Below, one piece after another: positions 1 through 64,000 of a stretch of 64,000 nt of DNA. The stretch is from the NCBI GenBank assembly GCA_018675975.1, contig JABGXB010000002.1, positions 256,098 to 320,097 on the forward strand, in the 5' to 3' direction. Positions within the stretch are counted from its first letter, which is position 1. Every line of letters starts with the position of its first letter. Under the pieces are notes generated by a model that saw nothing but the letters and a program-made list of their open reading frames with translations, did no database searches and had not been told where the DNA came from. The DNA comes from Candidatus Woesearchaeota archaeon. GTDB taxonomy: Archaea; Nanobdellota; Nanobdellia; Woesearchaeales; JABGXB01. Made by a program: the position numbers and the translations under genes.

Positions 1-775
1 TTGAAACTACTGCTGCAAAAACTCCATTTTCTGTAAATTCTTTTCTATCAAAATTTTTATAATTATATGTAAAAGGAATTTTATATACTTTAGATTCTAT
101 ATTTGGATCAATTATTAATTCATATTCAATTTCAAAATCAGTATTTGGTTCAATATAATCTATTGTTTTTCTACCAGTTGAACCATAAGGTGCAATTTTT
201 AAATTATCTAAATTTAAACTAACATCAAAATTATATAATCCTTCTTCATTACCATTATGAAATTGTATTTTTATTTTAGAAATATCTCCTGGCTTTAATT
301 GTTCATTTGAATAAGTTACTCCTCTTACTGCAATGTCAGATGTTACTTTTTCAACTTTTAATTGAAAAGAATCCCATAAATGTTTTGAAATTCCACTTAT
401 AATATTAACACTAATTGGATGGTCACCACTATTTACATTTGGTGAAACTTGTGCAGTTGTGTAAAATAATATACTCTCAGATCCAATAATATCTAAATAA
501 AGATCACCAAAATCAAATTCTTTTTCACCAATAAAGGTTAAAATATTTGAATCTTCCAATCTAATTTTTACATTATTAATCGTATCCTTACCAGTATTTT
601 GTAATCTAAACTTAAGATCAACAGTATCACCAGGTTTTACAATTTCTGGATCTTGTGAAATTAAATCTAATTGTAAACCAAATTTATTTCTAAAAGTATT
701 TGCACCAGTAAACGCACTAAAAATAATTACAAGTACTAATAACAATATAATTTTTTTATTATTTTTATTTAACAT
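1..775 (-). CDS. Secreted beta-sandwich repeat protein (NEW3/COG1361-like), cut by window edge
   Basis: The start codon is ATG at 775 and the reading frame stays open to base 1, giving 258 visible residues with no stop. Residues 4-20 form a signal peptide or N-terminal membrane anchor. Two beta-sandwich-like repeats follow, each opening with a short proline-glycine motif (EIVKPGDTVDLKF near residue 45, QLKPGDISKIKI near residue 153), as in the NEW3/CARDB-type domains of archaeal COG1361 S-layer-related proteins. The gene sits 45 bases downstream of the MacB-type ABC ATPase on the same strand. In archaea such proteins are often encoded between the ATPase and an FtsX-type permease, so a permease may lie just outside the window; that is inference. 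The role is probably extracytoplasmic and the exact function is unknown. Confidence 0.7.
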   Translation of the reverse strand, partial: MLNKNNKKIILLLVLVIIFSAFTGANTFRNKFGLQLDLISQDPEIVKPGDTVDLKFRLQNTGKDTINNVKIRLEDSNILTFIGEKEFDFGDLYLDIIGSESILFYTTAQVSPNVNSGDHPISVNIISGISKHLWDSFQLKVEKVTSDIAVRGVTYSNEQLKPGDISKIKIQFHNGNEEGLYNFDVSLNLDNLKIAPYGSTGRKTIDYIEPNTDFEIEYELIIDPNIESKVYKIPFTYNYKNFDRKEFTENGVFAAVVS

Positions 776-820
776 TTTTTAATCACACTCATTTTATTCT
801 TATTGAATTTATAATTTTTA

Positions 821-1510
821 TTATCTTTTTTTTCTTTTTTTTATAAGTTGCCCATCTTTTAATAATAATTCAATATCAGTAATTTTTGCAATCTCATTAT
901 CATGGGTTACAATAATAATGGTTTTATTTTGCTCTCGATTTAATTTTAATAAAAAATCTATAATGTTTTTACCATTTTTTGAATCTAGATTTCCAGTTGG
1001 CTCATCACATAATAAAACTTCAGGATCATTAACAAGAGAACGAGCTATTGCAACTCTTTGTTGTTCACCACCAGACATTTCACTAGGCATATGATGCATT
1101 CGTTTTTCTAATCCAACTAAACTTAAATATTTTTTTGCAATTTTATGCCTAGTGGCAATATCAATATTTTGAAAAATCATTGGAAGTGAAACATTATCTA
1201 ATGCAGATAAGGTTTTTATTAAATTAAAATTTTGAAAAATAAATCCTATTTTTTTACCCCTTATTTGAGCTAAATTACTCTCATCCAACATTGCAATATT
1301 TTTACCATCTAAATAAACAATTCCTTTATTTGGAGTATCTAAACACCCAATCATATTAATACATGTTGATTTACCAGAACCAGATGGTCCAATAATAGAC
1401 ACAAATTCTCCCTTTTTAATATCTAAAGAAATTCCTTTAAGGGCACTTACACTAACTTTACCCATTTTATATTCTTTATATACATTTACAAGTTTTATTA
1501 CTTCATCCAT
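821..1510 (-). CDS. ABC transporter ATP-binding protein, LolD/MacB type
   Basis: This 229-residue protein is a complete ABC nucleotide-binding domain. The Walker A motif GPSGSGKS is at residues 41-48, the Q-loop FQNF near 92, the signature MSGGEQQR at 145-152, Walker B VLLCDEP at 165-171 and the switch histidine in IIVTHDN near 200. The MSGGEQQR signature and NLDS D-loop are typical of the LolD/MacB (o228) family, whose members work with FtsX-type permeases on extracytoplasmic substrates or cell-envelope complexes rather than as classical importers. The next gene on the strand encodes a secreted beta-sandwich protein, which fits such a system. The permease itself is not in the window. All catalytic residues are intact, unlike the ABC-like protein at 54796-55725. 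Confidence 0.93.
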   Translation of the reverse strand: MDEVIKLVNVYKEYKMGKVSVSALKGISLDIKKGEFVSIIGPSGSGKSTCINMIGCLDTPNKGIVYLDGKNIAMLDESNLAQIRGKKIGFIFQNFNLIKTLSALDNVSLPMIFQNIDIATRHKIAKKYLSLVGLEKRMHHMPSEMSGGEQQRVAIARSLVNDPEVLLCDEPTGNLDSKNGKNIIDFLLKLNREQNKTIIIVTHDNEIAKITDIELLLKDGQLIKKRKKR

Positions 1511-1561
1511 TTTAAAAATTAATAATCAGTTAATTATAATAATTAGATTTAAATTAAAAAG

Positions 1562-2380
1562 TTATTGTCTCAATTCTTTTAATTTAGACATTAAAATATC
1601 TCTATTTAATTCTTCTTTATCAACTGATCTAATTAAAAGATCTTTTACTTTAGAAACAAAATTCTTTTCATTAAATTTAACACCTGCAAGAACACCTGCA
1701 ATTTTTTTATATTCTTTTGAAACATCGGAATTAGGATATAATTGAGTTATAGGAACTAATTTACTTAATGCTTCTAAAACTTTATGATCATCTCTAATAC
1801 TTGCAAGCACAGGAGTTTGTGTTGAATTTTGTATATCATTTATTGACAATTCATATTTTTTATTTCTAACTTTATTTAAAATTAAACCAGCAATTGGAAT
1901 ATTACTTGATTTTGCAACTTTAACTGCTTGCATAGTAGTAGATAATGTTGGATAATCTGGCGTTGTAATTAGAAATAGAAAATCACTAGATTCTACTACA
2001 CCCATAATTTCATTATTTAAATTAGGTGATGAATCTAAAATTATTAAATCATAATCTTTTTTAGCTCTATTAATTATTTTTTTTAATTTATATGGATTAA
2101 CTTTTTTATTTAATAAATTTGCAGGAATAATGTCAAATCCTAAATTGTGTGTATAAATTGAATCTTTATATTTGGAATATCCATTTAAAACGTGATGTAA
2201 TGTTATTTCTGGATTAATAAGTCCAAAATGTAAGCCTAAGTTTGGTGCAGAAAAGTTACCATCAACTATTAATACTTTTTTATTAAATGATTTTGAAAGA
2301 ATATGACCAAGGCTAGCAACAGTTGTAGTTTTACCAACACCACCTTTAATAGAAATTATTCCAAAAACTTTAGCACCCAT
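1562..2380 (-). CDS. MinD/ParA-family ATPase
   Basis: This 272-residue P-loop ATPase carries the deviant Walker A motif KGGVGKTT at residues 12-19, with the signature lysine that defines the MinD/ParA (SIMIBI) class. A switch II-like DLIILDSSPN follows near residue 113. Family members dimerise on ATP and position partners on membranes or nucleoids. The C-terminal 60 residues are lysine-rich and helical and may mediate partner or membrane contact. The start is preceded by a GAGG ribosome binding site. It lies downstream of the HerA-type ATPase gene on the same strand. It is only distantly similar to the second MinD-like protein at 18960-19661. The specific cargo cannot be told from sequence. 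Confidence 0.9.
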   Translation of the reverse strand: MGAKVFGIISIKGGVGKTTTVASLGHILSKSFNKKVLIVDGNFSAPNLGLHFGLINPEITLHHVLNGYSKYKDSIYTHNLGFDIIPANLLNKKVNPYKLKKIINRAKKDYDLIILDSSPNLNNEIMGVVESSDFLFLITTPDYPTLSTTMQAVKVAKSSNIPIAGLILNKVRNKKYELSINDIQNSTQTPVLASIRDDHKVLEALSKLVPITQLYPNSDVSKEYKKIAGVLAGVKFNEKNFVSKVKDLLIRSVDKEELNRDILMSKLKELRQ

Positions 2381-2453
2381 GATGACCTCTTTTTATATTA
2401 TACAATATATAATAAGAAATGCTAAACTATGTTTATAAATGTTACTTTAAAAA

Positions 2454-3776
2454 CTATTCAAAATATTTTTTTTCTTTTTTTATAGCAACTGGATCTTCAC
2501 CACCATGCCAAGTAAATCTTGGACGAAATTGCATTGGATACATTCTTTCATTATTATCATCAAAAATAATTGATGCACCTTTTTTTTTTGGTAATTCATT
2601 TAGGTAACCATCTAAACCAGATCTCATATAAGATTGCATTAATGTACCAAGTGCATCAGTATCAATTTTTGCAGTAATTCTATGCGAAATAACAGTATCA
2701 CTTTGCGTTAATACGTCTGTATGTATTTTACCGGGTTGTTGAGTTGCTAAAATCATACTAATACCTGGTTGCCGTCCTTCTCTTAAGATTGTAATTAATG
2801 AATCAGTTGCAAGTGTTTTTCCATGAACTGGTAAAAACTCATGTGCTTCATCAATAATTAACCAAACCATTGGCATTTCTTGTTTTTTTTTTGATGCATC
2901 TTTTTGAGTAAAATAATGCATTGATTGATTAATTGCCTCAAACTCTTCATACTTTCTTGAAATCATTCTATAATTAAACAATTTTTTTGCAACTAAGCCA
3001 ATAACCATTGACTTGATTTCCCATCCATTTTTAACAGTAGCATATGCAGAAACATCAAGTATACTAACTTGTCCTCCTTTTGAGAGTGAAATTAAATCAG
3101 TACCATTTTTATCAAATATTCCCCAATTAATTGCATTTTCTAATAAATTAGTTAAAGCTAATTTGGTATTTTTTTCTATATCTTCTTCTTTTTTAACATA
3201 TTTTATTATTTCTGACAAATCATAATCTGAAGTTATTTTATGTATTTTATTTAATACATTTTCAAAAACAATTCCAATAGGACCATATTGATCAATTTTA
3301 AATAACATAGCCCAATCAGTAATTTCCATTTCTTTTGGTTTTATTGCAAATGGTACATCAACAGGAATTCCCCTTTTTTTATAATCATTATAAAAACCAA
3401 TAGGACAATAAATATTAACATTTAATGGTTTTGCAGAAACACCCCATTCTTTTAATATGGATTCTTCTTTTTTATTTGGATATTTCATAGTCCAATAAAT
3501 TCCCATAGTATCTAACATTATAATTGATAAGTTTTGAGATATTTCTGGCTCTAAATCAATCATACCCTCGGCAATTACACCCATAGTATAACTTTTACCC
3601 GTTCCTCTTTTACCAACAACAAAAATTTGATGTGCTCTAGATACATCTAAATAGACAGGATTTGCTAAACTAACATCATGACCCATTTTAATATATGATT
3701 TTCCAATATAAACAGTACCCTTTTTACCCCATTTTTTTTTATCAGAAGAACTTCTACCAACAACTATGTCAATCAT
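2454..3776 (-). CDS. HerA-type (DUF87) hexameric ATPase
   Basis: This 440-residue protein belongs to the HerA/FtsK superfamily. A short N-terminal beta-barrel-like segment (residues 1-35) precedes Walker A GKRGTGKSYT at 55-64. Walker B VWLIIDEAHEF lies near 305, followed by an arginine-finger-like SLITILREGRQPG and the sensor segment ILATQQPG. In archaea HerA is a bipolar DNA translocase that works with the nuclease NurA and Mre11-Rad50 in end resection. No NurA or Mre11 gene is next to it here; a MinD-like ATPase follows instead, so the assignment to the DNA-repair HerA rather than another DUF87 ATPase is not certain. A palindromic TATA-like box at 3797-3808 lies about 25 bases before the ATG, suggesting a leaderless mRNA. 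Confidence 0.85.
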   Translation of the reverse strand: MIDIVVGRSSSDKKKWGKKGTVYIGKSYIKMGHDVSLANPVYLDVSRAHQIFVVGKRGTGKSYTMGVIAEGMIDLEPEISQNLSIIMLDTMGIYWTMKYPNKKEESILKEWGVSAKPLNVNIYCPIGFYNDYKKRGIPVDVPFAIKPKEMEITDWAMLFKIDQYGPIGIVFENVLNKIHKITSDYDLSEIIKYVKKEEDIEKNTKLALTNLLENAINWGIFDKNGTDLISLSKGGQVSILDVSAYATVKNGWEIKSMVIGLVAKKLFNYRMISRKYEEFEAINQSMHYFTQKDASKKKQEMPMVWLIIDEAHEFLPVHGKTLATDSLITILREGRQPGISMILATQQPGKIHTDVLTQSDTVISHRITAKIDTDALGTLMQSYMRSGLDGYLNELPKKKGASIIFDDNNERMYPMQFRPRFTWHGGEDPVAIKKEKKYFE

Positions 3777-3796
3777 ATATTAATTTAATATTATTT

Positions 3797-3808
3797 GATT
3801 TATAAATC
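3797..3808 (-). promoter_or_regulatory. TATA-like box for the HerA-type gene
   Basis: A palindromic GATTTATAAATC lies 20-31 bases before the ATG at 3776. Archaeal TATA boxes sit about 25 bases before the transcription start, so the mRNA would begin at or next to the start codon. No ribosome binding site is visible, which agrees with a leaderless transcript. Confidence 0.5.
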
Positions 3809-3826
3809 ACACTAAAAAAAAGCAAT

Positions 3827-3929
3827 AATGGGATAATAAAGTTGGTAAGTTTGGATGGCAAGCTTTATTATCAAACAATTAAATATCTTTTTGCCGTTCC
3901 CAGATATAAAATTTTTATATTGCCCCATT
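3827..3929. ncRNA. Candidate structured RNA in the herA-rps27e intergenic region
   Basis: The gap 3777-4078 (302 bases) has no gene but contains nested inverted repeats. A perfect 10-bp stem pairs GATAATAAAG at 3832-3841 with CTTTATTATC at 3863-3872, extended by TTG/CAA across a one-base bulge. A second hairpin lies at 3904-3920 (ATATAAAA/TTTTATAT). Both are enclosed by AATGGG at 3827-3832 pairing with CCCATT at 3924-3929. The G/C content of the paired ends and loops is higher than the surrounding A/T-rich spacer. Neither a box C/D pair nor a convincing H/ACA pocket is seen. The element could be an independent small RNA or a leader; the transcribed strand is unknown. Confidence 0.35.
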
Positions 3930-4008
3930 TTAATTATTCAACAATAAAATATGAACTTTTTGTATGTATAGTACGGGATAACGTAATTTTATTAATAAAT
4001 CAATTATC

Positions 4009-4018
4009 TTTATAAATA
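4009..4018 (+). promoter_or_regulatory. TATA box of the rps27e-aIF2alpha-nop10 operon
   Basis: TTTATAAATA lies about 60-70 bases before the rps27e ATG. Initiation some 25 bases downstream would leave a leader of roughly 40 bases, which carries the ribosome binding site CGGAG just before the start codon. The strong TATA match and the SD-type leader fit a highly expressed translation operon. Confidence 0.5.
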
Positions 4019-4078
4019 AATCAAAAAGACAGATAATAGAATCATTTTGTTAAATACAAAAAGATATCGGAGATTAAA

Positions 4079-4252
4079 ATGGTAAAAAATTTTTTAAAAG
4101 TACAATGTAAAGAATGTAATAATGAACAAAATATTTTTGGCTATGCAAAATCTATTGTAAAGTGTGTGGTTTGTAAAAATGTTTTAGCAAAACCAACTGG
4201 CGGAAAAGCAAAGTTAGAAAAAGCTGAATTAAAAGAGGAGCTTGAATGTTAA
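4079..4252 (+). CDS. rps27e: 30S ribosomal protein S27e
   Basis: This 57-residue protein is an archaeal/eukaryotic S27e. It opens FLKVQCKEC and has a zinc ribbon formed by C10-x2-C13 and C29-x2-C32, followed by the family signature LAKPTGGKAKL. The length matches archaeal S27e (about 60 residues). A ribosome binding site (CGGAG) is placed correctly before the ATG. Its stop overlaps the start of aIF2-alpha by 7 bases, so the two are translationally coupled, and nop10 follows; rps27e-aif2a-nop10 is a widely conserved archaeal gene order. Confidence 0.95.
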   Translation: MVKNFLKVQCKECNNEQNIFGYAKSIVKCVVCKNVLAKPTGGKAKLEKAELKEELEC

Positions 4253-5049
4253 TAAAAAGAGAAGGCCTTCCAGATCTTAGCGAAATTGTAATATGCACAG
4301 TAAAAAGTATTTCTAATGCAATAGTATTTGTAAATTTAGATGAATATGAAAATAAACAAGGACTAATACATATCTCAGAGATTTCCCCAGGTAGAATTCG
4401 AAATATTAGAGATTATGTAAAAGAAGGAAAAAAAATTGTTTGTAAAATATTAACAGTAAATAAAGAGAAAAATCAAATTGATTTATCTTTGAGAAGAGTT
4501 AATGAAAGTGCAAGAAGAGAAAAAGTTGATGAACTTAAACATGAAAAAATTGCTGAGAGTATTATTGACTCAAGTGCAAAAGAATTGAAATTAAAAACTA
4601 TAGAATTATATAAAATAATTTGGAAAAAAATAAATAAAAATTATGATTATTTCTATCCTCTATTTGAAGAAACTGTTGTTGAAGGAGAATCAAAATTAGA
4701 AAAATTAAAAATTGATGAAAATCAAATTAAAGTATTGTGTAAATATATTAAACAAAGAATTAAACCACCTGTTATTGAAATAGATGGAAAATACAATATT
4801 TTTTCATATAGACCCAATGGAGCAGAATGCATAAAAGAAATTTTTAAGAAAGCAATTAAAAAAGTAAAAGATGATGAAGTTGTTTTCAAATATATCGGAT
4901 CTGGGATTTATTCATTTAAAGTAAAAGCAAAAACATATCAAGATGGTGAAAATATAATTAAAAAATTTCACCCATTATTTGAAAATGAATTTAATGATGA
5001 TCCAATGACTACTTATAGTTTTGATAGACAAAAAAAAAGTAATAAGTAA
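4246..5049 (+). CDS. eif2a: Translation initiation factor aIF2, alpha subunit
   Basis: This 267-residue protein is the alpha subunit of archaeal IF2, the GTPase heterotrimer that carries initiator Met-tRNA to the small subunit. Residues 9-84 are an S1 RNA-binding domain (motif QGLIHISEIS, closing with IDLSLRRVN). A helical middle domain (about 85-170) and the C-terminal alpha-beta domain that contacts the gamma subunit complete the family architecture at normal length. It overlaps rps27e by 7 bases and nop10 follows after 2 bases. Beta and gamma subunits are not in the window. Confidence 0.95.
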   Translation: MLIKREGLPDLSEIVICTVKSISNAIVFVNLDEYENKQGLIHISEISPGRIRNIRDYVKEGKKIVCKILTVNKEKNQIDLSLRRVNESARREKVDELKHEKIAESIIDSSAKELKLKTIELYKIIWKKINKNYDYFYPLFEETVVEGESKLEKLKIDENQIKVLCKYIKQRIKPPVIEIDGKYNIFSYRPNGAECIKEIFKKAIKKVKDDEVVFKYIGSGIYSFKVKAKTYQDGENIIKKFHPLFENEFNDDPMTTYSFDRQKKSNK

Positions 5050-5051
5050 AA

Positions 5052-5231
5052 ATGGCAAAGTCAATAAATAAATGTCATGAGTGTAATATTTATTCTATAA
5101 AGGACAGTTGTCCTAATTGTAATAATAAAATTAGTGAAGAAAAACCAGGTAAATTTTCTGTTGAAGACAAATATGGTGAATATAGAAGAAAAGCTAAAAA
5201 GGAAATATTAAAAGAAAAAAATTTATATTAA
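5052..5231 (+). CDS. nop10: H/ACA RNP protein Nop10
   Basis: This 59-residue protein matches Nop10, a component of the H/ACA pseudouridylation RNP that docks on Cbf5 with Gar1 and L7Ae. A zinc ribbon is formed by C8-x2-C11 and C20-x2-C23, and the C-terminal half carries the family motif KYGEYRRKAKK. Position in the rps27e-aif2a-nop10 operon confirms the call. The stop codon overlaps the 3' end of the convergent gene at 5228-5662 by 4 bases. Its presence implies H/ACA guide RNAs in this genome. Confidence 0.95.
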   Translation: MAKSINKCHECNIYSIKDSCPNCNNKISEEKPGKFSVEDKYGEYRRKAKKEILKEKNLY

Positions 5232-5662
5232 TCCATAGCTAAAAATCTATTTGTATATTGATAATCATCACCAATTATTTTTAATTCATATTCGCCAACA
5301 GTGATATTTGAAATATTATACTCATTTGAAAAAGCTCCAATCAATACATCTTCTGTTTGATTAATAATAATTTTTCCTTCATTTAAATCGTAAAATAAAA
5401 TATTAATTTTTTCATTAAATACTACACCAGATTTTAAAATAATTAAATTATTCTGATCAATATTTATTTGATCTAATTCTTTTTTAGATGTACTATTTTC
5501 CAAAATATAAGAGTCAAAACTGGGAGTTAAAAAACTTAAAAAATAAAATACTATGAAAACAATTGCAACTATTAATGCCCACTTAAATAAAAATTTTAAA
5601 ATTTTATATATGAAAATTAATAAAAATAATACAATTAATATAATAATAATTTCTTTTATCAT
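5228..5662 (-). CDS. Unknown membrane protein with C-terminal extracytoplasmic domain
   Basis: This 144-residue protein is not recognised. Residues 3-22 and 27-47 form two hydrophobic helices, and the last 90 residues look like a small beta-rich domain (GKIIINQTEDVLIG, GEYELKIIGDD). The start overlaps the stop of the upstream gene (5659-6372) by 4 bases as ATGA, indicating translational coupling. Together with 6424-7317 the genes form a three-gene minus-strand operon of envelope-associated proteins without an identifiable function. Confidence 0.7.
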   Translation of the reverse strand: MIKEIIIILIVLFLLIFIYKILKFLFKWALIVAIVFIVFYFLSFLTPSFDSYILENSTSKKELDQINIDQNNLIILKSGVVFNEKINILFYDLNEGKIIINQTEDVLIGAFSNEYNISNITVGEYELKIIGDDYQYTNRFLAMD

Positions 5663-6372
5663 TCTTTACTAAAGATTTTTTTAAATTCGTCTAAAATATT
5701 AGATTTTAAATCGCTTTTATTTTCTATTGATTCTAAATCATTTTCTTCCACTTCATTTAATTCTTCTTTATCCTCTACTTCATTATCACTTTCAGAAATA
5801 TTTTTTATATCAAATCTATTTTTTAATTGAAAAATGACATCATTTTTATCAATTGAATTATTAATTTCACTAGAATTTAATTCCACTTCTTTTTGTTCCA
5901 TTTGCTCAGAAATTGAACTTTGTTCAGTATTTAAATCATTTATATGAACAAAATTTGTATCTTTTTTAAATATTTTACCAAATAAATTTTGAAATTTTGA
6001 ATCTTTATTACTATTTTTTAATTTTAAATCTCCTTTTTCAAAAAAAAGCCCTCCTGAAAAATTTTTATCTTTAAGTTTAAGTCCATCTATGTATGAACCA
6101 GACTCAGAAACAGAATTACTTAAATTTTGTTTTAATTTTTTTGATTTATCTTCAGAAATATTTTGACATACTTTTAAAAAATCTAATTTAAAATTACCAT
6201 CAAAATTTAAATTATTTGTTAAATTCTCATCAAATTTTTGATCAAAATTATTTGAACTTGAAATTTTAATCTTATCATTAGAGGGGATTTCCCTTGTTTT
6301 GTCTTTTTCGAGTAATTCTGCAACTCTTTTATTTTTTTTAGGATTTATTATATCCTCATACTTAATATCCAA
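5659..6372 (-). CDS. Unknown, largely disordered charged protein
   Basis: This 237-residue protein starts at a TTG. It is rich in Asn, Asp, Glu, Lys and Ser, with no hydrophobic segment and little predicted fold. Short islands at the N terminus (KYEDIINPKKNKRVAELLEK) and near residue 120 (FQNLFGKIFKKDTNFVHIND) look more ordered. The C-terminal 60 residues are a run of acidic residues ending in a basic FKKIFSKE. It is encoded between two membrane proteins with tight spacing, so it may be a cytoplasmic linker or scaffold for them; that is inference. Confidence 0.65.
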   Translation of the reverse strand: MDIKYEDIINPKKNKRVAELLEKDKTREIPSNDKIKISSSNNFDQKFDENLTNNLNFDGNFKLDFLKVCQNISEDKSKKLKQNLSNSVSESGSYIDGLKLKDKNFSGGLFFEKGDLKLKNSNKDSKFQNLFGKIFKKDTNFVHINDLNTEQSSISEQMEQKEVELNSSEINNSIDKNDVIFQLKNRFDIKNISESDNEVEDKEELNEVEENDLESIENKSDLKSNILDEFKKIFSKE

Positions 6373-6423
6373 TCAAACACCCTTTTTAATAAAAATATAG
6401 ACAATTTTCTTTATAAATTTATT

Positions 6424-7317
6424 TTAATCATCATCATTTATATCATTATATGACATTTTATGAATAAACTTTTTATGTTTATCAATTAATGACTTAACTT
6501 TTTTTGATTTATTGAAAATTTCCGATTTATGATTTCTCTTATATAATTCTTTTTTATGATTCAAATATGACTTTAAACCAAATTTAGATCTATTTGTATT
6601 TAAATTATCATTATTATTTGATTTTTTAACTTTATTAAAATCAAAAACTACAAATGCACACAATACTAATGCAATTGCAAAAAATGCATATAATGAATTA
6701 CTAGAAAAATCACTTAAATTCAAATTAAATCCGCCTGTTAAATCATTTTCAATCTTAGTAATTGAATTATTATTATTATATTCAGGTAAATTATAATTTT
6801 CTTTATAATTAGTATTTGAAATTTCTGATAATAAATTATCTATTAAAAAAATATCACTCTCATCAAAATCTTGAAAAAATTCATTTTTTTCTATATAATT
6901 ATTTAATTTTTCTAAATCTAATTCATTAATTAAACTAATATTATCAAACATTACAATAATTTCCTCAAATTTATATTTTTCCTTTGAATTTTCTAAATTC
7001 CACTCAATAATATAAATCCCTTTTTTATCAAAACTATAATCTAATGAAATTAAATTATCCTTATTTAAAATTATATTTAAATTATCAATTTTATCTAATA
7101 ATTTACCATCTTTTTTAATTAATAAATAGAAATTAAAATCATTTTTAGAAATATTATCAGGTAATTTAACTTTTAAATTTAATAAAAAATCATCATTTAT
7201 TTGAATAATATTATCACTATTCCCAATTAATTCAATTTGATTAGCAGAAGAAAAATTAATTAAAAACATACTAATTAAAATTAATGATAAAAAAAATCTA
7301 AATATTTTAATACACAT
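6424..7317 (-). CDS. Type I membrane protein with secreted beta-sandwich domain
   Basis: This 297-residue protein has a signal peptide (residues 5-25, ending SSANQ) and one transmembrane helix near 209-228. The extracellular part (26-205) begins with a beta-sandwich of about 110 residues containing GIYIIEWNLEN, like NEW3/Ig-type domains. The cytoplasmic tail after the helix is about 65 residues and strongly basic. It is the first gene of a minus-strand set with 5659-6372 and 5228-5662. The family is not recognised, and the topology suggests a surface receptor or envelope anchor. Confidence 0.7.
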   Translation of the reverse strand: MCIKIFRFFLSLILISMFLINFSSANQIELIGNSDNIIQINDDFLLNLKVKLPDNISKNDFNFYLLIKKDGKLLDKIDNLNIILNKDNLISLDYSFDKKGIYIIEWNLENSKEKYKFEEIIVMFDNISLINELDLEKLNNYIEKNEFFQDFDESDIFLIDNLLSEISNTNYKENYNLPEYNNNNSITKIENDLTGGFNLNLSDFSSNSLYAFFAIALVLCAFVVFDFNKVKKSNNNDNLNTNRSKFGLKSYLNHKKELYKRNHKSEIFNKSKKVKSLIDKHKKFIHKMSYNDINDDD

Positions 7318-7372
7318 GATATATTTTAGTAAATAGAGTTAATAAATATTTCTTTATAAAAAAATTAAAAAA

Positions 7373-7966
7373 TTATTTTAACAAGTTATGGCTTGAATAA
7401 AAACGTAAACCATTGGATTTTAATTCATAAATATGGGCACCAACATTAACATCAGATTCTTTAAGTAGTGACATCTCACCTATAACTCCAACAGATTCAA
7501 TCATATCTGATAAATTTCCTTTATTTAATCTCTCATTAAATTCTAATGTCACTAATCTTTTTTTAGTATCTAAATCTACTAAAGTGTCTTCATTAAAATG
7601 TGAAATTAACTTTGTTCCAATTAAAGGAATTCTTTCACCCACAACATTCAGTGTAGTTAATAAATCAGAATATGTTTTATCATCTATAAATACACCAACC
7701 ATACCCTCTCTTGTCATCAAGTGTAATTTATGTCCAGAATCCACATAATCAAACTCTGTCTGTCTGTAAAGAAATTTAAATTTTTGTTTTTCATCTAAAC
7801 GTTTTCTAAGATCAGTACTAAAAATATCCCCACCTGTCCATGCATCAACAATCCATGCAGCATATTTGAAACTATTAATGGGATCATAAGCATGTCTTAA
7901 ACCAGTTTTTAATGCATCTAAATTTTCAAGTGTACAATTACTATACCAAGATTTATTATTTTCCAT
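7373..7966 (-). CDS. Unknown protein, member 1 of a tandem paralogue pair
   Basis: This 197-residue soluble protein of unknown family is paralogous to the gene at 8129-8719. Shared features include the MENN start, AAWIVDAW (AFIVDVW in the partner), FKFL, HLMTREGMVGVFI (HLITRDGMVFVNL), a DLDT segment followed by LVTLEF (LLTLEY), and a closing GLRFYSSHNLL (GLLFYSTQDLS). No signal peptide, membrane helix or catalytic motif is evident. The 70-plus bases before the start are nearly identical to those before the paralogue. It ends 56 bases before the membrane protein at 6424-7317. Confidence 0.75.
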   Translation of the reverse strand: MENNKSWYSNCTLENLDALKTGLRHAYDPINSFKYAAWIVDAWTGGDIFSTDLRKRLDEKQKFKFLYRQTEFDYVDSGHKLHLMTREGMVGVFIDDKTYSDLLTTLNVVGERIPLIGTKLISHFNEDTLVDLDTKKRLVTLEFNERLNKGNLSDMIESVGVIGEMSLLKESDVNVGAHIYELKSNGLRFYSSHNLLK

Positions 7967-8031
7967 TTTATTTTAGTTGATTGATATTATTTATAATAAT
8001 TATGAACATTAAAAATATAAGCTCTTGGTGA
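7955..8031 (-). repeat. Direct repeat copy 1: start codon, promoter and tRNA-Thr tail
   Basis: This 77-base block matches 8708-8784 without gaps at 73 positions. It spans codons 1-4 of the paralogue (MENN), its upstream region with a TATA-like TTATAAATAA on the minus strand, and the last 10 bases of the tRNA-Thr gene (GCTCTTGGTG). Here the tRNA part is only a stump: the sequence switches at 8031-8032 to a fragment of the coiled-coil gene. It marks one end of an old tandem duplication. Confidence 0.9.
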
Positions 8032-8132
8032 ATATAGAAAAAGAATCAAACGACATGGCAAAGTATTTTAATAATTTAGAAAAAAGCTATACAGATTTTC
8101 TTAACATATCAAAAAAAAAATTAAAAAATTAA
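8031..8132 (+). pseudogene. Remnant of the coiled-coil gene at 9042-9386
   Basis: Reading plus-strand codons from 8031 gives 33 residues before a stop at 8130, and 21 of them are identical to residues 14-46 of the protein encoded at 9042-9386. The most conserved stretch is NISKKKLK, preceded by YFN-LE-S-F. The piece has no start of its own and is fused to the last bases of a tRNA-Thr gene, so it is a decayed part of a duplicated segment rather than a gene. Its stop overlaps the 3' end of the minus-strand paralogue at 8129. Confidence 0.8.
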
Positions 8133-8719
8133 CTAAGGTCTTGAGTTGAATAGAACAATAAACCTTTATTATTTAAACGATAAAAATGAACGGGGATCTT
8201 ATCACTAAATAAATTTATTATATTTCCAGCATTCTTAATTAAAGTATCTAAATTTTTATCTTGATCTGATTTTTTATATTCTAAAGTCAATAAATTTTCT
8301 CTTGTATCCAAATCAGTAAAGGTTTGTTCACTAGTATAAACTCCCAATCTTCTTTTTAATAAAGAACTTGGATCTTCTGAACCAACAACACCTAATAAAT
8401 TCTTAAAAATTGATTCATTTAAATTTACAAATACCATTCCATCTCGAGTTATTAAATGCATATTCCATCCTGAAAATAAATCAACATCAGTATCACCATG
8501 TAAGAACTTAAAATGGTTTGTTTGTTTTTTCAGTTCAAGTGAAGTGTCATAATCCAAAAGAGGTCCCTTATTCCAAACATCAACAATAAATGCACCATAG
8601 GCTTGAATTTTATATGCATCACCAATTTTTAAATTACCCACAGATCTTTCAAATTCCTCTCTAGAATTGAATCCACTAAACCACTCTTCTTTTTTTGATA
8701 ATTCATAATTATTTTCCAT
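8129..8719 (-). CDS. Unknown protein, member 2 of a tandem paralogue pair
   Basis: This 196-residue protein is the paralogue of 7373-7966, with the same length and collinear motifs (AFIVDVW, FKFLHGDTDVDLF, HLITRDGMVFVNL, LLTLEY, GLLFYST). The two proteins have diverged far more than their upstream DNA. It lies 54 bases downstream of the tRNA-Thr gene on the same strand. A TATA-like TTATAAATAA in the spacer suggests its own promoter. No signal peptide or known catalytic motif is seen. The function is unknown. Confidence 0.75.
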   Translation of the reverse strand: MENNYELSKKEEWFSGFNSREEFERSVGNLKIGDAYKIQAYGAFIVDVWNKGPLLDYDTSLELKKQTNHFKFLHGDTDVDLFSGWNMHLITRDGMVFVNLNESIFKNLLGVVGSEDPSSLLKRRLGVYTSEQTFTDLDTRENLLTLEYKKSDQDKNLDTLIKNAGNIINLFSDKIPVHFYRLNNKGLLFYSTQDLS

Positions 8720-8784
8720 TTTATTTTAGTTGATTGATATTATTTATAATAATTGTTAACATTAAGAACATAAGCTCTTGGTGA
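8708..8784 (-). repeat. Direct repeat copy 2: start codon, promoter and tRNA-Thr 3' end
   Basis: This is the second copy of the 77-base block, offset by 753 bases from copy 1, with four mismatches all within 8755-8769. In this copy the block runs into the complete tRNA-Thr gene, so this is the ancestral arrangement and copy 1 the derived one. Confidence 0.9.
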
Positions 8785-8844
8785 GAATCGAACTCACGAC
8801 CTCTACCTTACCAAGGTAACGCTATACCACTAAGCCACAAGAGC
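8773..8844 (-). tRNA. tRNA-Thr (GGU anticodon)
   Basis: The minus strand folds into a full cloverleaf: acceptor GCTCTTG/CAAGAGC, a D arm with AGTGGTA, anticodon stem TTACC/GGTAG around the loop TTGGTAA (anticodon GGT), T arm GTGAG-TTCGATT-CTCAC and discriminator U73. There is no intron. The last bases are duplicated at 8021-8030. tRNA-Leu lies 16 bases upstream on the same strand, so the two are probably cotranscribed. Confidence 0.93.
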
Positions 8845-8860
8845 AGAAATATAAAAAAAG

Positions 8861-8945
8861 TGAGAGGGATGGGATTCGAACCCACGAACACCAAAGTGAC
8901 AGGATCTTAAGTCCTGCGCATTTGACCAGACTTTGCTACCCTCTC
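8861..8945 (-). tRNA. tRNA-Leu (UAA anticodon)
   Basis: The minus strand gives a class II tRNA of 85 bases: acceptor GAGAGGG/CCCTCTC, anticodon stem CAGGA/TCCTG around CTTAAGA (anticodon TAA), a long variable arm, T loop TTCGAAT and discriminator A73. No intron is present. It is the upstream partner of tRNA-Thr. Confidence 0.93.
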
Positions 8946-9041
8946 AAGGGTAATTATGCAAATTTATATTACATTTATAAAATTAACTACGATCAAAACA
9001 ATAATAAACAAATTAATAAATTAAGTTGAATAAAAAACATC

Positions 9042-9386
9042 ATGGATCAAATTATTGAACAAACAAATAATAGAATTGAAAATATTGAAACTGAATCAAA
9101 AGATACATCAATATATTTTAATCAATTAGAAAATAGTTTTGAAAATTTTATAAATATTTCAAAAAAAAAATTAAAATTATTAAATGAAGATTTATTTGAA
9201 TATAAAAAAAAATTAAATAGAATTAAAATTGAGTCACAAGTAATAATTAAGAGTATTCAAAACAAAGGAAAATTTGAAGACTTAAATAAACTAAAAAGTT
9301 TAATTGAAAAATTACAAATTGAATCGCTTGCAACAATAAAAGATTTAGATAAAAAAATAGATGATATTAAAAAAGGTTATCAATAA
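9042..9386 (+). CDS. Small coiled-coil protein
   Basis: This 114-residue protein is almost entirely charged heptad-like helix (for example LNEDLFEYKKKLNRIKIES and LKSLIEKLQIESLATIKDL), with no signal or membrane segment. The family is not recognised. A partial copy of codons 14-46 survives at 8031-8132, showing that the gene existed when the neighbouring segment was duplicated. It is followed after 32 bases by the ZPR1 gene on the same strand, but no functional link is known. Confidence 0.65.
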   Translation: MDQIIEQTNNRIENIETESKDTSIYFNQLENSFENFINISKKKLKLLNEDLFEYKKKLNRIKIESQVIIKSIQNKGKFEDLNKLKSLIEKLQIESLATIKDLDKKIDDIKKGYQ

Positions 9387-9418
9387 CATTTTTAAATTAA
9401 TTATAATATTCATTTTAT

Positions 9419-9967
9419 ATGACTCAAGAAACAACACCTGAAACAATGGGTGAACAAACGTGTCCAATGTGTTTAAAACCGAGTTTATCACTTTGTGAAT
9501 TTTCAAAAGATATACCTTTTTTTGGTGTAACTTATTTTTTTTCAATGAATTGCGATAATTGTCAATACTATAAAAGTGATTTAGAATCTGCTGAAGAAAA
9601 AGAACCATCCAAATATACAATTAATATAAATAAAGATGATTTGAATATAAGAATTGTTAGAAGCTCATATTCAACAGTTAAAATTCCTACACTTAAAATG
9701 GATATAAAACCAGGTCCAAGCTCAAATGGATATATAAGTAATATTGAGGGAATCATAAATAGGTTCACAAAAATATTAGAACAAATAAGAGATGGAAGTG
9801 AAGATAAATCCGCAAGAAAAAGTGTTAAAAATCAATTAAAAAAAATATCTGATTTTAAATTTGGAACACAAGAATTAAAAATTATAATTGAAGATCCAAC
9901 TGGAAATTCTATGATTATTTCTCCTAAAGCTGTAAAAGAAAAATTAAAAGTAAAAAAAACTAAATAG
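9419..9967 (+). CDS. ZPR1-type zinc finger protein
   Basis: This 182-residue protein is a single ZPR1 module. An N-terminal zinc finger is formed by C15-x2-C18 (TCPMC) and a second C-x2-C near residue 44 (MNCDNCQYY). A double-stranded beta-helix domain follows, with the family motifs IVRSSYSTVKIPTL and ISNIEGIINRF. Eukaryotic ZPR1 is a dedicated chaperone of the elongation factor eEF1A, and archaeal homologues are presumed related. The 3' end overlaps the convergent rpl10e gene by 8 bases. Confidence 0.9.
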   Translation: MTQETTPETMGEQTCPMCLKPSLSLCEFSKDIPFFGVTYFFSMNCDNCQYYKSDLESAEEKEPSKYTININKDDLNIRIVRSSYSTVKIPTLKMDIKPGPSSNGYISNIEGIINRFTKILEQIRDGSEDKSARKSVKNQLKKISDFKFGTQELKIIIEDPTGNSMIISPKAVKEKLKVKKTK

Positions 9968-10481
9968 CTCTAACTTCTATTTTCCAAGAATTTGGTAATT
10001 TATGAGAAAATCTTTTTAATGCTGTTTTAGCAAAAACTATATTATTAGAACTTGTTCTTACTTCAGCAACTACTTTACCTTTTTTAACTTGAGCAGCTCT
10101 TGAAAGAGATTTCCCAAAAGAATGTTTCATTCCAGATGAAGTACGATCGGCACCAGCTCCAGAAGCTAATCTATTTTCTCTTAAAATATGATGTGCATAA
10201 AGTCTAATATGAAATTTATATTCTTCTCTACCTGCATTTACTTCTAAATATTTATTACAAGATTGACGTGCAGCTTCAATAGCATTATGTCTTATTTGTA
10301 AATCAGTTTCACTAACTAATTTGACAATATATAAAAATTCTTTTTTCTGATTACCCATAACATATCTAATAACTTTATTGTGAGGATTAGCACGAACAAA
10401 AGATTTATTTCTAAATTTTGATTTTCTAGTATATGGTCTTTCCAATCTTCTATATGTAACGAATTTTCTTAATTTTGCCAT
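9960..10481 (-). CDS. rpl10e: 50S ribosomal protein L10e (uL16)
   Basis: This 173-residue protein is archaeal L10e, the uL16 family member that sits near the peptidyl-transferase centre and the tRNA corridor. It opens RKFVTYRRLERPYTRKS, contains NPHNKVIRYVMGN and IRLYAHHILRENRLA, and has the family glycine-rich GAGADRTSSGMKHSFGK loop (positions 116-133). The length is normal. It stands alone between unrelated genes, as is common for L10e in archaea. The 3' end overlaps the convergent ZPR1 gene by 8 bases. Confidence 0.95.
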   Translation of the reverse strand: MAKLRKFVTYRRLERPYTRKSKFRNKSFVRANPHNKVIRYVMGNQKKEFLYIVKLVSETDLQIRHNAIEAARQSCNKYLEVNAGREEYKFHIRLYAHHILRENRLASGAGADRTSSGMKHSFGKSLSRAAQVKKGKVVAEVRTSSNNIVFAKTALKRFSHKLPNSWKIEVRAI

Positions 10482-10553
10482 TTTATCGTATTTAACGGGA
10501 AAGCTTTTGCTTTATAAACATTACTAGATTTTATAAGATAATTAATTCGTTAA

Positions 10554-11210
10554 TTATTGTGATACAATTAATTGTAATAAATCATTTTGATATTGCAATC
10601 CCTCTAATTTAATAGTTTCATTTAAAATTAAACTTGGTGCTTGTGTAATATTATAATAATCAATTAAATAATTTATTAAATATTCATCTTTAAAATCAAT
10701 ATCCAAATTAATTGCAACAACTTGTTTATGAGTTTCCATTAATTCTTGAATAATAAAACCTTGTCGTTCACTAATTTGATCGTCTGCTTTAAAAAAGAAA
10801 ATAATTGGCAGATATCCACCGTCACACTTTTCATTTAATTCTAAAATTTGGGAATAATAATTTAATTCTAATAAAAAAAAATTTCTTTTTAATAAATCAA
10901 ATTCATCTTTTTTAAATAATGTTAATGCACCAAAAGAAGTCATTTCACGACCAATATCCCTCATATCAGTACTTAAATTAATTAATTTATTATTTATATC
11001 AAAACAAAAATCAGTATCAAAAGTATTCAAAAATTCTTTTTCAAGAATTAAAAAATCAGAATTCATTACATGATTATTAAAATTATCATCTAAAACATTT
11101 AATCGTATAAAATCTAAACCGTGAGCTGCAACTAAACCTAATGCAAATATACTAATTGTTAAAAATAAACTAGTAATAAGAACTCTTATGTTATCAGAAC
11201 CAGATGTCAT
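10554..11210 (-). CDS. Membrane-anchored thioredoxin-fold-like protein lacking CxxC (paralogue A)
   Basis: This 218-residue protein has one N-terminal transmembrane helix (about residues 9-29), a helical stalk and a C-terminal thioredoxin-like domain. The domain contains a core strand LPIIFFFKAD, helix residues RQGFIIQELM and a cis-proline-like TQAPSLILN. Where a catalytic CxxC would be expected the sequence reads ADDQISERQG, so no redox pair is present. Two cysteines (FCFDI in the stalk and EKCDGGY before the core strand) are shared with the paralogue at 11207-11836 and could form a structural disulfide. It overlaps that gene by 4 bases, in an operon with the GT2 gene. Confidence 0.6.
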   Translation of the reverse strand: MTSGSDNIRVLITSLFLTISIFALGLVAAHGLDFIRLNVLDDNFNNHVMNSDFLILEKEFLNTFDTDFCFDINNKLINLSTDMRDIGREMTSFGALTLFKKDEFDLLKRNFFLLELNYYSQILELNEKCDGGYLPIIFFFKADDQISERQGFIIQELMETHKQVVAINLDIDFKDEYLINYLIDYYNITQAPSLILNETIKLEGLQYQNDLLQLIVSQ

Positions 11211-11836
11211 TTTAAATTAGATTCAATTATTTCATATTCAGAAAAACCATTAAGTACAGTATTATAATTAATTACTAAACTTGGTGTATCTTCAACATCA
11301 TAAAAAGTTTCAAAAAAAATTAATTCTTCTGCATAACCATATTCAATTGCAAAAACTTTTGCACCATAATTATTTACAATTTCATCCAATACAAAACCTT
11401 GTTTTTTTGAAACAGAATTGTCAGCATAAAAAAATATTATTATTGGACTGTCATAATTACATTCTTGTTTAATATTATAAATAGTTAAATATGCTTTTAT
11501 TTGCATTAAATTATATCTTTTTTTTAATAAGTAAAAATTATCATCAAATTCATTTGTTTTTTCTTTTTGATCTAGAAAAGATCCAAGTTTGAATAATTCA
11601 TTAAATAATAAATCAACTCTAGTATTCATTTTACTGCAGTCTTCTTTAATAAGAGATTTAATTAAATTTTGTTCAACATTATAGGATTGACTATCAAGTT
11701 CAATTTTTTTTATTAGTTTATCATATTCATCAAACTCAATTGTAACACTATATCTTCCAATAAAAATTCCACAAATAAAAAATACAAGTAGAAAAATTAA
11801 AATAATACTAAAAAAGTGTCTTTCTTTTTTTACCAT
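11207..11836 (-). CDS. Membrane-anchored thioredoxin-fold-like protein lacking CxxC (paralogue B)
   Basis: This 209-residue protein is the paralogue of 10554-11210. Residues 9-28 are a transmembrane helix, followed by a helical stalk with a conserved cysteine (EDCSKM) and a thioredoxin-like domain starting SPIIIFFYAD. The expected CxxC position reads ADNSVSKKQG, again without cysteines, and a TPSLVIN cis-proline motif follows. A second conserved cysteine (KQECNYD) precedes the core strand. The start overlaps the GT2 stop by 7 bases and the stop overlaps paralogue A by 4 bases, so the three are one operon. A binding or structural role is more likely than disulfide exchange; this is inference. 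Confidence 0.6.
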   Translation of the reverse strand: MVKKERHFFSIILIFLLVFFICGIFIGRYSVTIEFDEYDKLIKKIELDSQSYNVEQNLIKSLIKEDCSKMNTRVDLLFNELFKLGSFLDQKEKTNEFDDNFYLLKKRYNLMQIKAYLTIYNIKQECNYDSPIIIFFYADNSVSKKQGFVLDEIVNNYGAKVFAIEYGYAEELIFFETFYDVEDTPSLVINYNTVLNGFSEYEIIESNLK

Positions 11837-13065
11837 TTTTTCTTAAATTTAAATACTTCATAAAATATGGCAGCCACCCAATGTATAAATGTTATGTATG
11901 GGTATACAAAAATATAAATCATAAAGCTCAAGGGATAATATAGGGCTTTTTCGCTATTCATTTTGTGAGCCAGGTAAATTGTAATTAATGTAATTAATGT
12001 TGCAAATAACAAAGGTATAACTAAAAATAAATCTTGATTTAATAAAAAGTTTTTTAATGACACACTTGAAAATATATAATTAAAAATATAATTGTCAATT
12101 AAATATACCCTTAAAACAAATTCATATAAATTAAAAATTAAATTAAATATAATCCAACCCACTCCAAATACCAAAAGGAATATACCTATTATATTTACAG
12201 GCATTTGAAATAATCCAAAAGCTGAATATTTTTTATTCAAGAACATATTTTTATATTTCCAATTACAAATAATAAATCCCCTAAACCACCGTATTCTCTG
12301 TTTCCATATATTATAAAAATTATTTGGTACATTTGTATATGTAATTGCATTTTTTTCTATTATTGTTTTAAAACCATAATATTTAAGCCTCATGGCTATT
12401 TCAAAATCTTCGGTCATAGAATTTGAATCAAAACCACCTATTTTTTTTAATAAGTTTTTTTTGTAAACACTTAGCACCCCATGACCAATAACTAAAGTTC
12501 CTATATCACTCATAATTTTTCTTGCAAAAATAGATAATAGATATTCAATCCATTGAATTTTTTCATAAAAAGTATTAGGTTTATTTACTTTTATTGAACT
12601 AATAACAGAACCAATAGTTTCGTCATTAAAATTTGATATAATTTCTTTTAATGAATTCTTTGATACTAACGAATCAGCATCAACACAAGAAAAATATTCA
12701 AATTTTGAAGTTCTTAATGCTAAATTTAATGCAGAGGATTTCCCACCATTAGACTTATTTACCAATTTAATATTTTTATTTTTTAATTCAAGTATAATCT
12801 TTTTTACAATATTTAAACTATTGTCAGTACTACCATCATTTACAATAATAATTTCTAATTTGTCTTTAGGATAATCTAAATCATTAACAGAAGTAATTGT
12901 TTTTTTAATTGAATCTTCTTCATTATATACTGGAATACAAATAGTAATACCTGGCCACTCTAATATATCTTTTTTCTTTTTATCCAAACTAATTAAATAA
13001 AAACTTAGCCATACAATTGATAAATATAAGGATATAAAAATAATTATTAATATTAAGTATTGCAT
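11830..13065 (-). CDS. Membrane glycosyltransferase, GT2 family
   Basis: This 411-residue processive-type GT2 enzyme has an N-terminal membrane helix (2-25), a catalytic domain and about four C-terminal helices (from 275). The nucleotide-sugar site is seen in ICIPVYNEED and VNDGSTDNS (Asp77), the metal-binding DxD as VDAD near 130, the catalytic base in TEDFEIAMRL near 219, and the processivity motif QRIRW near 256-260. This set is shared with cellulose, chitin, hyaluronan and poly-GlcNAc synthases. The likely role is synthesis or export of a surface polysaccharide; the sugar cannot be inferred. It is the first gene of an operon with two membrane-anchored thioredoxin-like proteins. Confidence 0.9.
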   Translation of the reverse strand: MQYLILIIIFISLYLSIVWLSFYLISLDKKKKDILEWPGITICIPVYNEEDSIKKTITSVNDLDYPKDKLEIIIVNDGSTDNSLNIVKKIILELKNKNIKLVNKSNGGKSSALNLALRTSKFEYFSCVDADSLVSKNSLKEIISNFNDETIGSVISSIKVNKPNTFYEKIQWIEYLLSIFARKIMSDIGTLVIGHGVLSVYKKNLLKKIGGFDSNSMTEDFEIAMRLKYYGFKTIIEKNAITYTNVPNNFYNIWKQRIRWFRGFIICNWKYKNMFLNKKYSAFGLFQMPVNIIGIFLLVFGVGWIIFNLIFNLYEFVLRVYLIDNYIFNYIFSSVSLKNFLLNQDLFLVIPLLFATLITLITIYLAHKMNSEKALYYPLSFMIYIFVYPYITFIHWVAAIFYEVFKFKKKW

Positions 13066-13213
13066 AATATCAATAGTAAAATCATAAAATTATAAAACTA
13101 TCTAGATGACATTAATAAGTAAATTTAAATAAAACTGAAGCAATATATAGTTTACAGATTATAAAAGCTTTTAAAAATCTCGATATTAAAACAAACATTA
13201 AGAGGAAAAAAAT

Positions 13214-13639
13214 ATGAATTTTTTTGATTCACTAAAAGACAAAGTTTCGCAAACATTCAAGGGTAACCCAAATAAAGATGATTATGAATTATCAGGTGAA
13301 TCCACACCAGATGAATACTTAGAAGTAGGTGGCGGTTTTGAAGAACATGAAAAAAGTACCAGTAATGTTATAATAAGGCCGTTTATTTTGGTTGATTTTG
13401 AAGATATAAAAGACATTTTACAGTCATTGAGAGAAGGAAATACTATTTGTCTAATTAATATTAAGCCACTTAAAGAAAAAGATATGATTGAACTAAAAAG
13501 AGCAATTAATAAGTTAAGAAAAACTTGTGATGCAATTGGCGGAGATATTGCTGGTTTTGGGGATGAAAATTGGGTTGTTGTAACTCCAAAAATGGCTGAA
13601 ATCTATAAAAGTAAACAAATGGAATACTTTGAAGAATAA
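13214..13639 (+). CDS. sepF: SepF-like cell division protein
   Basis: This 141-residue protein matches archaeal SepF, the membrane anchor of FtsZ. The N terminus MNFFDSLKDKVSQTFKG is an amphipathic membrane-targeting helix, followed by an acidic linker and the SepF core from about 52: NVIIRPFILVDFEDI, a glycine-containing turn near REGNTICLINIKPL, and the DAIGGDIAGFGDENWVVVTP strand-loop-strand. A GAGG ribosome binding site precedes the ATG. No ftsZ is in the window. A short histone-fold protein follows 68 bases downstream on the same strand. Confidence 0.92.
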   Translation: MNFFDSLKDKVSQTFKGNPNKDDYELSGESTPDEYLEVGGGFEEHEKSTSNVIIRPFILVDFEDIKDILQSLREGNTICLINIKPLKEKDMIELKRAINKLRKTCDAIGGDIAGFGDENWVVVTPKMAEIYKSKQMEYFEE

Positions 13640-13707
13640 TATTCTAGATCAAAAGCTTTAAAAATTGATAAATGTATTTTTTGATATAAGAAATAAGAGG
13701 TATAATT

Positions 13708-13872
13708 ATGGAAAATTTAATTAACAAGTCAAAAATAAAAGAAACTACAGACTTAAATGTTGCATCAGACTTTTATGAACATTTAAATAAAGTTCTACAC
13801 GAATTGATTCAAAAAGCTTCTGAAAGAGCTAAAGCTAATGGAAGAAAAACATTAAAACCTATGGATCTTTAA
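13708..13872 (+). CDS. Short histone-fold protein (DUF1931-like)
   Basis: This 54-residue protein resembles the minimal histone-fold proteins of the DUF1931/archaeal histone group. After NKSKIKET comes a first helix VASDFYEHLNKVLHELIQKASERA, a NGRKT loop and a closing KPMDL, the typical loop-2 layout of histone folds. It is shorter than canonical archaeal histones (65-70 residues) and seems to lack the third helix. A ribosome binding site AGAGG lies 10 bases before the ATG. It could be a chromatin protein or a transcription-factor-like dimer. It is encoded just after sepF. Confidence 0.75.
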   Translation: MENLINKSKIKETTDLNVASDFYEHLNKVLHELIQKASERAKANGRKTLKPMDL

Positions 13873-13888
13873 TTTTTTAATATTATTT

Positions 13889-14362
13889 TTAATTTTTTTT
13901 TATAATTTCTTTATACAAAATCACTATTACTGAAATAGTAATTAATATATCTGCAAAATTAAATATATTAAAAGTATAAAAAAAAACTTTTAATGAAAAC
14001 ATATCCATAACATAACCAAAAAAAATTCTGTCTAATAGATTACCCATAGCTCCCGCATTTAATATTAATAACCAAAAACCATATTCTTTAATATAATCGT
14101 AAAATAAAATTTGTATTAAGAAAAATATAATTGTAATTATAATAAATAAATTAATATAACCTCCAAAAAGACCAAAAGAAATTCCAGTATTTTTTACATA
14201 AAAAATATTAAATTCAAATATATTTGTATTAATTAAATTTAATATTTTATTTTCTGTAAAAATTTTAATTACTCTATCAATTAAAACTAAAAAAATAAAA
14301 TAAATAAAGAATTTAATTTGAAATATTTTTTTTATATTAGATTTAAGTATATCTAAATTCAT
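13889..14362 (-). CDS. lspA: Lipoprotein signal peptidase (LspA, signal peptidase II)
   Basis: This protein of about 157 residues has four transmembrane helices and both catalytic-aspartate blocks of LspA: GNLLDRIFFGYVMDM and FNFADILI. The conserved FYVKNTGISFGLF block precedes them. The enzyme is an intramembrane aspartyl protease that removes signal peptides of prolipoproteins. The start is uncertain: ATG at 14362 is used here, with ATG at 14386 or TTG at 14392 also possible. The upstream end overlaps the 3' end of the gene at 14343-14810. Two proteins with lipobox-like signal peptides lie at 30065-31099 and 56871-57341. Confidence 0.88.
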   Translation of the reverse strand: MNLDILKSNIKKIFQIKFFIYFIFLVLIDRVIKIFTENKILNLINTNIFEFNIFYVKNTGISFGLFGGYINLFIIITIIFFLIQILFYDYIKEYGFWLLILNAGAMGNLLDRIFFGYVMDMFSLKVFFYTFNIFNFADILITISVIVILYKEIIKKN

Positions 14363-14810
14363 TTCCTTTATTTTTTTTAAGATCATTTTCAAGTTTGTCT
14401 AATTTAGAATTAATTAAATCTAAATATGCCCTCATAGCATCTAATTTCATATTAATAGTTTGAAAATTCATATGATCATCTTGTTGATTTTTTATATGAT
14501 TTGAACCTGAAAAAAAGTTTTTATTTGCATCATTACGAATGGGACCATTCATATCAACATCATTTTGATTATTTATTTCATCATGTGAATTTAAATTATC
14601 ATTAAAATTTTGATTATTTGTATTGTGACCATCTACATTGTTCAAATTATTTGAATATTGATCATCGTGTTGATTATTATTATGGACATTATCGTTTTGC
14701 ATTTCATTATTTTCATTATGATAGTCCTTATTTAAATCATCAGAACCAAAATTTAATTCATCAAAATCATCTTCTTTTTTCCAAAATTTTAATTTATCTA
14801 CAAATGACAT
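14343..14810 (-). CDS. Asn/Asp-rich low-complexity protein with coiled-coil end
   Basis: This 155-residue protein has three parts. The N terminus MSFVDKLKFWKKEDDFDEL resembles a membrane-targeting amphipathic helix. Residues 25-115 are a disordered linker of mostly Asn, Asp, Gln and His. Residues 116-150 form a coiled coil (INMKLDAMRAYLDLINSKL). A GAGG ribosome binding site precedes the ATG, which follows the stop of 14812-15510 by one base. The architecture (membrane-binding end, linker, oligomerisation helix) recalls division or scaffold proteins, and SepF is encoded about 1 kb away, but no function is established. Confidence 0.65.
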   Translation of the reverse strand: MSFVDKLKFWKKEDDFDELNFGSDDLNKDYHNENNEMQNDNVHNNNQHDDQYSNNLNNVDGHNTNNQNFNDNLNSHDEINNQNDVDMNGPIRNDANKNFFSGSNHIKNQQDDHMNFQTINMKLDAMRAYLDLINSKLDKLENDLKKNKGNEFRYT

Positions 14811-14811
14811 C

Positions 14812-15510
14812 TTAATAATCCTCTATTGTTTTTTTAAACAAATTAATTTTTGCTCTTATTTTTGTTAATATATTTGGATCTGCATAACCTTTAACTGCAT
14901 TTTTATATAATTGTTCAAGGTTTTCAATTTTATCTTTCAATTCTATTATTTTAAAATCTTCATTACCCAAATGCTTACTCATTTTTTTTTCAATATGATT
15001 TATTCTATGTTTTCTTTCTTTTGTTTCAGTAATTACTTTATTATGATTATCGATTATTTGTAACATTAAATTTTCTAATTTATCCAATCTATTTTGCAAA
15101 CCACTTGCCTTATGTTCCCTTATTTTTTTAATATTATTTACGTGATTATCTACATTTAATATATTAGAATTTAATTTTCGAATTATATCCGTTTTATATT
15201 TTTCATTATGTTCTATATCTTTAATTTCTATCTTCCCTAATACTTGAGCTAAATTTTGTTCAAATTGATTTATTTTTTCAATTTCACTCTCAATATTATT
15301 ATTAGATTCTTGCAAAATTTCTAAATTAAATTTATTTGTTTGAACACCATCATAAATATCTTTTAATTCTTTTTTTACTAAATTCCAATCTGATGGTTTA
15401 GTTAAAGATTGTTGTTTATCTTCTTTAAAAACAGTTTTAAAAAATTTATCTTTTTTTTCTAAACCCTTAACTACGTGTCCAAAAAATTTTCTTACATGTT
15501 TAGCTGCCAT
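14812..15510 (-). CDS. Coiled-coil protein
   Basis: Starting at ATG 15510 (MAAKHVRKFFGHVVKG) this protein has 232 residues; an upstream in-frame ATG at 15543 would overlap the previous gene. After a basic amphipathic N terminus the rest is predicted helix with heptad repeats (IEKINQFEQNLAQVLGKIEI, LQNRLDKLENLMLQIIDNH). There is no membrane segment. It is the middle gene of a tight three-gene run with 15515-16171 and 14343-14810. The family is not identified, and a structural or scaffold role is the simplest reading. Confidence 0.65.
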   Translation of the reverse strand: MAAKHVRKFFGHVVKGLEKKDKFFKTVFKEDKQQSLTKPSDWNLVKKELKDIYDGVQTNKFNLEILQESNNNIESEIEKINQFEQNLAQVLGKIEIKDIEHNEKYKTDIIRKLNSNILNVDNHVNNIKKIREHKASGLQNRLDKLENLMLQIIDNHNKVITETKERKHRINHIEKKMSKHLGNEDFKIIELKDKIENLEQLYKNAVKGYADPNILTKIRAKINLFKKTIEDY

Positions 15511-15514
15511 ATTA

Positions 15515-16171
15515 TTAATGTTGATTTTGTGAATAAGATCCAAATGTATTTTTTAATTGATCATCATTATGTGGCTCCATATCAGGAGGCATACTCATAC
15601 CACCTTGTGGTAGATTTTGACCGCCATCATTAAATTGTGGTGAACCTTGAGGCATACCATTTGGTTGTTCTGGTGGAAGTGGAGGCATATCAAAATTATT
15701 TGATGGTGGCACACCACCCATTTGTTCCATTTGACCATCAGGCATTTGATTGTTTTGCATTTGATCATATTGACCCTGATTTTGATTTAAATCCTGAGGA
15801 CCATTTTGCGTTAAGCCCATAGCATTTTCAATCTCATCAAATTTTGCTTGAACCGCTTCAGTTATTGCAATTAAACCTTGAGCAATTTTTTTATTTTGTT
15901 CTATTAAAACATCAACTTTAGATTCAATCGGATCTAATCTTTTTTTTAATACTTGATTTTCATTATCTTCTAACTTCATCTCAAGTGATGCATCGTGAAA
16001 AACATCAATTAAACCTTTTAATGTGGAAGTTAAACTTTTTATTGACTTGTGTAATTCTTCGTCGTGATTTACAACATCTTGTGTTCCATCCGTTTTTAAA
16101 TTTTTAATTTCAGAATGTAATTGGTTTAGTGAATCTCTGGAAATAAATTCATAATCATCATTTTTAGACAT
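15515..16171 (-). CDS. Coiled-coil protein with Gln/Pro/Gly-rich tail
   Basis: This 218-residue protein has a helical N-terminal two thirds. It opens YEFISRDSLNQLHSEIKNL, and its central block LDPIESKVDVLIEQNKKIAQGLIAI looks conserved-domain-like. The C-terminal 80 residues are rich in Gln, Asn, Pro, Met and Gly (PPLPPEQPNGMPQG). A GAGGTG ribosome binding site precedes the ATG. It begins a three-gene run of coiled-coil or low-complexity proteins. The protein is soluble and unassigned. Confidence 0.65.
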   Translation of the reverse strand: MSKNDDYEFISRDSLNQLHSEIKNLKTDGTQDVVNHDEELHKSIKSLTSTLKGLIDVFHDASLEMKLEDNENQVLKKRLDPIESKVDVLIEQNKKIAQGLIAITEAVQAKFDEIENAMGLTQNGPQDLNQNQGQYDQMQNNQMPDGQMEQMGGVPPSNNFDMPPLPPEQPNGMPQGSPQFNDGGQNLPQGGMSMPPDMEPHNDDQLKNTFGSYSQNQH

Positions 16172-16238
16172 AAAAGCACCTCTTATTTACAAATAAAATA
16201 GACAATTACAATTTAAAAGTGTTTATATTTAAAAAAAA

Positions 16239-16676
16239 TTATTTTCGTCTTATTCTATCTATAATCATAAAAATATAGGAAACTAAAAAGAAAAAAAGTG
16301 ATATCATTAATCCATACATCAATAAACCCACTAATATTAAAGACGCTGGAGGATTATCTTTAAACATAGTCATAGCAGCAAATAGAACTAAAATTATTGT
16401 TAAAATAATAATAAATAGTGAAATCATAGAACATATTAAGCTACAATTTGCTAATTTTGTATGCTTTGATTGATTGTTTGAAATATCAATAAAATATTTT
16501 GCAGGAAAATATACAATTATTAAATAAAATAAACTAAGAAATAAATTTCCAAATATATTTGAAGAATCAGATGAACCAGTTAAATCTAAATAAAGAAAAA
16601 ATATAGTTTCAAAAATAATAATCCCTAATAAAGAATAACCAGTAAATTTGTATAAATATTTATTCATATAAATCAT
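16239..16676 (-). CDS. Unknown four-helix membrane protein
   Basis: This 145-residue protein is highly hydrophobic, with four likely transmembrane helices at about 10-30, 37-60, 72-102 and 112-138 and a basic end (IDRIRRK). No family motif is recognised. A second ATG three codons in (16667) is an alternative start. It is preceded on the strand by another small membrane protein at 16714-17007. Confidence 0.6.
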   Translation of the reverse strand: MIYMNKYLYKFTGYSLLGIIIFETIFFLYLDLTGSSDSSNIFGNLFLSLFYLIIVYFPAKYFIDISNNQSKHTKLANCSLICSMISLFIIILTIILVLFAAMTMFKDNPPASLILVGLLMYGLMISLFFFLVSYIFMIIDRIRRK

Positions 16677-16713
16677 ATCACTTTTAATATTTAAAAACGT
16701 TTAGAAATCACAC

Positions 16714-17007
16714 TTATATTATAGCTGCAATAAACATCAATATAATAATAGCCAATAAACACCATTTAACAACTTTTAAATTATAATAAAATTCTAGAGG
16801 AAAATTTGTTTTTCTTCCAAAAAAGGCTGGCCAAAAAAACATCATAAATTGAAATCTTGCTTTTAATTCAAATGGATTAAAATAATTTTTTTTCCCTCCA
16901 TAATAAACTGCATTAAATATACCCCATAATTTAAACATAAAAATACCGCATATGATCAGCATAATAAAAATTAAAAATACTAGGCTTAAATTAATTAAAA
17001 TATTCAT
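16714..17007 (-). CDS. Unknown small membrane protein
   Basis: This 97-residue protein has transmembrane helices at about 5-28 and 76-97, joined by a hydrophilic stretch with aromatic and basic residues (YYGGKKNYFNPFELKARFQF). No known motif is seen. It lies between rps8e and another small membrane protein on the same strand. The coding call rests on length, composition and absence of a competing frame. Confidence 0.5.
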   Translation of the reverse strand: MNILINLSLVFLIFIMLIICGIFMFKLWGIFNAVYYGGKKNYFNPFELKARFQFMMFFWPAFFGRKTNFPLEFYYNLKVVKWCLLAIIILMFIAAII

Positions 17008-17058
17008 AAACTTATTTTCTATAAAAAATTATATAAACATATCTAAAAAGTAAAAAAT

Positions 17059-17433
17059 TTAAACTAATTTTGCATTAATAACGCCAACCTGTCCAGGTCT
17101 ACTTGTTACAACTGCATTTCCTTGTTCAGTAGAAATTATTGAACCTTTTGTAATGATATTTCGTCTTACAAAATGTCTATTTGCAGGATTTTCAACTACA
17201 GAATTAATTTTTATTTTGGAAAAAGTTCCATCTTTTTTTGCTAAATTACAAAATTCAGCTCTTAAAAGTAATTTTTTTTTATTTCCACCCATTATTCTAA
17301 CAATTTTTAATTTGGTTTCTCCAATTTTTGTTAAACTTGGATTTGAACCTAATTGTGACTTTCGTCTTGGAGTATAATTGAAAAATCTTCCACCTGAAAT
17401 TTTTCTTTTTGATCTTGTCTTTAAATAAGCCAT
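17059..17433 (-). CDS. rps8e: 30S ribosomal protein S8e
   Basis: From ATG 17433 this protein has 124 residues and matches archaeal S8e. It opens YLKTRSKRKISGGRFFNYTPRRK, contains RIMGGNKKKLLLRAEFCNL and ends with the family glycine turns GNAVVTSRPGQVGVINAKL. An in-frame ATG 15 codons upstream would add a hydrophobic leader foreign to the family, so it is rejected as the start. The gene is single, at the end of a minus-strand run and divergent from the helical-protein cluster at 17548. Confidence 0.95.
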   Translation of the reverse strand: MAYLKTRSKRKISGGRFFNYTPRRKSQLGSNPSLTKIGETKLKIVRIMGGNKKKLLLRAEFCNLAKKDGTFSKIKINSVVENPANRHFVRRNIITKGSIISTEQGNAVVTSRPGQVGVINAKLV

Positions 17434-17547
17434 AACGAACGAAAAATATAAGGATTTAAAAAAGTATCTGTAATCCAATAAAGATTAACTACAAATATTG
17501 TTTTATAATTAAGATAAATTTATAAGAAATCAGTAATCATTTATAAG

Positions 17548-17910
17548 GTGCAATTCCAAATTAATACAATTTCCAAAAAATTAGAAAATTTCAACATTAT
17601 ATTCAATAATTATAATGAAACAGAATATAGCCAAAAAATATTAATTAATTTGATAGAAATAATAGGTGATTGTATTTTAGAATTAAAAAAACAGGTTAAA
17701 ATTAGTGATAATTTACAAAAGATATTAAATGAAATATCAAATACAATAGAAGAATATAAAAAAAGCCCAATGGTTTTTAAAAAAAAAGACAAATTAATTA
17801 TAGCAAATAAAGAATACAAATTGTGTGCATTAACAAAAGATATTGTCAAAAATTATTATGACAATCTAATAAGAGAGATAAAAACCTTTGTAGAAAATGG
17901 AAAACGATAG
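17548..17910 (+). CDS. Small helical protein, first of a MinD-associated cluster
   Basis: This 120-residue all-helical protein starts at a GTG; no ATG is available before residue 75. A TATA-like TTTATAA lies about 25 bases upstream. Blocks such as IEIIGDCILELKKQ and ILNEISNTIEEYKKS suggest helical bundles. The stop overlaps the next gene (17897-18391) by 14 bases. The family is not recognised. The cluster continues through 18431-18928 to a MinD/ParA-like ATPase. Confidence 0.6.
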   Translation: MQFQINTISKKLENFNIIFNNYNETEYSQKILINLIEIIGDCILELKKQVKISDNLQKILNEISNTIEEYKKSPMVFKKKDKLIIANKEYKLCALTKDIVKNYYDNLIREIKTFVENGKR

Positions 17911-18391
17911 TGAAGAATATTCAAATAATAATTATTATTTAGCAAAAGAGGATTTTAAAAGAGTTGATCATATAATCTATGTTAGTTTAAAATATACAAA
18001 AACTGTTGATATGATGAGAAATGGTATTGATAGAATGATATCAACCATGTATTATTTGAGAGAATATTTACTATGTCTTGCTTATGAAAAAAACTTGATT
18101 GAAAATATTCCAAAAATTGAAGTATATAAAGGAAATTTATTAAAAAAACTAATTAATTTAGAGGAATTTGATGAATTTATATCATTTTATAGAAAAATCA
18201 GAAAAATTGTAAAATCAGATTTTACAAAACATTGTGAATTTAGAAAACATATGTGTATGATGATTGAAGATGACGAATATGGCACAGTTAAAGTTGGAAC
18301 AGAAGAAGTTCTAAATTTTTTTGAAAAGTTAAATGGTTATATGAAGTTGATTAAAAAAATCGAAGAAGAAAATTTTTTTATTACACAATAA
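17897..18391 (+). CDS. Helical protein, paralogue of 18431-18928
   Basis: This 164-residue all-helical soluble protein contains HIIYVSLKYTKTVDMMRNGI, YRKIRKIVKSDF and FRKHMCMMI. The same layout recurs in the protein encoded next (NVDNIL, FRKIRQLLIKNEF, FRKHFTIIF), showing that the two are ancient paralogues. No catalytic motif is visible. It overlaps the preceding gene by 14 bases and is followed at 39 bases by its paralogue, then by a MinD-like ATPase on the same strand. Confidence 0.7.
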   Translation: MENDSEEYSNNNYYLAKEDFKRVDHIIYVSLKYTKTVDMMRNGIDRMISTMYYLREYLLCLAYEKNLIENIPKIEVYKGNLLKKLINLEEFDEFISFYRKIRKIVKSDFTKHCEFRKHMCMMIEDDEYGTVKVGTEEVLNFFEKLNGYMKLIKKIEEENFFITQ

Positions 18392-18430
18392 AATAATAAT
18401 GTTTATTAGTATTAACAAATACATAGTATT

Positions 18431-18928
18431 ATGTCAGAAATTAACCCAGCTACAATTAAAATTAAATTTTCTATGACTTATAATCTTATTAGGGTTACAT
18501 TAAAAAATATAAAAAATGTAGATAATATACTAAATACATTAAATAGCGTGTTAGAAACATATAAAGAAATTCGAGAATTTATTATTAGTGATTTAATTGA
18601 AAAAGAATTAATGGATAATTTAGAGAAATATGAAATAAAAAGAGAAAATAAATTAAATGAATTTTTAAAAAATGATAAAATATCTGAATATATATATCAA
18701 TTTAGAAAAATAAGACAATTATTGATTAAAAATGAATTTGAAACCATAAATTTATTTAGAAAACATTTTACAATTATTTTTAAGGATGACCATAATGAAA
18801 AATTTGAATTTACTCAAAAAAAATTAGAATTTGTATACAATGATCTAGAAGACTTCTATAAATTAGTTCAAGAATTAATTGAATTAGATTATAATTTAAA
18901 AACAATCGAAGCTGAGAATTTAGAGTAA
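18431..18928 (+). CDS. Helical protein, paralogue of 17897-18391
   Basis: This 165-residue all-helical protein shares with its neighbour the order helix block, YREIREF-like segment, FRKIRQ and LFRKHFTIIFKDD, and a long C-terminal helix. The pair has diverged strongly, but motif order and spacing are kept. It ends 31 bases before the MinD-like ATPase gene, so it may be an adaptor for it; that is inference from proximity only. Confidence 0.7.
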   Translation: MSEINPATIKIKFSMTYNLIRVTLKNIKNVDNILNTLNSVLETYKEIREFIISDLIEKELMDNLEKYEIKRENKLNEFLKNDKISEYIYQFRKIRQLLIKNEFETINLFRKHFTIIFKDDHNEKFEFTQKKLEFVYNDLEDFYKLVQELIELDYNLKTIEAENLE

Positions 18929-18959
18929 ATTTTATAATAAAATTAAATAATTATTATAC

Positions 18960-19661
18960 ATGACTAGATTTTTAGGTATAGTAGGATCAAAAGGGGGAAT
19001 AGGTAAAACCACAATATCTCTTAATCTTGCAAATAGTTTAACAAAGATGAAAATAAGTACCATTGCAATCGATGGGGATTTAAATTCTCCAGATTTTTCT
19101 ATGTATTTCAACAATAATAATAAACATATTAATCAAGTTAATGAAGGAAAAGAAAGTATTTTTGAAATTATAAATCAAACTGAGTCTGGATTAAATTATA
19201 TAACTAGTTCATTTAAATTAGACCATTTACATTCCCCAAATATATCAAAATTTAATAATTCTATTTCAAAATTAATGAATAAATTTGAATTTGTAATAGT
19301 TGACACTGGATCTTCATTATCAAAAGAATCAATGATAGTTACAAACGCATGTTCAGAATTACTTTTAATTACTGAACCAAATTCATTGAGTGTTAAAGAA
19401 GCATTGAGAACTAAAAATATATTTGAACATTTTAACAAAAATTTTATGGGTTTTATAATCAATAAACAAACTGATTCTAAATTTGAACTTAAATCGGACG
19501 AAATAAAACAAATATTACAATTACCTTTATTTGGAACAATTAAAAAAGATAAAATAATCAATGATTGTTTACATAATAATATTCTATCAACAGATTATTC
19601 TTTGCATATAGATTCAAGTAAAAGTTTTTTAAAAATAGCTAAAAGATTATCTAAAAAATAA
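18960..19661 (+). CDS. MinD/ParA-family ATPase (second copy)
   Basis: This 233-residue protein opens RFLGIVGSKGGIGKTTISLN with the deviant Walker A lysine at residues 10-17. A switch I-like DGDLNSPDF lies near 40 and a switch II-like FVIVDTGSSLS near 110. It is shorter than the family member at 1562-2380 and differs at most positions, so it is not a recent duplicate. It ends a run of three small helical proteins on the same strand. The usual MinD C-terminal amphipathic membrane helix is weak here (LKIAKRLSKK). Confidence 0.88.
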   Translation: MTRFLGIVGSKGGIGKTTISLNLANSLTKMKISTIAIDGDLNSPDFSMYFNNNNKHINQVNEGKESIFEIINQTESGLNYITSSFKLDHLHSPNISKFNNSISKLMNKFEFVIVDTGSSLSKESMIVTNACSELLLITEPNSLSVKEALRTKNIFEHFNKNFMGFIINKQTDSKFELKSDEIKQILQLPLFGTIKKDKIINDCLHNNILSTDYSLHIDSSKSFLKIAKRLSKK

Positions 19662-19713
19662 ATAATTCAAAGTTATATTTATAAAAGACAATTAATATTC
19701 AATTTTATTCCAT

Positions 19714-19788
19714 GGTCGATATAGTGTAACCTGGTTAGCACAGGAGATTGTGGCTCTCCTAGTCCGGGTTCAAATCCCGGTATCGGCC
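19714..19788 (+). tRNA. tRNA-His (GUG anticodon) with encoded G-1
   Basis: The cloverleaf has acceptor GTCGATA/TATCGGC, anticodon stem GGAGA/TCTCC around TTGTGGC (anticodon GTG), T arm CCGGG-TTCAAAT-CCCGG and discriminator C73. The extra G at 19714 can pair with C73, the universal identity element of tRNA-His, and is encoded here. A T-rich stretch follows the gene. Confidence 0.92.
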
Positions 19789-19837
19789 CTTTTTAATCAA
19801 AAAACTTATAAGCCAATCAGAAGCTTCAAATATTAAA

Positions 19838-19971
19838 CCCCGCTTAGCTCAGCCTGGTAGAGCAATCGGCTGTAAAAAGTAAAAGACTTTCATTTGAAAT
19901 GAACAGGATGATATTTACTCAGTTTGATTGCAGATCCCGATGTGTCGCTGGTTCAAATCCGGCAGCGGGGA
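19838..19971 (+). tRNA. tRNA-Tyr (GUA anticodon) with 60-base intron
   Basis: The ends pair as CCCCGCT/AGCGGGG with the C1-G72 pair of archaeal tRNA-Tyr and discriminator A73. Anticodon stem ATCGG/CCGAT is interrupted at the canonical 37/38 position by an intron at 19876-19935. The intron end TTGCAG pairs with CTGTAA of the anticodon loop, leaving a three-base ATC bulge at the 3' splice site, as in a bulge-helix-bulge. The intron body also folds (AGTAAA/TTTACT and an inner TTCAT/ATGAA hairpin). The mature tRNA is 74 bases. Confidence 0.88.
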
Positions 19972-20002
19972 TATATATTAAAAAACATAAAAGGTGTTTT
20001 AT

Positions 20003-20248
20003 ATGGGAAAAAAAAAAGACAAAAAGACGAAAAAAGTCAAAAAATACCCAAGTAAAGTAGAAGAGACTGTAAAAAAAATTCAAAACATTGAAGCTCCAGA
20101 AGTTGAAGAATTTAAAATTGAAAATGAAAATAAAATTGATAGGTTCAGAACTTTTAGAAATCCAAAGGATAGATTACCTTTAAAAGAAATTGGAGCTAGA
20201 GATAAAAAAGGAACAAGACGAAAATTAAAAAGTCAACTAAAAAAATAA
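20003..20248 (+). CDS. Small basic protein of unknown function
   Basis: From ATG 20003 (AGGTG ribosome binding site 6 bases upstream) this protein has 81 residues. It is rich in lysine with a KKKDKKTKKVKKYPSK start and a conserved-looking centre IDRFRTFRNPKDRLPLKEIG. It could be a nucleic-acid or ribosome-associated protein from composition alone. It lies directly after tRNA-Tyr and convergent with 20260-20778. No family is recognised. Confidence 0.6.
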   Translation: MGKKKDKKTKKVKKYPSKVEETVKKIQNIEAPEVEEFKIENENKIDRFRTFRNPKDRLPLKEIGARDKKGTRRKLKSQLKK

Positions 20249-20259
20249 TTTTTTTTCTT

Positions 20260-20778
20260 TTATAATGCCAACCTATTTCTATTTGAATATCTAAATGAAC
20301 TATATGGAATTAAATATGCAATAAAATATATTAATCCAATTGCAAAAGGTTCAAGCATTATTGATTCTCTTCCTAATGATAATAAAATATTTTGAGTAAT
20401 TGTATTTGAAAAATCAAGTACATTAACTGAATTAAATATAATAATAAAAGATACAAAAATCAAAACTAATGTAGAGTATTTATCATCTATAATTTCAAGT
20501 TCACCTAATGCATAATTAATTAAAACACCAAAAACAAATGCTATTATTGTAATAAAGACATATACAAATGCAAAATTATTATTAAATTTGATTAAAATTG
20601 GAATTACTAAAATAGATGCCAATAAGTTTCCAATAATACATAAAAGTAAAATTAAAAAATATTGAAATTCTAAATTAATTGATTTTTGTTTATTCCGTTT
20701 AATTATATTTGCAGTCTTTAAAATTTCTTCTTCAGACCATTTTTTTTGTTTTAATTTTTTATATAATTTTTTATCCAT
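20260..20778 (-). CDS. Unknown four-helix membrane protein
   Basis: This 172-residue protein has a basic N-terminal cytoplasmic segment with WSEEEILKTANIIK, a helical motif before the membrane part. Four transmembrane helices follow at about 40-64, 70-92, 103-125 and 140-160, ending with a basic RYSNRNRLAL. A charged GELEIIDDK loop lies between helices 2 and 3. The family is not identified; no transporter signature is visible. It lies 41 bases downstream of the aIF5B gene on the same strand. Confidence 0.65.
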   Translation of the reverse strand: MDKKLYKKLKQKKWSEEEILKTANIIKRNKQKSINLEFQYFLILLLCIIGNLLASILVIPILIKFNNNFAFVYVFITIIAFVFGVLINYALGELEIIDDKYSTLVLIFVSFIIIFNSVNVLDFSNTITQNILLSLGRESIMLEPFAIGLIYFIAYLIPYSSFRYSNRNRLAL

Positions 20779-20819
20779 AAAAATAAATTATAAAACAAAT
20801 TTAAAAAACATACTTTTTT

Positions 20820-22568
20820 TTAAATTCCCCAAACAGGATTTTTTTCACGCATTATTTTTGCAATTTCACTTAAAGCTGATTTATATTCACTCGGTACATA
20901 TTTTTTTAATTCCTTATATTTTAAAAAAGTTTCTTCATTAAGACTTGTAAATAATACATCATCATCTAAAACTTGCCTTCCTAATGTAAAACCAGTCATT
21001 GAAACTGCTACTTCATCACCAGCTATTGCAAATTTAATTGATTCTTTTCCTTTTTTAATACCTTTAACTTCACCAATAACTGAACCATCACTTTTCATTA
21101 ATTTTGTACCTAATGTTAATTTCCCGTCCAATATTTTTACACCAACTATTACAGGATCTCTGGTTCTAAAAACAAACTGAGGTAATAATTCAATTTTTGA
21201 TGGAACGTTTAATCCTTTTAATTTTCCTTGTTCATCTTTTATTTTAGCCCAATTTTTATGTTCTTCCATTTGATCAATTATAGAATAAATTACGTCAGAT
21301 AATATTAATTTAACATCATCGTGGGAAACATCACACTTTATATTAAATCCTAATATAGTTCTATTAATTAAATCAGTATCAATTCCAGCTTCAATTATAT
21401 CTTTTTGATTAATATTTCCAATACTTGCTTTTCTTACATTTATATTATGTTCTTTACACAACATCAATAAAGCCTCTAATGAACCAATAGTATCTGCTTT
21501 AATTATACAACCATCTTTATTTACATCTAAAAAAACTTCTTCAATTTGACTTGATATTTCATCTTTAATCGATTCAATTTCCAATTCATTTTTTGCAGCC
21601 TTAAATGGCATTCCACTTAAAACACCATTAAGATCAGAACCAGATATTTTAATTCCAGCCGCAGCTTGAACTGAATTAACTGATATAAATTTAGTTTTTT
21701 TATCTCTAATATCGCCAACAGTCTTTGGTATTAATAATGATTTGACTTTTGAAACTTTAGTTTCTTCAACATCTCCAATTATTAAAATATCATTTTTTTT
21801 AATTGTACCATCAAAAATTAAAACATTCATTATAGTTCCTAAACCCTGCTCTTCTTTAACCTCTAATACAATACCTTCTGCAGGAGCATCTAAATGAACC
21901 TCTAAACTTTTTTCTAAAAATTTTTGAGCAAGCCCACCAACCATCATTAATAATGTATTTAATCCAAAATTATGTTTTGCAGATATTGGAACTAATGCTA
22001 ATTCATCTGAAAAATTACTAACCCTATCAAATCTTTCTGCTTTAAAGCCCATTTCATATAATTTACCAACTATCTCATACATTTTAGTTTCAAAAATTTT
22101 AACTACACTATCAATTTGAGAATTTATTGAACTAATAATATCAGAACCTTTTTTTAAATTCCAACCAGGTATTAAATCAATTTTATTACATGCAATAATA
22201 AAAGGTGTTTTATATGATTTTAATATTTCAATTGCTTCAATTGTTTGTGGCTTAAAACCTTCATTAATATCAATAACTAAAATAGCTATGTCAGCTAAAT
22301 TACCACCTCTTTTTCTAAGACTTGTAAATGCTGCATGACCAGGTGTGTCAATAAATAATAAACCAGGAAAATTTTCTCCAATAGTATTTTTAATTGAATC
22401 CCCACACTGTTCCTTAATTAAATCAAAAGAAATTTCAGTTGCACCAATATGTTGAGTTATTGAACCAGCCTCACGTGAAACCAAATTAGTTTTCCTAATT
22501 GAATCTAATATAGATGTTTTCCCATGGTCAACATGACCCATAATTGAAACAATTGGTTTTCTTATCAT
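20820..22568 (-). CDS. infB: Translation initiation factor aIF5B (IF-2 homologue)
   Basis: This 582-residue GTPase is archaeal aIF5B, which promotes subunit joining at initiation. The G1 loop GHVDHGKTS is at 11-19, DTPGH at 74-78 and NKID at 128-131, followed by the beta-barrel domain II, the alpha-beta-alpha domain III and the C-terminal barrel IV (FVFRTRDPVIVGVKI). The length matches archaeal members, which lack the long bacterial N-terminal region. No intein is present, although archaeal infB genes often carry one near G1. The start MIRKPIVSIMGHVDHGK is standard. Confidence 0.96.
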   Translation of the reverse strand: MIRKPIVSIMGHVDHGKTSILDSIRKTNLVSREAGSITQHIGATEISFDLIKEQCGDSIKNTIGENFPGLLFIDTPGHAAFTSLRKRGGNLADIAILVIDINEGFKPQTIEAIEILKSYKTPFIIACNKIDLIPGWNLKKGSDIISSINSQIDSVVKIFETKMYEIVGKLYEMGFKAERFDRVSNFSDELALVPISAKHNFGLNTLLMMVGGLAQKFLEKSLEVHLDAPAEGIVLEVKEEQGLGTIMNVLIFDGTIKKNDILIIGDVEETKVSKVKSLLIPKTVGDIRDKKTKFISVNSVQAAAGIKISGSDLNGVLSGMPFKAAKNELEIESIKDEISSQIEEVFLDVNKDGCIIKADTIGSLEALLMLCKEHNINVRKASIGNINQKDIIEAGIDTDLINRTILGFNIKCDVSHDDVKLILSDVIYSIIDQMEEHKNWAKIKDEQGKLKGLNVPSKIELLPQFVFRTRDPVIVGVKILDGKLTLGTKLMKSDGSVIGEVKGIKKGKESIKFAIAGDEVAVSMTGFTLGRQVLDDDVLFTSLNEETFLKYKELKKYVPSEYKSALSEIAKIMREKNPVWGI

Positions 22569-22656
22569 AACCTACATAAAAGCTGAGTATTTATAAAAAT
22601 AATTATCTATTTAATAATACACAAATATTTAAAAATCAATTATGAAATAAACAGCC

Positions 22657-23079
22657 ATGAACAAATTTTTTTATTGTGACAATAGTAGTCAAGCATGGAT
22701 GCTTAGACAACAAATTCCAGATATTTTAGAAGAAAATCAACTTCCATATGAATTAGTCAAAGTTAGAAGCTTATCAGTTTGTAAAAAAGAATTAGAGGAG
22801 TCTCCAGATGAATATTTAGGATTATATTATGAACCTGCAGAATACATGTTAAATTTGGATCGAATACCCAGAGAGCTCTTATCCGATATTTTAAAAATCA
22901 AACCAATAATTTTATACACAACTTTTGAACCAAAAGAAAACTCACTTAATTATGTCGGATTATTCAAATTAGAAGAAGGAAAACACTATAGTCATTATTT
23001 ATGTAAATTTCAACGTCCAATAATTCAAAATTTTATTGAATCTCTTGAAAAATTAAAAGAATATAATAAAAAAAATTAA
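22657..23079 (+). CDS. Unknown soluble protein
   Basis: This 140-residue acidic protein has alternating helices and strands and no membrane segment. Segments such as QAWMLRQQIPDILEE, DEYLGLYYEPAEYML and KIKPIILYTTFEPKEN look like a compact alpha/beta fold, but no family is recognised. It is divergent from aIF5B and convergent with the small metal-binding-like protein at 23087. It is probably a real gene because of its balanced composition and full-length frame. Confidence 0.6.
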   Translation: MNKFFYCDNSSQAWMLRQQIPDILEENQLPYELVKVRSLSVCKKELEESPDEYLGLYYEPAEYMLNLDRIPRELLSDILKIKPIILYTTFEPKENSLNYVGLFKLEEGKHYSHYLCKFQRPIIQNFIESLEKLKEYNKKN

Positions 23080-23086
23080 AAAATTA

Positions 23087-23347
23087 TTATTCCTGAGATG
23101 AATCTGATTGATTATTATTTTCAGAATTATTAGAATCATTATTTTCTTCTGCTTCTAATTCCTTATAATATCTATTTAATTCTTGTTCATATTCATCTTC
23201 TGTAATTAATCCTTTTTTAACTAATAAATCTACTAAAATATCTACTTTATCATTAGCAGCAAAAACTAATTCTTCTGTTGAAAAATCTTCAGTATTGTCG
23301 TCATTATCATGATTACAATCTGGGCCGTGTACGTGTTCTGGTTCCAT
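23087..23347 (-). CDS. Small acidic protein with His/Cys N terminus
   Basis: This 86-residue protein begins MEPEHVHGPDCNHD, a H-x-H-x3-C-x-H pattern able to bind a metal ion. A central helical hairpin follows (ANDKVDILVDLLVKKGLITEDEYEQEL) that resembles the SHOCT-like oligomerisation helices. The tail is acidic and Ser/Asn-rich. A GGAGG ribosome binding site precedes the ATG. The function is unknown. Confidence 0.65.
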   Translation of the reverse strand: MEPEHVHGPDCNHDNDDNTEDFSTEELVFAANDKVDILVDLLVKKGLITEDEYEQELNRYYKELEAEENNDSNNSENNNQSDSSQE

Positions 23348-23427
23348 TTTTTATATTCCTCCTATAACTTGAGAATTTTAATTCAGTTTTTAAATTCTTT
23401 GTATATTTAAAATATAGAAATTTGGAT

Positions 23428-25827
23428 TTATTTCACTTTTTTATTAAAAATATCAAAAATATACTTTGCTTTAGATTCACCAATTTTTTCAACTTTTAAT
23501 AAATCTGACATTTTTGCATTGGCTATGTTTTTTAGGCTTTTAAAATGATATAAAAGTACTTTGGCTAAACTAAAACCAATACTTGGTAATGCACTAATAA
23601 CATATTCAATTTGATCAATTGTATCTTTAGGCTTATTTGAAGTATGTGGATTAAAATATTTGAAATTATCACCTTGTTCTCTTTTTATAATTGAAATAAA
23701 AAAATCTACTGTTTCTTTTTTATTTCTTGTAAAAATTACAGGTATATTATAGTCAAGGAGTAAACTGGTAATTGCACCAAATATTTGACTATTAGAAATA
23801 TTATTTGTATTAAATATTCCATTATTAGATTCTATTACCATAATAGGTTTCAAATATAATGAAGAAAGTTCTTTTGCTTGTGTAAATAATCTTCCATCAA
23901 ATATAGATTGTATAAAATCATCATCTAATTTATATTCAATTGCAACATTTTCAGATAAAATATAATCAGCACAATTTAATGATTTTAAATTAATTTTTAT
24001 ATTGTGAATTTCAAATTCTTTAATTAAATTACTTGCTTTTTCTCTATGATCTACAATAATCAAAAAATCATTTTTTTCTTTTTTTAATTCTGTTTTATTT
24101 TTTGAAACAAAACTATTAAGATTTAATTGTAAATTATTACCAACATCTAAAGTGATTTCATCATCTTCTAATAATGGATCATTTTCAAAATCCGATACTT
24201 TAATGTTTTTATTAAAATCCAAATCAAGTTTATTTTTTTCAATATGTTCGTCATCCATATTAATTGATTTTGCTAAAGTTTTTATTTTATCAAATTCTAA
24301 TTGTTTATCATTTTTATTCACCTTAACTAAACTTAATTCATTTTTTAAATCTTTTAAAATTCTATACATTCTTTTTTCTTTATGAAAACTTGACCATTTA
24401 TATGCCTCATCACGGGTTCCTTCATTAATTAATACATAAGTTTCACCATAATCATCTCTTGCAGTCCTTCCCCTTCTTTGTATTGTACGAATTGCACTTG
24501 GAACTGGTTCAAAAAAAATTACTGCCTTTACTAATGGAATATCCAAACCCTCTTCTGCAACTGAGGTTGCAATAAGTACATTGTATTTTGAATTTCTAAA
24601 ATCTTCAATTATTCTTTTTTGTTCAACTTGTGAATGCCCCATTCCTTTTTTTTTTGCCTGCCCAAAAAATAAAATTGGATTAACATTTTCAATACCATTT
24701 ATATGATTATATACAGAAATTGCACTGTCTCTATATTGATTAAAAATAATACATTTAAATTTTTTATTATTTGAAAATTTATTTTTTAAAAGATCATTTA
24801 ATTTACCCAATTTAGGATGAATAAATTGTTTACTCAATAATTGTTTTGTTAAATTTCGGGCTGTTATAAAATTAGAATCTTTTACTAAATTAATTGTTGC
24901 TTTAACTTTTGTTTTTTTACTATCTTCAAAAAGAGAATCAAAATAGTCATTTAAACTATGTAAAGTTTGTGTTTCTAATAATTCAACTGCATGAGAACAT
25001 TTTAATGCTTGTGCACATAATGAAACACTCATCAAAAGATCCATATTTTTATCTCCATTAATTATTTCTCTACTTAATTTTGATTGTAACATTAATAATT
25101 TAGTTTTAGTAATTACATTTAAATCAAAATTTAAATAATTTCTATCTTTAATGTCTTTTAATTTTGATTTTAAACAGGAATTTAATAAGCTTTGAATTGT
25201 TTTTAATTCATCTGGAAATTTAATTTTTAATTCAATAACAGCAGAATCTTGTACATATTCGCGCACATCATGATCATATGCAGATCGATATTCAATTTCA
25301 CCAATAAATAAATTTTTGCAAACTTCACCTATAGTTTCAATGTTTGAACCAGGGCTTGCAGTTAATGCTAATAATCGTCCATCTTTATTTTTTTTATTAA
25401 ATTGATTCGATATATAATTATATGAATAATTACCAACAGACCTATGAGCTTCATCAAAAATAATTAAAGATACGTCACTAAGATTAATTTTATTTGATAT
25501 AATATCATTTTCAAATCCTTGTGGTGTTGAAAATATTATGTCATTTTGTTTAAATAATTCACTTCTTTTATCACTTTTTATACTTCCAGTAAATGAAATT
25601 GATTTAAATTCAGATAATATTTCATTACAATTTTTTTCATGTTGTAAAACTAATGGTCGTGTGGGCGCAAAAAATAATATTTTTTTATTTTTATATTTAT
25701 TTAAAAAAATTCTAGAAAGTAAAAATGCAATTAAAGTTTTTCCAAGACCAGTTGGTAGTACAACTAATGTATTCTTATTATATGCAGTATTAATTATGGA
25801 TAATTGATATTTTCTAGGTTTAATCAC
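23428..25827 (-). CDS. hef: Hef-type helicase/nuclease (XPF family)
   Basis: This 799-residue protein has the Hef layout: an SF2 helicase (Walker A LPTGLGKT 24-31, DEAH 125-128, motif VI QRRGRTARDD), a linker, an ERCC4 nuclease domain from about 590 (VDHREK, then GRLFTQAKEL) and a C-terminal helix-hairpin-helix pair (IGFSLAKVLLYHF, VEKIGESKAKYIF). Hef acts on stalled or branched forks. The nuclease motif usually written ERKxxxD reads EYKLDDD, so the arginine is a tyrosine and the acidic and lysine residues remain. The start codon is GTG at 25827. It stands alone, with no PCNA or NAN gene adjacent. Confidence 0.95.
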   Translation of the reverse strand: MIKPRKYQLSIINTAYNKNTLVVLPTGLGKTLIAFLLSRIFLNKYKNKKILFFAPTRPLVLQHEKNCNEILSEFKSISFTGSIKSDKRSELFKQNDIIFSTPQGFENDIISNKINLSDVSLIIFDEAHRSVGNYSYNYISNQFNKKNKDGRLLALTASPGSNIETIGEVCKNLFIGEIEYRSAYDHDVREYVQDSAVIELKIKFPDELKTIQSLLNSCLKSKLKDIKDRNYLNFDLNVITKTKLLMLQSKLSREIINGDKNMDLLMSVSLCAQALKCSHAVELLETQTLHSLNDYFDSLFEDSKKTKVKATINLVKDSNFITARNLTKQLLSKQFIHPKLGKLNDLLKNKFSNNKKFKCIIFNQYRDSAISVYNHINGIENVNPILFFGQAKKKGMGHSQVEQKRIIEDFRNSKYNVLIATSVAEEGLDIPLVKAVIFFEPVPSAIRTIQRRGRTARDDYGETYVLINEGTRDEAYKWSSFHKEKRMYRILKDLKNELSLVKVNKNDKQLEFDKIKTLAKSINMDDEHIEKNKLDLDFNKNIKVSDFENDPLLEDDEITLDVGNNLQLNLNSFVSKNKTELKKEKNDFLIIVDHREKASNLIKEFEIHNIKINLKSLNCADYILSENVAIEYKLDDDFIQSIFDGRLFTQAKELSSLYLKPIMVIESNNGIFNTNNISNSQIFGAITSLLLDYNIPVIFTRNKKETVDFFISIIKREQGDNFKYFNPHTSNKPKDTIDQIEYVISALPSIGFSLAKVLLYHFKSLKNIANAKMSDLLKVEKIGESKAKYIFDIFNKKVK

Positions 25828-25893
25828 TAATTAAACAATTCAATAATTATTTAAAAAGTTTAATTACAATTGACCAGTGCATAATTTTTTAAA

Positions 25894-26196
25894 ATGTATT
25901 TAAATCGAAATTTTATGATTTATGATTTATTATATAAAATTTTAATATTATTAGATATATTAAGCCTTACTTCAACTATAATGATTATATTTCAAATACA
26001 TTATTGGAAATTTGTAATGTTACACGGATTTTTACTTTTAGTTAAGGATTATTACTTTTTTGGAGATTTTATTACAAATATTGAATTATTTTTTGCGATT
26101 TATTTATTATTGGCGCCCTTAGGATTTATAAATGAAGTATTAAATGTACTATGTTTATTTTTTTTTGCTTATAAAATAGCTATTTCAATATTATAA
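25894..26196 (+). CDS. Unknown small membrane protein
   Basis: This 100-residue, very hydrophobic protein has about three transmembrane helices (9-34, 38-60, 62-99). It is divergent from hef with a 66-base gap. No motif is recognised. It is supported by length and by the absence of a longer frame in the region. Confidence 0.5.
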   Translation: MYLNRNFMIYDLLYKILILLDILSLTSTIMIIFQIHYWKFVMLHGFLLLVKDYYFFGDFITNIELFFAIYLLLAPLGFINEVLNVLCLFFFAYKIAISIL

Positions 26197-26268
26197 TTTA
26201 AATTATACAATTTGACGAAAATTATTTAAATTACAATAAATGAATATTGAATATAAAGAGGTATTAAT

Positions 26269-26535
26269 ATGATTAAAATGAAGAAAATTTCTGAAACTTT
26301 TGACATGAGAGTATTTACTGACACAGGTGAATATTTTGGAGATTTAGAAGAAAGCATAATTACAAGTAATAAAATATATGGATGGAGAGTTAGAGCTTCT
26401 AAAAATTCTTATTTAGCAAAAATATTAGGTGCTGCAAAAGGAGTTGTAATCCCACATTCATTTATTAAAGCAATTGGAGATATAATGATAATATCAAAAA
26501 ATGCAATTCCTACACAAGAAGAAGGAGAAAATTAA
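26269..26535 (+). CDS. PRC-barrel domain protein
   Basis: This 88-residue protein is a single PRC-barrel. It opens KKISETFDMRVFTDTGEYFG, has a beta-hairpin GWRVRA and ends VVIPHSFIKAIGDIMII, the family pattern of a small beta-barrel. Stand-alone archaeal PRC-barrel proteins are thought to be adaptors in RNA or cell-division functions, but roles are mostly unproven. An AGAGG ribosome binding site lies 8 bases before the start. The gene is not close to sepF in this window. Confidence 0.85.
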   Translation: MIKMKKISETFDMRVFTDTGEYFGDLEESIITSNKIYGWRVRASKNSYLAKILGAAKGVVIPHSFIKAIGDIMIISKNAIPTQEEGEN

Positions 26536-26602
26536 TTTTTTTATTAATATTTTTTATTTAAAAACCCAAAAGATAATAAATCAAAAATAGTATTTTTATA
26601 AT

Positions 26603-27445
26603 ATGTTTTCAATAAAAGAGGTTTTTCTAAGCATTAAAGAAAATTTTGATGTAAAAAAAAGTGAAATTAAAGATCTTCTTTTAATATCATTATTATTGGG
26701 AATTGGTATTTCATTTACAAATTTTAATCAAGTTGATGGGTTTGTTAATTCAATATATTATTTATTTTACCACATTGCAATTGTTTTTATTACATTTACA
26801 TTTTATATTACAGGAATTAAAGTCTTTTCATCGATTTTATACTATAAAGCAAAATTTAATGTACAATTAATTGGAGCATTTATATTTTTTGTAATTTTAT
26901 GGTTAACAAATGGAAGTTTAGTTTTAGGTTCTATAATTTATATATTAATTATGGTAATCGAATCATTAATAGTAATGAGATTTGTTGAAGTAAAAAATAA
27001 ATTATTAAAAGATTTTAGATCAAACAAAAGAAAAATATTTGCATATTGTTTTAATTTTAGTCCAATAATAGATAAAAGAATAAATAAAGAAAAAAGAAGT
27101 AAATTTAGTGATATAGGATGGAATTATTTTTTTGGTTTTCTTTTCGTATTAATTTTATATACAATAATATTAAAAAGTCCCTTTTATAATACTGGAAATG
27201 AATATGTAATTGCAAATTATTTTATTTTATGGTTTATTATATACAATTTAATACCATATCCACCACAAGCAGGAATTTATATATTATTTAGTGGAAGGAG
27301 TAGATATATATTTATTTTAAGTTTAATTACAATATATTTATTATTAATACATTTTTTATCCACATTTTCAGTTATTTTAATTTCAATCTTAATTAGCCTT
27401 TTAATTCTTTATTTTTATTTTCATCATTTTGAAATTCATTATTAA
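26603..27445 (+). CDS. M50-like membrane protein without protease motifs
   Basis: This 280-residue protein has about seven hydrophobic segments. Residues 215-224, NLIPYPPQAG, match the third motif of site-2 proteases (NLLP-PP-DG) except that the zinc-ligand aspartate is alanine. In the region aligned to HExxH (residues 68-76) the sequence reads YITGIKVFS, with the histidines and glutamate gone. The overall hydrophobic pattern also fits M50. It is therefore probably a non-catalytic relative; a different polytopic family cannot be excluded. Confidence 0.55.
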   Translation: MFSIKEVFLSIKENFDVKKSEIKDLLLISLLLGIGISFTNFNQVDGFVNSIYYLFYHIAIVFITFTFYITGIKVFSSILYYKAKFNVQLIGAFIFFVILWLTNGSLVLGSIIYILIMVIESLIVMRFVEVKNKLLKDFRSNKRKIFAYCFNFSPIIDKRINKEKRSKFSDIGWNYFFGFLFVLILYTIILKSPFYNTGNEYVIANYFILWFIIYNLIPYPPQAGIYILFSGRSRYIFILSLITIYLLLIHFLSTFSVILISILISLLILYFYFHHFEIHY

Positions 27446-27493
27446 TAAAAAAATTATAGATAGGATTTTAAAAAAAGAAATTATTCATATAAT

Positions 27494-28183
27494 ATGGAAT
27501 CAATAAAAATTAATTCAAATGAAATTGTATTACTTGGAACTAGCCACATTAGTCCTAAAAGTGTAAAAGACATAAATAATTTTGTTCAAAAAAATAACCC
27601 TGACATAATTTGTATTGAATTAGATAAAAATAGAGCAATTGGTTTATTTCAAAAAGGTAAAAGAAAATATCCATTATCTTTAATTAAAAGAATTGGATTT
27701 AGTGGATATGTATTTGCATTAATCGGAAGTTATATTGAAAAAAAAATTGCAAGTAAAATTGGAACAAAAGTTGGAGATGATATGAAAGCTGGAATTCTTT
27801 CTGCAAATAAACATAAAATACCAGTTGCATTTATTGATCAAAATATTGAAATTACATTAAGACGATTTTCAAAATTATTTACATTTAAACAAAAATTAAA
27901 ATTATTTTGGTTTATTATAAAATCATTTTTTACCAAACAAGAAAAAATAGCATTTGATATAACTGGAGTTCCAGAACAAGATCAAATTGATAAAATAATT
28001 GAAATGTTAAAACCAAATGTACCTGTTTTTTATAATGTTTTAATTGAAGAAAGAAATGTGTTTATGGTAAATAAAATATTAAGAATTTGTAAAAAAGAAC
28101 AAGACAAATTAATTTTATGTATTATTGGAGCAGGTCATAAAAAAGGTATGGCTGAATTATTAAAAAAATATAATAAAAATTAA
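27494..28183 (+). CDS. TraB/PrgY family protein
   Basis: This 229-residue protein has the two conserved G-x2-H motifs of the TraB/Tiki superfamily: LGTSHISP near 14-21 and IGAGHKKGM near 214-222. Acidic residues follow the first motif (CIELDKNRAIGLF). The middle region is hydrophobic and basic (FSGYVFALIGSYIEKKIASK). The family takes its name from enterococcal pheromone shutdown proteins, and related Tiki proteins are metalloproteases; the archaeal function is unknown. The C-terminal membrane part seen in many TraB proteins is missing. It overlaps convergently with 28160-28846 by 24 bases. Confidence 0.85.
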   Translation: MESIKINSNEIVLLGTSHISPKSVKDINNFVQKNNPDIICIELDKNRAIGLFQKGKRKYPLSLIKRIGFSGYVFALIGSYIEKKIASKIGTKVGDDMKAGILSANKHKIPVAFIDQNIEITLRRFSKLFTFKQKLKLFWFIIKSFFTKQEKIAFDITGVPEQDQIDKIIEMLKPNVPVFYNVLIEERNVFMVNKILRICKKEQDKLILCIIGAGHKKGMAELLKKYNKN

Positions 28184-28846
28184 GAATGTAAAAAAACCTG
28201 AAAAAACAGGTATAGATAGATTATCATCAATATTTTCAAAATATAATTCTGCAAAACTTGCAAAAAAAGCAGCTGCAAAAATAAGATATAAATTTAATTC
28301 TAATAAATTAAAATTAGTAAATATATTATTTAATACATTCCATAATGTAGAATTACCAAAAATTTCAAAACTACCTCTTAAAAATATAAATGCAATAATT
28401 AAATTAACCAAAAATCCTGCCGTCGTACCCTCTAAAGTTTTTGATAAAAATTTAGTTTTTCCAAATTTCTTTCCAACCAAAGCTGCAAACAAATCACCAA
28501 AAATCGCCATTAATATAACTGCAATTGCAATATTATAATTAAAAATACTTAATGAAATAACAATACCTAATAGCATATAAAAACTACCAGACATTGAATT
28601 TTGTTCATGTAATCTATGAAATTGATTTAATTTTGTTGTATACTTTTTAAAATATTTTTCAAAAAAGTTTCTCGCTTTCCTAAGTCTAATTTCCTCATAA
28701 AAAAAATGTATAATTAATAAAAAAGTTAAAAAATAAATTGCAATTTTATAATTAAAATAAAATTCAACAAAAGTAAATAAAAATAAATAAGTTAAACTCA
28801 CTAAATGCACAGATTTTCTTTTAATTTCAAAATCTAAAGAAGACAT
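28160..28846 (-). CDS. Dolichol/diacylglycerol/phytol kinase-like membrane protein
   Basis: This 228-residue protein has about six to seven transmembrane helices and the signature blocks of the CTP-dependent lipid kinase family (SEC59/DGK1/VTE5): KRKSVHL near the N terminus, FGDLFAALVGKKFGKTKF and KTLEGTTAGFLVN. Members phosphorylate polyprenols, diacylglycerol or phytol. In archaea a polyprenol or archaeal lipid precursor is the plausible substrate; this is inference. The 3' end overlaps the TraB gene convergently. Confidence 0.88.
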   Translation of the reverse strand: MSSLDFEIKRKSVHLVSLTYLFLFTFVEFYFNYKIAIYFLTFLLIIHFFYEEIRLRKARNFFEKYFKKYTTKLNQFHRLHEQNSMSGSFYMLLGIVISLSIFNYNIAIAVILMAIFGDLFAALVGKKFGKTKFLSKTLEGTTAGFLVNLIIAFIFLRGSFEIFGNSTLWNVLNNIFTNFNLLELNLYLIFAAAFFASFAELYFENIDDNLSIPVFSGFFTFLIFIIFF

Positions 28847-28885
28847 ATTTTATTTAAATTATAATACTTTAAAAAATAATCTGTT

Positions 28886-29041
28886 TTAATCATCCTTATC
28901 AATAACAATCATTAAATCATCAGAATCAATAATATCAAATTCACCCCTGTGATCTTTTAAAATAGTACATTTATATTCAGAATCACTTAGAATTTCAATT
29001 AAACTCACCACATTTTTTTCTTTTTTTTTATGATCTGTCAT
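28886..29041 (-). CDS. Small acidic protein, possible gene
   Basis: An ATG at 29041 opens a 51-codon frame with balanced composition (VSLIEILSDSEYKCTILKD, then an acidic DSDDLMIVIDKDD end). It fills most of the gap between the lipid-kinase gene and tRNA-Trp, and the pattern of strand-like blocks is protein-like. There is no ribosome binding site and no known family. It begins 11 bases past the tRNA-Trp 3' end on the same strand. Confidence 0.45.
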   Translation of the reverse strand: MTDHKKKEKNVVSLIEILSDSEYKCTILKDHRGEFDIIDSDDLMIVIDKDD

Positions 29042-29051
29042 TTTAAAAAAA

Positions 29052-29169
29052 TGGGGGTACTGGGATTTGAACCCAGATCAGCCGGTATCGCCATATTTTA
29101 AGTCATCGCCAAAGCTCATCGCTCCAAAATTTTGGAGCCGGCTATGCTACCGGATTACACCATACCCCC
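29052..29169 (-). tRNA. tRNA-Trp (CCA anticodon) with 45-base intron
   Basis: The ends pair as GGGGGTA/TACCCCC with discriminator A73. Anticodon stem GCCGG/CCGGC encloses CTCCAA-intron-A, anticodon CCA, with the intron at 29087-29131 in the canonical 37/38 position. The T arm is CTGGG-TTCAAAT-CCCAG. The intron contains GCGATGA twice, close to the box C consensus, and a CTGA lies at the 3' exon junction. Archaeal tRNA-Trp introns are known to act as box C/D guides for the tRNA itself. The 5' end of the intron is perfectly complementary to the anticodon loop (CTCCAAAA/TTTTGGAG). Confidence 0.9.
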
Positions 29170-29249
29170 GTAGAATTTAGTTTTAATTAAACATTTATAA
29201 AATATTGGCTTAAAAAATTACTCAATAGAAAGATGTATATCCTAATATA

Positions 29250-30011
29250 TTACCATTTAGCTGAATCACAACTAAACACAAATCCTCTTTGAGAAGCTTT
29301 ACAAAAATAATCAGCATCAGATTCATTTTCACTTAAATCTTCCAAAGATGTGTAAAGAGTTACTTTTCTTTTTGGAGAAAACCATCTTGAAAAAAAATTT
29401 AAAGTTTTTTCATCATCAAATTGAGAAACCAATCTATCTCTATTTCTCTCATTTCCATTAAAAGAAAACCAAACATAACCATCAAATGATTTATTTTTGT
29501 TATAAAACTCAAATGAATTAATAAAATATCCAATTTGACTTTCAGAGTCCATTGTATTTTTTAAATCTAAAATCTTAATTTGATTTCCAAATAACGGTGC
29601 AAGTAAATCTAAATTATAATCCCCATTAGAATTAGTTGAATCATCACTATCAAGACGTTTTTCATTTTCCATTGTTTTTGCTCTTAATGCATCAACATCG
29701 GCACCTAATAAAGCTAATTCATTAGAAAATTCTGTAACTAATCTTGTTACATTTCTATAAGTAGGGTCATCTTTAGTTTCACAATAATTCGCAAGACGAG
29801 ATAATCCCATTGAAAATTCATATCTAGTTACATTATGTTTACCACGAAAAATATAATCGTCATCGAATATACCCTTAGAAACTAAATTTTTTACATCTTT
29901 GTATGCACGATGATCTTTTGGAACATCTTTAAAATCAACTGAATAAACAGGGTTTGTTGCTAAAAGACCAGTCAGACTAGCCACAAGAGTAATTTTATTT
30001 AATAAATTCAT
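29250..30011 (-). CDS. SLH-domain surface protein with porin-type coiled coil
   Basis: This 253-residue protein has a signal peptide (1-25), one S-layer homology domain (about 26-74: FKDVPKDHRAYKDVKNLVSK, FRGKHNVTRYEFSMGLSRL) and a coiled coil at 85-120 (VTEFSNELALLGADVDALRA). This order matches the N-terminal stalk of bacterial SLH outer-membrane proteins such as OmpM and cyanobacterial OprB-like porins. The remaining 130 residues are polar and probably beta-rich, too short for a porin barrel. A lipoprotein gene lies directly upstream on the same strand, 53 bases away. The ligand that SLH binds in an archaeal envelope is unknown, and bacterial origin by transfer is plausible. Confidence 0.8.
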   Translation of the reverse strand: MNLLNKITLVASLTGLLATNPVYSVDFKDVPKDHRAYKDVKNLVSKGIFDDDYIFRGKHNVTRYEFSMGLSRLANYCETKDDPTYRNVTRLVTEFSNELALLGADVDALRAKTMENEKRLDSDDSTNSNGDYNLDLLAPLFGNQIKILDLKNTMDSESQIGYFINSFEFYNKNKSFDGYVWFSFNGNERNRDRLVSQFDDEKTLNFFSRWFSPKRKVTLYTSLEDLSENESDADYFCKASQRGFVFSCDSAKW

Positions 30012-30064
30012 AATAAACTCTAAAAAAAATAATTTATAATAATATGTATAATTTAAAATCCATT

Positions 30065-31099
30065 TTAAAGTGGATTAAAAGAAGTTAAATCACTAAAGGT
30101 TTGTAAAGGTTCTTCGATTAAAGTCATATAATCATTCTTAAATTCTTCAAAAGAAAAAGTCACACCAAAACCTTCATTTACACTTCCCTCTCTATCAATC
30201 CACAATAATGAATTATATTTACTAGAATCAATTTCAATCCAAAACTCATCAAAATTCATAGGAGTTAATTCTTTATTAAAAACACCCTCAAATCTAAAAA
30301 AATTATCAAAATTATAATAACTATCAATTAATACATCATAACTATTACTCGAATTAGTATTTGCATTAAATCTGAAACCAAAATAATCTCCTGTTTTTTT
30401 ATGTCGACCTTCAAGTTCATAATTAAATGATAAATTTTGATCAAAAGTAAAACTCGTATATTGGCTAAATGATTTATATAAATCTGAATCAGGATTTGTA
30501 TTATTTTTTAAATAAAAATAAAAGTAATTATATTTAGAAGGTTCAAAAAAAGAAAATAAAAGTTTTTGATTTTCTAATAAATTAGAATAATCATCAATAT
30601 TTACATTTTTTAAAAAGTCGTTTAAATTATTTAATTCACTCTCAAAAATATTTGAATAGGGATATATATTATTATCATCAGAATTTGATAATGAAATATT
30701 ATCTCCAAACACATACGCTTGTAATTTTATTGTCTCTTTTATTTTATTATCACCATCTAATAAATTTAATTTGAAAAAACTATCATTTTTTGGAGAACAA
30801 TAAAAAGAAATATTATATTTCTCTGAATCTAAAGATTTGGGTTTAGAATCAACTTGTAAAAATTTATGATTTAATTCTAATTGATAATCATCTTGTTTAA
30901 AATTTACATTTAATTGTTTGGAATTAGAATTTTTAAAAAAATCATCAATTGTTTTTTCAATTGATTTTGAAATAATTTTTGAAGATTGATAAGACTCAGG
31001 TTTTTCATACACAGGTTTATCATTCACTAAACCACAACCAGAATTCATTAACAAAAATGAAAGGGATAGTGGTTTAATATAATTAAAATATTTTTTCAT
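30065..31099 (-). CDS. Predicted lipoprotein, beta-rich
   Basis: This 344-residue protein has a basic and hydrophobic signal with lipobox-like LMNSGC (cysteine at residue 22), so it is a candidate substrate for the LspA encoded at 13889-14362. The mature part is polar, rich in Asn, Ser, Asp, Phe and Tyr, with alternating beta-strand patterns (DYFGFRFNANTNSSNSYDVLI, read from about residue 235). No family is recognised. It is probably coexpressed with the downstream SLH-domain protein. Confidence 0.7.
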   Translation of the reverse strand: MKKYFNYIKPLSLSFLLMNSGCGLVNDKPVYEKPESYQSSKIISKSIEKTIDDFFKNSNSKQLNVNFKQDDYQLELNHKFLQVDSKPKSLDSEKYNISFYCSPKNDSFFKLNLLDGDNKIKETIKLQAYVFGDNISLSNSDDNNIYPYSNIFESELNNLNDFLKNVNIDDYSNLLENQKLLFSFFEPSKYNYFYFYLKNNTNPDSDLYKSFSQYTSFTFDQNLSFNYELEGRHKKTGDYFGFRFNANTNSSNSYDVLIDSYYNFDNFFRFEGVFNKELTPMNFDEFWIEIDSSKYNSLLWIDREGSVNEGFGVTFSFEEFKNDYMTLIEEPLQTFSDLTSFNPL

Positions 31100-31203
31100 G
31101 TTTATTAATATAGATTTAACTTAAAAAAAACTTTTTAATAAAATATGAAAAAAAATCAATAAAATAGAATAATTTTCAAAAAATATGAAAAAAAATAATT
31201 TTA

Positions 31204-31557
31204 TTAATTATTTTCTTCTTTATTAACTATTTTTTTTGTAGTTTTTTTAACTACTTTAGTTTCTTTTTTTTCTTTTTTTGCCGGTTTATTTGTTTTAGCA
31301 TTTCTTTCTTTTTTAGGTTTTATTGTTTCTTGTTTTGGTTTTGAACTAAATAAAGTAAAACCTAATTTTTCAAATTCTTTTTCTAAATCACCATCTAAAA
31401 CAGTTTTAGTTGGATCTAAATGTTTAATATTACATTTTCTTTTTTTAACTTCACCAATAATTGTAACAAAATTATCATCATTTTTTTCAATAATAACACA
31501 AGTCTTTCCAGCTTCACGACCTGAAATTTTTATACATATTCTTCCTACATTCATCAT
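31204..31557 (-). CDS. rpl14e: 50S ribosomal protein L14e
   Basis: From ATG 31557, preceded by a well spaced GAGG, the protein has 117 residues. The N-terminal 75 residues are L14e (NVGRICIKISGREAGKTCVI, CNIKHLDPT). The last 40 residues are a lysine-rich tail with KKEKKETKVVKKTTKKI, absent from typical archaeal L14e. It follows rpl34e on the same strand with a structured 94-base spacer where many archaea have cmk. Confidence 0.9.
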   Translation of the reverse strand: MMNVGRICIKISGREAGKTCVIIEKNDDNFVTIIGEVKKRKCNIKHLDPTKTVLDGDLEKEFEKLGFTLFSSKPKQETIKPKKERNAKTNKPAKKEKKETKVVKKTTKKIVNKEENN

Positions 31558-31581
31558 TTTTTTATACCTCAAAAAGAAATA

Positions 31582-31657
31582 GTTTCAATTTATGTCTCCA
31601 ATTTATGTCCTCATTAATTTTGTCACCAAAATTAAATCCACGTTAATAAATTGAAAC
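31582..31657 (-). ncRNA. Candidate structured RNA element in the rpl14e leader
   Basis: A perfect 12-bp inverted repeat (GTTTCAATTTAT at 31582-31593, ATAAATTGAAAC at 31646-31657) encloses a second perfect 9-bp hairpin (TTAATTTTG at 31614-31622, CAAAATTAA at 31627-31635, loop TCAC on the plus strand). One arm also contains a tandem repeat, CAATTTATGTC twice 13 bases apart. The element ends 24 bases before the rpl14e start and begins 9 bases after the rpl34e stop. It could be a ribosomal-protein-binding leader or a processed small RNA. Confidence 0.5.
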
Positions 31658-31666
31658 AACTTCTTA

Positions 31667-31930
31667 TTATCTTGTCATACTCTTAATTTTTAATCTCATA
31701 CATGGACTACACAAAACACCACCATAAGGTCTTTCTGGTCTTTTCTGAGTTTTTGAAAGTTTTGCAAAATTACATGGTCTTTCTCTTGGAATACCATGTA
31801 AAACAGAACCACAAGAACCACATTTATGATTATTAGGTTTTCTAAGTTTATATCTAGTTACTGTATTTCCACCCGGTAATTTTACCTTAACTCTTGCATA
31901 AGTTCTTGATCTTTTATTTGGAGCAGTCAT
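31667..31930 (-). CDS. rpl34e: 50S ribosomal protein L34e
   Basis: From ATG 31930 the protein has 87 residues and is archaeal L34e: RSRTYARVKVKLPGGNTVTRY, then a zinc site with CGSC and CSPC flanking HGIPRERP and RPYGGVLC. An in-frame upstream ATG would add 29 basic and aromatic residues not found in the family, overlapping the primase gene, so it is not used. In many archaea rpl34e follows secY and adk; here it sits upstream of the ribosomal operon on the opposite strand. Confidence 0.95.
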   Translation of the reverse strand: MTAPNKRSRTYARVKVKLPGGNTVTRYKLRKPNNHKCGSCGSVLHGIPRERPCNFAKLSKTQKRPERPYGGVLCSPCMRLKIKSMTR

Positions 31931-31970
31931 TTTATATATTACGGAGAAATTGATGTATTTATAAACATAA

Positions 31971-33353
31971 TTATTTCTGCGTTTTATTTTTTTTAGATTT
32001 CTTTTCAAATTCTTCAATAAATGTATTTGCTTTTCTAATAGTATAACTCACAGGATTTTTTATTTTTTGACATAAATTATCCGGTTTACAAATACCCATA
32101 TCCACATAATATGTTTTATTATCACAATTTGGTGGAAGTTTTTTATCTTTTTGTTTATCATGATAATTTAAATGTGTTTTAATATATGTAGGTCTCAATG
32201 GCTCATCATGTTTATCATTCCAATCATTAAAAAGTAATTCTGTATCTTCTTTTGTCCAACCAATATTAGATAAATAATTTTGCATAATAAATAAAGATCT
32301 TTTTTTCCCATCACTCATTCCCTTTAAAATACATTTCATACATGGAGAAAAATATTCTTCAGGAATTTTAGGAATATTTCTTTGTCTATTAATTAATGTT
32401 TTTCTTTTTTCTTCTTCAGCAATCATATTTTTTATTTGAAAATCATATGACTGAACTAAAAGGTTAATAGCACACCCTTCTTTTACATTTCTATTTAAAA
32501 ACAGAATATTATTTAATTCAATATTTTCAATTTTTGCCATATTTTTATCAAAATTCAATATATTATTTATATCAATTGGAATTGAAACTAAACCTGTTTT
32601 TTCATTCACAGAATATAACATTCTATATAAATGCCTAGAAGCAACTAAAACAGTATCAACTTTTATTATACTAAAAGGATCAAAAAAACCATTTTTATAA
32701 TAATTTAATTTTAATTTATTTTCAACTTTAGAAAAATCCTTTAAATCATTAAATAAATTTTCTTTTATATTATTTACAATTTTTTCAATATCATAATTTT
32801 TTAAAAAATAATTTGTAAATTCAGCCCTCATATCTTCCCTAATAAAATTAATAATTATACGTGGAACTTCTGGAAATAAAAAATTCATTTTTTGACCATT
32901 AAATATTTTTGGAAATGATTCATAAACCACACCTATATGAACACCATTACCACCAGAAAATTTAGCAGTTGAACTAATACCAAATTCATTTAATTTTTTT
33001 ATTATAAAATGAGCACAAATTTTAGAATATTCTATATCATCAGTATCAATATCAAAAATTAAATCCCAACCAGTTCTAATTTGATCCATTTCTTTTTTTG
33101 AATTATTTGTTTGTAATAAAAAAGGATCACTCCAAGTTTCTTGACTAATATGAAAAGAAGTTGCCCCAGCTTTTGCTAATGTAATAATATCTTGAGCATT
33201 TGAAAGAACATCTGGCCTTTGACCATAATATTTCATATTAAAACAAATTCCAACTTCTTTATTTTTAGATTGCTTTAATAATTCATTTATTATATCTTCC
33301 CTAGAATAATATTCTATAATATGCGCATTGTCTTTAATAACACTTTCAGCCAT
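31971..33353 (-). CDS. priS: Fused DNA primase: PriS catalytic core plus PriL-type Fe-S domain
   Basis: This 460-residue protein joins two primase functions. The archaeo-eukaryotic catalytic core has DIDTDD (Asp101, Asp103), SGGNGVH at 133-139 and SRHLYRMLYSVNEKTGL near 239. From about 330 a PriL C-terminal-like domain follows: FSPCMKCILKGM with Cys338/341, PPNC (Cys410), ICKPDNLC (Cys422, Cys428), which can supply the four ligands of a 4Fe-4S cluster. The PriL N-terminal part is absent. Single-chain primases of this kind are described from Nanoarchaeum and other DPANN archaea. It is followed by rpl34e on the same strand. Confidence 0.93.
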   Translation of the reverse strand: MAESVIKDNAHIIEYYSREDIINELLKQSKNKEVGICFNMKYYGQRPDVLSNAQDIITLAKAGATSFHISQETWSDPFLLQTNNSKKEMDQIRTGWDLIFDIDTDDIEYSKICAHFIIKKLNEFGISSTAKFSGGNGVHIGVVYESFPKIFNGQKMNFLFPEVPRIIINFIREDMRAEFTNYFLKNYDIEKIVNNIKENLFNDLKDFSKVENKLKLNYYKNGFFDPFSIIKVDTVLVASRHLYRMLYSVNEKTGLVSIPIDINNILNFDKNMAKIENIELNNILFLNRNVKEGCAINLLVQSYDFQIKNMIAEEEKRKTLINRQRNIPKIPEEYFSPCMKCILKGMSDGKKRSLFIMQNYLSNIGWTKEDTELLFNDWNDKHDEPLRPTYIKTHLNYHDKQKDKKLPPNCDNKTYYVDMGICKPDNLCQKIKNPVSYTIRKANTFIEEFEKKSKKNKTQK

Positions 33354-33666
33354 AAATGTGGAAAATTAAAGTTATTTAAAATATATTTGTAAATAGTGAA
33401 AAAAAATAAAAAAAAGTAAGCTTTATAAAATAACTAAAATTTCTCCAAATACTAAATCAACTATAAAAAAGTTATTGATTTATTGCATTAGCAATAAAGT
33501 ATATAATTCACTATATGGTTTGATCAATAAGCAACCTCAAAATATGCAACAGTAAAATATTTTGATATAAATAAGATAATGAGGCAATGCAAAAATAAAG
33601 CGTATAAGTATTTAGACGTTGTATTTTGGAAATTGTATTAGTTATTAATAAATAAAAAACTATAAA
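33354..33666. other. Gene-free 313-base region upstream of the ribosomal operon, with hairpins
   Basis: No coding frame of note is present. Two perfect hairpins are visible: TTTATTGC-ATTA-GCAATAAA at 33479-33498 and TCAAAATAT/ATATTTTGA at 33537-33545 and 33557-33565 with an 11-base loop. CCTCA at 33535-33539 can also pair with TGAGG at 33580-33584. A TATA-like CTTTATAAAA lies at 33421-33430, which would give the operon a leader of about 200 bases. Promoter and leader of the L3 operon are expected here; whether a separate RNA is made is unknown. Confidence 0.45.
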
Positions 33667-34638
33667 ATGCCTAAAACAAACGCACCAAGACACGGAAGTA
33701 TGCAATTTTGGCCAAGAAAAAAAGCCAAAAAACAAAGCGCACCTAGACTTAGAAATCTTCAATTAAACGAAAATATAGGCTTACCGATTTTTGCAGGATA
33801 TAAAGCAGGAATGACTCACATTCAATATTTAGATAATAAAAAAACATCTCCGCTAAAAGGTGAAATTGTTAATGTCCCAGTAACTGTTATAGAATGTCCA
33901 CCAATTAAAATTGCAAATGTGAGATTTCATAAAACAGATGATTATGGAACACATTGTATTGGTCAATTTAATAATAAAGTAGAAAAAGAAATGTCAAAAA
34001 GATTCCCATTACAAAAAAAAGAATCAAAAAAATTAGAAGATTTTAATGATTTTGATAAAGTTACAATAACTGTTTATACACAACCAAAATTAACTGGTAT
34101 TGGTAAAAAAGCACCAGATTTAATGGAAGTTGAATTAAATGGAAAAGATAATAATGAAAAAATTGAATGGATTAAAAATAATTTAAGTAAAGAAATTAAA
34201 ATTAATGAAGTATTTAAAGAAAAAATCCAAGTTGATATTCACGGTATAACTAGAGGAAGAGGTTATGAAGGAACTACAAGAAGATATAATACACCAGAAA
34301 GACAAGCAAAGTCAGAAAAACATAAAAGAGGTGTTGGTTCATTAGGTCCGTGGTTACCATTAGTAAGACATACTGTTTTGTTTCCTTCGAGATGGGGGAG
34401 TCATTTAAGAACAGAACATAATAAACAATTAGTTAAAATTTCAAATGAATCAGATTTAGTAAATCCAGAAGGTGGATTTTTAAAATACGGTTTAGTCAAA
34501 AACGATTATATTTTAGTACATGGTAGCGTACCTGGTAAAGCAAATAAATTAATTGTATTATCAAATGCTAAAAGAGAAAACAAATATATGAATATGATTG
34601 ATAATGTTAAATACATATCAAAAAAATCAAAACAATAG
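33667..34638 (+). CDS. rpl3: 50S ribosomal protein L3
   Basis: This 323-residue protein is archaeal L3. The N terminus is HGSMQFWPRKKAKKQ, a central AGYKAGMTHIQY follows, and the tip loop that reaches the peptidyl-transferase centre is IHGITRGRGYEGTTRRYN with PWLPLVRHTVLFPSRWG. It opens the long plus-strand operon in the archaeal order L3-L4-L23-L2. A frame on the opposite strand across its start is a shadow. Confidence 0.96.
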   Translation: MPKTNAPRHGSMQFWPRKKAKKQSAPRLRNLQLNENIGLPIFAGYKAGMTHIQYLDNKKTSPLKGEIVNVPVTVIECPPIKIANVRFHKTDDYGTHCIGQFNNKVEKEMSKRFPLQKKESKKLEDFNDFDKVTITVYTQPKLTGIGKKAPDLMEVELNGKDNNEKIEWIKNNLSKEIKINEVFKEKIQVDIHGITRGRGYEGTTRRYNTPERQAKSEKHKRGVGSLGPWLPLVRHTVLFPSRWGSHLRTEHNKQLVKISNESDLVNPEGGFLKYGLVKNDYILVHGSVPGKANKLIVLSNAKRENKYMNMIDNVKYISKKSKQ

Positions 34639-34639
34639 T

Positions 34640-34691
34640 CAATGATGAGGTTATTCCCGACTGATAAATGATGATTAAAAGGATCTGAGAC
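34640..34691 (+). ncRNA. Box C/D guide sRNA between rpl3 and rpl4
   Basis: The 54-base gap between rpl3 and rpl4 holds a complete archaeal C/D sRNA: box C ATGATGA at 34642-34648, a 12-base guide, box D' CTGA at 34661-34664, a 3-base spacer, box C' ATGATGA at 34668-34674, a 10-base guide and box D CTGA at 34685-34688. Guides are GGTTATTCCCGA (D') and TTAAAAGGAT (D). By the N+5 rule the modified target bases are the G in the RNA TCGGG-AATAACC and the U in ATCCT-TTTAA, written as DNA. Box D ends 4 bases before the rpl4 ATG. Confidence 0.88.
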
Positions 34692-34692
34692 A

Positions 34693-35502
34693 ATGAATTC
34701 ATTAAAAATATACGACACAAATGGAAAAGAAATAGGTAAAATAGAAATGCCTGAACAGTTTAATCAGCAAATAAAGTATACTTTGATTAAAAAATGTGTA
34801 TTAGCTTTAAGAGCTAATGCTAGACAAAAGTATGGTGCCGATCCATTAGCTGGACAAAAATGTGTTGCAAATATGAGTCATAGAAGAAGAAAATTTAATA
34901 CTGCATATGGATCTGGTCAAAGTAGAATCCCAAGAATGAGATTTTCAAGAAAAGGAACTCAATTCCATAGAAGAGGTGCATTTATTTCAAGTACTATTGG
35001 AGGAAGACGTGCACATCCACCTAAAGCTGAAAAAAATTGGACTCAAAAAATAAATAAAAAAGAAAATAGAACTGCAATTAGAAGTGCATTAAGTGCAAGT
35101 TTAAATAAAACAATTGTAGAAAAAAGAGGACACAAATTAGGTTCATTATATCCATTTATATTAGACGATTCATTTAAAGACATTAAAAAAACAAAACAAG
35201 TAAAAGAAAGTTTATTGAAATTGGATTTAAATGATGAATTAAAAAGAGTAGAAACTAGAAAAATAAGAGCTGGTCACGGTAAAGTAAGAGGAAGAAGATA
35301 TGTTACAAAATCAGGCCCATTAATTGTTGTAGATAATGATTGTGATTTAAAAAAATCAGCAAGAAATATTTTAGGGATTGAAATTGTAAAAGTAAATCAA
35401 ATTAATGCAAAATTATTAGCACCAGGAAGTCAACCTGGTAGATTGACACTATTTACAAAAAGTGCGATAGAGACAATGCAAAAAAATAAATTATTTATGT
35501 AA
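34693..35502 (+). CDS. rpl4: 50S ribosomal protein L4
   Basis: This 269-residue archaeal L4 (L4e/L1e type) has YGADPLAGQKCVANMSHRRRK, GQSRIPRMRFSRKG and IGGRRAHPPKAEKNW in its extended loop that lines the exit tunnel, and RAGHGKVRGRRYVTKSGPL in the globular part. The start lies just after box D of the C/D sRNA, so ribosome loading may depend on whether the sRNA is processed or bound. rpl23 follows after one base. Confidence 0.96.
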   Translation: MNSLKIYDTNGKEIGKIEMPEQFNQQIKYTLIKKCVLALRANARQKYGADPLAGQKCVANMSHRRRKFNTAYGSGQSRIPRMRFSRKGTQFHRRGAFISSTIGGRRAHPPKAEKNWTQKINKKENRTAIRSALSASLNKTIVEKRGHKLGSLYPFILDDSFKDIKKTKQVKESLLKLDLNDELKRVETRKIRAGHGKVRGRRYVTKSGPLIVVDNDCDLKKSARNILGIEIVKVNQINAKLLAPGSQPGRLTLFTKSAIETMQKNKLFM

Positions 35503-35503
35503 G

Positions 35504-35764
35504 ATGAAAAGTAATCAAATATTAAAAAATGTAATACCAACAGAGAAAGGTGTTTTATTAGTTGAAAGTACTAATGCATTAGTATTTAAAGTAGATAAAA
35601 AAGCAAACAAAAAAACAATTAAAGAATCAGTTGAAAAAGCTTTAGATGTTAAAGTAGATGCAGTAAGAACACAAAACACATGTCACAACTATAAAAAAGC
35701 ATATGTAAAATTACATAAAGATCATATGGCAATTGATGTAATGACAAAATTAGGATTAATGTAA
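35504..35764 (+). CDS. rpl23: 50S ribosomal protein L23
   Basis: This 86-residue protein is L23, placed at the tunnel exit where SRP and the translocon dock. It opens with the family segment NVIPTEKGVLLVESTNALVF, continues KANKKTIKESVEKALDVKVDAVRT and ends with KAYVKLHKDHMAIDVMTKLG. The length is standard for archaea. It is separated by one base from rpl4 and by one base from rpl2. Confidence 0.95.
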   Translation: MKSNQILKNVIPTEKGVLLVESTNALVFKVDKKANKKTIKESVEKALDVKVDAVRTQNTCHNYKKAYVKLHKDHMAIDVMTKLGLM

Positions 35765-35765
35765 A

Positions 35766-36482
35766 ATGGGTAAAAGAATTATTTCACAAAGACGGGGAAA
35801 AGGTACACCAAGATATACTGCACCTAGTTTTAATTTTAAAGTAGATGTTAAACACCCAAATCCAAAACATAAAATTAGTGGTGAAATTCAAGATATATTT
35901 AGATGTCGTGCACACACAGCTCCAGTTATGTCTGTAAAATTAGATAATGGAAAAGAAGTTCAAATGATTGCACCAAATAATGTTTTAGTAAATCAAAAAA
36001 TTGAATTTAATACAGATAAAGTTGAAAATGCTAATACTTGTATGTTAAAATACATACCAGAGGGAACTAGTATATTTAATATTGAATTAAATCCTGGTGA
36101 CGGTGGAAAATTAGTAAAAACAACAGGAACTAGTGCCACAATTGTTGCAAAATTAGATAAAAAAGTTATTGTATTATTACCTTCAAAAAAGAAAAAAACA
36201 ATCAATTGGGATTGTAGAGCAAATATTGGAGTAATTGCAGGTGGTGGAAGAGTAGATAAGCCATTATTAAAAGCTGGGAATAATATGAAAAAATTCAAAG
36301 CAAGAGGAAAATTATATCCAATAGTTTCAGCAAATTCAATGAATGCTACAGATCACCCATTTGGTAATTCAAGATCATCATATAAATCAAAATCAAAACC
36401 AGCACCTAAAAACGCTCCACCAGGACGTAAAGTTGGTTCAATAAGACCAAGAAGTCAAGGTCGAAAAAAAGGTAGAGGATAA
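35766..36482 (+). CDS. rpl2: 50S ribosomal protein L2
   Basis: This 238-residue L2 has the archaeal N terminus KRIISQRRGKGTPRYTAPS, the central IAPNNVLVNQKIEF barrel, the family histidine region ANSMNATDHPFGNSRS, and a basic C terminus ending GRKVGSIRPRSQGRKKGRG. The conserved histidine needed near the peptidyl-transferase centre lies in TDHPFG. Adjacent genes are 1-2 bases away, consistent with coupled translation. Confidence 0.96.
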   Translation: MGKRIISQRRGKGTPRYTAPSFNFKVDVKHPNPKHKISGEIQDIFRCRAHTAPVMSVKLDNGKEVQMIAPNNVLVNQKIEFNTDKVENANTCMLKYIPEGTSIFNIELNPGDGGKLVKTTGTSATIVAKLDKKVIVLLPSKKKKTINWDCRANIGVIAGGGRVDKPLLKAGNNMKKFKARGKLYPIVSANSMNATDHPFGNSRSSYKSKSKPAPKNAPPGRKVGSIRPRSQGRKKGRG

Positions 36483-36484
36483 TT

Positions 36485-36829
36485 ATGGCAAAAATATTTG
36501 TATTACGTGGACTATCAGTAGAAGAAATTAAGAAACTTAGTTTAGCAGAATTTATGCCATTAATTGGTTCAAGAGAAAGACGAACTTTAAAACGTGGTTT
36601 TACAAGTGAACAAAAAATCTTTATGGAAGATGTTAAAAAAGGAAGAAGTAAATTAAAAACTCATTGTAGAGATTTAGTTATCACACCTCCATTATTAGAT
36701 AAAAGAATTCAAGTTCATAATGGAAAAGAATTTGTTGAAATAAATATAAATCCTGAAATGTTAGGACACAGATTAGGTGAATTTGCATTAACAAGAAAAA
36801 AAGTTACACACACAGCTAAGAAAAAATAA
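36485..36829 (+). CDS. rps19: 30S ribosomal protein S19
   Basis: This 114-residue S19 shows the archaeal N-terminal extension (FVLRGLSVEEIKKLSLAEF), SRERRTLKRGF, then the core with HCRDLVITPPLLDKRIQVHNG and MLGHRLGEFALTRKKVTH. It is located in the 30S head next to S13. Its position after L2 and before L22 is the standard order. Confidence 0.95.
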   Translation: MAKIFVLRGLSVEEIKKLSLAEFMPLIGSRERRTLKRGFTSEQKIFMEDVKKGRSKLKTHCRDLVITPPLLDKRIQVHNGKEFVEININPEMLGHRLGEFALTRKKVTHTAKKK

Positions 36830-36840
36830 AGGTAAAATAA

Positions 36841-37305
36841 ATGAATATGCTTTCAATGAAAAATTACAATAAGGAAAATATGGCAAGGGTATTAGCTACA
36901 AATTTAAGAATTTCTACTAAATATTCCATTGAAATGTCAAATTATCTTAGAGGTAAAACAATCACAAGAGCTCAATATTTATTAGATAAAGTTATTGAAA
37001 AACAAATGGCAATGCCCGTAAAAAGATTTACAGATGGTGCAGGTCATAAAAAAGGAAAAATTGGACCAGGTAAATTTCCGCAAAAAATTGCATTAGAATT
37101 TAAAAAATTATTAAATTCAATTACAAAAAACGCTCAAACAAAAAGTATAGATACAAATAATTTAGAAATTATTCACATAAGTGTAAATAAAGGAAGAGAA
37201 CAATATAGAGCAACAAGACATAGAGGAAGAACTATGAAGCTAACTCATATTGAAATTGTTGCACATCCAAAAAAAAAAGAAAAAAAAAGTGAGGATAAGA
37301 AATGA
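36841..37305 (+). CDS. rpl22: 50S ribosomal protein L22
   Basis: This 154-residue L22 has ARVLATNLRISTKYSIEMSNYLRGKT near the start, the tunnel-lining loop KRFTDGAGHKKGKIGPGKFP and the C-terminal REQYRATRHRGRTMKLTHIEI. A lysine-rich KKKEKKSEDKK tail ends the protein. Its stop overlaps the rps3 start by 4 bases (ATGA). A GGT-type ribosome binding site fits the 11-base gap after rps19. Confidence 0.95.
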   Translation: MNMLSMKNYNKENMARVLATNLRISTKYSIEMSNYLRGKTITRAQYLLDKVIEKQMAMPVKRFTDGAGHKKGKIGPGKFPQKIALEFKKLLNSITKNAQTKSIDTNNLEIIHISVNKGREQYRATRHRGRTMKLTHIEIVAHPKKKEKKSEDKK

Positions 37306-38072
37306 TTGAAAGACAATTCATAAAAAAAAATATTAATAAATTTTTAATAGAAGAATATTTATTAAGTACATTACCAGGGATTGGACTTGCAAATTTCAAA
37401 TTAAAAAAAACTCCATTAGGTGACAAAGTTATTTTAACTGTTTTAAAACCAGGAATTGTTATTGGTAAAAAAGGAGAAACTATAAAAAGATTAACTAAAG
37501 AATTAGAAAAGAAATTTAATTTAGAAAAACCTGAAATTGAATTAAAAGATATTGAAGATCCTTTTTTGAATGCTAGTGTTGTTGCAGAAAGAGTAAAAAC
37601 TGCATTAACTAAATTAGGTTCAAAAAAATTCAAAGCAATTGCACATAGAGAATTATCAAATATAATGAAAGCAGGAGCATTAGGTTGTGAAATAGTATTA
37701 ACAGGAAGAATACCAGCTCAAAGATCAAAAAGATGGAGATATAGAGATGGTTATTTAAAAAAAAGTGGACAAATTGCAGTTGATGGTGTAAGAACATCAA
37801 TAGTTAATGCAATATTAAATGTAGGTAGTATTGGAATTCAAGTAAGAATAATGCCAAACACATTAAAATTACCAGATTATGTAAAAATTTATGATGAACC
37901 TATTGACATTTCAAAATTAGAAACTAAAATTAAAACATTATTTAAAAAAGATGATAAAAAAGAAGATAAGAAATCAAAAGATAAAAAAAAAGTAGCTAAA
38001 AAGAAAACTACTAAGAAAGTAGCTAAAAAAACAACTAAAAAAGTTGAAAAAATAAGTAATGAAGAAAAATGA
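37302..38072 (+). CDS. rps3: 30S ribosomal protein S3
   Basis: This 256-residue S3 has an N-terminal KH domain with the GxxG loop in VIGKKGETIKRLTKELEK (residues 46-63) and the C-terminal alpha-beta domain (GCEIVLTGRIPAQRSKRWRY). The core ends near 210; the last 45 residues are a lysine/threonine-rich tail with two KKTTKKV blocks. The tail resembles that of L14e in this window. It overlaps rpl22 and rpl29 by 4 bases each. Confidence 0.95.
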   Translation: MIERQFIKKNINKFLIEEYLLSTLPGIGLANFKLKKTPLGDKVILTVLKPGIVIGKKGETIKRLTKELEKKFNLEKPEIELKDIEDPFLNASVVAERVKTALTKLGSKKFKAIAHRELSNIMKAGALGCEIVLTGRIPAQRSKRWRYRDGYLKKSGQIAVDGVRTSIVNAILNVGSIGIQVRIMPNTLKLPDYVKIYDEPIDISKLETKIKTLFKKDDKKEDKKSKDKKKVAKKKTTKKVAKKTTKKVEKISNEEK

Positions 38073-38332
38073 AATTCAGAGATTTAAAATCAATATCAGA
38101 CGCCGACCTTGGTGTAAAAATTGTAGAATTAGAAAAAGAATTATTAAAAGTAAATGGTCAAATTGCACAGGGTTCAGGAATTAAAAATACTTCACAAAGA
38201 AGAGAATTAAAAAGAAGTATTGCGAAAATTATGACATTGACAAATCAAAGAAAAAAAAGTGATAGTAAAATAAGTAAAAAAACAGCAGAAAATAAAATAA
38301 AAACAGTAAAAGAAACAAAAAATAAAAATTGA
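38069..38332 (+). CDS. rpl29: 50S ribosomal protein L29
   Basis: This 87-residue L29 has the two-helix core (FRDLKSISDADLGVKIVELEKELLKV, GIKNTSQRRELKRSIAKIMTL; positions 3-28 and 38-58) that sits beside L23 at the exit tunnel. About 25 lysine-rich residues are added at the C terminus. The stop TGA overlaps the TTG start of the next gene. Confidence 0.93.
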   Translation: MKFRDLKSISDADLGVKIVELEKELLKVNGQIAQGSGIKNTSQRRELKRSIAKIMTLTNQRKKSDSKISKKTAENKIKTVKETKNKN

Positions 38333-38568
38333 AAATAGGCAATTATATTCATATAAAAGAAGCAAAAAATGCTTCATTAAATGACAAAAAAGGTTTTGTC
38401 ATAGATATAACAAAAAATTCAATTTTGTTAGCAGAACAAAATGAAATTAATAGTAAAATAAAAAAAGCATTTGAAACAAAAAAATTTGATTTGTTTTTAA
38501 AAGTGTTAAATGAACAAGATTATAAAAAAATAAAAAAAACAAGAATATTAAATGGGCAAATAAAATGA
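38329..38568 (+). CDS. rnp1: RNase P protein subunit p29 (Rnp1/Pop4), divergent
   Basis: This 79-residue protein starts at TTG, overlapping the rpl29 stop. It carries the small-barrel pattern of archaeal RNase P p29: IGNYIHIKEAKNASLNDKKG, then FVIDITKNSILLAE and a late RILNGQIK strand. The position between rpl29 and rps17 is the usual one for rnp1 in archaea, which decides the call because the sequence is divergent. The usual closing RPEDR-like motif is lacking, and the protein is slightly short. Confidence 0.75.
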   Translation: MKIGNYIHIKEAKNASLNDKKGFVIDITKNSILLAEQNEINSKIKKAFETKKFDLFLKVLNEQDYKKIKKTRILNGQIK

Positions 38569-38831
38569 ACGAAAAAATAACAATGCGTGGTAAAACACTT
38601 AATGGACATGTAGTAAAATTCAAAGCTGCAAAAACTGCAACAGTTGAATGGGAAATTGTAGTTAGAAATAAAAAGTATCAAAGAAACTACAAAAAAAGAA
38701 ATAAAATTAGTGTTCATGTGCCTGAAAACATAGAAATAGCTGAGGGTGACTTAGTAGAAATACAAGAGTGTAGGCCAATATCAAAATCAAAAAAATTCAT
38801 AATTACAAAAAAAATTGAAAAGAAAAAATGA
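38565..38831 (+). CDS. rps17: 30S ribosomal protein S17
   Basis: This 88-residue S17 shows the OB-fold pattern: MRGKTLNGHVVKFKAAKTATVEW, NYKKRNKISVHVPENIEIAEGD and VEIQECRPISKSKKF, a primary 16S rRNA binder. The archaeal N-terminal extension is shortened. Overlaps of 4 bases on both sides couple it to rnp1 and rpl14. Confidence 0.95.
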   Translation: MNEKITMRGKTLNGHVVKFKAAKTATVEWEIVVRNKKYQRNYKKRNKISVHVPENIEIAEGDLVEIQECRPISKSKKFIITKKIEKKK

Positions 38832-39229
38832 AAGAAGTAAAAAGTAAAATAACTAGAGGATTGCCGTTTGGAGCACGTATTGAAGCATGCGACAATTCAG
38901 GTGCAAAGTTAATAAGATTATTTTCAGTTAAGAATATGAAAACAAGAAAAGGAAGATTACAAGCTGCAGGAATTGGAGACTTAATTAAATGTACAGTTAA
39001 AAAAGGAAAACCAGACATGAGAAAAAAAGTAGTTTGGGCAGTAATAGTAAGAACAAAAAAATCATTTAGAAGAGCAAATGGTAAAAGAATAAAATTTGAA
39101 GATAATGCAGTTGTAGTATTAAAAGATGAAAAAGGCACACCAAAGGGAACAATCATTAAAGGTCCTATTGCAAAAGAAGTGGCATTAAGATGGCCAACTA
39201 TTGCAAAAATAGCAAATTCAATATTATAA
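38828..39229 (+). CDS. rpl14: 50S ribosomal protein L14
   Basis: This 133-residue L14 (uL14) has ITRGLPFGARIEACDNSGAKL, GIGDLIKCTVKKGKPDMRKK and VVLKDEKGTPKGTIIKGPIAKE, the standard blocks of the five-stranded barrel that contacts L3 and L19-type partners at the subunit interface. It should not be confused with L14e at 31204-31557. rpl24 follows after one base. Confidence 0.95.
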   Translation: MKEVKSKITRGLPFGARIEACDNSGAKLIRLFSVKNMKTRKGRLQAAGIGDLIKCTVKKGKPDMRKKVVWAVIVRTKKSFRRANGKRIKFEDNAVVVLKDEKGTPKGTIIKGPIAKEVALRWPTIAKIANSIL

Positions 39230-39230
39230 A

Positions 39231-39602
39231 ATGAAAACAACATTTTCAAAAACGTGGAAGAGCAGCAGTAAACCAAGAAAGCAAAGAAAATATAGATTTA
39301 ATGCTCCTATACAAATAAAAAGAAAATTATTAGCATCACCATTATCCAAAGAATTAAAAGAATTACATAAAAAAAATGCAGTTCCTATAAGAATTGGTGA
39401 TAAAGTAAAAATAATAAATGGAAATTTCAAAGGTAAAGAAGGAGAAGTTGAAAAAATTTATATTAAAAAAATGAAAATAGGAATTTCAAAAATTGAAGTT
39501 GAAAAAAAAGATGGTTCAAAATCAAAAATTCCTGTGGACCCTTCAAATTGCGTAATAGTTTCATTAAAAAAAGATAAAAAAAGATTAGAGAATAAAAAAT
39601 GA
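39231..39602 (+). CDS. rpl24: 50S ribosomal protein L24 (uL24)
   Basis: This 123-residue archaeal L24/L26 has the N-terminal STFSKTWKSSSKPRKQRKYRF segment (positions 2-23) followed by the KOW motif PIRIGDKVKIINGNFKGKEG and a C-terminal barrel strand SKIPVDPSNCVIVSL. It is an assembly initiator on 23S rRNA and lies near the tunnel exit. The stop overlaps rps4e by 4 bases. Confidence 0.95.
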   Translation: MKTTFSKTWKSSSKPRKQRKYRFNAPIQIKRKLLASPLSKELKELHKKNAVPIRIGDKVKIINGNFKGKEGEVEKIYIKKMKIGISKIEVEKKDGSKSKIPVDPSNCVIVSLKKDKKRLENKK

Positions 39603-40297
39603 TTAAAAGACATATTAAAAGATTGGTATTTCCAAATACATGGAATGTATTAAGAAAAGAAAACACGTTTTCAATAAAACCAAATCCATCAGGTCATAAT
39701 AAAGAAAACTCAATTCCAATTAGCATTTTAATTCGAGACATTTCAAATATGACAAAAAATACAAAAGAAACTAAACAATTAATTAATGACAGAGTTGTTT
39801 TAGTTGACGGTAAAAAAGTAAAAACAATCAAAAGACCAGTTGGTTTTATGGATGTAGTGTCATTTGAAAAAATAAATGAAAATTACATTGTAAATTTACA
39901 AAAAAATGGAAAATTAAATTTATCTGAAACTAAAAATCCTAAACAAAAAATTTGTAAAATCACAAAAAAATGGATGTCACAAGGCAAAAATATATCATAT
40001 TCAACACACGACGGAAGAACTTTTATAACAAAAAATAATGAATACAAAATTGGGGATTCATTATTAGTTGAAATTCCAAATCAAAAAATATTAAAATGTT
40101 TAAAATTAGAAAAAGATTGTATTGGTATGTTCCTTGGTGGAGGAAACAAAGGTAAAGAACTTGTTTTAACAAATATTGTTGAAACTGGAAATAGACAAGA
40201 AGATTATTTAGAATTTGAAATTGAAAATATAAAATATAAAAGTCCAAAAAAATTATTTTTTGTTTTGGGAAATAATAAAAAAAGTGAATTAGTATAA
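39599..40297 (+). CDS. rps4e: 30S ribosomal protein S4e
   Basis: This 232-residue S4e has the family N terminus IKRHIKRLVFPNTWNVLRKE, an S4-type RNA-binding segment (NDRVVLVDGKKVKTIKRPVGFMD, positions 62-84) and a C-terminal KOW-like part with GMFLGGGNKGKELVLTNI. S4e is absent from bacteria, which supports the archaeal assignment. The gene is in its usual place between L24 and L5. Confidence 0.95.
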   Translation: MIKRHIKRLVFPNTWNVLRKENTFSIKPNPSGHNKENSIPISILIRDISNMTKNTKETKQLINDRVVLVDGKKVKTIKRPVGFMDVVSFEKINENYIVNLQKNGKLNLSETKNPKQKICKITKKWMSQGKNISYSTHDGRTFITKNNEYKIGDSLLVEIPNQKILKCLKLEKDCIGMFLGGGNKGKELVLTNIVETGNRQEDYLEFEIENIKYKSPKKLFFVLGNNKKSELV

Positions 40298-40298
40298 A

Positions 40299-40811
40299 AT
40301 GAATGTAAATAAAGAAATCAAAATAGAGAAAGTAACATTGAATATAGGTTCAGGTAAAGATCAATCTAAATTAGAACGAGGATTAATATTATTAGAAAAA
40401 ATAGCAAATAAAAAACCAGTTAGATGTAAAACAGATAAAAGAATACAAACTTGGAGTATCAGAAAAGGTTTACCGATTGGAACAAAAGTTACAATTAGAG
40501 GAGATGAAGTAAAAGAAATATTAAATAATCTTTTACATGCAAGAGATTTTATTTTAAAACCAACACAAATAGATCAAGGTGGAAATTTATCATTTGGAAT
40601 TCATGAATATATTGACATTAAAGGAATAGACTACATACAAGAAGTTGGTGTAATGGGTCTTGAATGCACAGTAACCTTATTTAGAAATGGATATAGAATA
40701 AAAAATAGAAAAAGAAATATTAGAAAAGTTGGAAAAAGCCACCGTATCACAAAAGAAGAAGCATTAGACTTTTTTAAAGAAAATTTTAAAATAAATTTTG
40801 GAGAAGAATAA
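40299..40811 (+). CDS. rpl5: 50S ribosomal protein L5
   Basis: This 170-residue L5 has [49 protein letters not shown] (positions 30-57) and [20 protein letters not shown], a 5S rRNA binding protein of the central protuberance. The C-terminal [17 protein letters not shown] is archaeal. It is immediately followed by rps14 after one base. Confidence 0.95.
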
Positions 40812-40812
40812 A

Positions 40813-41043
40813 ATGACTGCAAGTGACCCAAAAAAAATGCTTAAACAGATTGAACATAAAACTGCTAAAGCAAATAAATTTAGAAAACATAACTTAGGTA
40901 AAAAAAGAACATGCGGTTTTACAACTAAAAAATGTCAAAGGTGTGGTAGAATTAAAGGACATTTAGATCAATATAGATTAGATTTATGCAGACAATGTTT
41001 TAGAGACGTTGCAATAAAAATAGGATTTAAAAAATATAATTGA
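40813..41043 (+). CDS. rps14: 30S ribosomal protein S14 (zinc-binding)
   Basis: From ATG 40813 this protein has 76 residues. The zinc site is CGF...KKCQRCGR and [10 protein letters not shown], with C-x2-C pairs typical of the archaeal S14/S29 type. An upstream in-frame ATG at 40798 would overlap rpl5 and adds residues outside the family, so the later ATG is preferred. It ends KIGFKKYN, the usual archaeal C terminus. Confidence 0.94.
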
Positions 41044-41057
41044 GGAAATCAAAAAAA

Positions 41058-41447
41058 ATGATGAACGATACAATTGCTGGAAACCTGTCAAACATATTAA
41101 ATTATGAAAAAACAGGAAAGAGTGAAATTGAAATTAGATTTAATTCTAAACTATTTAGATTGATTTTAGAAATTATGAATGAAAAGGGATATGTTGGAAA
41201 ATACAAAATTATTGAAAATAATATTGGTAACAAATTAATTATTGATTTAATTGGAAAAATAAATAATTGTGGTAGTATTAAACCAAGATTTCCTGTAAAA
41301 GTTTCTGAATACACAAAATTTGAAAAAAGATTCCTTCCTGCACACAATTTTGGTATATTAATTGTATCAACAAATAAAGGATTAATGACACATGACAAAG
41401 CAAAAGAATTAAAACTTGGTGGAAAACTAATTGCATTCGTATATTAA
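41058..41447 (+). CDS. rps8: 30S ribosomal protein S8
   Basis: From ATG 41058 this 129-residue S8 opens MMNDTIAGNLSNILNYEKTG and carries KPRFPVKVSEYTKFEKRFLP and the conserved GILIVSTNKGLMTHDKAKE RNA-binding end. A GAGGAAAT ribosome binding site lies 10 bases upstream and favours this start over the TTG at 41040. S8 binds 16S rRNA helix 21. rpl6 begins after one base. Confidence 0.93.
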   Translation: MMNDTIAGNLSNILNYEKTGKSEIEIRFNSKLFRLILEIMNEKGYVGKYKIIENNIGNKLIIDLIGKINNCGSIKPRFPVKVSEYTKFEKRFLPAHNFGILIVSTNKGLMTHDKAKELKLGGKLIAFVY

Positions 41448-41448
41448 A

Positions 41449-42000
41449 ATGAAAAGTAAAAAAAAACCTTTAATTAAAAAAATTGAAATAGAACAATCAA
41501 TAAATGTTGAAGTTAATAATAATGCTGTAACAATTAAGGGTGAAAAAGGAGAAATATCAAGAAAATTCAACTCAAAATCAATCATAATAAAAACCGAAGA
41601 AAATAAAATTATAGTAGATTCAATTAAAGAAAAAAAAAAAGAAAAAAAAATGGTTAATACAATTGTAGCACATTTAAAAAATATGATTAAAGGTGTTACA
41701 AAAGGATTTGAATATGAACTTTCAGCAGTATTTAAACATTTTCCAATGACTTTAGAAGTTAAAAACAATAAAGTATTAATTAAAAATTTCCTTGGAGAAA
41801 AAGTACCAAGAGAATGTGAAATAGTTGAAGGTGTAAATGTTAATTTAACAGGACAAAAATTTATATTAAGTGGAATAGATAAAGAAAAAGTTGGATCTAT
41901 GGCATCAAGATTAGAATTAATTACTCGAGTAACAAAAATGGATAGAAGAATATTTCAAGATGGTATATTCATAACAAGAAAAGATAATAAAATAATTTAA
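41449..42000 (+). CDS. rpl6: 50S ribosomal protein L6
   Basis: From ATG 41449 this protein has 183 residues with the two repeated alpha-beta domains of L6: INVEVNNNAVTIKGEKGEIS, then FPMTLEVKNNKVLIKNFLGEK and DKEKVGSMASRLELITRV. It sits near the factor-binding site. The upstream in-frame ATG at 41431 lies inside rps8 and is not used. rpl32e starts one base after the stop. Confidence 0.94.
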   Translation: MKSKKKPLIKKIEIEQSINVEVNNNAVTIKGEKGEISRKFNSKSIIIKTEENKIIVDSIKEKKKEKKMVNTIVAHLKNMIKGVTKGFEYELSAVFKHFPMTLEVKNNKVLIKNFLGEKVPRECEIVEGVNVNLTGQKFILSGIDKEKVGSMASRLELITRVTKMDRRIFQDGIFITRKDNKII

Positions 42001-42001
42001 A

Positions 42002-42526
42002 ATGGAAAAATTACTAAAAATCAAAATCGAGCAGAATAAAAAAAGACCAAATTTTTTAGCTCAAGATTCACACAAACTTAAAAGAATTAAAAATAAATGG
42101 AGAAAAGGAAGAGGTAGTGATAGTAAAGTTAGACATAAATTAAAAGGAAGAAAAATGAGAGTTGAAGATGGTTATAGAACTCCAAGAAAAGTTAGAGGTT
42201 TAACACTAACTGGATTAAAAAAATTATATATTAGTAATATTGATCAATTAAATAATGCATCATTAGAAAATGTATGTATTGTAATTAATAAAACAGTTGG
42301 AATGAGAAAAAAAATTGAAATAATTAAATTATGTATTAATAAAAAATTAAAAATATTGGGTTGTAAAAAACCAGAAGAATTAATTAAAAATCAAGAAGAC
42401 AAGTTTAAGAACAAAAAAGAAACTAATGTAAAAGAAAAAAAAGTAAAGACAGAAAATAAGTCAGAAGAAAAAGCAAAAGAAGTTAATAAAAAAGAAATAA
42501 AAGAAGAAAATAATACTGAAAAATGA
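42002..42526 (+). CDS. rpl32e: 50S ribosomal protein L32e
   Basis: This 174-residue L32e has RPNFLAQDSHKLKRIKNKWR, KGRGSDSKVRHKLKGRKMR and GYRTPRKVRGLTLTG, then IVINKTVGMRKKIEIIKLC near 97-115. About 45 residues of charged, Lys/Glu-rich extension follow, longer than usual. L32e is archaeal/eukaryotic only. The stop overlaps rpl19e by 4 bases. Confidence 0.94.
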   Translation: MEKLLKIKIEQNKKRPNFLAQDSHKLKRIKNKWRKGRGSDSKVRHKLKGRKMRVEDGYRTPRKVRGLTLTGLKKLYISNIDQLNNASLENVCIVINKTVGMRKKIEIIKLCINKKLKILGCKKPEELIKNQEDKFKNKKETNVKEKKVKTENKSEEKAKEVNKKEIKEENNTEK

Positions 42527-42975
42527 AATTAAGAACACAAAAACGATTGGCAAGTACTGTATTAAAATGTTCACCAAAAAGAGTAAAGTTTAACTTAGAA
42601 TCATTAGAGAAAATTAAAGCTGCAATAAGAAAATTTGATATAAAAGGTTTAATCAAAGAAAAAAGTATAATTAAAATTCAAAAAAAAGGAGTTAGTAGAG
42701 TTCGTGCAAATAAAATAAAATCCCAAAAATCTAAAGGTAGAAGAAAGGGAGATGGTTCAGCAAAAGGAGTACGAAGAAATTTAAATTCAAATAAAAGAGC
42801 ATGGATAAATAAAATAAGATCACAAAGAGAATTAATTAAAAGAGTAAGAGAAAATGAAATATGTTCAAAAGAAACATGTAGAGATTTATACAGAAAAGCT
42901 GGAGGAGGTTTTTTTAGGAACACTCGACACATTAAATTATACATTAAAGATCATAACTTAATAACTAAAAAATGA
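42523..42975 (+). CDS. rpl19e: 50S ribosomal protein L19e
   Basis: This 150-residue L19e is nearly all helix and basic: TQKRLASTVLKCSPKRVKF, GVSRVRANKIKSQKSKGRRK and KGVRRNLNSNKRAWINKIRS, then LYRKAGGGFFRNTRHIKLYI. It forms an intersubunit bridge. L19e is restricted to archaea and eukaryotes. It overlaps rpl18 by 4 bases. Confidence 0.95.
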   Translation: MKLRTQKRLASTVLKCSPKRVKFNLESLEKIKAAIRKFDIKGLIKEKSIIKIQKKGVSRVRANKIKSQKSKGRRKGDGSAKGVRRNLNSNKRAWINKIRSQRELIKRVRENEICSKETCRDLYRKAGGGFFRNTRHIKLYIKDHNLITKK

Positions 42976-43538
42976 AAAAAAACTATACTGTAAAAAACAG
43001 AAGGAAAAGAGAACAAAAAACAGATTATGCAAAAAGATTAAAATTGTTAAAATCTAAAATACCTAGATTTGTTGTAAGAATTAGTAATAATGATGTTACA
43101 ATACAAATAATAGATTTTAATCCAAAAGGAGATACTGTACATTTAACAATTAACGGAAGTACATTAACAAAACAAGGTTACAAAGGAAGTAAATCAAATA
43201 TGTGTTCAGCATATTTATTAGGTTTATTAGCCGCTAAAATGGCATTAAAAAAAAACATATCAAAAGTATGTGTTGATACTGGTTTAAAATTAATGAATAA
43301 AGGAAATAAAATATATGCAACAATAAAAGGAGCAATTGAAGGTGGATTAAATGTACCTTGTAAAGAAGAAATGCTCCCAAGTGAAGAGAGAATTAATGGA
43401 AAACATATTGAAGAATATAGTAATTTATTAAAAGAAAAATCTCAAGTTAAATTTTCAAAAATTGTAAAAAATGGATTAAATCCATCAGATTACTCAAAAC
43501 ACATAGAAAGTGTTAAAACTAAAATATTATCACTATAG
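42972..43538 (+). CDS. rpl18: 50S ribosomal protein L18
   Basis: This 188-residue L18 has the archaeal extension YTVKNRRKREQKTDYAKRLKLL, then the 5S-binding core RFVVRISNNDVTIQIIDFNP, YKGSKSNMCSAYLLGLLAAK and a GAIEGGLNVPCKEEMLPSEERINGKHI end (positions 117-143). It works with L5 on 5S rRNA. A 14-base gap with no strong ribosome binding site precedes rps5. Confidence 0.95.
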   Translation: MKKNYTVKNRRKREQKTDYAKRLKLLKSKIPRFVVRISNNDVTIQIIDFNPKGDTVHLTINGSTLTKQGYKGSKSNMCSAYLLGLLAAKMALKKNISKVCVDTGLKLMNKGNKIYATIKGAIEGGLNVPCKEEMLPSEERINGKHIEEYSNLLKEKSQVKFSKIVKNGLNPSDYSKHIESVKTKILSL

Positions 43539-43552
43539 ATAATTCAATAAAA

Positions 43553-44308
43553 ATGGCTGAAATGGTATATCAAGAAAGACAAACAAGGGAAGAAAAGTTA
43601 AAAAAAGAATCTGAAGAGAAATTACTAAATTGGGTTCCTAAAACAGAATTAGGAAAATTGGTTAAAGAAGGTAAAATTACTGACATAGATCAAATATTTA
43701 GTTTAAGATACAAAATTAAAGAACCCGAAATTTTAGATTATTTATGTCCAAATAGTACATTAGAATTATTAAATATAGGACAAGTTAAAGGTAAGTTTGG
43801 TGGTGGAAAAAGAAGAACTTTTAGACAAACCCAAAAAAAAACAAAAGAAGGAAATAAACCATCATTTTCAACTTATGCAGTATTTGGAAATGAAAACGGT
43901 TATGTTGGTTTAGGTTATGGTAAAAGTCGAGAAACAATTCCAGCAAGAGAAAAAGCATATAGAAATGCAAAAATTAATTTAATTAAAATAAGAAGAGGAT
44001 CTGGATCTTGGGAAGATGATAGTATAGAACCACATTCAATACCATTTAAAATATCAGGACAATGTTCGTCAGTTCATGTTGAATTATTACCTGCACCATT
44101 AGGTACTGGACTTGTATGTCATAAAGAAGTTGCAAAAGTACTAAAAGCTGCTGGAATAAAAAATATAAGATCAAATATTAGAGGAAATAGTAGTTCAGCG
44201 ATTAACTTATTAAAAGCATTAGAAAAAGCATTAATGATGCTTACAAAAACAAAAATAAATGAAAGTCACATTGAAAAATTAGGAATAGTTGACGGAATTA
44301 TAAAATGA
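43553..44308 (+). CDS. rps5: 30S ribosomal protein S5
   Basis: This 251-residue S5 has an archaeal N-terminal helix region with NWVPKTELGKLVKEGKITDI, the double-stranded RNA-binding domain (GNENGYVGLGYGKSRETIPA) and the C-terminal domain with PAPLGTGLVCHKEVAKVLKA and GNSSSAINLLKALEKAL. It acts in decoding accuracy. rpl30 overlaps by 4 bases. Confidence 0.95.
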   Translation: MAEMVYQERQTREEKLKKESEEKLLNWVPKTELGKLVKEGKITDIDQIFSLRYKIKEPEILDYLCPNSTLELLNIGQVKGKFGGGKRRTFRQTQKKTKEGNKPSFSTYAVFGNENGYVGLGYGKSRETIPAREKAYRNAKINLIKIRRGSGSWEDDSIEPHSIPFKISGQCSSVHVELLPAPLGTGLVCHKEVAKVLKAAGIKNIRSNIRGNSSSAINLLKALEKALMMLTKTKINESHIEKLGIVDGIIK

Positions 44309-44679
44309 AAATAGCATTAATTAGAATAAGAGGACAAACTGGAATTAGAAAAGATATAAAGGATACTCTAACAATGTTAAACTTACACAAAAATAATTAT
44401 TGCTCAATAATTGAATTAAGTGATTCAAATAAAAATATGGTTAAAAAAGTTGAAAATTTCATCACATGGGGAGAAATTGATACAGAAACAGAAAAATTAC
44501 TAAGTGAAAAAAAATTAGAAAAAGATGGAAGAGACCCAAGTAAAAATAAAAAATACTTTAGATTAAATCCACCAGTAGGCGGATTTGAAAGAAAAGGTAT
44601 AAAAAAACATTTTACAATTGGTGGTGCGTTAGGTTATAGAAATAATAAAATTAATGATTTAATTAAAAAAATGATTTAA
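44305..44679 (+). CDS. rpl30: 50S ribosomal protein L30
   Basis: This 124-residue L30 has ALIRIRGQTGIRKDIKDTL, a conserved LNLHKNNYCSIIE turn and GDPS-like DGRDPSKNKKYFRLNPPVGG, ending KKHFTIGGALGYRNNKINDL. It is shorter than many archaeal L30 proteins, mainly in the middle linker, but complete at both ends. The position between S5 and L15 is standard. Confidence 0.94.
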   Translation: MKIALIRIRGQTGIRKDIKDTLTMLNLHKNNYCSIIELSDSNKNMVKKVENFITWGEIDTETEKLLSEKKLEKDGRDPSKNKKYFRLNPPVGGFERKGIKKHFTIGGALGYRNNKINDLIKKMI

Positions 44680-44683
44680 AAAA

Positions 44684-45172
44684 ATGGCAAGAAAAGAAAA
44701 AAGAAAATCAAATAAGATGAGAGCTCGTACAACTCACGGATGGGGATCTATGAAAAAACATAGAGGAGCAGGTAATAGAGGAGGTAGAGGTAATGCCGGA
44801 TCTACCAAACAAAGAGCACAATTATATTTAGGTAAAGGATTAAATAAAAAAGGATTTAAAAATTTAAATAGTTCCAAAAAAGAATTTATTACAATAAACA
44901 CACTAGAATTAAATAGCTTATATGAAAGAATGCTAAAAAGTGGTAAAATAAAACAAAGTGATAATATAATTAATATTGATTTAAATTTATTAGGTATTGA
45001 AAAATTATTAGCAAAAGGAACAGTTGATAAAAAATTTAATATAAATGTATTAATTGCAAGTAAAAAAGCAATTGAAAAAATTGAATCTGTTGGTGGAAAA
45101 GTAAATTTATTATCCACAAAAAATACAGAAGAAGAAGAAGACAATTCTCAAGAAGAAGTTTCTGAAAAATAA
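44684..45172 (+). CDS. rpl15: 50S ribosomal protein L15
   Basis: This 162-residue L15 has the glycine-rich rRNA-binding start THGWGSMKKHRGAGNRGGRG, then AQLYLGKGLNKKGFKNLN and the C-terminal domain (LLGIEKLLAKGTVDKKFNINV). The last 20 residues are acidic. It ends the ribosomal run; secY, usually next, is displaced behind three minus-strand genes. Its 3' end overlaps the convergent gene at 45148 by 25 bases. Confidence 0.95.
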   Translation: MARKEKRKSNKMRARTTHGWGSMKKHRGAGNRGGRGNAGSTKQRAQLYLGKGLNKKGFKNLNSSKKEFITINTLELNSLYERMLKSGKIKQSDNIINIDLNLLGIEKLLAKGTVDKKFNINVLIASKKAIEKIESVGGKVNLLSTKNTEEEEDNSQEEVSEK

Positions 45173-45735
45173 TTTTTTATAGTATCTTGTTTTGTAAAAT
45201 AACTCTTAGTTTTTAATATAGACTCCGTTAAAAACTTAGGAAAATGGGAAAACATTGTATTAAAACCTTGATGTTTAAAATCAATTTCAACTTGCTCCAG
45301 ACCTGAAGTCAAATCAAATAAGTTAGAACTATTTTCTAAAAAAAGAATATCAATTAATTGTTTTTGATTTTTTGATAAATTTAATTTATACAATGGAATT
45401 TTGAAAAATCCAAATTCAGTCATGTTCACATTAACACCACCATATTTAAATTTATGATCTTTATCCTTCATTTGTTCCAATTCACAAGGTTTAAATGGAG
45501 TTCCCCGTCTATAATTTTTTTCCAATTGATTAAACGTACCATAAAAATACAAAGAACTATCAAACAAAGTCAAACAATTTGTTTCTCTTCCAAAAATAAA
45601 ATTAGCACAAATATTTTCAATAGAGTCCATACCACCAATTGAATTAAATTTCATTACACCCCGTATATCATCACCCGCAAGAAAACCCTTTATATTAAAT
45701 GAATATCTTAAATTGCGCCTAATATCATAAACCAT
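45148..45735 (-). CDS. Unknown protein between rpl15 and secY
   Basis: From ATG 45735 this protein has 195 residues (an upstream TTG at 45747 is possible). It opens VYDIRRNLRYSFNIKGFLAG and contains FNSIGGMDSIENICANFIFG and FKYGGVNVNMTEFGFFKIPL. It is soluble with mixed alpha/beta character and is not recognised. Its last codons overlap rpl15 antisense by 25 bases. It lies downstream of a secreted protein on the same strand. Confidence 0.6.
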   Translation of the reverse strand: MVYDIRRNLRYSFNIKGFLAGDDIRGVMKFNSIGGMDSIENICANFIFGRETNCLTLFDSSLYFYGTFNQLEKNYRRGTPFKPCELEQMKDKDHKFKYGGVNVNMTEFGFFKIPLYKLNLSKNQKQLIDILFLENSSNLFDLTSGLEQVEIDFKHQGFNTMFSHFPKFLTESILKTKSYFTKQDTIKNYFSETSS

Positions 45736-45766
45736 ACGAATTAACAAAAATGCATATTTATAAGCT

Positions 45767-46606
45767 TTATTTTATTTCAGCAAAGACATTTGCAACCAAA
45801 GGTGAGTCACTAATATCACTTCCATTTAATGTTAATTTTAGATCAGAAGGTAAATCAAAAATTATATCATTATTTATATTATAGAAATTTAATTTGTTTT
45901 TATAATTTACAATAAGTGTTTCAATTTTATTTATCGATCTAACATCTTTTGGAAAAAATTTAATTAAAACATTTTCATCAACATTTACAATATTAAATGT
46001 ATCTTTATCAATTAATATATTTTTTTCATAATTTAAAATTTCAGACTCAACAATATTACTATCTCCTCCCAAATCTCTAATTAATTTATCTTTTACTAAA
46101 TCCATATTAGGATATAAAGAAAATGCATAATAATAAACACCATTTAATTTTTCATCAGATAATCTTTTAATTTCACTACTTTCAATATCACTAATTAAAT
46201 CAATAATTTGATCATTATTGTTCCAAATATCAGAAGTAATTGGAAAAGATTCCCAAATACCATTAATTTTAGAATATACCAAATTCCCATCAACATAAGT
46301 TTTGGTTTTAATATTTTTTTGTTGACCTGAAGATAATGAAATAACCGAAGAATCAATAAACATTAATTTATTTATTAAATCCATATCAATATGGGAAAAT
46401 ATTTTATTATTATAACTAACTGATTCATTATTAATAGTAATTTCATATTCCAAATTAACATTTAAAGAATAACTTTCTAACTGTTTTGTATTATTTAATA
46501 AAATTGATTTTATATCAATATCATTAATTGGCATTAAATATATAGAAATTAATGCAACTGATAATAAAATCACAATTAAAAATATTAATTTGTTCATTTT
46601 ATTCAT
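45767..46606 (-). CDS. Secreted or membrane-anchored protein, LolA/LppX-like fold possible
   Basis: This 279-residue protein has an N-terminal hydrophobic helix (about 7-26) and an extracytoplasmic domain of alternating strands: YSLNVNLEYEITINNE, KTYVDGNLVYSKINGIWESF and NILIDKDTFNIVNVDENVLIKF (positions 193-214). Strand order with a short helix pair recalls the LolA/LppX half-barrel proteins that bind lipids, but this is a pattern-based guess. It lacks a lipobox cysteine. It is 41 bases from the GDPD gene on the same strand. Confidence 0.6.
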   Translation of the reverse strand: MNKMNKLIFLIVILLSVALISIYLMPINDIDIKSILLNNTKQLESYSLNVNLEYEITINNESVSYNNKIFSHIDMDLINKLMFIDSSVISLSSGQQKNIKTKTYVDGNLVYSKINGIWESFPITSDIWNNNDQIIDLISDIESSEIKRLSDEKLNGVYYYAFSLYPNMDLVKDKLIRDLGGDSNIVESEILNYEKNILIDKDTFNIVNVDENVLIKFFPKDVRSINKIETLIVNYKNKLNFYNINNDIIFDLPSDLKLTLNGSDISDSPLVANVFAEIK

Positions 46607-46647
46607 AAAAATAGTATAAATCTTTAATTTTTAAAATTACCTTAAAA

Positions 46648-47397
46648 TTAATTTTTAGTTATAATTTTTTTTTGGGGTTTTAAATTATTAATTAATAGAG
46701 AATCGGCATTTAATTTTTTATAATGATCTGCAATTTCAAAAGGAATATCAGTAGTTATACCAAAAACCCCAAATTTAATATATTTATTACATTTTTTTAA
46801 AGAATTTATTGTAAAAACAATATCTTTAATATTATTATCCACATATTTTTGATGAGTTTTTTTTGTAAATAAAAATGAATCTCCAATACTGACATATTTA
46901 ATATTATATTTTTTAAAATCACTAATTAAATCTAATTTAGGAATTAAACTCATATGACATAAATTTACAAATCTATTTTGTTTCCTTATATTTTTTAATT
47001 TTTCAATAAAAAAAGAGCCAATAATATAATCCTTACAATTTAATTCCTCTAATTTTTTTAAAACTAAAAATTCATTACAAGTATTTTTTATTTCGAAAAA
47101 AAATTTAGTTTTGCCATTTAATAATTTAATAATATAATCTAAAGTTAATACTTCAGTCCCATCAGAACATAAATCTAAAATTTCTTTATGAGTTAAAGAA
47201 CTAATAACACCTTTTTTTTTAAAAATTCGCCTTAAGCTATTATCATGAGATATAATAATTTGACCATCTTTTGTTTGACGCAAATCAATTTCAATATATT
47301 CAACTTTATTATGTATAGCAGTAAATATAGCTTCAAAAGAATTTTCTACAAAATAATTACTATTTCCTCTATGTGCAACTATAATTGGTAAAGTCAT
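46648..47397 (-). CDS. Glycerophosphodiester phosphodiesterase (GDPD)
   Basis: This 249-residue protein is a GDPD TIM barrel: IIVAHRGNSNYFVENSFEA near the N terminus gives the catalytic HR and ENS, EYIEIDLRQTKDGQIIISHD gives the metal-binding E-x-D and the catalytic histidine, and FFFEIKN provides the next acidic residue. These enzymes release glycerol phosphate from glycerophosphodiesters. No signal peptide is present, so it acts in the cytoplasm. It is divergent from secY with a 91-base gap that contains the secY promoter. Confidence 0.92.
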   Translation of the reverse strand: MTLPIIVAHRGNSNYFVENSFEAIFTAIHNKVEYIEIDLRQTKDGQIIISHDNSLRRIFKKKGVISSLTHKEILDLCSDGTEVLTLDYIIKLLNGKTKFFFEIKNTCNEFLVLKKLEELNCKDYIIGSFFIEKLKNIRKQNRFVNLCHMSLIPKLDLISDFKKYNIKYVSIGDSFLFTKKTHQKYVDNNIKDIVFTINSLKKCNKYIKFGVFGITTDIPFEIADHYKKLNADSLLINNLKPQKKIITKN

Positions 47398-47449
47398 AAG
47401 AAAAATAAATTTATTTTGTTTTTAAATCTATTTTAAAAATCAAGTTAGC

Positions 47450-47459
47450 TTTATAAATA
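47450..47459 (+). promoter_or_regulatory. TATA box of secY
   Basis: TTTATAAATA lies 30-39 bases before the secY ATG in the divergent gap with the GDPD gene. It gives secY its own promoter, as needed after its separation from the ribosomal operon. An AATAGGAT stretch just before the ATG is a weak ribosome binding site. Confidence 0.55.
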
Positions 47460-47488
47460 AGACATAATTTTTAGCAATAGGATAAAAA

Positions 47489-48988
47489 ATGGGTTTATTA
47501 GACGGATTGATTTCATTAATACCAGAAGTTTCCAAACCGATGGAAAAAAAGTTATCATTTAAAAAAAAATTGTACTGGACACTTGCAATTTTAATAGGAT
47601 TCTTTATTTTAGGTACATTACCTCTTTATGGTTTAGGTGAAGATAGATTAGCTCAATTTGAAACATTATCTATAATCATTGGAGCAAGTTTTGGTTCATT
47701 AATGACATTAGGTATTGGTCCAATTGTAACTGCATCAATTGTATTATCATTATTACAAGGTTCAGGTATAATTAATTTTGATACATCAACAGAAGTTGGT
47801 AAAAAAAGATATCATGGTATTAGTAGATTATTAGGTTTAGGTTTTGTATTATTTGAAGCAATTGTTTATGTAAAATTAGGAGCACTTGCACCAGCAACTG
47901 TCATAGATGGTATAGCAATGAATTTTGGTGCACAAAAAGTTATTGAATCATTATTAATATTACAATTAATTATAGGTGGTTTTGTTGTACTCTTAATGGA
48001 TGATGTAATTAACAAATGGGGATTTGGTTCCGGAATATCATTATTTATTGTAGCGGGTGTTGCACAACAATTAGTTATGAGAATATTTAATCCATTTAAT
48101 GATACAGGAAGTTGGGCACTTGGACTCGATATTGTAAATTGGCAAGCAACAGGATTTTTTTGGTCATCAATTTCAACTGCAATGAGTGCCAATTGGCAAG
48201 GATTTTTTTTAGCATTTTTACCAATACTCTCAACAGTTTTAGTTTTTTCAATTTGTGTATTTGTACAATCAATGAAAATTGAAATACCGTTACAAATTGC
48301 AAGATATGGTGGATTTTCATATAGACATCCTTTAAACTTTTTATATACAAGTAATATTCCTGTAATATTTATTGCAGCATTACTTGCAAATGTACAATTA
48401 TTATCAACAGTTATGAATAACTGGGTTAATTCAGGAAGTGAATTTATTTCACAAAACATTATAGGACAATCAATTGGTTGGTTTACAAATAATGTAATAG
48501 GTCAAATTGGGGCAGGTTCAAGTATTGCAGGAACTGGTATTTCAGGATGGGCAACTGCACCAAATGTATTAAATAGTGTAATTACACAAAAAACATTATT
48601 ATTAGGAACAGATTTTTATTTATGGATTTTAGGTTACACAATACTTTTAGTTATTGGTTCAATGATTTTTGCAATGTTCTGGGTTCAAACAAGTGGTGCT
48701 GATGCACATAGTTTATCTAAAAGCTTATTCAAAAGTGGATTACAAATTCCAGGAACTAGATCAGATCCAAGAATTCTTGAAAGACATTTATCAAGATATA
48801 TAATGCCACTTACAATAATGGGTGGTATTGCCGTAGGATTATTAGCTGCATTTGCAGATTTAATGGGAGCTGCAACATCAGGTACAGGTATATTATTAGC
48901 AGTAATGATTATATACAAAATGTATGAAGATATTGCAAAAGAACATATGGGAGACTTTAATCCTGCATTTAAAAAAATGATTGCATAA
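47489..48988 (+). CDS. secY: Protein translocase subunit SecY
   Basis: This 499-residue protein is the SecY/Sec61-alpha channel with ten transmembrane helices. It opens with ISLIPEVSKPMEKKLSFKKK, the archaeal N terminus, and has TLPLYGLGEDRL at the plug region, GSGISLFIVAGVAQQLV and a late conserved cytosolic loop (KSLFKSGLQIPGTRSDPRIL). Archaeal SecY proteins are about 430-490 residues, so the length is normal. EMC3/DUF106 follows at one base distance. SecE and Sec61-beta are not in the window. Confidence 0.96.
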   Translation: MGLLDGLISLIPEVSKPMEKKLSFKKKLYWTLAILIGFFILGTLPLYGLGEDRLAQFETLSIIIGASFGSLMTLGIGPIVTASIVLSLLQGSGIINFDTSTEVGKKRYHGISRLLGLGFVLFEAIVYVKLGALAPATVIDGIAMNFGAQKVIESLLILQLIIGGFVVLLMDDVINKWGFGSGISLFIVAGVAQQLVMRIFNPFNDTGSWALGLDIVNWQATGFFWSSISTAMSANWQGFFLAFLPILSTVLVFSICVFVQSMKIEIPLQIARYGGFSYRHPLNFLYTSNIPVIFIAALLANVQLLSTVMNNWVNSGSEFISQNIIGQSIGWFTNNVIGQIGAGSSIAGTGISGWATAPNVLNSVITQKTLLLGTDFYLWILGYTILLVIGSMIFAMFWVQTSGADAHSLSKSLFKSGLQIPGTRSDPRILERHLSRYIMPLTIMGGIAVGLLAAFADLMGAATSGTGILLAVMIIYKMYEDIAKEHMGDFNPAFKKMIA

Positions 48989-48989
48989 A

Positions 48990-49712
48990 ATGGTTATAGA
49001 TAATATTATTTTACCTTTATTTAATTATAATTTGTCAGTGGGTATGGCAATTGTAGCTTTAATTGCAACACTTTTCTCAACAGTAGTTTACAAATATACA
49101 ACAGATCAATTACTATTAAAAAGAATTAAAAGAGAAACAAAAGAATTACAAGAAAAAAGTAAATCCTTCAAGGATAATCAAGAAAAATTAATGCAAATAA
49201 ATAAAGAAATAATGTCTAAATCTTTTGAACAAATGAAAATTACATTCAAATCTAGTATGTATACAATGTTACCACTATTAATTGTTTTTATATATTTAGC
49301 AGGTAACTTTACATATGAACCAATAAAACCAAATGAACAATTTGAATTAAATATTTATTCTAATAATAAATCAATCGAATACCAATTACCAAAAAAAATT
49401 AAATTGATTGAAGTTAATAATATAGAAGAAGATAAAAATTATATTACAAATTTAAAATTAATTTCAAACAATACCGGTTTAGTAATAATACCAATAGAAA
49501 ATACAAAACATAGAATATTAATTAGTGACAAAATTGAGTATGAAGATCCAATACAAGAAATTTCCAATTCTAAAATAACTAAAATAGAAACAGTACATAA
49601 AGAATTAACATTTATTAATTTATTTGGATGGGAAATTGGTTATCTTGGAACTTATATTATATTTTCCATAATTTTTAGTATAATACTTCGAAAACTATTA
49701 AACGTACAATAA
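48990..49712 (+). CDS. EMC3/DUF106 (YidC-like) membrane insertase with inserted domain
   Basis: From ATG 48990 this protein has 240 residues. An N-terminal transmembrane helix (about 12-32) is followed by the cytosolic coiled coil typical of the archaeal YidC/EMC3 family (DQLLLKRIKRETKELQEKSK, then a FEQMKITFKSS segment) and a second helix near 92-108. About 110 residues of beta-rich extracytoplasmic sequence (EQFELNIYSNNKSIEYQL and on) follow before the last helix at 214-236. Typical members lack this long insert. The gene is next to secY, the usual archaeal neighbourhood. Confidence 0.85.
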   Translation: MVIDNIILPLFNYNLSVGMAIVALIATLFSTVVYKYTTDQLLLKRIKRETKELQEKSKSFKDNQEKLMQINKEIMSKSFEQMKITFKSSMYTMLPLLIVFIYLAGNFTYEPIKPNEQFELNIYSNNKSIEYQLPKKIKLIEVNNIEEDKNYITNLKLISNNTGLVIIPIENTKHRILISDKIEYEDPIQEISNSKITKIETVHKELTFINLFGWEIGYLGTYIIFSIIFSIILRKLLNVQ

Positions 49713-49760
49713 TAATTTATTTCTATTTATTACATAACAATGTCTATTAAACACGCAAAG

Positions 49761-49770
49761 TTATAAATAA
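49761..49770 (+). promoter_or_regulatory. TATA box of the PAC2-family gene
   Basis: TTATAAATAA lies 22-31 bases before the ATG at 49792. The spacing places transcription start at or close to the start codon, consistent with leaderless expression; no ribosome binding site is seen. Confidence 0.5.
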
Positions 49771-49791
49771 ACATTAACTAAAAGAAATAAA

Positions 49792-50541
49792 ATGAAGATT
49801 GAAGTTCATAACAAAAAAGAGTTTAAAAATTTATCATTCATAGGTGCATTACCAGGAATAGGTAATGTCGGTAAATTAGCAATTGATTATATGATTGAAA
49901 AATTAAATGCAAAAAAAATTCAAACGTTAACATTTCCAGATACATTAAATAGTGTAATCGTTACAAAATCAAATACATTAGCATTGCCAACAGTTGAAAT
50001 ATATCATAAAAAAATAAAAGGAAAAAATATTATTCTTTTAACTGGTGAACTTAATACAGAAGACAAAGTTGAAATTAAAAATGTATTACAACACACAATG
50101 TCATTTTTATCAAAAAATAATTGTCAAAAAATAATTACAATTGCAGGAATTGGAATGGAACATGTTCCAGAAAATCCAGAAATTTATGTTACAGGAAATA
50201 CTAAAACATTTTATAAAAATTTTAAATTACCAAAAACAGTAAAAAAAAATGCAAGTGAACTTGTTAGAAATATTAATGGATTTAGTGGGATTTTACCAAC
50301 ACTTGCAAAATCAGAAAAAATTCATTCTTGTTGTTTATTAACAGAAACTTATAATAGTCCATTTTTTTTAGGATATAAAAGTGCAAAAGAAATAATTAAA
50401 GTTTTAAGTAAACAATTTGATTTTAAAATTTGTTTTAAAAAATTAGATCAAGAAATTGAAGCTTTTGATTTACTATTAGAAATTGGTGAAGATAGTTCAA
50501 AAGATATTGATAGTGATAAAGAATTAAATTATTTTAATTAA
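49792..50541 (+). CDS. PAC2 family protein (proteasome assembly chaperone-like)
   Basis: This 249-residue protein shows the PAC2 pattern: FIGALPGIGNVGKLAIDYMI near 16-35, ILLTGELNTEDKVEIKNVL, ITIAGIGMEHVPENPEIYVT and the GFSGILPTLAKSEKIHSCCL block. PAC2-type proteins are ATP-grasp-independent chaperones linked to proteasome assembly in eukaryotes and archaea. The 3' end overlaps the convergent histidine kinase gene by 8 bases. No proteasome subunit gene is present in the window. Confidence 0.92.
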   Translation: MKIEVHNKKEFKNLSFIGALPGIGNVGKLAIDYMIEKLNAKKIQTLTFPDTLNSVIVTKSNTLALPTVEIYHKKIKGKNIILLTGELNTEDKVEIKNVLQHTMSFLSKNNCQKIITIAGIGMEHVPENPEIYVTGNTKTFYKNFKLPKTVKKNASELVRNINGFSGILPTLAKSEKIHSCCLLTETYNSPFFLGYKSAKEIIKVLSKQFDFKICFKKLDQEIEAFDLLLEIGEDSSKDIDSDKELNYFN

Positions 50542-52489
50542 CTTCTTTTGGTATTAAAAAATAAAATTCTGTAAATTCATTTATCTTACTTTCTACAAAA
50601 ATTTCACCACCATGTAAATTAACTAAATATTTACTAATAACTAAACCCAAACCAGTTCCACCAACAGCATCTCTTACATCAGTACTTATTTGACAAAATT
50701 TATTAAATAATAAAGGTATATTTTTTTCATCTATACCATTACCATAATCTTTTACTGAAATAATATAATGATTTTTTAATGCTTTTTTTAAAAAATATTC
50801 ATAAGAAATTTGTATTTCATCACTTTTTTGAACATTTAAAAAATCAGAAAATGTATTGAAGTCTGAAAAATTAACTTCTAAATCATCATCTCCTTTAAAT
50901 TGTTTAAAAAAATATTCATTTATTGATTTAAAATAATGTTCTTTATTTAAATCAACACCATCTATTTTACAAATAATTTGATTTCCAGATGAAGAAAATT
51001 TTATACCGTTTGATATTAAATTTGTAAGAATTTGAAAAAATCGATCGGGATCTACATAAATTGATTGAAAGTTAAAATCTTTTATTAATTTTATATCTTT
51101 TTGCTCCAATATATAATTAAGTGTATTTAAATGCTGAATTAATTCAAGTTGAGTTATTTTTCTTTTATTTACAAGTAAATTACCGGATTCAATTTTATTA
51201 ATATCTAACATGTCATTAACCAGACGCCCAAGACGATTAGCTTCATCTTTTATAATTTGTAAAAAATCTTTTTGTTGAACGTCAAGTTTTTCTACTCCAT
51301 ACATAAATAATAAATTAATATATCCCTTTATTGAAGTTAAAGGAGTTCTCAATTCATGACTTACTACATTTACAAAATCACTTTTTAATTCATCAAGTTT
51401 TTTTAATTTTTCATTTGCTTCTTTTAATTCATAAGTCCGATTTTCAACTTCATCTTTTAAAATTTTATTAAAATTGTGAATTTTATCCACATACATACTA
51501 TCCCTAAATGCACGAACTGCAGCATTTGCCATAACCCCAACCAAATATAATGAATGTTTACTCAAGGGTCTTTGAGAAAATGATCTCGCTGCATGAATGT
51601 GACCAATTATTTTATTTTTAAAAATTAATGGGTAATTAATATAACTTTTAACATCATTCATAATTGAAATATTTCGATTATCTCCACTACTAGTATTTGA
51701 AACATAATATGGTTTAGGATTTTTTTTAATTCTGTCCATTGCCCTCATCAAAATACCGCTTTTATTTAATAAATCCATTTTATCTTTAGAAAAACCAATA
51801 CCAATTCTTACAGGAATACTATCATCCTTATATAAACAAATTTCTACCTTACTCAAAAATAAATGATCTTTTAATAATTGACAAAACCGTGTCATAGAAG
51901 ATTTTAAATTAATTTCTTTACTCAACTCATCTCTTATTGACTTACCTAATTCAATTTCTCTATTTAATTTTTTTAATTTTTTATCTTGATTTATAATAAC
52001 TTTACTTAAATCTAATTGAAAAACATAATTTTTTGTAATTTCTTTTATTAAATTAAGTAATTCCATTTTCTCATCACTAATAATTTCAGTAGATTTAACT
52101 GTAAGAAAAGAAAAAAATCGAGAAAACATACAATCAGCTTTATAATTAAATTTACATTCATCAAAACACCTACACCCTTCAAAATCTCCCTCTAAATAAA
52201 AATTAAGCTCAGTTTTATTTTTAAAACTAAAATTAGAATTTACATTAAATATAATTGAACGAACTACCTCATCATCAAATCCATAATAATTTATTTGAAC
52301 TTCTTTATTTTTTTTACATATCACTTCTTTAAATTTAGATAACTTAATAGAATAATATAATACAGAAAATTCTTCAAAAGATGTATGTTCAAAAAGAATA
52401 TTTGATAAGGAAATAAATTTATTAGCATTAGTTTCTTTTAAATCAATTTTGTTAAATATATTTTTTATTAAAAAATTAATATCTATCAT
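50534..52489 (-). CDS. Sensor histidine kinase with GAF domain and Cys-rich N terminus
   Basis: This 651-residue kinase has an N-terminal domain (1-160) with a cysteine cluster at 106, 108, 112 and 120, a coiled coil, a GAF-like domain (about 195-335), a long helix, then HisKA with the phospho-acceptor in VVSHELRTPLTSIKGY (His378) and a HATPase domain (N box LTNLISNGIKFS, G1 DYGNGI, G2 GGTGLGLVISKYL). Between N and G1 boxes there are about 60 extra residues. No transmembrane helix is seen, so the kinase is cytoplasmic and might sense redox or metal through the cysteines. It overlaps the response regulator gene by 4 bases. Confidence 0.93.
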   Translation of the reverse strand: MIDINFLIKNIFNKIDLKETNANKFISLSNILFEHTSFEEFSVLYYSIKLSKFKEVICKKNKEVQINYYGFDDEVVRSIIFNVNSNFSFKNKTELNFYLEGDFEGCRCFDECKFNYKADCMFSRFFSFLTVKSTEIISDEKMELLNLIKEITKNYVFQLDLSKVIINQDKKLKKLNREIELGKSIRDELSKEINLKSSMTRFCQLLKDHLFLSKVEICLYKDDSIPVRIGIGFSKDKMDLLNKSGILMRAMDRIKKNPKPYYVSNTSSGDNRNISIMNDVKSYINYPLIFKNKIIGHIHAARSFSQRPLSKHSLYLVGVMANAAVRAFRDSMYVDKIHNFNKILKDEVENRTYELKEANEKLKKLDELKSDFVNVVSHELRTPLTSIKGYINLLFMYGVEKLDVQQKDFLQIIKDEANRLGRLVNDMLDINKIESGNLLVNKRKITQLELIQHLNTLNYILEQKDIKLIKDFNFQSIYVDPDRFFQILTNLISNGIKFSSSGNQIICKIDGVDLNKEHYFKSINEYFFKQFKGDDDLEVNFSDFNTFSDFLNVQKSDEIQISYEYFLKKALKNHYIISVKDYGNGIDEKNIPLLFNKFCQISTDVRDAVGGTGLGLVISKYLVNLHGGEIFVESKINEFTEFYFLIPKEVN

Positions 52490-52854
52490 TGAACGTATTG
52501 ATCTACTTTATTTAATAAAAATTGAGGATCTATTGGTTTTTTTAAATATTCAACAGCCCCGGCTTCGTAACCTTTTAATTCATCTGAAAATTGTGATTTA
52601 GAAGTTAAAAATAAAATCGGAATATGTTTTGTAAGTTCATTTTCTTTTATTATTTTTGCAGCCTCAAAACCATTTAAACCAGGCATCATAACATCCAATA
52701 TAATAAGATTAGGCAAATGAGTTTCAGCAAGAGTTAAGGCTTCATGACCAACACTTGCCGTAATAACTTCAAATTCTTTTAATTTTAATGTAAGCTCTAT
52801 TAATTTTAAAATGTGCGGCTCATCATCAACAACTAGAATTTTTTTATCTTTCAT
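52486..52854 (-). CDS. Single-domain response regulator (CheY-like)
   Basis: This 122-residue receiver has acidic DDE at 10-12, phospho-acceptor Asp54 in LIILDVMMPG, Thr84 in LFLTSKS and Lys105 in YLKKPIDP, all the residues of an active receiver. There is no output domain, so it must act by protein contact or in a phosphorelay. The stop overlaps the downstream histidine kinase start by 4 bases, making a cognate pair. Two-component systems are sparse in small-genome archaea. Confidence 0.94.
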   Translation of the reverse strand: MKDKKILVVDDEPHILKLIELTLKLKEFEVITASVGHEALTLAETHLPNLIILDVMMPGLNGFEAAKIIKENELTKHIPILFLTSKSQFSDELKGYEAGAVEYLKKPIDPQFLLNKVDQYVQ

Positions 52855-52930
52855 AAAATTACACCATTATAACAAAGCAGAGATTATATATAAATTTAAT
52901 TAAAATGAATTAAATGAATTAAAATTACTT

Positions 52931-53824
52931 TTAAATAAATAAATTATTAATTCTTTCAAATAAAAATAATCTTTTTTCATCTCTTTTCATTTTAATATAA
53001 ACAGATTTAAAATCATGGGAACTATATTTTCCAAAAATTAGTTTAACCCCCCTACTTTTATACCAAAATTTAATTTCCCCATCAAAATTATTGTTTTTAT
53101 TTAAATGATTTAAAATATTATAAATAATTATAATTTTTTTTTCTTTTAAATAATAAAAAAAACGTTCAAAAATACCTTTATTAAATTTAATTGTATATGA
53201 CAAATTTAAAAAATCTACTACATTCATATTATATTTCTTTAAAATTATAAAAAATACTTTTAATAAATCAATAGAATCTTGAAGTGCTCTATGACCAGTT
53301 GATTTTAAATTATAATTTACTTTTAAATCATCCAAACTACAACTCAAATTATTTGGCAATATAAATTTAAATATTTGTAATGTGTCCTTTACTATAATAT
53401 TATTAAATTTATAATTTAAATTATTCAAAAAAGAAATATCAAAATTACAATTATGTGCCAAAAAAACAGTATTTTTATAATTTTTATATATTTTATTAAA
53501 TTCATTTAAAACAAATTTTTCATCAAATCCATTTAATAATTCAGCTTCTGATATATTATTTATATGTTTTGCAAAATTATTAAATTTTTTATCTTTTTTA
53601 ATTAAATAATTTTTTTTTTCAACTATATTACCATCAATAGTACAAACTACCCACGCAAGTTCAATTACTTCGTGATTTTTAATATCCAAGCCAGAAGATT
53701 CAATATCAAAAAAAACTAAATGGTCAACTTTTTTTATTTTATTAAATTTAAAATTTAACTTAATATAAAATTCCATGAAAAAATTAACAATTTTTAAAAT
53801 TCTTAAATAAAAAAAATTAATCAT
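52931..53824 (-). CDS. DEDDh 3'-5' exonuclease
   Basis: This 297-residue protein has an exonuclease domain at about 34-200 with the DEDDh motifs: FFDIESSGLD (Exo I), AHNCNFDISFL (Exo II) and GHRALQDSIDLLKVFF (Exo III, His then Asp). It is of the DnaQ/PolC epsilon type. The last 90 residues are basic and unassigned. The start overlaps the ABC-2 permease stop by 8 bases, so the three genes from 55725 to 52931 are one operon, a surprising association for a nuclease. It might be proofreading or repair-related; the context does not say. Confidence 0.9.
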   Translation of the reverse strand: MINFFYLRILKIVNFFMEFYIKLNFKFNKIKKVDHLVFFDIESSGLDIKNHEVIELAWVVCTIDGNIVEKKNYLIKKDKKFNNFAKHINNISEAELLNGFDEKFVLNEFNKIYKNYKNTVFLAHNCNFDISFLNNLNYKFNNIIVKDTLQIFKFILPNNLSCSLDDLKVNYNLKSTGHRALQDSIDLLKVFFIILKKYNMNVVDFLNLSYTIKFNKGIFERFFYYLKEKKIIIIYNILNHLNKNNNFDGEIKFWYKSRGVKLIFGKYSSHDFKSVYIKMKRDEKRLFLFERINNLFI

Positions 53825-54824
53825 CCAAAACTTCCCTTTTTTTAAAATGCAGAATTTTTGAACTCATCATATGCATTACAAACCAAACTATTAATCCAAA
53901 AATTAAAATGTGTAATATTAATATAAAAAATAAATTCAGATTAAAATAATTTGCCAATAATAAATTTCTAAATAATCTATAAGTAATTGAATATGGACTA
54001 ATAAGTACAAATGAAGTTGAAATTTCATATATTCTACTTAAAAATTCAAAAGATCCCATATATGTTAATAAGGATACAATAATACTAAATATTGCAGAAT
54101 TTTGAAAACTAGACGATAAATAACCAATCAAAAGTCCAATTAAAGTAAAAAGAATTGAAGTAAAAATTAATATTATATAAAAATAAATATTTGAAAATAA
54201 ATTTGTCCTAATAAAAATACTAATTAAAATAAAAATAATTAATAATTGTATTAATACTATTAATGTAGTAGAAAAAATCCTACCTAATAAAAACGTAAAT
54301 TCACTTGTACCAGTTATTTTATTTCTAATTAAAGTATTTGAATTTTTTTCCACAACTAAATTACTTGATGCAAAAAATATAGTTAAAAACATTATAATTA
54401 TTGCAATAAAATTAGCTAAAAACAAATCCTGTTTATTAGTATAAGATTTTAATACAAATTGTTCTGGTAATACTGAAGACAAATAATAATATAAATTTGA
54501 TTTAGTATTATCATAAATAACCATATTATCATTTAAACAAGCTTGAATATTACCTAAAACTAAATCTTTACTACAAGTTTTTAGGCTTTCATATTTGATT
54601 AAATTTAAATTACTATCTTTAATATCAAAAACAACATCTTGAGACATATAACCTACATTAACTAAACTAGTTTGGTTCATAGAAAAAACTAAAAAAAAGA
54701 TTATTAAAACTAAAAGTGGATAAAATACAAATAATAATAGATTTGACTTAAATCTAAAAAAACTTTTAAAATCTTTTTTTATTATTTGACCTAATTTACT
54801 CATTTTTAACCTCAATTTTTTCAT
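53817..54824 (-). CDS. ABC-2 type transporter permease
   Basis: This 335-residue protein has the ABC-2 layout: a cytoplasmic N terminus, a first helix (about 22-48), an extracytoplasmic domain of about 85 residues with two cysteines, then five helices from 135 to the end. The family-typical sequence after helix 2 is VVEKNSNTLIRNKITGTSE. It is probably an exporter permease. It overlaps the upstream ATPase-like gene by 29 bases, so they are translated together, but that ATPase lacks catalytic motifs. Confidence 0.88.
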   Translation of the reverse strand: MKKLRLKMSKLGQIIKKDFKSFFRFKSNLLLFVFYPLLVLIIFFLVFSMNQTSLVNVGYMSQDVVFDIKDSNLNLIKYESLKTCSKDLVLGNIQACLNDNMVIYDNTKSNLYYYLSSVLPEQFVLKSYTNKQDLFLANFIAIIIMFLTIFFASSNLVVEKNSNTLIRNKITGTSEFTFLLGRIFSTTLIVLIQLLIIFILISIFIRTNLFSNIYFYIILIFTSILFTLIGLLIGYLSSSFQNSAIFSIIVSLLTYMGSFEFLSRIYEISTSFVLISPYSITYRLFRNLLLANYFNLNLFFILILHILIFGLIVWFVMHMMSSKILHFKKREVLDD

Positions 54825-55725
54825 AATTAAAACTAATTAATTTTTCACTATAATCTTTTAATAATCTTGACAAACCAAGCATTAAATTTGCATCATCTTT
54901 TAATGAAAGAATACATTTATCACCAATAATTTGAACAGAACTAATTTGTTTATGATCTTCTAATACTTTTAAAAAATTGCCATAATCCCCTGGATCACTC
55001 TTAAATGTAATTTTATATAACATTTTAAAATCACCTTTTTTATTTTTTGAATCATACGTTAATTTTCCTCTTTGTATTATAATCAAATGATCAAAAAGCT
55101 TACTAAATGGCTCATAATCCATATCTGAAACAATAACTGTCATACCATGATTTTTTAATTTTTTTAAAAGTGAAAATATTTCTTTTCTGGATTCATGATC
55201 TAAATCATTTGTAAAATTATTAACAAATAAAATTTTTGGATTATTAATAAGAGAACACAATATATTTGCTTTTTTAATTAATGTTAAAGGCAAATCACAG
55301 ACTTTCATATTTTTATATTTTCCAACTTCAACCATTTTTAATAATTTTGAAATGTTTTTATCTAAAATATGTCCTTGCATATCATGCAATGTGCCAAAAT
55401 ATTCTAAATTTTCTAAAATAGTTAAATGCCCATAAAGAGTATTATTATTATCAACATAACTAAAATGTCTATAAATTTGTGTTAAATTAACACCGCCAAA
55501 TAAAGGTGTTTTATTAAATGAAATTTTTCCAGAATCCGGACTAATAAACCCCGCCATAATTTTCATTAAAAAGTCACAATTTTCATCCCCGCCAATACAC
55601 ACAAAATCCAAATTATGTATATTAAAAGATATGTTTTTTAATGAATATAAATCAGAAATTTTAAGATTTATATTTTCTAAATTTAATAAATCCGTCTTTT
55701 TTTTCAAAACTTTATCTAAAAACAT
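54796..55725 (-). CDS. ABC ATPase-like protein with all catalytic motifs lost
   Basis: This 309-residue protein aligns over its length with ABC-2-type ATPases: NLENINLKISDLYSLKNISF, IMAGFISPDSGKISF, LTILENLEYFGTLHDMQGH and the C-terminal regulatory domain are in place. Every catalytic motif is broken. Walker A at 45-52 reads GGDENCDF with no GK-S/T. The signature reads LPLTLIKK. Walker B at 165-170 ends VNN instead of DE. The switch histidine region reads VSDMDYE. It probably binds no ATP and may regulate or scaffold the overlapping permease gene. A sequence error is unlikely because losses are independent and the frame is intact. Confidence 0.85.
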   Translation of the reverse strand: MFLDKVLKKKTDLLNLENINLKISDLYSLKNISFNIHNLDFVCIGGDENCDFLMKIMAGFISPDSGKISFNKTPLFGGVNLTQIYRHFSYVDNNNTLYGHLTILENLEYFGTLHDMQGHILDKNISKLLKMVEVGKYKNMKVCDLPLTLIKKANILCSLINNPKILFVNNFTNDLDHESRKEIFSLLKKLKNHGMTVIVSDMDYEPFSKLFDHLIIIQRGKLTYDSKNKKGDFKMLYKITFKSDPGDYGNFLKVLEDHKQISSVQIIGDKCILSLKDDANLMLGLSRLLKDYSEKLISFNYEKIEVKNE

Positions 55726-55842
55726 ATTAATTTAAAATATAATTTTGCTTTTAAATATTTCGCCTTAACAAAAAATTTATTAATAAAACTAATAAAAATA
55801 AAATATATAAAAATATACAAAAATGTACAAAAGAGGTATGAT

Positions 55843-56859
55843 ATGAAAAAAACAATATTATTTTTACTTATTATAATAACAATCACTAGTTTTGTCTCAA
55901 GTGCTAATTATTTATTTGAAAGTAATGACTTAGATGACTTATTAACAAGTGATAATGTAGAATATACTTATGTAGAAACAAATTCAAATTTAGACAAAGA
56001 TTTAGATGATTTAATAAAATCATTTGATAAAATTATAGAAGATTATGAAAGCGATGAAACCAGTTGTGAAAGTGCAAATAATGAAAGTAAATGTATTAAA
56101 ATAGAAAGAGAAAATACGGCTGAAAAAATAATTGATTGGTTTGATGGAAATGATGACGATAATTTAGTACCATTCTTAAAAAATATATTTGAAACTCAAA
56201 TAGATCTATTAAAAGACTCCCTATTATCCAAAAGAAATTATGTAAAAGGTTTAGAAACTAGCGATTTTTTTGAATCTAATTCAAAATGGGATGATATAAT
56301 GGATGACCTATCAGACATCAAATCAGACTTAGATCCTCAAAATAAAAGTGATTTTGTACAATTTAAAAATGATATTACTGATAAAGTTTCAAATCAATTA
56401 AAAAAATATATTTTTGAAGATTTAAAATTTGATTATTGGGTTATGCAAAATAAAATTCACATTGAGGAGTCTAGACAAAAATTAAAATTTTTTGAGGAAT
56501 TAGAAAAAACATATGATGACATTGAAATTGATATTAAAACATTAGGCATAAAAAATTCCAAAATAGATGATTTTACTGATAAATTAAAAGTATTTAAAGA
56601 TAATAATGAAGACTTAGAAAATTTATTTGAAGATTATGAATCAGCAAATGATAATTTTATTGACGAAGTTGATGACAGCAGAGATAAATTTGATTTAGAT
56701 GATACAATATATCCAAAAATTGATAGAAATTTAGAAATTGAAAATGATTATAACGATTGGACTGACAAAAAAGATTTATTTAAAAAAAAATATAAAGATC
56801 AAATAGAAATTATGGGTAAATTAAGAGAAGAAGTTTCTGATCTTTTAAGTAATATATAG
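55843..56859 (+). CDS. Secreted acidic coiled-coil protein
   Basis: This 338-residue protein has a signal peptide (1-21, ending VSSANY). The mature protein is rich in Asp, Lys, Asn and Ser and mostly helical (KLKFFEELEKTYDDIEIDIK). Two cysteines around residue 78 and 86 (TSCESANNESKC) may form a disulfide. An AGAGG ribosome binding site is 8 bases before the ATG, with TATA-like sequence upstream. The next gene, 11 bases away, is a lipoprotein. No family is recognised. Confidence 0.7.
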   Translation: MKKTILFLLIIITITSFVSSANYLFESNDLDDLLTSDNVEYTYVETNSNLDKDLDDLIKSFDKIIEDYESDETSCESANNESKCIKIERENTAEKIIDWFDGNDDDNLVPFLKNIFETQIDLLKDSLLSKRNYVKGLETSDFFESNSKWDDIMDDLSDIKSDLDPQNKSDFVQFKNDITDKVSNQLKKYIFEDLKFDYWVMQNKIHIEESRQKLKFFEELEKTYDDIEIDIKTLGIKNSKIDDFTDKLKVFKDNNEDLENLFEDYESANDNFIDEVDDSRDKFDLDDTIYPKIDRNLEIENDYNDWTDKKDLFKKKYKDQIEIMGKLREEVSDLLSNI

Positions 56860-56870
56860 GAGGTTAAAAA

Positions 56871-57341
56871 ATGAAGAATATAATATTAATATTAATAATT
56901 GCATTAACTTTTGTATTTACAGGATGTTCATCTGATGGCGATCCAGAAATTGATAACATAGTTCAAGAAATAATTTCAGAAAATGAAAATACTCAAGTAA
57001 TTAGCGATAATCAAGAAATTCAACCTGCTACAGATATTGAAGAATTAAATAAAACTAATATTGAAGAAGAAAAAGAAGAAGCAATTGAAGAACCAGTAGA
57101 GGAAGAAGAAAAAGAAGAAACTACAAGTATAGTAAGTTCAAAATTAGATTTAGAAAGAGCATTAATTAAAGCAAGAACTGAAAAAAAATTAGAAAGATTA
57201 GGGGAAATAGAGAGTACACTCCAACTATCTGATTATAAAATTGAAAAAGATTTTGCTGAATCAGACGAATTAAAAGATTTATTTGATTTTCTAGATGATG
57301 AATTTGAATATAAAATAGAAAGCAAGGTTTTTGAAGATTAA
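56871..57341 (+). CDS. Small acidic lipoprotein
   Basis: This 156-residue protein has a classic prolipoprotein signal (KNIILILIIALTFVFTGCSS, lipobox FTGC with Cys19). The mature part is a Glu-rich disordered linker (about 30-95) and a C-terminal helical region (KLDLERALIKARTEKKLERL). A perfect AGGAGG ribosome binding site 8 bases upstream suggests strong translation. It is a likely LspA substrate and is coexpressed with the secreted coiled-coil protein upstream. Confidence 0.75.
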   Translation: MKNIILILIIALTFVFTGCSSDGDPEIDNIVQEIISENENTQVISDNQEIQPATDIEELNKTNIEEEKEEAIEEPVEEEEKEETTSIVSSKLDLERALIKARTEKKLERLGEIESTLQLSDYKIEKDFAESDELKDLFDFLDDEFEYKIESKVFED

Positions 57342-57362
57342 TTTTTTATTTTATTTTTTTTA

Positions 57363-57752
57363 TTATTGTTTATAATTTTCTATTACTTTTTGTGTAAATT
57401 CGTCCAACCCATCTATTAAATCACCATTTTTTTCCTCACACTCTAAAAGATTTTTAGCGGTTTGTTCATCAAAGCTTAATACTATATATCCATCATTAAA
57501 ATCAACTAAATAAGAAACATTGGTCATCATTTCAAAATAATTTTCATATAAAACCATAGAATCCAAAGATCCTCCTAACTTTTCAAGTATAATTGGATTT
57601 AAATTTTCTTCAGTATTTAAAACCCCGTTTAATGAATCAAATAATTTTCTTGTAACTTCAAACTCTTCTATAATGCCAGAATATAATTTTAAATAAGAAT
57701 GAAATTGAATTGCAAAATCTTCATTATTTGGTGGATAGTAATAGCGAGTCAT
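57363..57752 (-). CDS. Unknown soluble protein
   Basis: This 129-residue protein has predicted helices (NEDFAIQFHSYLKLYSGIIE, then EEFEVTRKLFDSL) and no membrane segment. The C-terminal part NDGYIVLSFDEQTAKNLLEC suggests a small alpha/beta fold. It is not recognised. Its upstream gap, shared with the divergent E1-like gene, contains two copies of a palindromic 10-mer. Confidence 0.6.
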   Translation of the reverse strand: MTRYYYPPNNEDFAIQFHSYLKLYSGIIEEFEVTRKLFDSLNGVLNTEENLNPIILEKLGGSLDSMVLYENYFEMMTNVSYLVDFNDGYIVLSFDEQTAKNLLECEEKNGDLIDGLDEFTQKVIENYKQ

Positions 57753-57760
57753 AAATTTAA

Positions 57761-57800
57761 CAAATTAATTTATGTTATAAATATTAGCAAATTAATTTAT
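57761..57800. promoter_or_regulatory. Two direct repeats with palindromic core in a divergent promoter
   Basis: CAAATTAATTTAT occurs at 57761-57773 and 57788-57800, 27 bases apart. Each contains the perfect palindrome AAATTAATTT. The pair lies between divergent genes and the second copy abuts the TATA-like box of the E1-like gene. It could be a dimer-binding operator, but A/T-rich background makes chance possible. Confidence 0.35.
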
Positions 57801-57805
57801 AAATA
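57796..57805 (+). promoter_or_regulatory. TATA box of the E1-like gene
   Basis: TTTATAAATA lies 20-29 bases before the ATG at 57825, suggesting a leaderless mRNA. It overlaps the end of the second 13-base repeat, so a factor bound there could compete with TBP. Confidence 0.45.
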
Positions 57806-57824
57806 TAAAAAAAAACAATAAAAG

Positions 57825-58793
57825 ATGAGATATTCACGTCATTTAAATTTAGATAGGCCTAAAATAAATAGAAAAGATTTAGACATTAATCTAATAATAA
57901 TTGGCTGTGGTGGAATAGGCAATAATATAGCCTATTTGTGTGCAAGCTTAGGCATAAAAAACATATATTTAATTGATGGAGATATTATTGAAATTAGTAA
58001 TTTAAATAGACAAACACTATTTTTTGAAAAAGATATACTAAAATCAAAATCTAAAGTTTTATGTGAAAAATTAAAAAAAATTAATAGCCAAATAAATATT
58101 AAATATAGTTCAAAAACTGTAGACCAATTAAATATTGATAACATATTAAATATAAATAATAAAGATAAAACTATTATAATTGACGCCACAGATAATATGA
58201 ATACAAGATTTTTATTAAATGATTATTGTATAAAAAATAAAATAAAATTTATTAGCTCATCAACCATAATGACAACAGGATATGTTTATTCACACATCCC
58301 ATCATTAAATAATGCTTGTTTAAATTGTTTTTTAGAAAATAAAAAATCTAATGCTAGTTGTGGAATTGAAGGAGTATTAAATGGAAGTTTATTTATGTGT
58401 GCAAGCATAATGATTAGTGAAATTATAAAAATAATCAATAAAGAATATAATACAAAAAACATACCAAAATTAATTAAATTCAATTCATATGATTATAAAA
58501 TCCAATTAATTAATATTAATAAAAATAAAAAATGTAATACATGTAAAAATAAAAAATTTATACATTTAGACAATAAAAAAGAAATGCAATTTTGCTCAAA
58601 AAATTTTCAAAAAAAATTTAATAAAAAAGATTATGAAAAAGTTAAAAAAAGAATTAAATCAAAAAAAAAAATAAACGACTTGAATATTGGTTTTTCTTTT
58701 GAAAATATAATTGTATTTAAAATGGGTAAAATATTAATTAAAGAAAGTACAAAACAAAGAGCAAATATAAAATTTAATCAATATTTCACATAA
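57825..58793 (+). CDS. E1-like ubiquitin-activating family enzyme (ThiF/MoeB/HesA)
   Basis: This 322-residue protein has the E1-like nucleotide-binding fold: GCGGIGNN at 27-34, DGDIIEISNLNRQ at 51-63 and IDATDNMNTRFLLND near 119. A zinc site is CLNC (165, 168) with CNTC (237, 240). A catalytic cysteine candidate is Cys179 in ASCGIEGVLNG. The C-terminal 80 residues resemble the small domain at the end of ThiF/UBA-type proteins. Such enzymes adenylate the C terminus of ubiquitin-like or sulfur-carrier proteins for tRNA thiolation, cofactor synthesis or protein modification. No carrier gene is adjacent. Confidence 0.9.
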   Translation: MRYSRHLNLDRPKINRKDLDINLIIIGCGGIGNNIAYLCASLGIKNIYLIDGDIIEISNLNRQTLFFEKDILKSKSKVLCEKLKKINSQINIKYSSKTVDQLNIDNILNINNKDKTIIIDATDNMNTRFLLNDYCIKNKIKFISSSTIMTTGYVYSHIPSLNNACLNCFLENKKSNASCGIEGVLNGSLFMCASIMISEIIKIINKEYNTKNIPKLIKFNSYDYKIQLININKNKKCNTCKNKKFIHLDNKKEMQFCSKNFQKKFNKKDYEKVKKRIKSKKKINDLNIGFSFENIIVFKMGKILIKESTKQRANIKFNQYFT

Positions 58794-58828
58794 TTTTATA
58801 AGAATATAATAATTTTAAAGCAATAAAG

Positions 58829-60760
58829 ATGATAAAAATAAAATTATCTGATGGGACTGAAAAAAAAGTAAAAGAGGGTATTACTGTTTTTGAATTAGTA
58901 TCTGAAATAGACTCAAAACTATCCACATCTTGCATTGGTGCAATAATTACTCAAAAAGATAATTCTACATTAATTGACAATATTACACCCATCAATTTTA
59001 ATTGTTCCATAAAATTTATTACAAATCAAAATAATGAAGCATATGAAATAATAAGACATAGTTGTGCACATTTACTGGCACATGCAGTAAGTGAATTATT
59101 CCCTTATGCAAAAACAACAATCGGCCCTACAACACATAATGGATTTTATTATGATTTTGATCATGAACCATTTTCTGAAGAAGATTTAAAAAAAATAGAA
59201 ATAAAAATGAAAGAAATTGCAAAAAGCAATTTAGAAATTAAAAGAGAAGAAATAAGCAAAAAAGAAGCTTTAGAATTATTCAAAGATAATGAATTTAAAA
59301 TAGAAATAATAAAAGAACTGCCTGAAAATGAACCAATTACAATATATAAGCAAGGAGATTGGTTTGATTTATGTCGTGGGCCACACATACAAAATACAAG
59401 AAAATTAGTTGGATTCAAATTAGATAAATCCACAGGTGCATACTGGAGAGGAGATTCTAAAAATAAACAACTACAGAGAATTTATGGTTTTGCATTTTTT
59501 GATAAAAAAGAATTAAATACATATTTACTAGAATTAGAACAAGCAAAAAAAAGAGACCATAAAAAAATTGCAAAAGATTTAAATTTATACATGATTGATG
59601 AGTTAGTTGGAAAAGGTTTACCAATGTGGCTGCCAAAAGGTCAAATTTTAAAAAATGAAATTGAAAAATTAGCAAATGAAATTGAAAATGAAGAAAATTA
59701 TTTACAAGTATCGACACCACATTTAGCAAAAGAAGAATTATTTTTAAAATCAGGTCACTTACCCCATTACAAAGAAGGAATGTACCCTTCAATGGAAATG
59801 GATGACGGAACATATTATTTAAAGGCAATGAATTGTCCATTCCATCATTTAATATTTTCACACAAACCAAAAAGTTACAAAGAATTACCAATTAAATTAG
59901 CAGAATATGGAACTTGTTACCGTAATGAATTATCTGGTGCATTATCAGGATTATTAAGAGTTAGAATGTTAAGCATGAACGACGCACACATTTATTGTAC
60001 AAAAAATCAAATTGAAGCTGAAATTAAAAAAGTTATTTTAATGGTAAAAAAATATTATGAATTATTTAAATTTGAAAATTATTATTTTAGACTATCAACA
60101 TGGGATTCAAAAAATAAAGAAAAATATATTGATGAGCCAAAAAATTGGAATTATACTCAAAAAATATTAAGAAACATATTAAAAAAATTAAAAGTTGAAT
60201 ATACAGAAGTATCTGATGAGGCAGCATTTTATGGACCAAAAATAGACATACAATTTAAAACAGTATTAGGCCGTGAAGAAACAATGTCAACAATTCAATT
60301 AGATTTTGCCGCAAAGAAAAAATTTGATTTAAAATATACTGACAAAAATGGAGAATTAAATAATGAAGTATTTGTAATTCACAGAGCACCCTTAAGCACA
60401 CATGAAAGATTTAGTGCATTTTTAATAGAACATTATGAAGGAAGATTTCCATTATGGTTAAATCCAAATCAAATAAAAATCTGTCCAGTATCAGACATAT
60501 TTTTAAAATATTCACAAAAAATATATAAAAAAATTAAAAAATTAGATTTCAGAGTTGAATTAGATAAAACAAGCGATGGAATAAGTAAAAAAATAAGAAA
60601 TGCCCAATTGGAAAAATATAATTATATGATAGTTATTGGAGAAAAAGAAATCGAATCCAAAACTATAACTATAAGAGACAGAACGGGAAAAAATAATTCT
60701 AATATTGAATTAAAAGAATTCTTAAAATCAATAAAAAAAGAAAGAGAATTTAGGGAATAA
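58829..60760 (+). CDS. thrS: Threonyl-tRNA synthetase, bacterial-type with TGS and N2 editing domain
   Basis: This 643-residue ThrRS has a TGS domain (1-62), the second-type editing domain with HxxxH (His77, His81) and LCRGPH (Cys182, His186), the class II core (GTCYRNELSGALSGLLRVR, AMNCPFHH) and the C-terminal anticodon-binding domain. This is the bacterial/eukaryotic architecture. Most archaeal ThrRS proteins instead carry an N-terminal domain related to D-aminoacyl-tRNA deacylase. Phrases such as YWRGDSKNKQLQRIYG are close to bacterial ThrRS. Transfer from bacteria is the simplest explanation. All zinc and editing ligands seen are intact. Confidence 0.95.
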   Translation: MIKIKLSDGTEKKVKEGITVFELVSEIDSKLSTSCIGAIITQKDNSTLIDNITPINFNCSIKFITNQNNEAYEIIRHSCAHLLAHAVSELFPYAKTTIGPTTHNGFYYDFDHEPFSEEDLKKIEIKMKEIAKSNLEIKREEISKKEALELFKDNEFKIEIIKELPENEPITIYKQGDWFDLCRGPHIQNTRKLVGFKLDKSTGAYWRGDSKNKQLQRIYGFAFFDKKELNTYLLELEQAKKRDHKKIAKDLNLYMIDELVGKGLPMWLPKGQILKNEIEKLANEIENEENYLQVSTPHLAKEELFLKSGHLPHYKEGMYPSMEMDDGTYYLKAMNCPFHHLIFSHKPKSYKELPIKLAEYGTCYRNELSGALSGLLRVRMLSMNDAHIYCTKNQIEAEIKKVILMVKKYYELFKFENYYFRLSTWDSKNKEKYIDEPKNWNYTQKILRNILKKLKVEYTEVSDEAAFYGPKIDIQFKTVLGREETMSTIQLDFAAKKKFDLKYTDKNGELNNEVFVIHRAPLSTHERFSAFLIEHYEGRFPLWLNPNQIKICPVSDIFLKYSQKIYKKIKKLDFRVELDKTSDGISKKIRNAQLEKYNYMIVIGEKEIESKTITIRDRTGKNNSNIELKEFLKSIKKEREFRE

Positions 60761-60802
60761 TATTGACCAATTTTATAAATTATAAAAAATTACAGTTTTA
60801 TA

Positions 60803-62698
60803 ATGCAATATAAAAAATTCACCCTAGATAAATTTCAAGTAGATGCAATAGATTCTATTGAAAAAGGAAATTCTGTTGTAGTTTCAGCATCAACTGGTAC
60901 TGGAAAAACTCTAATTGCTGATTATATTATTGATAAATATATTAAAAAAAATAGAAGAATAATTTATACTGCACCAATTAAGGCATTATCTAGTCAAAAA
61001 TATAGAGATTTTAAAGAAGAATATGGTGAAGATAAAATTGGCTTAATGACTGGAGATATCGTAATTAACCCCCAAGCACCAATAATTGTAATGACAACTG
61101 AAATATATAGAAATATGTTAATTACAAAAGACCCATGCATTGATTATATTAGTTATGTAATTTTTGATGAAATTCATTTTATTAATGATATTGAAAGAGG
61201 AACAATTTGGGAAGAAAGTATTATTTTTTCACCACCACATATTAGATTTTTATGTCTTTCAGCTACAATACCAAATAAAGTTGAATTTGCAGATTGGATT
61301 TGTAAAATTAAAAATCATACTGTAGATGTAGTTGAAAATGTAAAAAGAGCTGTACCATTAAATCATAGCATATATGATCCTGAAAAAGGATTAACAGATA
61401 TAAATTTATTAATTAAAGAAAAAAAAAGAAGAAAAAAAAAATATGGTAGAACAGATGAAGATCAATTAGTCCATATTGATTTAATCGACATATTATTTGA
61501 AAAAAAATTATTACCTGCAATATATTTTAATTTTTCAAGAAAACAATGTGAATATAAGGCAAAAGAATTATCAAAAAATATAGATTTTTTAAATTCAAAT
61601 GAAAAAAAAGAAGTTATTGGAAAAATAAATGAAATAGTTCCAAATAATTTAAAAGTATTAAAATCATTTTCATTATTAAAAAAAACATTAACTAAAGGAA
61701 TTGGCTTTCATCATGCTGGAATTGTTCCAAAATTTAAAGAATTAGTTGAAATTTTATTTGGAAATGGCTTAGTTAAAGTATTATATGCAACTGAAACTTT
61801 TGCAGTTGGAATTAATATGCCAGCAAAAACAGTTTGTTTTGCAAGTTTATTAAAATACGATGGTGTAAATACTAGATATTTAAATAGCAAAGAATATTTT
61901 CAATTGGCAGGAAGAGCTGGAAGACGGGGAATTGATAAAATTGGTAATGCAATTGCAGTAATCGATAATAACAATTTAGATTTAGAAAGAATTAAAAAAT
62001 TTACAACCAGAGACATTGATCCAATAATATCACAATTTAAATTATCAATTAATACAGTATTAAATTTAGTTTATTATCATAAAGAAGACGAAATTAAAAC
62101 AATATTGAAAAATAATTTTGATTATTATTTAAAACAAAAATCAAATAAAAAAACTAACATAATTAATTCATATAATAATAGATTAAAATTATTAAAAAAA
62201 TTAGAATTTATTGACCAAGATAATATTTTAACAAATAAAGGAATTTTTGCAAGGCACATATATAGTAATGAAATTTTAATTGGTGAAATATTTAATTCTC
62301 AAAATATAAATAATTTAAATGAAAAAGAATTATTAGTTTTAATAGGTTTAATTGTATATGAGCCCAAAAGATCAAATAGATTTAAAATATCTAGAAAATA
62401 TAAAAATCATTTAATTGTATTTAATAAATTAAAATCAAATAATTACTTTTTTAAAAATTGTAATCAAACACATTTAGCATATATGGATTTCATTATAAGA
62501 AATTGGATTAATAATTATAATATAAGTGAATTATTAAATCATTGTAATTTACAAGAAGGTGATATAATAAGACTATTTAGACAAATAATTGACGTAATGA
62601 GACAAATAAAAAAAGCAAATGTAGATCAAAATTTACAAAATAAATTAACTAAAGCAATTGAAATAATAAATCAAGACATAATTAAAGTAGAATTCTAA
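60803..62698 (+). CDS. Ski2-like DExH RNA/DNA helicase
   Basis: This 631-residue helicase has motif I SASTGTGKT, motif Ia TAPIKALSSQKYRDF, motif II DEIH, motif III LSATIPN, motif IV-V ETFAVGINMPAKT and motif VI QLAGRAGRRG. The DEIH box and TAPIKALS resemble the Ski2/Mtr4 branch of exosome-linked RNA helicases rather than Hel308. The C-terminal third (from about 440) is helical and unassigned, without the Mtr4 arch. A probable role in RNA processing or decay is inferred. Its 3' end overlaps the convergent permease by 4 bases. Confidence 0.9.
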   Translation: MQYKKFTLDKFQVDAIDSIEKGNSVVVSASTGTGKTLIADYIIDKYIKKNRRIIYTAPIKALSSQKYRDFKEEYGEDKIGLMTGDIVINPQAPIIVMTTEIYRNMLITKDPCIDYISYVIFDEIHFINDIERGTIWEESIIFSPPHIRFLCLSATIPNKVEFADWICKIKNHTVDVVENVKRAVPLNHSIYDPEKGLTDINLLIKEKKRRKKKYGRTDEDQLVHIDLIDILFEKKLLPAIYFNFSRKQCEYKAKELSKNIDFLNSNEKKEVIGKINEIVPNNLKVLKSFSLLKKTLTKGIGFHHAGIVPKFKELVEILFGNGLVKVLYATETFAVGINMPAKTVCFASLLKYDGVNTRYLNSKEYFQLAGRAGRRGIDKIGNAIAVIDNNNLDLERIKKFTTRDIDPIISQFKLSINTVLNLVYYHKEDEIKTILKNNFDYYLKQKSNKKTNIINSYNNRLKLLKKLEFIDQDNILTNKGIFARHIYSNEILIGEIFNSQNINNLNEKELLVLIGLIVYEPKRSNRFKISRKYKNHLIVFNKLKSNNYFFKNCNQTHLAYMDFIIRNWINNYNISELLNHCNLQEGDIIRLFRQIIDVMRQIKKANVDQNLQNKLTKAIEIINQDIIKVEF

Positions 62699-63954
62699 AA
62701 AATAAATGAAAAAATAAGTCCAATTATAATTAATAAGAATCCATATAAAATAATTTTTATTGGCATACTAAATAAAAGAAATAGACAAACTAATATACCA
62801 AAAAAAGGTATAATTGGAAATTTACCAAAATTAAATGGAACCTTAAATGGACGTTTTAAATTTGGTTTGGTATACCTCAATACAATTAAAGATAAATTAA
62901 TTACAATAAAAATAAAAAATAATGTGAAATTTGTTAAATTTGCAACTAATAAAATATCATTAAAAAACAAAAATGAAATTGAAATTAAACAAATAATAAT
63001 AATTGAAACCCAAGGTGTTCTATTAATTTTATGAACTTTTGAAAAAATATTTGGAAGTGATTTACTTTTTGACATTCCATAAATAATTCTAGAAGTTGAA
63101 AGTAATAATAATAAGGAAGTATTTGCTGTTGCAAATAATGCAATTATTGCTAATATTAAAGATGCATTATCACCTAATGCTGTTTGCGCCACATCACTTA
63201 ACGGTGCATTAGATACACCTAAAGCTTCAGGAGACATTACTGAAACCGCTGAAATTGCCACCAAAACATAAATGATTGTAGTAAAAATAACCGAATAAAT
63301 TATTGCACGTGGAATATTTGTTTTTGGTTTTTTAGTTTCTTCAGATAAACGCACAATATCTTCAAAACCCATATATGCAAAAAAAATTAATGCCGCAGAA
63401 GTAAATAATCCTGACAAGGATGGCATATCAAAATAATTAATATTTACCATATCAAATTTAGGAAGACCAATAAAAATAATCATAATTAAACCTGCAGCTT
63501 CAATTAAAGTAAAAACTACTGCAATATTAGTTGAAAAATTAATACCTTTAAATAATAAATAACAAATTATTAATAATAAAATAATTGCAGGAACTATTAT
63601 TGACGTATTAAAAATTGAACTAAAATATCCACCAAAACCTGATGCAACAGTTGAAGAAGAAATTATTCCACCAAAAATTGCAAGCCACCCAATTAAAAAA
63701 GCAAATTTAAGTCCAAATGCTTTTTTTGTATATATATATTCAGCAGATGATTTTGGAAACATTGAACTTAGTTCAGCAAAACTTAAACCAGAAAAAACTG
63801 CCACTAGTGCAGCAATCAAAAAGGAAATCCACATGGCATTCCCAGCTAAAAAAGCAGCCTTTCCAATTAAAGCATAAATACCTGCACCCAATATAATTCC
63901 AATACCAGAAATTGTGACTTTCCATAAACTCAAACTTCTTTTAAGTTTCACCAT
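62695..63954 (-). CDS. APC-family amino acid permease
   Basis: From ATG 63954 this protein has 419 residues and about twelve transmembrane helices. It opens LWKVTISGIGIILGAGIYAL, the conserved helix 1 GxG turn of the APC superfamily, and contains FSGLSFAELSSMFPKSSAEY and FFAYMGFEDIVRLSEETKKP. This is the amino acid/cation permease branch. A GTG at 63975 could add seven residues. The substrate is not evident. It is convergent with the Ski2-like helicase. Confidence 0.93.
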   Translation of the reverse strand: MVKLKRSLSLWKVTISGIGIILGAGIYALIGKAAFLAGNAMWISFLIAALVAVFSGLSFAELSSMFPKSSAEYIYTKKAFGLKFAFLIGWLAIFGGIISSSTVASGFGGYFSSIFNTSIIVPAIILLLIICYLLFKGINFSTNIAVVFTLIEAAGLIMIIFIGLPKFDMVNINYFDMPSLSGLFTSAALIFFAYMGFEDIVRLSEETKKPKTNIPRAIIYSVIFTTIIYVLVAISAVSVMSPEALGVSNAPLSDVAQTALGDNASLILAIIALFATANTSLLLLLSTSRIIYGMSKSKSLPNIFSKVHKINRTPWVSIIIICLISISFLFFNDILLVANLTNFTLFFIFIVINLSLIVLRYTKPNLKRPFKVPFNFGKFPIIPFFGILVCLFLLFSMPIKIILYGFLLIIIGLIFSFIF

Positions 63955-64000
63955 GTAGATTAATATATATTTCACATAATAAAGGTTATTGTTTAAATTT

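Follow-up and report, generated by a model that had tools for sequence, protein, structure and literature searches.

The rpl3–rpl4 gap and its content

The window, a stretch of 64,000 nucleotides, comes from an archaeal genome of 1.03 Mb in three contigs (G000), the sole member of its family among the genomes compared in an order of 353 genomes; the closest named relatives of its L4 protein are in ‘Nanohalarchaeota’ MAGs, at 49% identity, which points to a DPANN lineage. The window contains a run of ribosomal-protein genes in which rpl3 stops at 34638 and rpl4 starts at 34693. No gap in the run is longer than the 54 nt between them; the remaining gaps seen are at most about 15 nt and often overlaps, in keeping with the original prediction that no other gap in the run exceeds 15 bases. 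The features of this region are as follows.

33667–34638, + strand: rpl3 (uL3), open reading frame; PF00297, E = 1.2e-58
34637–34692, + strand: C/D-box guide sRNA, full extent; match to covariance model R1, 63.8 bits (the window sequence is itself part of the R1 training set)
34638–34640, + strand: terminal stem, 5′ strand, GTC; pairs with 34689–34691
34642–34648, + strand: box C, ATGATGA; direct reading; TGATGA is invariant in alignment A1 (and fixed in the search pattern used to gather the sequences)
34649–34660, + strand: D′ guide, GGTTATTCCCGA; its core GTTATTCCCG pairs with 23S CGGGGAUAAC, N+5 = G2446 (E. coli numbering)
34661–34664, + strand: box D′, CTGA; direct reading
34668–34674, + strand: box C′, ATGATGA; direct reading
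34675–34684, + strand: second (D) guide, TTAAAAGGAT; holds the Shine–Dalgarno-like AAAAGGA, 34677–34683
34685–34688, + strand: box D, CTGA; direct reading
34689–34691, + strand: terminal stem, 3′ strand, GAC; alignment and stem covariation
34693–35502, + strand: rpl4 (uL4), open reading frame; PF00573, E = 3.4e-36

Read from 34642 to 34688, the gap runs ATGATGA-GGTTATTCCCGA-CTGA-TAA-ATGATGA-TTAAAAGGAT-CTGA, that is, boxes C (RUGAUGA), D′ (CUGA), C′ and D (CUGA) in this order, with guides of about 10–12 nt and a TAA spacer between D′ and C′. The prediction of four perfect, correctly ordered boxes with guides of 12 and 10 bases therefore agrees with direct reading, as does the placement of box D 4 bases upstream of the rpl4 ATG: box D ends at 34688 and is followed by GACA and then by the ATG at 34693. 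The span first proposed, 34640–34691, was correct to within the terminal stem (34638–34691), which closes the C/D kink-turn with 3 bp in the window (GTC/GAC; 4 bp covary in the family) and whose G is supplied by the TAG stop codon of rpl3. The intrinsic RNA fold of the element is weaker than that of shuffled sequences (z = 1.57), as would be expected of a protein-dependent structure.

Conservation across the order

Across all 1.03 Mb of the genome, the C-D′-C′ motif occurs four times, and it is absent from the reversed control; two of the other three matches are further plausible C/D sRNAs and one looks coding. We searched the order with the pattern TGATGA-N-TTATYCCCG-N-CTGA, in which the base before TTAT was left free. 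The block from box C through the guide to box D′ (TGATGA.GTTATYCCCG.CTGA) was recovered in 30 of the 353 genomes, compared with 0 for the reversed-pattern control, and the free base is always G in the 29 aligned copies, while the bases flanking the core vary. In a sample of the class, the block is present in 9/281 genomes, all within this order (0/211 class genomes outside it). The covariance model R1 reaches 79/353 genomes at E ≤ 0.01, a number that takes in the seed genomes and some others that have the second guide alone in common. Moreover, the four pairs of the terminal stem show 27 double-change cells over 29 family members, compared with 8.2 in shuffles (0/500), and the pairing of this stem, at 90.5%, collapses when it is slid by 1–3 columns.

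The genome also encodes the machinery on which such an RNA would depend: the fibrillarin and Nop5 genes neighbour each other at G000:C2:55156, and an L7Ae gene is expected in archaea generally. Matches to archaeal C/D families in Rfam are specific but sub-threshold (30.8 versus 45 and 25 versus 45); with neither snoPyro_CD (RF00095) nor sR1 (RF01152) scoring above its gathering threshold, the window sRNA is not a listed Rfam family. It nevertheless resembles archaeal C/D-box sRNAs such as these in its two guides of 10–12 nt, C-D′-C′-D order, short closed terminal stem, location at an ORF end without a promoter of its own and targeting of an rRNA hotspot near the PTC, and differs from them in its Rfam score and in being hosted in the rpl3–rpl4 gap. 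As a rule, archaeal C/D sRNAs are found at the ends of ORFs and are processed out of longer transcripts (PMC7994747). Elsewhere in the window, two stretches that match the Rfam tRNA model, 19838–19971 (+, 134 nt) and 29052–29169 (−, 118 nt), were missed by ARAGORN and are probable intron-containing tRNA genes.

The first guide and its probable 23S target

The 23S rRNA gene (G000:C1:53085–55993) contains CCGGGGATAACA. The conserved guide core GTTATTCCCG pairs with CGGGGATAAC of the organism's own 23S, on the peptidyl-transferase strand, over 10 bp including one G–U. The fifth guide base from D′, which is the position facing the nucleotide to be modified, opposes a G that is nucleotide 2446 by direct count in the E. 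coli 23S and 2471 in G000; an A–C mismatch adjoins D′ in G000. This target is retained in 15/15 of the 23S sequences checked. Judged in G000 alone, the match would be no more than suggestive, since 7% of shuffled guides do equally well, but it becomes convincing because exactly the segment that pairs is conserved. Three alternative targets of this guide, 23S GCGGGGGTAACT, 23S AAGGGAATAATC and 16S TAGGGGATAGCC, were dropped because it is the PTC target that the conserved core fits, and because positions beyond the core are variable.

On this complementarity and its conservation, the D′ guide very probably directs 2′-O-methylation of 23S G2446, in the catalytic heart of the ribosome. We take E. 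coli G2446 to be yeast 25S G2815, the offset of 369 being that between yeast A2820 and E. coli A2451. The window sRNA would then share with yeast snR38, the Gm2815 guide, and its metazoan and plant equivalents both the PTC strand targeted and, judging from the numbering, the nucleotide; snR38 is, however, a eukaryotic single-guide snoRNA, and the likeness is one of target site. The snR38-guided Gm2815 of yeast is a near-stoichiometric PTC mark (PMC5199042, PMC8307265).

The second guide

Searching the rRNA with both guides, a check proposed along with the original prediction, thus succeeded for the first guide but not for the second: TTAAAAGGAT has no 23S target above chance in the comparison with shuffled guides. 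A pairing with the GTPase centre (23S ATCCTTTAAA, N+5 near U1081) matches at 9/10 bases, yet 60% of shuffled guides equal it, and we rejected it. Nor did guide 2 covary across genomes with this 23S site, which reads AAAAGTTACTCC in 15/15 readable 23S sequences. The word AAAAGGA within the second guide is complementary to the 16S 3′ end (...CACCTCCTTTTT) and ends 9 nt upstream of the rpl4 ATG; Shine–Dalgarno-like words precede 10/72 ORFs of the window, compared with 2.9 expected.

In many relatives the D guide at the end of the sRNA resembles GGAGTAACTG and is complementary to 23S AGTTACTCC (N+5 = U2438). Since this target lies immediately upstream of the first one, their sRNAs are double guides to adjacent sites, an arrangement described for archaea (PMC7994747). 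The U2438 guide of G000 is absent from the window sRNA and present on another sRNA (G000:C1:428194–428251, L226/L110, guide GGAAGTAACTT) that passes the Rfam sR1 threshold (45.9 versus 45). As read from these sequences, the second guide of the window sRNA has replaced the U2438 guide of the relatives. It is probably an orphan guide, now held in its sequence by its role as the Shine–Dalgarno region of rpl4, a situation that has been anticipated for archaeal C/D sRNAs (PMC7994747).

A third C/D sRNA of G000 (G000:C1:145164, L227/L108) has two guides that both resemble D guides of Gm2446 sRNAs from other genomes (G491, G048/G480), which suggests that guides may swap partners between sRNAs. A separate order-wide C/D family combines a D′ guide GTGAACACCC with the same U2438 D guide (loci L193, L195, L198, L199, L201, L203, L207, L208, L211, L212, L216, L217 and L224).

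Recurrence of the rpl3–rpl4 site

Four of the 30 pattern copies lie in the rpl3–rpl4 gap (G000, G255, G322 and G451), and model R1 found two more in the same gap, with diverged guides, in G491 and G474, neither of which was used to build it. The six carriers belong to six different families. Same-site conservation in relatives, another check suggested at the outset, therefore holds for at least five other families, whereas most relatives have their copies elsewhere. In G255 and G322 the stop codon of rpl3 abuts or falls inside box C, which is reported to be a frequent arrangement among archaeal C/D genes (PMC7994747). The remaining pattern copies adjoin unrelated genes, and most copies in relatives are far from ribosomal-protein genes; three of them (L082, L085 and L105, from three genomes in two families) adjoin alaS, encoding alanyl-tRNA synthetase (Pfam-checked in two).

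A tree of L3 and L4 does not group the carriers, nor does it reject a single clade (p-AU of 0.12 for four carriers and of 0.43 when all six are included). The site could be ancient, with many relocations, or could have received repeated insertions; six random landings in one gap are not plausible. Co-transcription, or ‘hitch-hiking’, best explains the placement, since the site recurs in six families and yet most relatives keep the sRNA elsewhere.

Proposed function and alternative readings

Identification of the element as a C/D-box guide sRNA, as first predicted, is strongly supported by the conserved guide (30/353 genomes versus 0), the 23S target, the covarying terminal stem, the machinery genes and the same site in other families. 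From these observations, together with the boxes themselves, we infer an archaeal C/D-box 2′-O-methylation guide sRNA gene that is transcribed within the rpl3–rpl4 mRNA and whose D′ guide addresses 23S G2446, a reading to which we assign a probability of roughly 0.93. Under the model for archaeal C/D RNAs that are embedded in this way (PMC7994747), the sRNA would be made as part of the rpl3–rpl4 mRNA; L7Ae, Nop5 and fibrillarin would assemble on the C/D kink-turn and the C′/D′ loop; and nuclease trimming, as in known biology, would free a stable RNA some 56 nt long. The freed sRNA would pair through its D′ guide with the PTC strand of 23S and place the 2′-O-methyl on G2446. The rpl3–rpl4 gap would be one recurrent or ancestral host site, offering strong transcription without a promoter of its own, for a family that is spread over the order, usually at unrelated intergenic places.

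Two readings would deprive the element of this function. ORF ends favour TGA-rich words and this gap must also carry the rpl4 translation signal, so that the boxes might be coincidental TGATGA and CTGA words in an AT-rich gap around a stop codon and a Shine–Dalgarno sequence; this is already contradicted by the conservation of guide and boxes against an empty control and by the covariation of the stem, to which the complementarity of the guide to 23S is added, and its probability is negligible. An ancestral two-guide sRNA could also have lost its function here, its second guide turning into the Shine–Dalgarno sequence of rpl4 and its first kept by recent inheritance. The second guide indeed no longer fits the U2438 guide of the relatives, now on another G000 sRNA, and the first is mismatched beside D′. 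The four boxes are nevertheless perfect and the 10-nt guide core is intact on a long branch (1.04 for the end branch of G000), which argues for continued selection and makes such decay very improbable.

The relation to rpl4 is a separate question. Given how embedded C/D sRNAs are known to mature, processing would be expected to cut the mRNA: excision would necessarily use up the transcript concerned at the rpl3–rpl4 junction, and the sRNP, once assembled, would cover part of the region where rpl4 translation starts. The kink-turn might then double as a cis switch on rpl4, L7Ae-responsive or processing-dependent, in which assembly or excision hides or removes the Shine–Dalgarno sequence and start codon and couples methylation capacity to L4 synthesis. 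The stem and boxes reach to 2–4 nt from the ATG and the Shine–Dalgarno-like word lies inside the second guide, so that there would hardly be room on the RNA for an assembled sRNP and an initiating ribosome at once. Moreover, six families have the site, reporter expression drops when there is a 5′ overlap (PMC7994747), and L7Ae uses k-turns to repress its own mRNA and others (PMC5539422). In the l7ae leader of Sulfolobus, as here, an L7Ae-type k-turn adjoins the start codon (PMC5539422); the window element differs in having the boxes of both guides and a conserved rRNA target. However, the same guide is located elsewhere in most relatives, the distance from box D to the ATG varies (4 nt in G000, 5 in G451, 11 in G322 and 22 in G255), and archaeal C/D genes show such overlaps generally (PMC7994747). 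A dual function is thus unlikely. The original proposal that L7Ae ties rRNA methylation to rpl4 synthesis did not find support, given that most relatives have the guide far from ribosomal-protein genes and that archaeal C/D sRNAs mostly lie at ORF ends (PMC7994747); a regulatory link is possible but unsupported in the genomes with the embedded copy. Because most relatives have free-standing copies and the spacing to the start of rpl4 is variable, we argue that the link of the sRNA to rpl4 is incidental. We also doubt, rather strongly, that the gap is a conserved docking site for a catalytic-centre guide that is kept within the mRNA of two large-subunit proteins and whose making destroys or blocks the rpl4 message; if it were, rRNA methylation and the synthesis of ribosomal proteins would be joined by an inbuilt feedback.

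Significance

To our knowledge, C/D guide RNAs have not been described in this little-studied order of archaea, and a literature search by the likely lineage name found no such description. The guide sRNA of the rpl3–rpl4 gap is a newly found, well-supported case of an already known RNA class, and one C/D family of the order is now defined by sequence, target and covariation. The methyl mark predicted at a catalytic-centre nucleotide equated with yeast Gm2815 bears on the age of that mark. Finally, the same guide is embedded in a ribosomal-protein mRNA in some families and free-standing in others, which provides a natural set for testing the effect on the host gene.
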